From NCBI GenBank assembly GCA_029865385.1, contig JAOUGX010000004.1:64110-97129 (forward strand): 33,020 nt of DNA, in the 5' to 3' direction. Below the pieces are notes generated by a model. The model saw nothing but the letters and a program-made list of their open reading frames with translations, searched no databases and was not told where the DNA came from. Position 1 is the stretch's first letter. Each line of letters opens with the position of its first letter. Shown here one piece after another: positions 1 through 33,020 of the stretch. Position numbers and translations under genes: made by a program. The DNA comes from Gammaproteobacteria bacterium (GTDB lineage: Bacteria > Pseudomonadota > Gammaproteobacteria > Steroidobacterales > Woeseiaceae).

Positions 1-1797
<1,797 letters not shown>

Positions 1798-3150
1798 TCA
1801 ATACAGATCCGGCCCCTCGCTCCACTTCGGCAGAAAACCGTTTTCGCCGATGCATTCCGCAGCAATCCAGAGATCCGCTACCGCTACCAGTCGGTCGCCG
1901 TCGTATAGCAGCGGCAGGCGGTCGCGCATCCACGGCACGATACCCTTTTCCTGCAACAGCTTCTTGAGTTTGCGGCTGTGCGGCCGGCCCGGCAGCGTAA
2001 TCTCCTCTCCGCCCTCTCGATAACGAAGTTCGAGGCCGCGTTGCGCAAGCGTGCTTTCGATCGCCCTCTTGCCGACGGGTTCCAGCGACAGTTTTCCCTG
2101 CCCGATCCCGAGGTCCAGCATCGAATCCGGCTTCAGAATCGCCGCGGTTTCGGTCTTTCCAACGGCCATTGGCGCCAGAATGTAGAGGTGCTTTCGATAG
2201 CGGCGGATCTCGGCTCCAGGCCATGTAACCAACGGCTGCGCATCCTCTTTGGCCGGCAGGAGTTCATGAACCGCCTGATAAAGACGGCTAGCCGGCGGTG
2301 CCGGCAGCCCGCAACGCTGCACGGCCCGCCGGATCACGTTGCGTTGCCGTGCGGCGGAAAGCCTCGACAGTGCATCGATGTCCAGCTTGCCGCTCGACGG
2401 CGAATCACTTATGTCGAGGTCTGCCAGTTCCGCCAGCAGTTCGCTGGCTTCGGCGGCCAGGTCCGCACTCTGCCGCAAACGAGCCATTGCCGCGGGCCAG
2501 CGAGCGGCCAGCAAGGGCATGACATTTTGCCGCAGATAGTTGCGATCGAATGCGGTGTCGGTATTCGACGGGTCGTCAGTCCAGCCGAGCCGGTTCGCGT
2601 GTGCGTATTCGCGAATCGCCTCGCCCGAAATACCAAGCAGAGGCCGCAGCAGGAAACCGCGCGAGAATTTTCGAATGGCACCCATGCCTGCCAGGCCGGT
2701 CAGGCTGCTGCCGCGCAGCAGGTTCAGCAACAGGGTCTCTGCCTGATCGGTTTCGTGATGAGCGCTGAGCAGCCAGTCGCCGGGCTGCATTACGCTGCCG
2801 AGAATCGCATAACGTGCTTCCCGTGCCGCGGCCTCCAGGCCGCCACCCGCGTCCCGGCTCACAACAACCTTGTGAGACCGGTAGTCCACTCCCAGTTCGC
2901 GTGCTTGTGCACGACAGGCTTTTTCCCATTGCGATGAACGCGGGTGCAGGCCATGATCGACATGTATAGCGATGATGGGAGCGGTTCCTGCCGATCGAAC
3001 TGAAACCAGCGCGTGCAGAAGCACCGTCGAATCGATGCCGCCGCTGTAGGCGATGACGTATCGGCCCGGCTTACCGGCCGCCGATTCGAACTCCCGGAGA
3101 CGACTGATCAATCGATCCTGCAAGATGCGCGCATCAACGTTCACGGTCAA
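1798..3150 (-). CDS. tilS: tRNA(Ile)-lysidine synthetase
   Basis: Attaches lysine to C34 of the CAU-anticodon tRNA-Ile using ATP, so that the tRNA reads AUA as Ile. The 450-residue product has the N-type ATP pyrophosphatase P-loop SGGIDS at about 36-41, followed by HVDHGL and the SAHHETDQAETLLLNLLRG stretch typical of TilS. The C-terminal domain is present (the run around LPGRPHSRKLKKLLQEKG). Length is close to E. coli TilS (432). The start used is TTG at 3148-3150; a GTG two codons downstream (3142-3144) is equally possible and no clear Shine-Dalgarno decides between them. The gene lies 92 bp downstream of accA. An imperfect stem (TCTC-AAAT with ATTT-GAGA) sits in that gap. Confidence 0.95.
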   Translation of the reverse strand: MTVNVDARILQDRLISRLREFESAAGKPGRYVIAYSGGIDSTVLLHALVSVRSAGTAPIIAIHVDHGLHPRSSQWEKACRAQARELGVDYRSHKVVVSRDAGGGLEAAAREARYAILGSVMQPGDWLLSAHHETDQAETLLLNLLRGSSLTGLAGMGAIRKFSRGFLLRPLLGISGEAIREYAHANRLGWTDDPSNTDTAFDRNYLRQNVMPLLAARWPAAMARLRQSADLAAEASELLAELADLDISDSPSSGKLDIDALSRLSAARQRNVIRRAVQRCGLPAPPASRLYQAVHELLPAKEDAQPLVTWPGAEIRRYRKHLYILAPMAVGKTETAAILKPDSMLDLGIGQGKLSLEPVGKRAIESTLAQRGLELRYREGGEEITLPGRPHSRKLKKLLQEKGIVPWMRDRLPLLYDGDRLVAVADLWIAAECIGENGFLPKWSEGPDLY

Positions 3151-3242
3151 CCCGATGCACCGGCGCAGGGAACCCTGTCGCGGCCTTTGCAGCCCTGGAA
3201 ACTATCTCGAAATACCCCGTGAGCCGCATTTAGAGACAGGTT

Positions 3243-4202
3243 CTAGCCGTCCTTGAACTGGCCGAACAATGAAATCCGTCGTTGACGCTGCTCCAGCAGC
3301 TGCTCGATGTCCAATCTATCGAGATCTGAAAGATGCTTGATCACTGCATTGCGAATGATTTCGGCTGTGGCATCCGGATCTCGATGTGCGGCACCGAGCG
3401 GTTCCGGCAACACGGCGTCCACAAGACCGAACTCGTTCAAACTCTGCGCGGTGATGCGCATCGCATCTGCAGCCTCTTCCGCCTTTTCGGCGCTCTTCCA
3501 AAGAATCGACGCGCATCCCTCCGGCGAGATGACCGAGTAAACACTGTACTGCAACATCAACAGGCGATCGCCCACACCGATTGCGAGCGCGCCGCCCGAG
3601 CCACCTTCACCAATAACAACATTGACAATCGGCGTCCGCAGGCCTGCCATCAGGTACAAACTGAATGCAATCGCCTCACTCTGGCCGCGCTCTTCGGCGC
3701 CGACCCCCGGATAGGCACCCGGCGTGTCGATGAAAGTAACGATCGGCAGTGAAAACTTTTCGGCAAGCCGCATCAATCTCTGTGCCTTGCGATAGCCCTC
3801 CGGTTTGGGCATGCCGTAATTCCGGCGCACACGCTCCTTGGTGTCCCTGCCTTTCTGGTGACCGATGAACATGATGACTCGACCATCGATCCGGCCCAGA
3901 CCACCGATGATCGCCGGGTCGTCGGCATACATTCGGTCACCATGCAGTTCCTGAAAATCCGGCGCGATGAGCTGCAGGTAATCCGCCGTATAGGGACGCA
4001 TCGGGTGTCGCGCAATCTGTGCGATCTGCCACGAACTGAGCTTGGAAAAGATGCTTTTCGTCAGCGCCTTGCTCTTTTCCTTCAGCCGCGCAACTTCCTC
4101 GCCAATATTGATTTCCGGATCGTCACCAACGAATCGCAGCTCGTCGATCTTCGCCTCGAGCTCGGCGATGGGTTGTTCAAATTCGAGAAATTTCAAATCC
4201 AT
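3243..4202 (-). CDS. accA: acetyl-CoA carboxylase carboxyltransferase subunit alpha
   Basis: Alpha subunit of the carboxyltransferase half of acetyl-CoA carboxylase, which pairs with AccD to move CO2 from biotin-BCCP to acetyl-CoA and form malonyl-CoA. The 319-residue length equals that of E. coli AccA. The protein starts [19 protein letters not shown] and carries [36 protein letters not shown] and the glycine-rich [16 protein letters not shown] segment of the crotonase-like fold. It sits 66 bp downstream of dnaE on the same strand, the usual dnaE-accA order. This couples fatty-acid precursor supply to the lipid A genes upstream. accD is not in the window. Confidence 0.98.
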
Positions 4203-4268
4203 ATTGCAATTATTCCCGTTGCAAGTTCGATTGCTGCGCCGTCAATCGGAATTACGCTTTCAGCGACT

Positions 4269-7200
4269 CTACATTATTTCGCGGCCCGTCGTATAAAGAA
4301 ATCGGATACTGTTCTGGCCAAGCAACTCCGCCAACCTGTCGCGCAGTTCGCGGCTGGGACGAACGCTCCACTCCGGGCCCAGACTTAGACGGGCAGCTGC
4401 GTCGCTACCCGTGTACTGCACGGCTACGTCGCAGCTGCCTTTGCGAAACGGCAACAACACGTCATGCAGTTTCGTCAACAACGTCCGCCCCTGCCCGTTC
4501 GGCGAAACACTGAGAATCATGCTTCTTGCACGGGTTTCGATGACGCGATCGATATGCAGGATATTCTTCGCACTGACTTGCCAGGCACCCATGAATTCGT
4601 CGTAGCGAAGGCTGCCGCTGACGACGACGATCTCGTCCTTCTCGAGCAGGTGCCGAAATTGCTGGAAAGCTTCACTGAACAGGCTGACTTCGAGGCGACC
4701 TGTATCGTCGTCCAGGACGACCGTGAACCGGTTGCCGCGTTTACGTATATCCATAATCAGACCGGCAACTGTTACCTCGCGACGCGAATATGCATAGTTT
4801 CGCTCGCCGTTGCTTTGCGGTTGCGGCTCCGACGCGATGTCACCCAGCCTGCCATCGACGAAAAACTGCGCATCACCGCGCACCGCGTTGAACGGATGGC
4901 CCGTCAGATACAGTCCGAGCGCTTCCTTTTCATTTATCAACAATTCCCGTTGAGACCACTCGACCAGCTCGACCATTTCGATTTCCGGAGTTTCCGGCTG
5001 CGGTATGGATAATCCGAACATGTCGTTCTGACCGGCTGCTTTCGCACGCGCCTCCTGGTCGGCACTCTTCAACGCGGCAGGCAGTTGCTGTGCCAGGCTG
5101 CGGCGCGTCGATCCGAAAACGTCCATGGCCCCGGATTTGATCATTGCCTCGAGCGCACGTCGGTTCACTTTCTCCAGATCGATGCGCCGGCAAAAATCCA
5201 GCAGGCTCTTGAATTCACCCCCGGTCTTGCGCTCGGCGACTACCGACTCGACCGCACCGCGGCCGACACCTTTGATCGCCCCGAGTCCGTAAAGAATGGA
5301 CCTGGAATCGGCAACGCCGAACTGGTACGCAGATTGGTTGATCGAAGGCGGCAACAGCTCAAGGCCCATTTGCCGGCAATCGTCCTTGATCATTACCAGC
5401 CGATCCGTGTTGTCGAGGTCCGCACTCATAACCGCCGCGGTGAACGCAGCCGGGTAGTGCGCTTTAAGATAGGCGGTCTGATACGAGAGCAGAGCATAAG
5501 CCGCGGAGTGCGACTTGTTGAATCCGTAACCGGCAAACTTCTCCATCAGATCGAAGATCCGCGTTGCTGTGTTCCGCGCAACGCCACGCTCGCACGCACC
5601 GTCAACAAACACCTGTCGTTGCTTGGCCATTTCTTCGGCTTTCTTCTTGCCCATGGCGCGGCGCAGCAGATCGGCTCCGCCCAGCGTATACCCCGCCAGC
5701 ACCTGGGCAATCTGCATTACCTGTTCCTGGTAGAGAATCACACCGTAGGTGGGTTCCAGTACCGGGGTCAGGTCGGGATGCAGATAGTCGATGTCGGCCT
5801 TGTTCAGGTCGTGCTTGCGGCTGATGAAATCATCGACCATGCCGGATTGCAGCGGACCGGGCCTGAACAACGCAACCAGTGCTACCAGGTCGTCGAAATG
5901 GTCCGGGCGAAGACGTTTGATCAGGTCCCGCATGCCGCGGGATTCGAGTTGAAAAATGGCTGTTGTCTGGCAGGACCGCAGCAACTCGAATGTTTTTGCG
6001 TCCTGCATCGGGATCGCCGTGATATCGAGTCGGGCATCTGCATCATCCGCGTTGACGATGCGCACGGCCCAGTCAATGATGGTCAGCGTTTTCAATCCCA
6101 GGAAATCGAACTTGACCAATCCGGCCGCCTCGACATCGTCCTTGTCGAGCTGTGTCACCGTGTGGGTACTGCCCTCCTCGCAGTAAAGCGGCGTAAAATC
6201 CGTCAGTGCCTCCGGCGCAATGACTACACCACCCGCGTGTTTGCCGGCATTGCGTACCAGGCCCTCCAGCGATTTCGCGAGATCTATGATGGATTTGACC
6301 TCGTCATCGTCGCGGTACATGGCAGCCAGCTCGTCGTCCTGTTCGAGTGCCTTGTCAAGGGTCATGCCGATCTCGAACGGCACCTGCTTCGCAACCTTGT
6401 CGACGAATCCGTAGGGCTGACCGAGCGCCCGGCCGACGTCGCGAATAACCGCTCGTGCCGCCATGGTTCCGTAAGTGATGATTTGCGAGACGCGATCCCT
6501 GCCGTATCGTTCGGCAACGTACTCGATCACACGATCGCGTCCCTCCATACAGAAGTCGATGTCGAAGTCCGGCATGGAGACCCTTTCGGGATTGAGGAAC
6601 CGCTCGAACAGCAGGTCATGTTCGAGCGGATCAAGATCGGTGATGCCCAGCACATAGGCAACCAATGATCCGGCACCTGAACCGCGGCCGGGCCCGACGG
6701 GAATTTCCTGTTCCCTCGCCCATCGAATGAAGTCCGCAACGATGAGGAAGTAACCGGCAAAACCCATTTCGCAGATCACCGAAATCTCGTCTTTCAGCCG
6801 CTTCTGATACGGTGCCTCGAAAATTTCCCGATTGGATTCCCCTATCTCTCCTCGCTCGCCTTTCCGACGCAGTCGCGCCTCCAGACCTTTTACAGACTCA
6901 GAGGTCAGAAACTCCTCGGTTGACTTTCCTGCAGGAATAGGGAACGCCGGAAGAAAAGTCTCGCCGAGTTTGAGTTCCAGGTTGCAGCGCAGTGCGATTT
7001 CCCAGGCATTTTCGAGAGCCTCCGGAATGTCTGCGAACAGGCTCCGCATCTCGTCGGGGCTTTTCAGGAACTGTTGGTCCGAATAGCTGCGCGGTCGATC
7101 GACCTCATTGAGCGTACGACCCTGTTGAATACAGACGCGAGCTTCGTGCGCCTCGAAATCGTCCTTTGCCAGGAAACGCACATCATTGCTCGCAACCAGC

Positions 7201-7784
7201 GGAACCTTCGCCGCAGCTGCGAACTCGACGATTTTCTGTGTCAGCTCGTCTTCGTCGCTGCGACCGGTGCGACAAATCTCGAGGTAAAGGCGGTCTCTGA
7301 AAACGGCGCGCCACCCGTCAAGCCGTTCGTTAGCCGTTTCCGGGTGCCCGCCATGAAGCGCGCGGCCGATATCGCCTGACTGCGCGGTTGACAGGGCAAT
7401 CAGGCCGGAGCAGCTCTCTGGCGTCATCCAGTCCGTGCGAATTTGTGGCGCTCCGCGATACTGCCCTTCCGTGAAGCTCCGTGTTATCAATCTCGAGAGG
7501 TTTCTATAGCCGTCGCGATCCTGGCACAGTAAGACCATTCCGTACGGACGGTCCGCTTCGTCGGCATTATGCAGATGAAGATCCGCGCCGATTATCGGTT
7601 TGATGCCCGAAGCCAATGCTTGCTTGTAAAATTTGATCAGGGCAAAAAGATTACCCTGATCCGTCATCGCCACCGCCGGCATGCCAAGCTCGCTGCAGCG
7701 ACTCATCAGCTGCGGAATACGCACCGTGCTATCGATAATCGAGTATTCGGTGTGCAGGTGCAGATGGACGAATGCGTTCTTCAT
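4269..7784 (-). CDS. dnaE: DNA polymerase III subunit alpha
   Basis: Catalytic subunit of the replicative polymerase, family C. The product is 1171 residues (E. coli 1160). Order: PHP domain (about 1-270, beginning with HLHLHTEYS); palm with PDFDIDF giving catalytic Asp406 and Asp408, and VKFDFLGL giving Asp560 (E. coli 401, 403, 555); fingers; helix-hairpin-helix region (LGAIKGVGRGAVE); and an OB-fold segment near the C-terminus. In the PHP domain the first HxH is kept, but the TDHGN position reads TDQGN and the NDxH position reads NDVRF, so as in E. coli the PHP site looks incomplete. Proofreading would then depend on a separate epsilon subunit (dnaQ, not seen here). The gene lies between rnhB and accA as expected. 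Confidence 0.98.
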   Translation of the reverse strand: MKNAFVHLHLHTEYSIIDSTVRIPQLMSRCSELGMPAVAMTDQGNLFALIKFYKQALASGIKPIIGADLHLHNADEADRPYGMVLLCQDRDGYRNLSRLITRSFTEGQYRGAPQIRTDWMTPESCSGLIALSTAQSGDIGRALHGGHPETANERLDGWRAVFRDRLYLEICRTGRSDEDELTQKIVEFAAAAKVPLVASNDVRFLAKDDFEAHEARVCIQQGRTLNEVDRPRSYSDQQFLKSPDEMRSLFADIPEALENAWEIALRCNLELKLGETFLPAFPIPAGKSTEEFLTSESVKGLEARLRRKGERGEIGESNREIFEAPYQKRLKDEISVICEMGFAGYFLIVADFIRWAREQEIPVGPGRGSGAGSLVAYVLGITDLDPLEHDLLFERFLNPERVSMPDFDIDFCMEGRDRVIEYVAERYGRDRVSQIITYGTMAARAVIRDVGRALGQPYGFVDKVAKQVPFEIGMTLDKALEQDDELAAMYRDDDEVKSIIDLAKSLEGLVRNAGKHAGGVVIAPEALTDFTPLYCEEGSTHTVTQLDKDDVEAAGLVKFDFLGLKTLTIIDWAVRIVNADDADARLDITAIPMQDAKTFELLRSCQTTAIFQLESRGMRDLIKRLRPDHFDDLVALVALFRPGPLQSGMVDDFISRKHDLNKADIDYLHPDLTPVLEPTYGVILYQEQVMQIAQVLAGYTLGGADLLRRAMGKKKAEEMAKQRQVFVDGACERGVARNTATRIFDLMEKFAGYGFNKSHSAAYALLSYQTAYLKAHYPAAFTAAVMSADLDNTDRLVMIKDDCRQMGLELLPPSINQSAYQFGVADSRSILYGLGAIKGVGRGAVESVVAERKTGGEFKSLLDFCRRIDLEKVNRRALEAMIKSGAMDVFGSTRRSLAQQLPAALKSADQEARAKAAGQNDMFGLSIPQPETPEIEMVELVEWSQRELLINEKEALGLYLTGHPFNAVRGDAQFFVDGRLGDIASEPQPQSNGERNYAYSRREVTVAGLIMDIRKRGNRFTVVLDDDTGRLEVSLFSEAFQQFRHLLEKDEIVVVSGSLRYDEFMGAWQVSAKNILHIDRVIETRARSMILSVSPNGQGRTLLTKLHDVLLPFRKGSCDVAVQYTGSDAAARLSLGPEWSVRPSRELRDRLAELLGQNSIRFLYTTGREIM

Positions 7785-7958
7785 CGAGTCATCAGGGAGG
7801 ATTTCGGGCGGTGGCGATCACGCATCGGGATGCAAGTCATCATTGAGCAACGCGTGATGATAACGCTGCCCACTGGCCGGCGCAGCAGCCAAAGCGTACG
7901 AAAACATCGACAAATACAGCATATCTTATTGAAATTATTTGATTAAGTGACTCGCGAA
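7785..7958. other. rnhB-dnaE gap with AT-rich stretch
   Basis: A 174-bp gap in an otherwise tightly packed cluster. On the minus strand the rnhB-proximal part (about 7910-7950) is AT-rich. It has a possible promoter, TTAATC, 17 bp, TATGCT, which could give dnaE independent transcription. The match is weak and no other structure stands out. Confidence 0.25.
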
Positions 7959-8606
7959 CTAACGAGAATTGACGCCCGGTTCGGCGCGACCGGAGATGCC
8001 GGCAAGCATGGAGCGAAGAGGATCGAATGTGCGGCGGTGAAAACGGCACGGTCCTAGCCTGTCGATACAGCGGCGATGTTCGGCCGTCCCGTAACCCTTG
8101 TGACGAGCGAATCCGTACTCCGGAAAATACCGGTCTGCGTCCCGCATTATGCGATCGCGGCTTACTTTGGCCAGTACTGATGCGGCACTGATCGCCGCAA
8201 TTTTGCGGTCGCCGCCGACGACTGCGCGACCCTGCGGCCGGTAGTCTCCGAAGCGGAGATCCGGCAAGCGGTTGCCATCCACCTCGACCAGTCCCGGACG
8301 GCAGCCGAGACCGAGAATGGCACGGCGCATTGCCAACATGGTTGCCTGCAGGATATTCAATCGATCTATTTCCTCGGCGTCCGCCCAGGCGACCGCGCAT
8401 GTCAGCGCGTCGCGACGAATGTTTTCGTACAATGCTTCCCTGCGTGAAGCAGACAGCGTTTTCGAGTCTGCAAGACCGGCAATGGGTCGATCGTCACGCA
8501 GGATTACCGCGGCAGCCACCACCGGCCCGGCCAATGGACCGCGGCCGGCTTCGTCGATGCCCGCAAGCAGCAGCGGTGTCGCAAGCTGCAAGTTTGCTGC
8601 GATCAT
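7959..8606 (-). CDS. rnhB: ribonuclease HII
   Basis: Cleaves the RNA strand of RNA/DNA hybrids and removes single ribonucleotides left in DNA. The product is 215 residues, with the hallmark LAGIDEAGRGPLAGPVV (catalytic Asp18 and Glu19) and then VDGN and ISAASVLAKVSRDRIM. The ATG at 8604-8606 was chosen because its last bases form ATGA with the lpxB TGA stop (8603-8605), a translational-coupling overlap, and because homology begins there. The open frame extends upstream to 8768, but that stretch overlaps lpxB in another frame and looks non-coding. The lpxB-rnhB-dnaE order is conserved in gammaproteobacteria. Confidence 0.96.
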   Translation of the reverse strand: MIAANLQLATPLLLAGIDEAGRGPLAGPVVAAAVILRDDRPIAGLADSKTLSASRREALYENIRRDALTCAVAWADAEEIDRLNILQATMLAMRRAILGLGCRPGLVEVDGNRLPDLRFGDYRPQGRAVVGGDRKIAAISAASVLAKVSRDRIMRDADRYFPEYGFARHKGYGTAEHRRCIDRLGPCRFHRRTFDPLRSMLAGISGRAEPGVNSR

Positions 8607-9763
8607 GCCGGCCCACCGGCTGTCGCCGCGCGGCCCGCGAGTTGCAGGACTGCCCGTGCGGCAATACGATCCGCGTCCTTCGAAAGCTCCGCGCGCAATT
8701 CCGCAAAAACTGCCGCAATTTGCCGGCGCCGCTCGGGATCGTCGAGCAGCGCAGAAACGGCGCTGCAAAGCTTTTCAGGCGTAGCATTCTCCTGCATTAG
8801 TTCCGTGACCAGCGGCTCCGGCGTCAGAAGGTTGGGCAAGGAAAACCACGGCGTCTTCATCAGCCGGAACGTTCTCGCAATCACAGCGGTCAATGTCGCT
8901 ACACGGTAGGCACAGACCATCGGCTTACCGAGAATCGCCGCCTGCAATGTTGCTGTGCCTGAAGCCAGCAGCACGACGTCCGCCGCGATAATCGCCCGTG
9001 GCGCGTTGCCGTCTGTGAGACGAACCGAACCGGCTATCCCGGCACTGGAAAGGTGCTTTTCGAAGATCAGCCGCAAACCGGCGCTGGCCATAGGCGCGAC
9101 GAAGGTCAGGTTCGGGTGAAGGTCCAGCAGCTTCCGGCAAGCCGCGGCGAAAGGCCCGGCAAGCCGCGATACCTCGCCTTCCCGGCTACCCGGCAACACA
9201 GCGACAACGAGTTCCGAATGGATGCCCAACTCCCGTCGAGCAGCAAACATGTCTGCATTTTTCGGCATGGATTCGGCCAGCGGATGACCGACGAACACGG
9301 AGTCAACACCATGCGCGTCATAGAACTTTTTTTCGAAGGGTAGCAAGCACAGCACCTTGTCACATGCTTTCGTGATTTTCCGGATTCTGCCCTGCCGCCA
9401 GGCCCAGACGGACGGGCTGACGTAATGGACAGTGCGCACACCTCGGCAACGGAGTTTTTTCTCCAGCCCGAGATTGAAATCCGGCGCGTCTATACCAACG
9501 AAAACGTCGGGTGGCTGCTCGACCCATCGCCGCAGCAACATTCGACGCAATCGCAGCAGGCTGGGGATTTTTCGCAATGGCTCGATGAGCCCCATGACGG
9601 CGAGTGCGTCCGCAGACTCCCATGCTTCACAGCCCTCCGCTTTCATCAACGGGCCGGCAACGCCTTCGCATTGCAAATCGGCATCCAATTCTCGTAATTC
9701 CCGGATCAGGCCGGCGCCAAGCTGATCGCCGGAAGTCTCACCGGCGACTAGTCCAACTCGCAT
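8603..9763 (-). CDS. lpxB: lipid-A-disaccharide synthase
   Basis: Glycosyltransferase family 19 enzyme that condenses UDP-2,3-diacylglucosamine with lipid X to form the beta-1,6 disaccharide of lipid A at the inner face of the cytoplasmic membrane. The product is 386 residues (E. coli 382). It begins MRVGLVAGETSGDQLGAGL and carries GIDAPDFN, HYVSPSVWAWRQGR, LPFEKKFYD and VLPGSREGEV, all standard LpxB segments. It lies 6 bp downstream of lpxA, and its TGA overlaps the rnhB start by 4 nt, so it is co-translated within the lpxD-fabZ-lpxA-lpxB-rnhB string. Confidence 0.98.
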   Translation of the reverse strand: MRVGLVAGETSGDQLGAGLIRELRELDADLQCEGVAGPLMKAEGCEAWESADALAVMGLIEPLRKIPSLLRLRRMLLRRWVEQPPDVFVGIDAPDFNLGLEKKLRCRGVRTVHYVSPSVWAWRQGRIRKITKACDKVLCLLPFEKKFYDAHGVDSVFVGHPLAESMPKNADMFAARRELGIHSELVVAVLPGSREGEVSRLAGPFAAACRKLLDLHPNLTFVAPMASAGLRLIFEKHLSSAGIAGSVRLTDGNAPRAIIAADVVLLASGTATLQAAILGKPMVCAYRVATLTAVIARTFRLMKTPWFSLPNLLTPEPLVTELMQENATPEKLCSAVSALLDDPERRRQIAAVFAELRAELSKDADRIAARAVLQLAGRAATAGGPA

Positions 9764-9769
9764 GTCAGT

Positions 9770-10540
9770 CTACCGAAGCAAGCCGCGATCGGATGTGTGC
9801 AGTGACTGCGCAAACAACCCCAATTCGGGTTGCGTTTTCGCGAGTTCCTCGACCTCCTTGATCGCATCCGCCAGTTTCAGCCCCTTTCGATAGACGATCT
9901 TGTAAGCGTTTTTGATATTGCTGATCTGCGCGGACGTGAAATTGCGTCGCTTGAGTCCTTCGGCATTGATGCCACGAACGGTCGCCGGCTGTCCAGCCAC
10001 CAGCGTGTAGGCCGGAACATCGCGGCTGGTTCCGGCAAACATTCCGAGAAAACTGTGGGCCCCGACATGACAAAACTGGTGGGCGCCGGAAAACCCGGCA
10101 AAGATGACCCAATCGCCGACATGAACGTGGCCCGCCAGCGTGGCATTATTTGAAAAAATCGTATGGCTGCCGACGCGACAATCGTGCGCGATGTGAACAT
10201 AGGCCAGAATCCAGTTGTCGCTGCCGACAGACGTGATCCCCTCATCCTGCGCCGTTCCCCGGTTTATCGTGCAGTACTCCCGAATCGTATTCCGGTCGCC
10301 AATCTCCAGACGCGTATTTTCACCTGAAAACTTCTTGTCCTGTGGATCGTCGCCTATCGAGCAGAACTGGAAGATACGATTGTCCTTGCCGATCGTCGTT
10401 GGCCCTTTGATTACCACGTGGCTGGCAACGCGAGTGCCGCTGCCAATCGAGACGTGATCGCCAATGACTGAGTATGGCCCGATCTCCACATCGTCCGCGA
10501 TCAATGCGGACCCGGCGACTATTGCTGTATCGTGAATCAT
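9770..10540 (-). CDS. lpxA: UDP-N-acetylglucosamine O-acyltransferase
   Basis: First step of lipid A synthesis: moves a 3-hydroxyacyl chain from ACP to O3 of UDP-GlcNAc. The product is 256 residues (E. coli 262), a left-handed beta-helix of hexapeptide repeats followed by a helical C-terminus. HIAHDC gives catalytic His119 (E. coli His125). Aligning HSFLGMFAG with E. coli HVMVGGCSG puts Met167 at the E. coli Gly173 acyl-ruler position. Pseudomonas aeruginosa LpxA also has Met there and selects 3-hydroxydecanoyl (C10), so a C10-type chain is inferred here rather than C14. The lpxA ATG shares one base with the fabZ TAA stop (TAATG). Confidence 0.98.
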   Translation of the reverse strand: MIHDTAIVAGSALIADDVEIGPYSVIGDHVSIGSGTRVASHVVIKGPTTIGKDNRIFQFCSIGDDPQDKKFSGENTRLEIGDRNTIREYCTINRGTAQDEGITSVGSDNWILAYVHIAHDCRVGSHTIFSNNATLAGHVHVGDWVIFAGFSGAHQFCHVGAHSFLGMFAGTSRDVPAYTLVAGQPATVRGINAEGLKRRNFTSAQISNIKNAYKIVYRKGLKLADAIKEVEELAKTQPELGLFAQSLHTSDRGLLR

Positions 10541-10995
10541 TACAGTTCACCACCCGGTGCGCACATGATTTTTGCGGACGCTACCTTGTGCCCGTCAACG
10601 GTGCCCGCGCAGTCGAATCGCCATATGCCCTTTTTTTCTTTCTCGACGTCGATGCGAACCCGGAGCGTATCGCCTGGCCTGACCGGCCGGCGAAAACGCG
10701 CTTCGTCGACTCCCGCAAGGAAATACAGAGGGCGCAACGCATTTTCGTCCAGCGAACGATAGCAAAGCACGCAACATGCCTGTGCCATGACTTCGAGCAT
10801 CAGAACCCCAGGCATCACAGGACTGCCGGGAAAATGCCCCTGAAAAAAAGGTTCATTTGCTGTGACGTTCTTTATCGCCGTAATGGATTCGCGTGGCCGG
10901 CATTCGACCACTTTGTCAATTAGCAGAAACGGGTATCGATGTGGCAGCAAATCCATGATGGCCGTGATGTCCATCGCCCCATTGTCTGTGCTCAT
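10540..10995 (-). CDS. fabZ: 3-hydroxyacyl-ACP dehydratase FabZ
   Basis: Hot-dog-fold dehydratase of type II fatty-acid synthesis that turns 3-hydroxyacyl-ACP into trans-2-enoyl-ACP. The product is 151 residues. It has LPHRYPFLLIDKV and the active-site segment FQGHFPGSPVMPGVLMLE, with His54 and Glu68 in the usual catalytic positions. It is embedded between lpxD and lpxA, so it competes with those acyltransferases for the same 3-hydroxyacyl-ACP. Its ATG overlaps the lpxD TGA by 4 nt and its TAA overlaps the lpxA ATG by 1 nt, implying coupled translation. Confidence 0.98.
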   Translation of the reverse strand: MSTDNGAMDITAIMDLLPHRYPFLLIDKVVECRPRESITAIKNVTANEPFFQGHFPGSPVMPGVLMLEVMAQACCVLCYRSLDENALRPLYFLAGVDEARFRRPVRPGDTLRVRIDVEKEKKGIWRFDCAGTVDGHKVASAKIMCAPGGEL

Positions 10996-12011
10996 TGCTT
11001 GTCCACGCGCTTTTCGATCGCGCTCAAACGTTCGGCCATGCTGTCGAGCCGCCGAATCCTGGCGACACGACGCTTCCAGGTTGACGACTCCTCAGCTGGG
11101 AACGAACCGGCATAGCTGCCGGGCTTGCTGATATCTTTCGTGATCATTGCCCTTCCGGTAATGATGACATCGTCGCAAATAGTCAGGTGCCCGACCGTAC
11201 CACTCTGGCCGCCGAACAGGCATCTCTTGCCGATAACGGTACTTCCGGAAATTCCGGACATCGCAGCCATTGCCGTATGCTCGCCGATCCGGACATTGTG
11301 TGCAATTTGCACGAGATTATCTATCCGAACCCCATTGCCGATAACCGTATCTTCGATTGCACCGCGATCGACTGTGGTATTGGCGCCGATCTCGACATCG
11401 TCGCCGATTACTACGCCGCCGAGCTGCGGTACCTTGACCCATCCGTCCTGGCTCATCGCGTTGCCGAAACCGTCACAACCGATAACCGCACCCGGATGAA
11501 TGACGCAACGCGCGCCTATGTTCACGTTCTGAACAAGCGTCACGCGTGCCACCAGCCGGCTGCCCGCGCCGATCACGCAGTCATCACCGACGATGCAGCC
11601 CGGTCCGATTATCGCCGCATCGCCGATCTCGCAGTTGTTGCCGATAACGACAGCGGCAGCGATTTGTGCCGTCACGGAGACGCGCGATGTACTCGCAACA
11701 ACTGCGCCCGGATGGATGCCCGGCTGAAAGGCCGGCGCAGGGTGCAGCAACGATGCAATACGCGCATACAACAAATACGGATTCGGATCGACCAGCGCTG
11801 AGACCGGGCAGCTGGCCGCGTCGCCTGCACGCAGGATTACCGCAGCTGCCCTGGTGTTGCGCAGCTGCTCGCGATAGGCGGAATTGGAGAAAAAGCTGAT
11901 GCTCTTCGCGTCCGCGCCGCCCAAAGTCGAAGCTTTCGACACCTCGACGGACGGATCGCCGACAAGCTCACAGCCAAATTGAATTGCCAGTTCGCCGAGG
12001 CTTATTGTCAT
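10992..12011 (-). CDS. lpxD: UDP-3-O-acylglucosamine N-acyltransferase
   Basis: Third step of lipid A synthesis: adds the N-linked 3-hydroxyacyl chain to UDP-3-O-acylglucosamine. The product is 339 residues (E. coli 341). It has an N-terminal uridine-binding domain (about 1-100), then hexapeptide beta-helix repeats (about 100-290) including QIAHNVRIG with catalytic His238 (E. coli His239), and a C-terminal helical tail (about 300-339). It overlaps fabZ by 4 nt downstream. It lies 45 bp after skp, and that gap holds a perfect hairpin (12034-12054). Confidence 0.98.
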   Translation of the reverse strand: MTISLGELAIQFGCELVGDPSVEVSKASTLGGADAKSISFFSNSAYREQLRNTRAAAVILRAGDAASCPVSALVDPNPYLLYARIASLLHPAPAFQPGIHPGAVVASTSRVSVTAQIAAAVVIGNNCEIGDAAIIGPGCIVGDDCVIGAGSRLVARVTLVQNVNIGARCVIHPGAVIGCDGFGNAMSQDGWVKVPQLGGVVIGDDVEIGANTTVDRGAIEDTVIGNGVRIDNLVQIAHNVRIGEHTAMAAMSGISGSTVIGKRCLFGGQSGTVGHLTICDDVIITGRAMITKDISKPGSYAGSFPAEESSTWKRRVARIRRLDSMAERLSAIEKRVDKQ

Positions 12012-12033
12012 GCCTGTCGACTGGGCGCCAGAA

Positions 12034-12054
12034 CCTATCTCAATCCGAGATAGG
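12034..12054 (-). other. perfect hairpin between skp and lpxD
   Basis: The skp-lpxD transcript can form an 8-bp perfect stem (CCTATCTC with GAGATAGG) around a 5-nt loop. It begins two bases after the skp TAA. No U-tract follows, so it is not a typical intrinsic terminator. It could be an RNA-processing or stability element that sets different levels of skp/bamA and lpx mRNA. Confidence 0.6.
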
Positions 12055-12056
12055 TC

Positions 12057-12593
12057 TTAGTTTCCCGCCGCCTGGAAATTCGCTTCCATGGCTTTCAGGA
12101 CGCTTTCTGTAATATTGACAGCGCTACTCGCATAGAGAACGCCGTCGCCTACCACCAAGTCAAAACCCTGCGACGACGCATAGTCCTGAACCTCTTTCAG
12201 CAGTGCTCGCTGCAGATTGCCCAGCTCTTCATTGCGACGCAGATTCAGGTCTTCCTGAAACTCGTTCTGCAGCCGAGCGACTTCCCTTTGCAGATCACGG
12301 AGTTCTTTCTCAGCATTGCGTCGCTCTGTCTCACCCATGACCGCGACATCTCGCTGCACTTTCTCGCTGAGAGCTTCGAATTCCTGCTGCTTCGCAAGCA
12401 CTTCGCGCTGGCGCGGGCGGAACTCTTCCTCAAGCGCTTCCATAGCAACGGCACCTTGCGGTGCTCTCTGCATCAAAGCGGGAACGTTGACGACGCCGAT
12501 TTTCAGTTGTTGCGCCATAGCCGGAACGCCGCCGGTCAACATCAGGGCAACTGCCAGTACTGCGCTAAAGGTCGTTCGCTTAGCAAAATTCAT
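12057..12593 (-). CDS. skp: periplasmic chaperone Skp (OmpH family)
   Basis: Trimeric periplasmic holdase that carries unfolded outer-membrane proteins to the BAM complex. The product is 178 residues, with a clear signal peptide (MNFAKRTTFSAV to GGVPAMA, cleavage before about QQLKIG). A mature segment beginning KIGVVNVPALMQRAPQG is followed by a long, heptad-like, charged coiled coil (about 55-135) that forms the tentacles, then a return to the body (FDLVVGDGVLYAS). It sits 15 bp downstream of bamA, as in most gammaproteobacteria. Confidence 0.95.
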   Translation of the reverse strand: MNFAKRTTFSAVLAVALMLTGGVPAMAQQLKIGVVNVPALMQRAPQGAVAMEALEEEFRPRQREVLAKQQEFEALSEKVQRDVAVMGETERRNAEKELRDLQREVARLQNEFQEDLNLRRNEELGNLQRALLKEVQDYASSQGFDLVVGDGVLYASSAVNITESVLKAMEANFQAAGN

Positions 12594-12608
12594 ATGTAGT
12601 CCAAAAAA

Positions 12609-15026
12609 TTAAAATGCTTGTCCAATCGAAAACTGGAATCTCTCCAGCTCGTCACCGTAAAACCTGTCGTTCCCGTCGTAGTTATTCAGTGGATAGGCAT
12701 AGCTGAAGCGAAATAACCCCAGCGGCGCAAGCCACTGCACTGCTATACCCACTGACGTCTTTAACTCATCGAAGTCCGGTTCGTAACTAACGGGACTACC
12801 GAGCTTGTCGGCAAAAGCGACTTCGCCTGTATTGAAGACATTGCCGATATCGTAAAAAAAGCTTGCTCTCGCCTGGCTGGCAAACTTGTCCGGGAGCGGG
12901 ATTATAAGCTCTGCCTGCGCCGCGACCAACACATTACCACCGTAGGGATTGCCGAAACTGTCCCGCGGACCCATCCACGACTCGCGGTAGCCACGAATCG
13001 ACGACGGTCCGCCACCGTAGAACTGCTTGTAAGGTGGCAGCGCGGTGGTGCCCTTCAGGCCTTCGCCAAAACCGAACTCGCCGTTCAGCGCCAGCGTCCA
13101 GCGCCCGTAAATCGGCTGGTACTTGGTAGCGTTGTAGCGAGCTGTGTAGTACTCGACGTCACTGCCCGGGGCGGTAATGCCGAGGAACAGCTGGTGCCGC
13201 GAACCCCGGTCGGCAAATATGCTTCGATTGCGGTTGTCGTAAGTCCAGCCGGTGAGGAACTCGAGGCTGTCGAACTTGGTGCCAAAAAATACCGATCCGC
13301 GCTGGATATCGACGACAAACGGATTGCCGTTGTTTCTCACCCATTCCTGGGCCTGCTGGGTGCTGTTGGTCGACGACAGAAGTTCGTTTCGCTGGTAGTT
13401 CACACCGAAGCTCAACGACTGATATTCGGTGATCGGATAGCCGTAGTCCAGCGTAATGCCGCCACTGGTGGTCGAAAAATCTGACGACCCGGAGGTGAAC
13501 TGAGTGATGTCGCGGTAATTCAGGGAAACAGTGCGTCTGACGCCGTCGATGGTGCGATACGGATCGGTGTGCGACAAACTGTAGAACGTTGAAAAGCGAC
13601 CGGAACTCGCCTCCAGCGCCACCCGATTGCCGGAGCCAAGAAAATTGGTGTGAACGATGCTGCCGTTAAGCATCAGTTTTTGCGATTCCGAGTAACCGAG
13701 GCCACCGCTGAACTGTCCTGGCATACGGTATTCGAGCTCGAAGTCCACATCGACGAGATCCGGGCTTCCCGGAACCGGCTTGTTCTCCACTTCGACCTTT
13801 TCAATGTACGGCAAACGCTGCAGACGGATCTTCGATCGGTCGATCAGCCGGTTCGACAGGTAAGCTCCCTCCGCCTGGCGCATTTCCCGCCGCAAAACCT
13901 CGTCGTTGACTTCGTCCACACCGGTGAAATTGATACGTCTGACGTAGACACGGCTTTCCGGATTGACGAAAAACGTAACTTCCACCTCTTTCTTGTTGCG
14001 ATCGAGTTCCGGAACCGGCTCGATTTCGGCATTGGCGTACCCTTCCTCACCGAGGCGAAAGGACATCAGTTCCGTCGACTGGGTCAACAGTCGCAGATTG
14101 AATATCGACCCCGGCTGGGCCAATACCATGGTTCTCAACACCGTTTCAGGCACGACCATTTTTCCAACGATATTGATCTTGGAAATAGTGTACTGCTCGC
14201 CTTCGTGAACATTGATGGTGACGTAGATATCCTTCTTGTCCGGCGAGATCGCTACCTGGGTGGATTCCACTCGAAAGTCTGCATAGCCCCGGTCCATGTA
14301 ATAGGAACGCAAGGTTTCGAGATCGCCACTCAGTGATTCCTTTGCGTAGCGGTCGTCCTGTCGAAACCACGACAACCAGTTTGCAGTATCCAGCTTGAAT
14401 CCGCTGCGGATATCATCGTCCGGAAATGCGGAATTCCCGACAATGTTGACCTGTCGAATCTTCGCACGCTCACCTTCCTTGACGTCTATTTTGATTCGCA
14501 CCGTATTGTTCGGTCGATCCACGACCTCCGTGTTTACTACCACTCCGTACTTGCCGCGATCGTAATACTGTTCCTTAAGGAATTGCTGAACGTTATCCAG
14601 AACCGCACGATCGAAGGTTCTGCCTCGCGCAAGTCCGACTCCGCGAAGCGATTCCATCAGGTCTTCCGTTTTGATGTCCTTGTTACCCTCGATAGTGAAA
14701 TCCTCGATCGATGGTCGCTCGCGAACGGCGATGACCAGCGTGTCACCGTCGCGACGCATTTCTATGTCGTCGAACAATGCCTGCTGGTATAGCGCGCGTA
14801 TGGCTTCCTGGATTCGAATACCGTCGACGCTGTCACCGACATTGACAGGCAGATAATTGAAAACAGTGCCTTCCGATATGCGTTGCAATCCTTCGACACG
14901 CATGTCCCTTACGACAAACGATTCCTGAGCGTACGAAGTCGCTGGCATAAGAACACAAAACCACAGCACGACAACCCATGAACATAGCCTGTACTCAAGT
15001 GCAAACTTTTCTCGAAGTAGTGTCAT
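12609..15026 (-). CDS. bamA: outer membrane protein assembly factor BamA
   Basis: Omp85-family core of the BAM complex that inserts beta-barrel proteins in the outer membrane. The product is 805 residues: signal peptide (about 1-33, ending PATSYA before QES), five POTRA domains (first one from [15 protein letters not shown]), then a 16-stranded barrel ending in QFSIGQAF with a terminal Phe. The loop-6 (V/I)RG(F/Y) motif is [10 protein letters not shown]. The ATG at 15024-15026 was chosen because it starts the signal peptide and leaves a 34-nt gap to rseP; the frame stays open to 15098, but that part would overlap the rseP 3' end. It lies between rseP and skp, the conserved order. Confidence 0.97.
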
Positions 15027-15060
15027 GCTGTCCCGATTAACAAAAAATGGTCTCGGCTTT

Positions 15061-16398
15061 TCAGCCGAAAATCCGCGCGAAGTCATTGTAAAAGGCAAAG
15101 CTCATCAACAACAGCAACGCGAATATTCCTACCTGCTGGCCAATTATCTGGGACTTCTCGGACAAGGGGCTGCCTTTTATCCACTCTATCGACTGGTAGA
15201 CGATTTGCCCGCCGTCCAGCAGCGGGATCGGCAGCAAATTGATCACCCCGAGACTGATACTGATCAATGCCAGGAAATTCAGGTAGTAGTTCAGACCGCG
15301 AGCCGCCGAGTCACCGGCAAACTGCGCAATACTTATCGGTCCGCTGATATTTCTGATTGAGACGTCGCCGATGATCATTCGTCCGAACATGGATGCGGTA
15401 AACGCGGTCTTTGCCCATGTCATATCCAGGGATGCAAGAATTGCCTGTAACGGTCCGTGCTTTAACGTATACCAGTCATTGTTGCCGATCCCGAGGAAGC
15501 CGAAGCGTTGGCCATTTGCCTCGCGCGAACCGAGCTCCACGTCCAACTGCTGTGTCCGGTCGTTTCTGCGCACTTCAATCGTGACACGCTGGTCAGGCCT
15601 TGCACTGACAACACGTTGCAAGTCGGCGAAACTCTCGACAACTTCGCCGTCGATTGAGACGATTCTGTCGCCAATGCGCATGCCAGCTGCCTGCGCGGCC
15701 CCTCCCTCTTCCAGAGAGCCGACGATTGCCTGCGGTTGTCCTGGAACGAATCCCAGTCCTTCGAAAAGTATGCCTGGTTCCGTCAATCGCGCCGCGTCGT
15801 CTCCTACGTCGATCGTCACCTTGCGCTTGAATCCGTCGGCGCCCTCCACGTCCAGCGGCACGCGTCCGGTACCGACCATTTCGTCAATGATCGCCACGAT
15901 CGTCGTTTCCCAGTCGGTCGCGTTCCTTCCGCCGACTGTCAGAATACGATCGCCTTTCTCCAGACCGGCTGTCGCCGCATAGGAGTTTTCCTCAACCGGA
16001 CCGACAGACGGCCGCAGCGTCGGCACACCGTTTACAAACAATACCCAGTACGCAAGTATCGCGAACAGAAAATTGAACAACGGACCGGCCAGCAGCACGG
16101 CGATGCGATTAGGAACAGGACGATGGGTAAATGCGCGACCCTGGTCTTCGGCCGCTACCGGTCCTTCACGCTCGTCGAGAAACTTGACGTAACCGCCCAG
16201 CGGAATGGCGGAGACACAATACTCGGTACGATCTGCGCCGGCGACCCGGGTCAGCAGCGGTTTGCCGAAACCAATGGAAAAACGCAACACCTTCATGCCG
16301 CAGAGTCGCCCGACCAGGTAATGTCCGTACTCGTGAACGGCAACCAGAACGCTGATTGCGACGATAAAGGCCGCGATGTTGATCAATACGCCAGTCAT
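15061..16398 (-). CDS. rseP: site-2 (intramembrane) zinc metalloprotease RseP
   Basis: Inner-membrane protease that cuts anti-sigma factor RseA after DegS and so releases sigma-E under envelope stress; it also clears signal peptides. The product is 445 residues (E. coli 450). The first membrane helix carries HEYGH (His22, His26) as zinc ligands. Two PDZ domains follow in the periplasmic part (around [13 protein letters not shown] and [13 protein letters not shown]). The C-terminal [11 protein letters not shown] supplies the third ligand region. The ATG at 16396-16398 was chosen for family match and for a good AGGGGAG Shine-Dalgarno about 12 nt upstream. The frame is open to 16593, but that part overlaps cdsA. 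Confidence 0.97.
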
Positions 16399-16558
16399 CA
16401 GGAACCGAACTCCCCTGTCATTTCTCGACAGACAGTATTTCCAGCACAGCAAGCGCCTGATCGAAGTTGCCAGCACGCCATGAGACTGACTATTGCGGGC
16501 GCAGTTCCCGACGAGCTTATTGCCGCCAATATGAACCTCGGCTGAACCTTGACGCAGT
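16399..16558 (-). other. cdsA-rseP gap where dxr is usually found
   Basis: A 160-bp non-coding stretch lies between the cdsA stop and the rseP start. In Pseudomonas-type clusters dxr (ispC, about 400 codons) occupies this slot, and in E. coli it lies between frr and uppS, where only 10 bp exist here. One minus-strand frame contains GTAPAI (16491-16508), faintly like the segment before the NAANE motif of Dxr, but this could be chance. No intact gene is present. Confidence 0.5.
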
Positions 16559-17350
16559 TCAAGTGACCGCTCCCAGCGCCACTGCAAGCGCAAACACTGG
16601 CGATGCAGCGGTTACACTGTCGATGCGATCGAGTACGCCGCCATGACCCGGAAACAGCCGACCGCTGTCCTTGACGCCTGCGCGGCGCTTGAACACGCTG
16701 ACAGTCAGGTCACCGACGATCGACAGCAGCGCAATCGCGAGGAAAAGCGGCAAATACACGGACAGTCGGCCGCCATAGTGAATGGCGGCAAGAATCGCCA
16801 CGACGGACGCTACTGCCATGCCGCCAATCGCGCCCTCCCAGGTTTTTCCGGGACTGATCGCCGGCGCGAGTTTGACGCGGCCGAACGCTTTGCCTGCAAA
16901 ATAGGCTCCAGTGTCAGCTGCGAAGACAATCAGCAGAACGACGAGTAGCGTGTCGCTGCCACGCAGATACAACCAGTCTATTGAATACCAGGCTGGCAGG
17001 ATGACCAGAGCGCCGCACAGCCAGCCAACGAACGGCGGAATCGCGGTCGGGTGAAAAAACAACCAGACGAATGCGATCAGCCACCACCCAAGTGCCGCGC
17101 CGAGAAAGTACGTGGCCGGCAATGTTTCCGGCACATAGACGAAAATGGCAATCCCCAGCGCAAGCAACAGTCCGACATAGGCGACTCGCTGCCATGCCGC
17201 TTTCAGGAGCAACAGCCCCGCCCATTCCCAGGCCGCCAGAAGTAGAAGCACTGCGATAATCAGCCGGGCCACATACTCGGGCAACAGGAACAATATGGCC
17301 GCGAGCGCGACCAGCGCAACCAGCGCGGTGAAAATTCGTTGCTTCAGCAT
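16559..17350 (-). CDS. cdsA: phosphatidate cytidylyltransferase
   Basis: Integral inner-membrane enzyme that makes CDP-diacylglycerol from CTP and phosphatidic acid for phospholipid synthesis. The product is 263 residues, with about seven or eight hydrophobic segments (for example AALVALAAILFLLP near the N-terminus). It has the family signature near the C-terminus, GDLTVSVFKRRAGVKDSG followed by LFPGHGGVLDRIDS. A central segment, SPGKTWEGAIGG, is also typical. Its ATG follows the uppS TGA with no gap (TGAATG), so the two are translated together. Confidence 0.97.
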   Translation of the reverse strand: MLKQRIFTALVALVALAAILFLLPEYVARLIIAVLLLLAAWEWAGLLLLKAAWQRVAYVGLLLALGIAIFVYVPETLPATYFLGAALGWWLIAFVWLFFHPTAIPPFVGWLCGALVILPAWYSIDWLYLRGSDTLLVVLLIVFAADTGAYFAGKAFGRVKLAPAISPGKTWEGAIGGMAVASVVAILAAIHYGGRLSVYLPLFLAIALLSIVGDLTVSVFKRRAGVKDSGRLFPGHGGVLDRIDSVTAASPVFALAVALGAVT

Positions 17351-18109
17351 TCAGGCGACTCCGACCTGATCGTCAGTGTGTCCGTATCGACGTTGGCGGT
17401 GTGCAAAATGCGAAAGTGCCTCATCGAAGTCTGCCGTGCTGAAATCGGGCCACAGGCTATCGCAGAACCAAAGCTCGGAGTACGCGAGATTCCACAGCAG
17501 GAAATTGCTGATTCGCTGTTCTCCGCCGGTACGGATCAGCAGGTCGGGATCCGGGAGGCCGGCCAAAGCCAGATGCGATGCAAACACATCTTCATTCAGG
17601 TCTGATACGGACATTTTCTTGCTTGCGACTTTTTCGGCCAACTTGCGTGCCGCCTCGACGATATCCCAGCGACCGCCATAGGCGACCGCAATATTCAGCG
17701 TAAGTCCGTCATTGGCCTGCGTGCGCAATTCAGCGGCATGGATCTTGTCGATCAAGCCTTCGTTCAGTTGCTGACGTGCGCCTATGAACCGCAGCCTCAC
17801 CCTATTACGATGCAGCTCGTCGACTTCCCGTTGCAGCGCTTCGAGAAAAAGTTTCATCAGACGTCCAACTTCGTCCTGGGGCCGCCGCCAGTTCTCGCTG
17901 CTGAATGCAAACAGGGTCAACACGGAAATGCCGCATTTGGCAGCATGCTCAACCGTGTTTCGAACAGCCTGCACGCCGGATCGGTGGCCAGCATGACGTG
18001 GCAGCGAACGCAATTTCGCCCACCGTCCGTTGCCATCCATGATGACGGCAACGTGTCGCGGCACACCATTGGGCCGCTGATCGTTTTTGGTTGCGACTTT
18101 ATTACTCAC
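17351..18109 (-). CDS. uppS: isoprenyl transferase (undecaprenyl diphosphate synthase)
   Basis: Cis-prenyltransferase that adds isoprene units from IPP to FPP, making the C55 carrier lipid for peptidoglycan and O-antigen. The product is 252 residues. It has MDGNGRWA with catalytic Asp25, then GHRSGVQAVR, FAFSSENWRRP, and the C-terminal DLLIRTGGEQRISNFLLWN with WPDFS. The start is GTG (18107-18109). It abuts cdsA and lies 10 bp from frr, so there is no room for dxr between frr and uppS as in E. coli. Confidence 0.97.
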   Translation of the reverse strand: MSNKVATKNDQRPNGVPRHVAVIMDGNGRWAKLRSLPRHAGHRSGVQAVRNTVEHAAKCGISVLTLFAFSSENWRRPQDEVGRLMKLFLEALQREVDELHRNRVRLRFIGARQQLNEGLIDKIHAAELRTQANDGLTLNIAVAYGGRWDIVEAARKLAEKVASKKMSVSDLNEDVFASHLALAGLPDPDLLIRTGGEQRISNFLLWNLAYSELWFCDSLWPDFSTADFDEALSHFAHRQRRYGHTDDQVGVA

Positions 18110-18119
18110 TGCCAGCCGG

Positions 18120-18677
18120 TCAGATTTCCATCAGTTCGCTTTCTTTCTCGGCGAGGATTTTGTCTATGGCTTCGATGTGCTTGTTGGTAATACCCTGGAT
18201 TTCGTCCTGGGCGCGCCGCTCATCGTCCTCGCCTATCATTTTTTCTTTCAATAATTCCTTTGCGTCACTCAGCGCGTCACGGCGTATGTTACGTACCGCA
18301 ACCCTGGCGCCTTCCGCCTCCTGGCGAACGAGCCGAATCATGTCCTTGCGGCGCTCTTCGGTCAGCGGTGGCAATGGAACCCGGATGACCGTTCCGGCAG
18401 TCGCCGGATTCAGTCCGAGGTCGGAATTCTGAATCGCCCGTTCAATTACCTGCACCATGCCTTTTTCCCACGGCGCAACCGTCAGCGTGCGCGGATCTTC
18501 AACGTTAACGTTGGACACCTGGTTCAGCGGCACCTGGCTACCGTAATATTCCACCGTGATGTGATCCAGCAGGCTGGTGTGCGCCCTTCCGGTTCGCAGC
18601 TTGGTCAACTCCTGCTGAAGTGCCGCTACGCTCTTGTCCATGCGCGCGCTGGCGTCCTTCTTGATTTCTTTCAACAC
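18120..18677 (-). CDS. frr: ribosome recycling factor
   Basis: Splits post-termination ribosomes together with EF-G. The product is 185 residues, the standard family length. It has the N-terminal helix ([20 protein letters not shown]), the RTGRAH motif, domain II ([20 protein letters not shown]) and the C-terminal helices ([20 protein letters not shown]). The start is GTG at 18675-18677, with TTG as the next codon. It sits 29 bp downstream of pyrH and 10 bp upstream of uppS. Confidence 0.97.
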
Positions 18678-18706
18678 AATCGCTGTCCTCTATCGTCTGC
18701 CACGCA

Positions 18707-19435
18707 TCAGGGGCTGGCGGTTACCAGCGTTCCGACGCTGTCGTCGGTCATGGCGCGAATCAACGTGCCTTTTTCTGTCATATCGAAAACGCGAAGCGGC
18801 AGGTTATTGTCGCGGCACATAACCACCGCCGTCGCGTCCATGACCTGAAGCTTATCGACCAGCACCTTGTCGAAAGACACGGTGTCGTACATCGCTGCTT
18901 CCGTATTCAACCTCGGATCGGAATCGTAAACGCCGCTGACCATTGTCGCTTTCAGCAACACATCCGCACCGATCTCGATGGCGCGCAAACTTGCCGCTGT
19001 ATCCGTCGTGAAAAACGGATTGCCGGTTCCGGCCGCCAAAATGACCACGCGGCCTTTCTCGAGGTGCCTGATTGCCCGACGCCGAATATAGTCTTCACAG
19101 ACTTCGTGAATCTGCAGCGCGGACATTACACGCGCAAAGACACCCTTTGATTCGAGTGCGTCCTGAATCGCCAGGCCGTTTATGACGGTCGCCAGCATAC
19201 CCATATAGTCGCCGGTGACCCGATCCATGCCGGCGCGTGCCAGGCCGGCTCCGCGAAAGATATTGCCCCCGCCGATTACGATCGCAATTTCGATACCGAG
19301 CTTGCTGACGGATTCGATCTCCGCAGCAATGCGCTGGATGACCGCCGGCTCGATGCCGTAATCGAGTTCACCCATCAACGCCTCGCCGCTCAGCTTGAGC
19401 AATATGCGTCGATACAGAACCGGGGCTTCTTTCAT
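18707..19435 (-). CDS. pyrH: UMP kinase
   Basis: Hexameric amino-acid-kinase-fold enzyme that phosphorylates UMP to UDP; it feeds the pathway that PyrG completes with CTP. The product is 242 residues. It has [15 protein letters not shown] (phosphate loop), [28 protein letters not shown] and [13 protein letters not shown]. The ATG at 19433-19435 is preceded by a purine-rich AGAGGAAGG Shine-Dalgarno. It lies 114 bp after tsf, a gap that may contain its own promoter. Confidence 0.98.
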
Positions 19436-19496
19436 TCAGTCGGCCTTCCTCTTTATATAAAGACGTTGCCGGGCCTGCTCGGACCGGTGGGCGTCG

Positions 19497-19527
19497 ATTC
19501 TATCGTAAGTCGCGGATTCCTTGCCAA
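19497..19527 (-). promoter_or_regulatory. weak candidate promoter for pyrH-frr
   Basis: On the minus strand TTGGCA is followed 19 bp later by TAGAAT, about 60 nt before the pyrH ATG. Both boxes are fair matches to sigma-70 sites, but the spacing is longer than ideal. Confidence 0.3.
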
Positions 19528-19549
19528 TTTCATTAAACTAATCAGTCGT

Positions 19550-20425
19550 TTATGCGTGCTGATTGATTTGTGCCATCACCTCTTCCGCGAAGTTTTCCTG
19601 CTTTTTCTCGATGCCCTCGCCCACCTCGTAACGGACGAATCCCTGCACGCTGGCACCGGCTTTTTGCAGCAGCTTCGCTACGGTCACATCCGGGTCCTTA
19701 ACGAAAGGCTGTCCCAATAAAGTGATTTCTTTCAGGAACTTGGCTATACGCCCGGTGACCATTTTTTCGATGATCTCGGGTGGCTTGCCGGATTCGGCTG
19801 CCTGTTCGGCGAAGATCCGGCGCTCCCGCTGCAGCGTATCTGCCGACACACCGCTCTCGTCGATACAGGCCGGATTAACGGCCGCCACGTGCATCGCGAG
19901 ATCCCTGGCCAGCTCGATATCGCCGCCATCCAGTGACAGGATCACGCCGATTCTTGCCCCATGGGAGTAAATGCCGAGATTGCCGCCCCCGGGCACGCGC
20001 TGAAACCGGCGCACGGAAATATTCTCGCCGACTTTCGCCACCAGCTCGGTACGAGCGGTTTCGACACTGCGCCCGTCGGACAGCTTCTGGCCGGACAATG
20101 CGGCGATATCCGTTGCGTCGCCGTCGAGAATTGCGTCGGCAACAGCTTCGGCGAACGCGACGAAATTCTCGTCCTTTGCCACGAAATCGGTTTCTGAATT
20201 CACTTCGACGATGGCTGCAACGCCATCTTTCTCGGCGATGGCAATGCGGCCATCAGCTGCAACGCGGCTCGATTTCTTGTCTGCCTTTGCCTGGCCCGAC
20301 ATACGCAGTATTTCCACCGCCTTTTCCATGTCGCCGTCCGACTCGACCAGCGCTTTCTTGCATTCCATCATGCCGGCGCCGGTGCGCTCGCGCAGTTCCT
20401 TTACCATCGATGCGGAAATTGCCAT
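19550..20425 (-). CDS. tsf: elongation factor Ts
   Basis: Guanine-nucleotide exchange factor for EF-Tu. The product is 291 residues (E. coli 283). It has the N-terminal UBA-like domain (MVKELRERTGAGMMECKKAL), the exchange motif ETDFVAKDENF at about residues 78-88, and two core subdomains (FQRVPGGGNLGIYSHGARIG onward). The start is ATG at 20423-20425 with a GAGG Shine-Dalgarno. It follows rpsB by 128 bp, the universal rpsB-tsf pair. Confidence 0.98.
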   Translation of the reverse strand: MAISASMVKELRERTGAGMMECKKALVESDGDMEKAVEILRMSGQAKADKKSSRVAADGRIAIAEKDGVAAIVEVNSETDFVAKDENFVAFAEAVADAILDGDATDIAALSGQKLSDGRSVETARTELVAKVGENISVRRFQRVPGGGNLGIYSHGARIGVILSLDGGDIELARDLAMHVAAVNPACIDESGVSADTLQRERRIFAEQAAESGKPPEIIEKMVTGRIAKFLKEITLLGQPFVKDPDVTVAKLLQKAGASVQGFVRYEVGEGIEKKQENFAEEVMAQINQHA

Positions 20426-20499
20426 CGTTTCTTACCTCGTTTTGTTTCAGCTGCAGCCGGCAACGGCAGGTGGCACTGTGTGCACCGTCTCAATTCGCT

Positions 20500-20526
20500 G
20501 CCGGCGTGGCCGCTCGCGGGGCCGGC
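20500..20526 (-). promoter_or_regulatory. GC-rich stem-loop between rpsB and tsf
   Basis: The rpsB-tsf spacer can pair GCCGGC (20521-20526) with GCCGGC (20500-20505) around a GC-rich interior. There is no U-run, so a simple terminator is unlikely. It may attenuate transcription or slow decay between the two genes, as has been discussed for the same spacer in E. coli. Confidence 0.3.
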
Positions 20527-20553
20527 CGGATTTTCTGATTGCTTCCTGTCTTT

Positions 20554-21591
20554 TTACTTGCTGTCTTTCGTGGCAACTTTCTTGCTCGTCTTCTTCTTCG
20601 ACGCCACTTTTTTCTTGGTCGCCTTCTTTACCGGCGCTTTACTGGCCGCTTTTTTCGGAGTCGTTTTCTTCTCCGGCTTGTCGGACTCGTCGGACTTGTC
20701 CTTCGCGGCAGCCGTATCAAGCACTGCTTCCTTGCCCGCGTCACCAGTGCTCGTGTCGTCTTCTACCGCCAGCTTTTTGGCAGGCGCCTTGCGAGTTACT
20801 TTGGCCGCTGGTTTGCTCGGTGCTTTCTTGCGGCGTCCGGCAGCCTTTTTCGGCTTGCCGTCTTCATCAAGCTCGACGAATTCGTCTTCGCCAAGTGCTA
20901 CCTGCGGCAGCGATGCCTTGCCATCGAGCACGGCGTCGGCCATCAGCGTTGCGTACAGCGTGATCGCTTTCATGGCATCGTCGTTGCCCGGGATGACGTA
21001 GTCGACGCCGTCCGGTGAACAGTTGCTATCAACGACAGCCACAACCGGAATGTGCAGTTTCCTTGCTTCGCGAATGGCGATATCTTCGTGTTCGACATCT
21101 ACAATGAACAATACGTCCGGCAAGGACGACATCTCCTTGATTCCTCCGAGACTCCGCTCAAGCTTTTCCTGCTCCCGATTCAGACCGAGAACTTCTTTCT
21201 TGGTAAGCCTTTCGAAGCCACCGTCTTCCGCCATCTGCTCGAGCGTAGTCAGACGTTTTACCGATTGACGGATGGTCTTGTAATTGGTGAGCATGCCGCC
21301 CAGCCAGCGATAGCTGACGAAAGGCATTCCACATCGTTCGGCCTGCTGCCGGACGGCATCGCGCGCAGCGCGCTTGGTTCCGACAAAGAGCACCTTGCCG
21401 CCGTCTGATACGATGGTCTTGACGAACGCATAAGCGTCGCGAGCCATGGGCAGGCTCTTCTCAAGATTGATGATATGGATCTTGTTACGTTCGCCGAAGA
21501 TGTAGGGTGCCATCTTCGGATTCCAGTAACGGGTCTGATGACCAAAATGCACGCCAGCCTCAAGCATCTGGCGCATAGTTACGTCTGCCAT
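20554..21591 (-). CDS. rpsB: 30S ribosomal protein S2 with long Lys-rich C-terminal tail
   Basis: Primary-to-late assembly protein of the small ribosomal subunit. The ATG at 21589-21591 (GGAG Shine-Dalgarno upstream) begins [20 protein letters not shown], the family N-terminus. The S2 core is complete through about residue 230 ([46 protein letters not shown]). The protein continues to residue 345, whereas E. coli S2 is 241. The last 100 residues contain 31 lysines plus many Ala, Pro, Ser and Thr in histone-H1-like runs ([13 protein letters not shown]), interrupted by an acidic patch (about 277-307). The tail is in frame with one ordinary stop, so it is not a read-through artefact visible in this sequence. 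It is probably disordered and RNA-binding (inference). Confidence 0.97.
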
Positions 21592-21633
21592 GATATTTCT
21601 CCGGGTTGAGCCTCCGTACACCCCATGGCACAA

Positions 21634-21661
21634 CCCCTTTTTCGGTGGGGCACCCAGTGCC
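21634..21661 (-). promoter_or_regulatory. rpsB leader alternative hairpins
   Basis: In the rpsB 5' leader, GGCAC can pair with GTGCC (3-nt loop, 21649-21661), and a CCCC can pair with GGGG across ACCGAAAAA (21634-21650). The two pairings share bases, so they exclude each other. In gammaproteobacteria S2 represses its own mRNA through the rpsB leader; this is a candidate site by position only. Confidence 0.35.
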
Positions 21662-21705
21662 GTGCGTCAGTGTACGTGTGGATTGTTTGCCTCTAGGGCG
21701 CGCGC

Positions 21706-21734
21706 TTTATACCATACCCGGTCGGCAGCAACAA
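21706..21734 (-). promoter_or_regulatory. candidate sigma-70 promoter of rpsB
   Basis: On the minus strand TTGTTG (21729-21734) is followed after exactly 17 bp by TATAAA (21706-21711). Right after it comes a GC-only discriminator (GCGCGCGCCC), typical of stringently controlled ribosomal promoters. The predicted leader is about 105 nt. A plus-strand promoter for map (TTGTTT at 21684, TTTATA at 21706) would overlap it. Confidence 0.6.
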
Positions 21735-21811
21735 CGCCGGATTCCAGACTAAAATCACGCGCTTACGGCGTGTCCACAAATGCTCGAACTGACTCCCCTC
21801 TGAAAGGCCCG

Positions 21812-22576
21812 ATGAACGTCACCATCAAGACCGCCGAAGAACAGGACAAGATGCGCAAAGCCGGCCGGCTTGCCGCGGACGTCCTGGACATGATCGGCGA
21901 GCATGTCCTGCCCGGCATCAGCACGGACGAACTCAACAACATTTGTCATAAGTTCATCGTCGAGACGCAACAGGCTATTCCGGCGCCCTTGAATTACAAG
22001 GGATTTCCGAAGTCCATCTGTACCTCGGTCAATCACGTCGTCTGCCACGGGATACCGGGCGAACGGATCCTGAAATCGGGCGACGTCGTCAATATCGATG
22101 TCACGGTCATCAAGGACGGCTTTCACGGCGATACCAGCCGTATGTTTTTTGTCGGCAAGCCGGGAATCCAGGCTGAACGCCTGGCGAGCGTCGCCTACGA
22201 CAGCATGTGGCTGGGTATTGAACAGGTCGGTCCCGGCAAGCATCTTGGCGACATAGGGCAGGCCATCCAGGAAAACGTCGAGAAAAACCATTTCTCCGTC
22301 GTCAGGGAGTACTGCGGCCATGGGATCGGCAGGGTTTTTCACGAGGACCCGCAGGTGCTGCATTATGGCCGGGCCGGCACCGGCAATCGCTTGCTACCCG
22401 GCATGACCCTGACCGTCGAACCCATGGTCAATGCCGGCAAACGCCACGTGCGGCTGCTGCGGGACGGCTGGACCGTCGTGACCAAGGACCACTCGTTGTC
22501 GGCCCAGTGGGAACACACCGTGCTGGTTACTGAAACCGGCTATGAAGTGTTGACCCTCGGTGCGAGTCAGCGCTGA
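21812..22576 (+). CDS. map: type I methionine aminopeptidase
   Basis: Removes the N-terminal Met from new proteins using two divalent metals. The product is 254 residues. It has VVCHGIPGE (substrate His), NIDVTVIKDGFHGDTSRMF (metal-binding Asp residues), CGHGIGRVFHEDP (metal His), TVEPMVN (Glu) and QWEHTVLVTE (Glu). The ATG at 21812-21814 was chosen because homology starts there and GAAAGG lies 4 nt upstream; the frame is open further upstream (to 21590), but that part overlaps the rpsB promoter region. It is divergent from rpsB, as in E. coli, and heads the map-glnD-dapD-yffB unit. Confidence 0.97.
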   Translation: MNVTIKTAEEQDKMRKAGRLAADVLDMIGEHVLPGISTDELNNICHKFIVETQQAIPAPLNYKGFPKSICTSVNHVVCHGIPGERILKSGDVVNIDVTVIKDGFHGDTSRMFFVGKPGIQAERLASVAYDSMWLGIEQVGPGKHLGDIGQAIQENVEKNHFSVVREYCGHGIGRVFHEDPQVLHYGRAGTGNRLLPGMTLTVEPMVNAGKRHVRLLRDGWTVVTKDHSLSAQWEHTVLVTETGYEVLTLGASQR

Positions 22577-22592
22577 TTATTGTTATTTTTCA

Positions 22593-25259
22593 ATGGCATA
22601 TAATCTTTTTGTTGACGATACGGGAAGCACTGACAAGACCCTGACCGAATTGCGGGCAAAACTCGCAGATAGCCATTCCATCGCCCCTTGGCGGGATGCC
22701 CTGGCGAGCGTCGGCGAACAACTGGCGATCCGCTTCACTGCCGGCGAGCCGGTGACCCGGCTGGTAATGCTGCGCGCGCAGCTGATGGATCAGCTGCTGC
22801 TCGATATCTGGCAGCAAATGGCCCCCGAGCTGGCGGATTCGGTAGCACTGGTGGCAGTCGGCGGCTATGGGCGAGGCGAGCTGCATCCCTGTTCGGACGT
22901 CGACCTGATGCTGTTGCTGGACGGTGACCTCCCCGCTGCCGCCAACGAAACCCTGGCAAATTTCGTCGCCACGCTGTGGGACATCGGCCTCGAGGCAGGC
23001 CACAGCGTGCGCACGATAGAGGACTGCCGGCGCGAGGCGGCGGCCGACATCACCGTTGCGACGACCTTGATGGAGGCGCGATTGCTGAGCGGGCCCCGCG
23101 CATTGTTCGACGCCATGCGTGCAGCTACCGGGCCTGACCGGATGTGGCCATCCGATCGTTTCTACCTGGCCAAACGCGACGAGCAGAAAGCGCGACACCA
23201 CCGTTACGACGATACCGCCTACAAACTGGAGCCCAACGTCAAAGGCAGTCCCGGCGGGCTGCGCGACATTCAGATGATCGGCTGGATAGCGCGTCGTCAT
23301 TTCGGCACCCGACGCTTCGAAGAGCTGGTCGAGCACGGATTTCTGACGACTCCGCAATTGCAGCTCCTGCAGGAGGGACAGGAATTCCTGTGGCGGGTCC
23401 GCTTTGCACTTCACGTCCTGACCGGTCGGCGCGAGGACCGGCTGCTTTTCGATCACCAGCGGCGCCTGGCGGAGATGCTCGGCTACGAGGACGCGAGTTA
23501 CACGCTGGCGGTCGAGCAACTGATGCAGCGCTATTACCGCACGGTCATGGACCTGTCTCGACTGAATGAAATGTTGCTGCAGCTGTTCGAAGAAGAAATC
23601 CTCATGGACCCGCGCGCCGAACCGCTGCCGTTGAATGACCGCTTTCAGATTCGCAACGGCTACTTGCAGGCCGTACACGACCGGATTTTTCGCCAGGATC
23701 CCTCCGCGCTACTGGAGCTCTTCCTGTTGCTTCAGCAGCGTGACGGCCTCCGCGGAGTCAGTGCGCAGACGATCGCTTTGATCAAGAGGAACCTGCACCT
23801 CATCGATGAGGAGTTTCGACAGAATCCGCGAAACCACCGTCTTTTCCTCAGTATCCTGCGCGCCCCGGCGGGCGTCACCCACGAACTGCGCCGCATGAAC
23901 CGGTACGGCGTACTCGGTCTGTACATACCGTCGTTCGGCCGAATCGTCGGACGCATGCAATACGACCTGTTTCACGCATACACGGTCGATGAGCACACGC
24001 TTTTCGTCGTGAGCAATCTGCGGCGCTTTGCCCTGTCGAGGTTCGATTCGGAGTACCCGCATTGCAGCCGCATCATGCAATCATTCGAAAAACCGGAGAT
24101 CGTCTACCTGGCAGGACTTTTTCATGATATCGCCAAGGGTCGCGGCGGTGATCACTCCGAGCTCGGCGCCGTGGACGCGGAAGCATTCTGTCTCGAAAAC
24201 GGCATGAGCCCATACGATGCGCGAACCGTATCCTGGCTGGTGCGCAATCACCTGATTCTTTCCATGACTGCTCAGAAAAAAGATATCAGCGATCCCGATG
24301 TGGTTAACGAGTTCGCGGCGAAAATCGGCGATCAGGTGCACCTCGACTATCTCTATTGCCTTACTGTCGCCGATGTGCGCGGTACCAATCCCCGGCTGTG
24401 GAATTCCTGGAAAGCCACACTTTTTCGTGATCTGTATGAATTGACGTCGCAGGCTTTGCGTCGCGGCCTCGAGAACCCGATTGATCGGGAACAGCTGATC
24501 GAGGAGACACAGTCTGTTGCGCGCCGCATCCTGGAAGAACGGAATGTCGCGGTTGAAGCCGTAGACCGTGTCTGGAAATTGTTGAATGAAGATTACTTTC
24601 TGCGTTACCGCAGCGAAGAGATTGCATGGCATACGGAGGTACTTGCCGACTCCGATACGAGTTCGGAGTTCGGCCTTGTCGATGTTCGCAAGCAGACTCA
24701 GGGAGACGGTATCGAAGCCGTACTGTACACGCCGCGAAGCAAACAGACCTTTGCGCAGGTCACAGCAGTTCTCGATGAGCTGAGTATGACGATCGTCGAT
24801 GCCCGAATCGTGCCGATCGACAACGGTTACAGCCTGGATACCTTCGTGTTTCTCGAGCTGGACAAGCGAATGGAAATCGACTCGCATCGCATTGAAAAGA
24901 TTCGCCGCAATCTCGGCCGGGTACTGACTGCCCGCAGCGCCCCGGCTAAAGTTACTCGCGCTGTCCCGCGCCAAATACGCATGTTCTCTACCAAAACAGA
25001 CATAATGTTCAGCGAAGACCTCGGCAGGAGACGCACGGTCCTCGAAATCGTGGCCGCAGACAGGCCAGGGCTGCTCAGCATCGTGGGGCAGGTTTTTGTC
25101 GAATACGGAATATACATAGACACTGCGAAGATTCTGACGATTGGCGAGCGCGCGGAAGATGTGTTCTACGTCGTTGACGAGAGCGGTGAACCGCTGGCTG
25201 AAAGTACCTGCCAGGAACTGAAGACGAGGCTGCTGGAGCGGCTGGTTAAATCGGAGTGA
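22593..25259 (+). CDS. glnD: bifunctional uridylyltransferase / uridylyl-removing enzyme (PII)
   Basis: Senses glutamine and adds or removes UMP on PII proteins (GlnB, GlnK), setting nitrogen control. The product is 888 residues (E. coli 890). Order: nucleotidyltransferase domain with [15 protein letters not shown] (about 90-104); PII-uridylyltransferase helical domain; HD hydrolase domain with [12 protein letters not shown] (His511, Asp512); and two ACT domains (about 705-775 and 815-885), the second including [15 protein letters not shown]. The ATG at 22593-22595 gives the family length but lacks a clear Shine-Dalgarno. It begins 16 bp after the map stop, so translation may depend on map. 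Confidence 0.98.
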
Positions 25260-25266
25260 AGCCTTA

Positions 25267-26109
25267 GTGAGTCAGCGAACCGCAACGCGTGCTATTCGAA
25301 CAGTGATCGAAGACGCTTTTGAAGAGCGCGCCGAACCGGCCGCACTTGCAAGCAATTCCGGGCTCAAAGCAGCAGTTGAATCGGCAATCGACCTGCTTGA
25401 TTGCGGCAAGGAGCGCGTTGCCGAAAAAATTGACGGTAAATGGCATGTCAACGAGTGGCTGAAGAAGGCTGTACTTTTGAGTTTCAAGCTATCGGACAAC
25501 CGCGTGATCCAGGGCGGCCACAGCAATTTTTTTGACAAGGTACCGTTGAAGTTTTCGGCTGCGACTCGAAAGGACTTCGAGAATGCAGGCGTGCGTGTCG
25601 TGCCGGACGCGATCATTCGGCGCGGCGCCTTTGTCGAGAAAGGTGTTGTCCTGATGCCCAGCTACGTCAATATCGGAGCCCACATCGGATCCGGTACGAT
25701 GGTCGATACCTGGGCGACGGTTGGCAGCTGCGCGCAAATCGGCAGAAACGTGCACTTGTCGGGTGGGGTCGGAATTGGCGGCGTTCTCGAGCCCGTGCAG
25801 GCTGCGCCAACGATCATCGAAGATGATTGTTTCATCGGCGCGCGTTCCGAAGTCGTCGAAGGCGTTATCGTGGAACAGGGCTCGGTAATTTCGATGGGCG
25901 TGTTTCTCGGCCAGAGTACCCGCATCTTTGATCGGCAGTCAGGTGAGATCAGTTACGGTCGAATCCCTGCCGGATCGGTCGTCGTATCCGGCACCTTGCC
26001 AGCTGCAGACGGCAGCCATTCACTGTATTGTGCGGTTATCGTCAAACGCGTCGATGCCAGGACCAGGGCAAAGACCAGTCTTAACGAATTACTCAGGGAT
26101 AGCGGTTAG
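25267..26109 (+). CDS. dapD: 2,3,4,5-tetrahydropyridine-2,6-dicarboxylate N-succinyltransferase
   Basis: Succinylates tetrahydrodipicolinate in the succinylase branch of diaminopimelate/lysine synthesis. The product is 280 residues (E. coli 274). It has an N-terminal helical domain, then a left-handed beta-helix of hexapeptide repeats (about 105-225; [31 protein letters not shown]), and a short C-terminal domain. The start is GTG (25267-25269), 7 nt after glnD, with GGAG inside the glnD end. yffB begins 4 nt after its TAG. Later in the pathway DapE (31694 onward) removes the succinyl group. Confidence 0.98.
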
Positions 26110-26113
26110 ATTC

Positions 26114-26467
26114 GTGCTGAAAATCTATGGAATAGGCAGCTGTGACAGCTGTCGAAAAGCCAGGAAATGGCTGGATGAGAACGACAGGGACTATAAATTT
26201 CACGATATCCGTGAGGACGGTCTCGATATCGAGATGCTGGAGCGCTGGAGCCGGAGGATCCGCTGGGAGAAGCTGTTGAACACCCGCAGCCTGACCTGGC
26301 GCAAGATACCGGACGTTGACCGTAGCGGTATCACGCAAAGTCGTGCGTTGTCGATGATGCTGGAACATCCCACGCTGGTGAAGCGTCCCGTCATGGAGCA
26401 CCGCAGGTTCATCGCCGTCGGATTCTCGGCTGATCACTACCAGCAAATCTTCTCAAAGTTGGATTAG
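26114..26467 (+). CDS. yffB: ArsC/Spx-family thioredoxin-fold protein (YffB-like)
   Basis: 117-residue protein of the arsenate-reductase-like (ArsC/Spx) thioredoxin fold. It aligns along its whole length with E. coli YffB: VLKIYGIGSCDSCRKARKWL, LLNTRSLTWRKI, then HPTLVKRPVMEH and GFSADHYQQIF. Unlike E. coli YffB (CDTI), it has a full CxxC (CDSC). Its function is not established; YffB binds glutathione, and arsenate reduction is not expected. The start is GTG at 26114-26116, 4 nt after dapD. The gene commonly sits beside dapE or dapD, but here a repeat and the pst operon separate it from dapE. Its TAG stop lies in the 4-bp duplication flanking a MITE. Confidence 0.9.
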   Translation: MLKIYGIGSCDSCRKARKWLDENDRDYKFHDIREDGLDIEMLERWSRRIRWEKLLNTRSLTWRKIPDVDRSGITQSRALSMMLEHPTLVKRPVMEHRRFIAVGFSADHYQQIFSKLD

Positions 26468-26597
26468 GGAACCTCTGATTAATTCGTCATTGCGAGGAAC
26501 GAAGAGACGAAGCAATCTTTAAGTCATTGAATAAGAAGTAAGAGATTGCTTCGCTGCGCTCGCAATGACGGTGGATTTCGAATTAATCAGAGGGTCC
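26468..26597. mobile_element. 130-bp MITE-like palindromic element
   Basis: Terminal inverted repeats of 19 bp (26468-26486 and 26579-26597) match at 18 positions: GGAACCTCTGATTAATTCG against GGACCCTCTGATTAATTCG. The direct repeat TTAG flanks both ends (26464-26467 and 26598-26601), consistent with a target-site duplication. Inside, a second inverted repeat built on CGTCATTGCGAG ... GAAGCAATCT makes nearly the whole element one large hairpin. This core resembles a CATTGCGAG-type intergenic repeat seen in many bacterial genomes. There is no transposase, so it is non-autonomous. Confidence 0.85.
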
Positions 26598-26600
26598 TTA

Positions 26601-26675
26601 GGGGACAGTGACCCTGACTTTGCTGCGCCAGGCATGAACTGACCGTTCGATTCAGGAGTCAGCGTCACTGCCCCC
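26601..26675. repeat. REP-like imperfect palindrome, possible bidirectional terminator
   Basis: Two 19-bp arms, 26601-26619 (GGGGACAGTGACCCTGACT) and 26657-26675, are inverted copies with 17 matches around a 37-nt loop. GGGGACAG-type palindromes are known REP-like repeats linked to REP-associated tyrosine transposases (inference from memory). It lies between the convergent yffB and pstB ends, where it could also stop transcription. Confidence 0.65.
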
Positions 26676-26681
26676 AAGCCG

Positions 26682-27611
26682 CTAGCCGATTCGACCGGTA
26701 ATGTAGTCTTCTGTCAGTTTGTGCTGTGGATTGGTGAAGATCCGGTCGGTATCGTCCACCTCGACAAGATGCCCCAGATGAAAATAGGCGACGCGTTTGG
26801 AGACGCGCGCCGCCTGTTGCATTGAATGCGTCACTATGACAATTGCATAGTTCTGCGAGAGCTCGTCCATCAGGTCCTCGATGCGCGCCGTGGCTATCGG
26901 ATCCAGTGCGGAACAGGGTTCGTCCATCAGAATAACTTCAGGGTTTACCGCAATTGTGCGAGCGATGCACAGTCGTTGTTGTTGTCCGCCAGACAAGCCA
27001 GTTCCCGGTTCGTCGAGCCGGTCCTTGACCTCTTTCAACAGTCCCGCCCTGTCGAGGCTCGTATGCACAATGGCGTCGAGTTCGGAGCGGTCGGCAGCAA
27101 GGCCATGAATGCGCGGGCCGTATGCGACGTTGTCGTAAATGCTCTTGGGAAACGGATTCGGCTTCTGAAACACCATGCCGACTCTTGCGCGAAGCGCCAC
27201 CGGATCGAGTTCCTTGCTATAGATATCCTGCCCATCCAGCGTAATGCGCCCGGTTACCCTGGCCGACTCGATTGTATCGTTCATCCGATTCAAACAGCGC
27301 AGGAAGGTCGACTTGCCACAACCTGACGGACCGATCAACGCGATGACTTCGGAACGGCTGATTTCCAGCGTGACATCCTTTATTGCGTGATTATCGCCGT
27401 AATACACGTTGACCTTTTCGGCAGTAACGAATGCATCCGCACATCGAACATTGCCAACCGTCGTATCGCCGATTTCCATTGCCCTCGCCGTGTCACCACG
27501 ACGCTCCCCGGCAACCGATACCCGATCGCTTCGCTGCATGTCAGGCGCATCTGCGTGAGAAACCGCAGAATCTTCCTTTTGCGTCAATTTCGTCATTCTC
27601 GCCATTGTCAT
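26682..27611 (-). CDS. pstB: phosphate ABC transporter ATP-binding protein
   Basis: ATPase of the high-affinity phosphate importer, working with PstA, PstC and PstS. The 309-residue frame has Walker [10 protein letters not shown] (94-102), the ABC signature LSGGQQQ (206-212), Walker B VILMDE (226-231), switch His262, and ends EDYITGRIG like E. coli PstB. E. coli PstB is 257 residues; here about 60 polar residues precede the conserved start. An internal ATG (27477-27479, Met45, GAGG just upstream) would give 265 residues and may be the true start. It is the last gene of pstSCAB; phoU, usually next, is absent. Confidence 0.97.
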
Positions 27612-27642
27612 ACAGCTTCAGGGGCGCGGCAAACAATGCCGG

Positions 27643-28923
27643 CTACCATTTCCTCTCGACACGTTTTCGCAGGATCACTGCCGTCAGGTTCATCAGCAGC
27701 AGGAATCCCAACAAAACGATGATTGCCGCCGAGGTTCGCTCGGCAAATGCGCGCTCGGGACTGTCGGCCCACAGGTAGATTTGCACGGGCAAAGCCGTGG
27801 CCGGATCGGTGAAGCCGGCAGGTACGTCTACGATAAATGCCACCATGCCGATCATCAACAGCGGTGCGGACTCGCCCAACGCACGGCTCATTCCGATGAT
27901 CGCTCCGGTCAGCATACCGGGCAAGGCCAGCGGCAGCACGTGATGAAACACGACCTGCATTTTTGACGCGCCTACGCCGAGCGCTGCTTCTCTGATCGAG
28001 GGTGGCACGGACTTGATGGCGGCGCGAGACGCAATGATGATCACGGGCAAGGTCAGCAGCGACAACGCCAATCCGCCAACCAGTGGCGCGGATCGCGGCA
28101 GCGACATCCAGTTGATGAACACTGCGAGCGCAAGCAAGCCAAAAACTATGGATGGCACAGCTGCCAGATTGTTGATATTCACCTCGATCAAATCGGACCA
28201 GCGATTGCGCGGCGCGAACTCCTCGAGATAGACAGCGGCAGCGGCACCGACAGGAAACGCAAGCACGATGGTAACGACCAGCATATACAGCGAGCCCATC
28301 AGTGCACCGCGAATCCCGGCCAGTTCCGGCTCGCGGGAGTCACCATTGGTAAACAAAGCAGTGTTGAACTGCGTAACGAGTTTTCCCTCTGCGTCAAGCC
28401 GATCGATCCAGGCGAGCTGGCGATCGGAAACCGGGCGCAGGTTCTCATCAATGTCGCGGTCTATATTGCCTTTGACAACCATATCGACATTGGCTGCAGC
28501 CGGCACGACGATCGATTGACGCGTTCCGATGAGACTCGGATCTCTCTCGATGACCGCGCGCATCTGATAGCCGGCGCCAATACTCACCATGCGCTGCAAA
28601 TCGCGACGCTCACGCCGATCCGTGACCTCAGGAAAAATTTCCATCAGTGCGTTTCTGATGATGGCGTCATAGTCAGCATATACGGTGTCCGGCTTTCCAT
28701 CCGGAGAAATGATTTCTGCTGAATACTCCACATCCAGCATGATGTGCGTTTGCATGAAAGCAGACGATCCTTTGGAAATCAGCGTCGAGAAAAACACCAG
28801 CAAAAATACGACACCGATGGTTGTGGCTAGCAGGCCGAGCATCTGAAACCAGCGTTCGCGTCGACGGCGCTGTTTAAGGCCGGCTTCGACTTTCTGCCGC
28901 GAGACGTTTTTGCTCCTGGTCAT
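27643..28923 (-). CDS. pstA: phosphate ABC transporter permease PstA, long form
   Basis: Inner-membrane permease that forms the phosphate channel with PstC. The product is 426 residues (E. coli 296). After one N-terminal helix (about 27-49) comes a periplasmic insert of about 155 residues (50-205), matching the DUF3333-type extension of many proteobacterial PstA proteins. The standard permease core with about five helices follows. The EAA coupling loop that contacts PstB is REAALGVGASKMQVVFHHVL (311-330). Spacing is 10 bp after pstC and 31 bp before pstB. Confidence 0.96.
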   Translation of the reverse strand: MTRSKNVSRQKVEAGLKQRRRRERWFQMLGLLATTIGVVFLLVFFSTLISKGSSAFMQTHIMLDVEYSAEIISPDGKPDTVYADYDAIIRNALMEIFPEVTDRRERRDLQRMVSIGAGYQMRAVIERDPSLIGTRQSIVVPAAANVDMVVKGNIDRDIDENLRPVSDRQLAWIDRLDAEGKLVTQFNTALFTNGDSREPELAGIRGALMGSLYMLVVTIVLAFPVGAAAAVYLEEFAPRNRWSDLIEVNINNLAAVPSIVFGLLALAVFINWMSLPRSAPLVGGLALSLLTLPVIIIASRAAIKSVPPSIREAALGVGASKMQVVFHHVLPLALPGMLTGAIIGMSRALGESAPLLMIGMVAFIVDVPAGFTDPATALPVQIYLWADSPERAFAERTSAAIIVLLGFLLLMNLTAVILRKRVERKW

Positions 28924-28933
28924 CGCCGTCTGC

Positions 28934-30322
28934 TCATTCGTATTGCTCCCGATATTTTCGAACCACCTGCAGGCCGATGACGTTCAGGCCCAGCGTCACG
29001 ACGAACAGCACGAGGCCAAGCGCAAATGCTGCCAGCGTCTTGGCACTGTCGAACTCCTGATCGCCGACCAGCAGAGTGACGATTTGCACTGTAACGGTAG
29101 TAACGGCCTGAAACGGATTTGCCGTAAGGTTTGCCGCAAGGCCCGCGGCCATTACTACGATCATCGTCTCGCCTATCGCACGGGAAACCGCCAACAGAAC
29201 GCCGCCAACGATGCCGGGAAGTGCCGCAGGGAGAATGACATTTCGCATGGCTTCGGAGCGTGTCGATCCCAAACCCAGCGCGCCATCTCGCATCGCCCGG
29301 GGCACCGCATTGATCGCATCGTCCGAAAGCGATGACACAAGCGGGATGATCATGATCCCCATAACCAGTCCGGCAGCGAGTGCACTCTCGGACGCAACCT
29401 GCACTCCGGCGAATTCACCGGCGCGACGAAGCGCCGGTGCAACCGTCAATGCCGCGAAAAATCCGTATACGACCGTCGGAATGCCGGCAAGAATTTCCAG
29501 AAGCGGTTTGGCCACAGCCCGTACCCTACTCGACGAATACTCTGCAAGGTAGATGGCCGTCATGAGACCGATCGGTACGGCGACCACCATGGCGATAAAG
29601 GTAATCAGCAAAGTACCGGTGAACAGCGGTACCGCGCCGAAACTGCCGGAAGAACCTACCTGGTCCGCCCGAATCGCCGTTTGCGGACTCCAGTTCAGTC
29701 CGAACAAAAATTCACTGACGGGCACCTCGCGAAAAAAGCGAATGGCCTCGAACAAAACGGAAAAAACGATGCCGATCGTGGTCAGGATTGCGATGCTCGA
29801 TGCAGCAATCAGCAGAATGCTTACAACACGCTCGACACGATTGCGGGCGCGCAGTTGCGGCGAAATACGTCGTCGGGCGACGGCCGCGCCGAGTACGGCC
29901 AGGCCGAAACACAGTGTGGCCAGCAGCCGACGACTGGTCGCCGTGTATTCGGTGTGCCGGGCGGCCGCCTCGCGAAGCAGCGCGTCTATTTCGCCGGACA
30001 CGGCGTCTCCCGCCGCCAGGTTCCGAATGTTGTTTACGAGCAAGTCCAGTTCGCCGATCTGCAGGGACTGCTGGGCCTGCGGCAGGCTCTTGATCAGGAG
30101 TGCGACAATTACGCGCGGCTCGGCGACCAGCCACAGGAAGAGCAATGCCAGTGCCGGCAGCAGGCACCAAATGGCAACGTAATATCCGTAGTAGCCGGGA
30201 AGCGAATGAAGGTTGCTGATCCCGGAAGGGCCGCCGGCGATTTCCAGCGATCGACTCCGACCCAGGTAGAACGCGGCCGTCGCCATGCCGGCAAGGATCA
30301 ATACCAGTGTCGTTCCTTGCAT
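28934..30322 (-). CDS. pstC: phosphate ABC transporter permease PstC, long form
   Basis: Second permease of the phosphate importer. The product is 462 residues (E. coli 319). An N-terminal extension of about 160 residues has three hydrophobic segments (about 4-19, 46-66, 132-149) around a soluble helical stretch (70-130). The usual core begins near 165 and includes ILAGIPTVVYGFFA and the EAA loop RDGALGLGSTRSEAMRNVIL. The matching enlargements of PstA and PstC fit a paired long-form transporter type found across proteobacteria. It starts 86 bp after pstS with no strong Shine-Dalgarno. Confidence 0.95.
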   Translation of the reverse strand: MQGTTLVLILAGMATAAFYLGRSRSLEIAGGPSGISNLHSLPGYYGYYVAIWCLLPALALLFLWLVAEPRVIVALLIKSLPQAQQSLQIGELDLLVNNIRNLAAGDAVSGEIDALLREAAARHTEYTATSRRLLATLCFGLAVLGAAVARRRISPQLRARNRVERVVSILLIAASSIAILTTIGIVFSVLFEAIRFFREVPVSEFLFGLNWSPQTAIRADQVGSSGSFGAVPLFTGTLLITFIAMVVAVPIGLMTAIYLAEYSSSRVRAVAKPLLEILAGIPTVVYGFFAALTVAPALRRAGEFAGVQVASESALAAGLVMGIMIIPLVSSLSDDAINAVPRAMRDGALGLGSTRSEAMRNVILPAALPGIVGGVLLAVSRAIGETMIVVMAAGLAANLTANPFQAVTTVTVQIVTLLVGDQEFDSAKTLAAFALGLVLFVVTLGLNVIGLQVVRKYREQYE

Positions 30323-30408
30323 GTTGCGTCAACCTGTTGTCATTGCCCGAGGCCGCCGGGAGTATACGCATGATCGCATGACGAACAGCGCCGGAGAGCG
30401 CGCAGGAT

Positions 30409-31473
30409 TCAGTTTTTGGCCGCCGACATCGGGCTCAGATCCGCGACCGCCGCTGCCACCTGCGATCGTTCCTCGTCCGGGAGCGGAATCAGGCCGCGAT
30501 CCGACAAATAACCGAACTCACCCCAGGCTCGATCGCTGGTGAACTCCCGAAGGTAACCACGCAGGCCCGGGATAACGTCGACGTGTGCTTTTTTGACGTA
30601 GAAATACAATGGCCGTGACACGGGATAGGAACCGTCGGCAATTGCATCGAAACTCGGCGCAATGCCGTCGATCGGCTCGCCTTTGACCTTGTCCGCATTC
30701 TGATCCAGGAAACTGAAACCGAAGATTCCCAAAGCCGAAGGATTGGCCTCCAGCTTTTGCACGATCAGGTTATCGTTCTCGCCGGCTTCGACAAAAACGC
30801 CGTCTTCGCGCACCGTGTGACAGATCGTCAGGAACCGCTCGCTGTCCGAAGATTTCAAAGCAGCGATCCAGTCGATCTCCTGGCAACCGGCTTCAAGCGC
30901 CAGCTCGGCAAAGGCATCGCGGGTTCCGGAGGTCGGCGGCGGACCCAGCACTTCTATAGCCCGCGCCGGCAGTGTCGGATTGACGTCCTTCCAGGTCTTG
31001 TAAGGATTGGCAACCAGTTGCCCGGAACTGGCACCGGGCACCTGCTTCGCGAGCGCCAGGAACAGGTCCTTTCGAGAAAGGCTCATCGTGGCCGATGACA
31101 TCGCCGCGGCGACAACGATTCCGTCGTAGCCGATTTTTACTTCGATGATCTCGTGGACACCGTTAGCGGAGCATCGGTCCATTTCGGACTGCTTGATGGC
31201 ACGCGAAGAATTGGCGACGTCGGGGTAGTCGACCCCGACTCCGTCGCAGAACAGCTTCAGGCCGCCACCCGAACCGGTGGATTCGACTTTCGGCGTCTTG
31301 AACTGGCTGCCACGGCCGAAGCGCTCGGCGACCACGGTGGCAAATGGGTAGACCGTCGACGAACCGACAATATAGATATAGTCGCGCCCTGCCTGAGCAA
31401 AGGCACTCGTGTTCATCAATGCAATGCTTGCTGCGCTTGCAAGCAATAACGCGGCTGTGCTTCTCTTCGTCAC
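30409..31473 (-). CDS. pstS: phosphate-binding periplasmic protein PstS
   Basis: Periplasmic receptor that delivers phosphate to PstCA. The product is 354 residues, with a signal peptide (about 1-26, ending NTSAFA before QAG). The first phosphate-loop segment is IVGSSTVYPFA, followed by STGSGGGLK, SSRAIKQSE and PTSGTRDAFAELAL, which carry the Ser, Thr and Arg ligands of this family. The start is GTG at 31471-31473 with AGGAGC (31479-31484) five bases upstream. It is the first gene of pstSCAB, below a candidate Pho box, and divergent from dapE. Confidence 0.95.
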   Translation of the reverse strand: MTKRSTAALLLASAASIALMNTSAFAQAGRDYIYIVGSSTVYPFATVVAERFGRGSQFKTPKVESTGSGGGLKLFCDGVGVDYPDVANSSRAIKQSEMDRCSANGVHEIIEVKIGYDGIVVAAAMSSATMSLSRKDLFLALAKQVPGASSGQLVANPYKTWKDVNPTLPARAIEVLGPPPTSGTRDAFAELALEAGCQEIDWIAALKSSDSERFLTICHTVREDGVFVEAGENDNLIVQKLEANPSALGIFGFSFLDQNADKVKGEPIDGIAPSFDAIADGSYPVSRPLYFYVKKAHVDVIPGLRGYLREFTSDRAWGEFGYLSDRGLIPLPDEERSQVAAAVADLSPMSAAKN

Positions 31474-31545
31474 TGTCAGCTCCTGTGTTGCCGCAATTCA
31501 TTGAATGCGCGGCGGGAATTACCGGTGGTGATTGTCAGGAAAGCT

Positions 31546-31574
31546 TAACGGTCAATTGTTACGGAATTGTTGCA
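31546..31574 (-). promoter_or_regulatory. candidate Pho box upstream of pstS
   Basis: Three 7-bp direct repeats lie exactly 11 bp apart on the minus strand: TGCAACA (31568-31574), CGTAACA (31557-31563) and a weaker ACCGTTA (31546-31552), with ATTC and ATTG spacers. The 7+4 spacing and TGTAACA-like units fit PhoB binding. A possible -10 (GACAAT) lies about 10 bp further on, and the pstS start is 73 bp downstream. Confidence 0.6.
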
Positions 31575-31619
31575 AGCGCTGCCGGCCGCCGCGAAGGTCA
31601 AATGCCGGCCCGGTCAATA

Positions 31620-31648
31620 TTCACAATTAGTAGATAAATCAATAATAT
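31620..31648 (+). promoter_or_regulatory. candidate sigma-70 promoter of dapE
   Basis: TTCACA (31620-31625) is followed after 17 bp by TAATAT (31643-31648) in an AT-rich island, 45 bp before the dapE ATG. This would free dapE from the dapD transcription unit after their separation. Confidence 0.5.
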
Positions 31649-31693
31649 GAAAAGCTATTTCGACAAGGGGCGCGGCATCGGGACCGGCGCAGA

Positions 31694-32833
31694 ATGAGTA
31701 GCGGTGACGGGGCCGTCCTCGACCTGTTGCATACACTGTTACAACGACGATCGATCACGCCGGACGACGCCGGCTGCCAGCAGGTCCTGTCATCCCGACT
31801 GCAGCAGAGCGGGTTCAACTGCGAATCGCTGCCATTTGCCGACGTAAAGAACCTCTGGGCCCGCCGTGGCAGTGCCGCGCCGCTGTTGTGTTTCGCGGGT
31901 CACACGGATGTCGTCCCGCCGGGCGACCCCGATGCCTGGGCGACCGATCCTTTCGATCCGGTCGTCAAGGACGGCGTCCTGTATGCACGCGGCGCCGCCG
32001 ACATGAAAAGCGGCCTGGCGGCAATGACTGTCGCAATCGAACAATTCGTGGCGGAACACCCGGACCACGCCGGCAGCCTGGCGGTGCTCCTTACGAGTGA
32101 CGAAGAAGGCCGGGCCAGCGACGGGACCCGCAAAGTCATGCAGACGCTTGAGGATCGCGGCGAACATATCGACTGGTGCGTTCTGGGTGAACCCTCGAGC
32201 CAGGCGGTTCTTGGCGACACCATAAGAATCGGCCGCAGAGGTTCGTTGAGCGGCATGCTGACGGTCCGCGGCGTGCAGGGACACGTGGCCTACCCGGATC
32301 TTGCGGACAACCCGATCCGGCGTTTTGCACCCGTATTATCGAGGCTGCACGAAATCGAATGGGATCTCGGAAATCAGCATTTCCCGCCGACCAGTTTCCA
32401 GGTTGTCGACATCCGCAGCGGCGTTGGCGCGCCCAATGTGACTCCCGCAGAACTTACGGCGCGATTCAATTTCCGCTATTCGACCGAATGGACGCACGAG
32501 TCCCTGAGAAGGAAAGTCACCGGGATTTTCGATGCGGAGGAGATCGATTACGAACTGACATGGCACCTGTCCGGCGAACCGTTCCTGACTCAGCCCGGCA
32601 AATTAACCTACGCGGTTGTCGCAGCGGTCAGGGAAGTGACCGGTATCGAGGCGGAGCTGTCCACCGGCGGCGGCACTTCGGATGGCCGTTTCATTGCGCC
32701 GACGGGCACGGACGTCGTCGAGCTAGGGCCGGTCAACGCCACCATTCACATGGTCAACGAACAGGTGCTGGTCGAGGACGTCGCGCGCCTGACACGCATC
32801 TACAAAAACATCATCGAGCGGCTGCTGCTATAG
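31694..32833 (+). CDS. dapE: succinyl-diaminopimelate desuccinylase
   Basis: Di-zinc M20-family hydrolase that releases succinate from N-succinyl-LL-diaminopimelate, giving the precursor of meso-DAP and lysine. The product is 379 residues (E. coli 375). It has CFAGHTDVVPPGD (His70, catalytic Asp72), GAADMKSG (bridging Asp103), TSDEEG (Glu137/Glu138), LGEPSS, and STGGGTSDGRF near the C-terminus. A lid domain lies at about 180-290 (GVQGHVAYPDLADNPI). The ATG at 31694-31696 has only a weak Shine-Dalgarno. It stands apart from dapD and yffB across the pst operon. Confidence 0.98.
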   Translation: MSSGDGAVLDLLHTLLQRRSITPDDAGCQQVLSSRLQQSGFNCESLPFADVKNLWARRGSAAPLLCFAGHTDVVPPGDPDAWATDPFDPVVKDGVLYARGAADMKSGLAAMTVAIEQFVAEHPDHAGSLAVLLTSDEEGRASDGTRKVMQTLEDRGEHIDWCVLGEPSSQAVLGDTIRIGRRGSLSGMLTVRGVQGHVAYPDLADNPIRRFAPVLSRLHEIEWDLGNQHFPPTSFQVVDIRSGVGAPNVTPAELTARFNFRYSTEWTHESLRRKVTGIFDAEEIDYELTWHLSGEPFLTQPGKLTYAVVAAVREVTGIEAELSTGGGTSDGRFIAPTGTDVVELGPVNATIHMVNEQVLVEDVARLTRIYKNIIERLLL

Positions 32834-32888
32834 GGTTGCAAACGCCAACCGGCGTGGCGCCGATATCTTGTGCAGCTTCCGCTGGCAA

Positions 32889-33020
32889 GTCGCCTGCAAT
32901 GCAGGCTCCTACAGGTTTCTCCCGACGCCGGTATCGGCTGCAATGCAGGCTCCTACAGGTTTCTCCCGACGCCGGTATCGGCTGCAATGCAGGCTCCTAC
33001 AGGTTTCTCCCGACGCCGGT
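32889..33020. repeat. tandem 44-bp palindrome-containing repeat, three units
   Basis: Three head-to-tail 44-bp units lie at 32889-32932, 32933-32976 and 32977-33020. Units 2 and 3 are identical; unit 1 differs at two positions (1 and 5). Each has a CTGCAATGCAG dyad followed by GCTCCTACAGG, and CCGACGCCGGTATCGG can form a second small stem across the joint. In reverse complement it reads like the TGTAGGAGCCTGCATTGCAGG intergenic repeats of pseudomonads and relatives. The array reaches the window edge and may continue. Confidence 0.9.

Follow-up and report, generated by a model that had tools for sequence, protein, structure and literature searches.

A MITE with IS5-type ends at the yffB stop codon encloses a pair of CGTC-tagged hairpins

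Why should a non-coding repeat lie exactly on the stop codon of a gene, and how might it have come there? The question is raised by a short element in the window (the whole stretch of DNA analysed here, 33,020 nucleotides), which stands between two convergent genes. A sequence-only reading had placed a MITE and its duplicated target at 26464-26601 and had described 19-bp terminal inverted repeats (TIRs) matching at 18 of 19 positions. Recomputation returned the same boundaries and the same count, the interval consisting of a 130-bp element (26468-26597) with one copy of the target-site duplication on either side. We consider it very probable, at roughly 0.88, that we are dealing with a MITE of IS5 type that was mobilised in trans and targets YTAR, its cargo being a dimer of CGTC-tagged hairpins. 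The features are as follows; the borders of both hairpin units were read by eye.

26114-26467, plus strand: host gene, ArsC-family and yffB-like, its stop codon inside the target
26464-26467, no strand: left copy of the TTAG target-site duplication, with the yffB stop codon TAG at 26465-26467
26468-26486, plus strand: left TIR of IS5 type, GGAACCTCTGATTAATTCG, with matching ends on complete IS5-family elements
26485-26518, plus strand: first CGTC-tagged hairpin unit, tag CGTC at 26485-26488, stem ATTGC/GCAAT; the tag overlaps the final two TIR bases
26541-26570, minus strand: second hairpin unit tagged with CGTC, which faces the first head to head and whose tag appears as GACG at 26567-26570
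26579-26597, minus strand: right TIR, reverse complement GGACCCTCTGATTAATTCG
26598-26601, no strand: right target-site duplication, TTAG
26601-26676, no strand: palindrome of another repeat family, GGGGACAGTGACC..., outside the MITE
26682-27611, minus strand: convergent neighbour, an ABC transporter ATPase, taken as PstB from its position and from similarity

Mobility is suggested by the distribution of the element in its own genome. The assembly (198 contigs, 3.92 Mb) contains five full copies, and the four outside the window are 98.5-99.3% identical to the window copy. The search for further copies with these ends and a 4-bp duplication, proposed along with the original claim, thus yielded near-identical members with flanks of CTAG or TTAG type: TTAG/TTAG, CTAG/CTAG twice, CAAG/CTAG (L003), and CTAG with a shifted right end (L005). 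The duplication is perfect in three of the five young copies, and we count the remaining two against the main reading. In L005, the right end (~1628-1639) is shifted by ~2 bases and has a 10-bp GGTCGCCTAG in common with the left flank, as if changed by conversion or imprecise joining. L006 and L010 are two further copies that seem to have decayed; the former keeps CTAG on both sides. Near-identical copies at unrelated genes are what would be expected if the whole unit had moved recently.

No listed ORF of at least 60 aa lies within the 130 bp, and the element is therefore non-coding. Its hairpin reaches -57.5 and -56.7 kcal/mol on the two strands, with none of 200 shuffles as good. A structure this stable on either strand, placed between the convergent yffB and pstB, might indicate that the element has been domesticated and is kept as a bidirectional terminator or as a stabiliser of mRNA 3' ends. 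We regard this as very unlikely, given that neither an intrinsic-terminator nor a promoter pattern was found at 26400-26750, that no Rfam family matched at the element, that the copies are near-identical and their host genes unrelated, which is the pattern that recent spread would leave, and that yffB and a convergent pstB abut without any such element (stops -4 to 73 bases apart) in 13 of the 26 relatives with a yffB homologue. Elsewhere in the window, a t44 RNA (RF00127) was found above its gathering score at 21605-21698 on the minus strand.

The junction between the two genes helps to define what the insertion changed. The yffB product matches ArsC (PF03960) and scores 119.7 bits against the YffB-type model NF008107, slightly below the model cut-off of 121. 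Its C-terminus falls at about the same residue as in most homologues, so its stop looks native, and the ORF does end with the TAG contained in the left TTAG, as had been proposed. The stops of yffB and pstB are 214 bases apart in the window, a gap filled by the MITE and the second palindrome; in five relatives, both genes use one common YTAR as their stops. Two genomes of the same genus gave no yffB match, hence no close-strain empty site could be read. Removal of the MITE joins yffB to the GGGGACAG palindrome. Members of this palindrome family usually start with GGGG or GGGGACAGTGACC, and the G of the yffB TAG doubles as the palindrome's first G, so the order in which the REP-like palindrome came first and the MITE second, as the sequence-only reading had it, would be the simpler one, though it is not proven. 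The palindrome family itself (GGGGACAGTGACC...GGTCACTGTCCCC; loci L226-L242 and the window) is often preceded by TTC and has many partial matches in the same genome.

Which sequence does the element recognise? The sequence-only reading had taken the stop codon itself to be the target. Its 4-bp TTAG duplication is confirmed by TTAG on both sides and by duplications of YTAR type at other copies, and the target that these define is YTAR rather than a stop. YTAR is given as the target of IS5 in the relevant part of PMC10359306. Among the matches listed, the 4-bp flanks were identical in 76 of 139 end pairs as compared to 2 of 1,112 shifted comparisons, with one end preselected for YTAR by the scan in 89 of the 139 pairs; pairs found by DNA similarity alone had identical flanks in four of ten cases. 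The 63 of 139 listed pairs lacking identical flanks, which we count against the main reading, differ through age or false pairing. Insertions occur in intergenic regions and within ORFs as well, and most YTAR sites lie off stops. At one locus of another genome (L031 of G013, 1500-1637), the two duplication copies are CTAA and CTAG; they differ by one base, and both are stops of convergent neighbouring ORFs.

Complete elements with matching ends point to the type of enzyme involved. A genome of the same family as that of the window (G009) harbours a complete element of 1,188 bp (L097), flanked by TTAG on both sides, whose ends differ from those of the MITE by 2 and 3 mismatches over 18 bases. 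Its 320-aa transposase scores 355 bits against the NCBIfam IS5 model NF033581 (cut-off 140). In a gammaproteobacterial MAG, a second element of 1,186 bp (L130) has ends with 0 and 2 mismatches over 18 bases and TTAG on the right, its left flank being cut by the contig end; a third complete element (L221 of G013) is flanked by CTAG/CTAG and has weaker ends, with 5 and 6 mismatches. The transposases of L097 and L130, the two that were scanned, belong to NF033581, and the complete elements carry the domains DUF772 and DDE_Tnp_1. A comparison of the L097 transposase with PDB sequences gave no match.

The expectation of a transposase with matching ends is thus borne out in related genomes and fails in the genome of the window: the own assembly has no match to an L097-type transposase, which we also count against the main reading, and relatives of the L097 protein were found in 3 of 99 genomes, the window's genome being among the 99. 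Its own four DDE_Tnp_1 proteins show no relationship to the L097 protein at E 0.001, and no MITE-type end lies at their loci within 5 mismatches, which speaks against them as the mover. Mobilisation of the core by a RAYT is likewise not supported, the three Y1_Tnp loci of the genome lacking the tested CGTC-hairpin and GGGGACAG words. Mobilisation in trans by an IS5-type transposase would fit these observations. A 1,037-bp candidate for a further complete transposon (L174, 2448-3484) was rejected; it consists of two separate MITE-type pairs around a metallo-hydrolase-like ORF, which is not a transposase. With this ORF between IS5-type ends, TTAG at both outer edges and a full MITE on one side, L174 is possibly a composite unit.

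A target of YTAR leaves the question of why the insertions are so often found at stops. In the genome of the window, six of seven copies coincide with the stop of a gene, and for three of the six this stop is common to convergent genes. The window copy is on the yffB stop and another on that of a formate-tetrahydrofolate ligase gene; one CTAG is common to the stops of an integrase-family gene and a tRNA synthetase (W/Y) gene, and one stop to a methyltransferase-like gene and a beta-propeller gene. L006 lies on a stop common to two long predicted ORFs and L010 on that of one ORF. L003 is the only one of the five young copies away from a stop.

A wider set gives the same impression in weaker form. 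From 143 elements, 68 could be scored, leaving out 55 without a perfect YTAR duplication and 20 with short flanks: 22 insertions are at stops (6 of them shared), 34 are intergenic and 12 lie inside predicted ORFs, a distribution that speaks against the stop codon as the target. Among 1,279 YTAR sites of these loci, 63 are at stops, none shared, 398 are intergenic and 818 lie inside. A larger control over 789 kb of three genomes had 139 sites at stops, of which 10 were shared, with 381 in intergenic regions and 1,132 inside ORFs; it weakens the stop excess, as do the non-coding CTAG sites of the own genome, which are already mostly stops (33 stop versus 18 intergenic in 400 kb).

These numbers bear on whether the transposase, or a host factor, actively steers insertion to gene 3' ends and shared convergent stops beyond the preference for YTAR. 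The own-genome copies and the excess over YTAR sites of the same loci would favour steering, as would a comparison matched on genome, 4-mer and gene orientation, in which 14 of 27 element pairs of those three genomes were used (1 inside and 12 unusable omitted): 12 of the 14 are on stops versus 7.4 expected (P ~0.003) and 4 on shared stops versus 0.6 expected (P 0.001), with gene calls that are home-made and P values that assume independent copies. Against it, YTAR and selection should already yield much of the pattern, given the composition of the non-coding CTAG sites, and within convergent junctions the elements divide into 12 stop and 6 intergenic, the controls into 72 and 54. The residual excess was not repeated in four new held-out copies (1 stop, 1 intergenic, 2 inside); the later sample had five usable copies, with 1 stop, 2 intergenic and 2 inside, one of the intergenic copies being at the place of L112. 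We therefore hold steering to be unlikely: YTAR plus selection accounts for most of the stop pattern, and active targeting of stops is unproven.

Under the main reading, a DDE transposase supplied in trans would cut at the GGAACCTCTGATTAATTC ends and insert the element at a tetranucleotide of YTAR type, TTAG in this case, which would be duplicated. Since any YTAR carries a stop codon on either strand, a gene whose stop lies in a YTAR would have an intact stop on both sides of the insertion; events of this sort would be harmless and could persist, with selection acting as the filter. The CGTC hairpin dimer would be carried between the IS5 ends as one unit.

It is this interior, missed by the sequence-only reading, that sets the element apart. 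Between the ends, CGTCATTGCGAG...CTCGCAATGACG form a head-to-head pair of hairpins with the CGTC tags outermost. The arrangement recalls the CGTC REPs of Di Nocera et al. 2013, described in the consulted part of PMC3733652 as having 8-9 bp stems, 4-5 base loops and CCA tails. The window units share with them the tag on the outside, AT at the first stem positions, the head-to-head dimer and a location mostly at gene 3' ends. They differ in having a perfect stem of 5 bp, long loops, CT tails in place of a CCA-like tail, and a position between transposon ends. Given that the 8-9 bp stem and the CCA tail are absent, we call them REP-like. Units elsewhere come closer: at L103 and L427, both flanked by CTAA/CTAA duplications, they have the tag, an 8-bp stem, a 4-base loop and a CCA tail.

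The combination recurs. Outward-facing tags within 60 bases of both ends, the test used for the dimer, were found in 36 of the 149 elements that have IS5-type ends, as compared to 31 of 20,000 random windows, although members of a single family do not count as independent. Later loci, part of them preselected, bring the count to 44 of 169. Among these 44, 18 have one layout of 126-131 bp, in which one tag is at base 16-17 and the opposite one at base 23-27; part of the set was preselected for a tag near one end. This layout holds both ATTGC and ATTCC hairpins. Versions of the hairpin include ATTGC, ATTCT, ATTCC and rarer ones, and the first five stem bases have their exact complement in 74 of 88 units, across six sequence versions. 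Elements of 159/160 bp flagged by a looser core test have a different interior and were excluded by the tag test. A MITE family of 158-160 bp, different from that of the window element, has the same IS5-type ends around a symmetric CGTAATAGCGAGCTATTGCG-like centre (G014, G090, G053 and others; e.g. L070, L092, L297).

Of the 369 genomes examined from the class, 23 contained the fused 24-mer of end and tag (up to 2 mismatches); they fall into 16 numbered families and include the window's genome, and at least one of the 23 is a false hit (L422 of G132, without a tag). The backwards control gave 0 among the matches listed. Of 18 elements paired in a later sample, 6 had identical flanks and 9 both tags.

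The dimer is also found on its own. At least 11 CGTC dimers of the window's genome lack recognisable IS5 ends, and the enclosed form is thus not the sole state of the repeat, a further point that we count against the main reading. Among ten such dimers checked, seven lie between convergent and three between tandem predicted genes, and three of the ten overlap a predicted ORF. Tandem arrays of 18-26 bp CGTC-hairpin half-units were seen beside naked dimers of the same genome (L007 1398-1503, L008, L012, L014, L015, L016).

Could the dimers be independent mobile units that entered existing IS5-type MITEs or were captured by them, so that the IS5 ends are no vehicle at all? The naked dimers would fit this, as would the occurrence of ATTGC, ATTCT, ATTCC and other hairpins between the same ends in different taxa, a spacing that differs in delta-type elements, and the published CGTC REPs, which in the consulted part of PMC3733652 mostly occur without such ends. 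Yet the one layout is kept in 18 of 44 dimer-bearing elements (part of the loci preselected) despite ATTGC versus ATTCC hairpins, no transposase has been published for CGTC REPs, and the recent copies have ends and dimer together. Taken together, we judge independent entry or capture to be rather improbable, and prefer carriage of the dimer between IS5 ends.

Several known systems come close. With IS5-family insertion sequences and MITEs, the element shares the ends, the YTAR duplication (PMC10359306, as far as the source was available) and, on the complete elements, a DDE transposase; in contrast to these, the window MITE is 130 bp and non-coding, and its interior is a CGTC hairpin pair not derived from a transposase gene. 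According to the part of PMC3733652 consulted, CGTC REPs apparently have no dedicated transposase, and movement by other transposases was left open; next to the window dimer no transposase was seen, and IS5-type ends enclose it. The same part of that source describes, for CGTC-1 of Halothiobacillus neapolitanus, a dimer enclosed in an inverted repeat (41-bp palindromes) that is not found without the dimer. There, the palindrome has another sequence and is presented as a target rather than as the ends of a transposon. Another Halothiobacillus genome (G099) gave no support for these palindromes as IS5 ends: the 20 loci viewed showed a different palindromic family, with no CGTC dimers or YTAR flanks. 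The small palindromic family of this genome (L393-L411) has ends like GGGGCACCTCGAAAAACC. IS elements inserting into REPs, as reported in the accessible part of PMC1525189, similarly tie IS5-family elements to REPs and REPs to convergent genes, whereas the IS lies inside the REP there and the REP dimer lies inside IS-type ends here. In the open literature searched, from which subscription journals were mostly absent, we found no report that connects CGTC REPs with IS5 ends.

An IS5-type MITE at a stop-codon YTAR is ordinary. What deserves further attention is the conserved combination of CGTC dimers with enclosing IS5 ends, in repeats that reportedly lack a transposase. Tentatively, and at odds that we place below even, IS5 transposition might be a general vehicle of CGTC REP dimers: the arrangement of IS5 end, dimer and IS5 end would then be old and conserved across the class and beyond, naked dimers would at least in part be decayed remains, and the YTAR target, with its stop codon on both strands, would explain why such repeats come to lie at the 3' ends of genes and at convergent junctions. 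IS5 packaging is thus a candidate route for CGTC REPs, and suggests how hairpin repeats without a known mover may spread. The package makes the mobility of CGTC REPs a testable question, for which a single transposase and a 130-bp substrate would suffice. The geometry of YTAR and stop codons offers a simple and checkable reason for the presence of repeats downstream of genes, as the target duplication gives each of two convergent genes its own stop codon.
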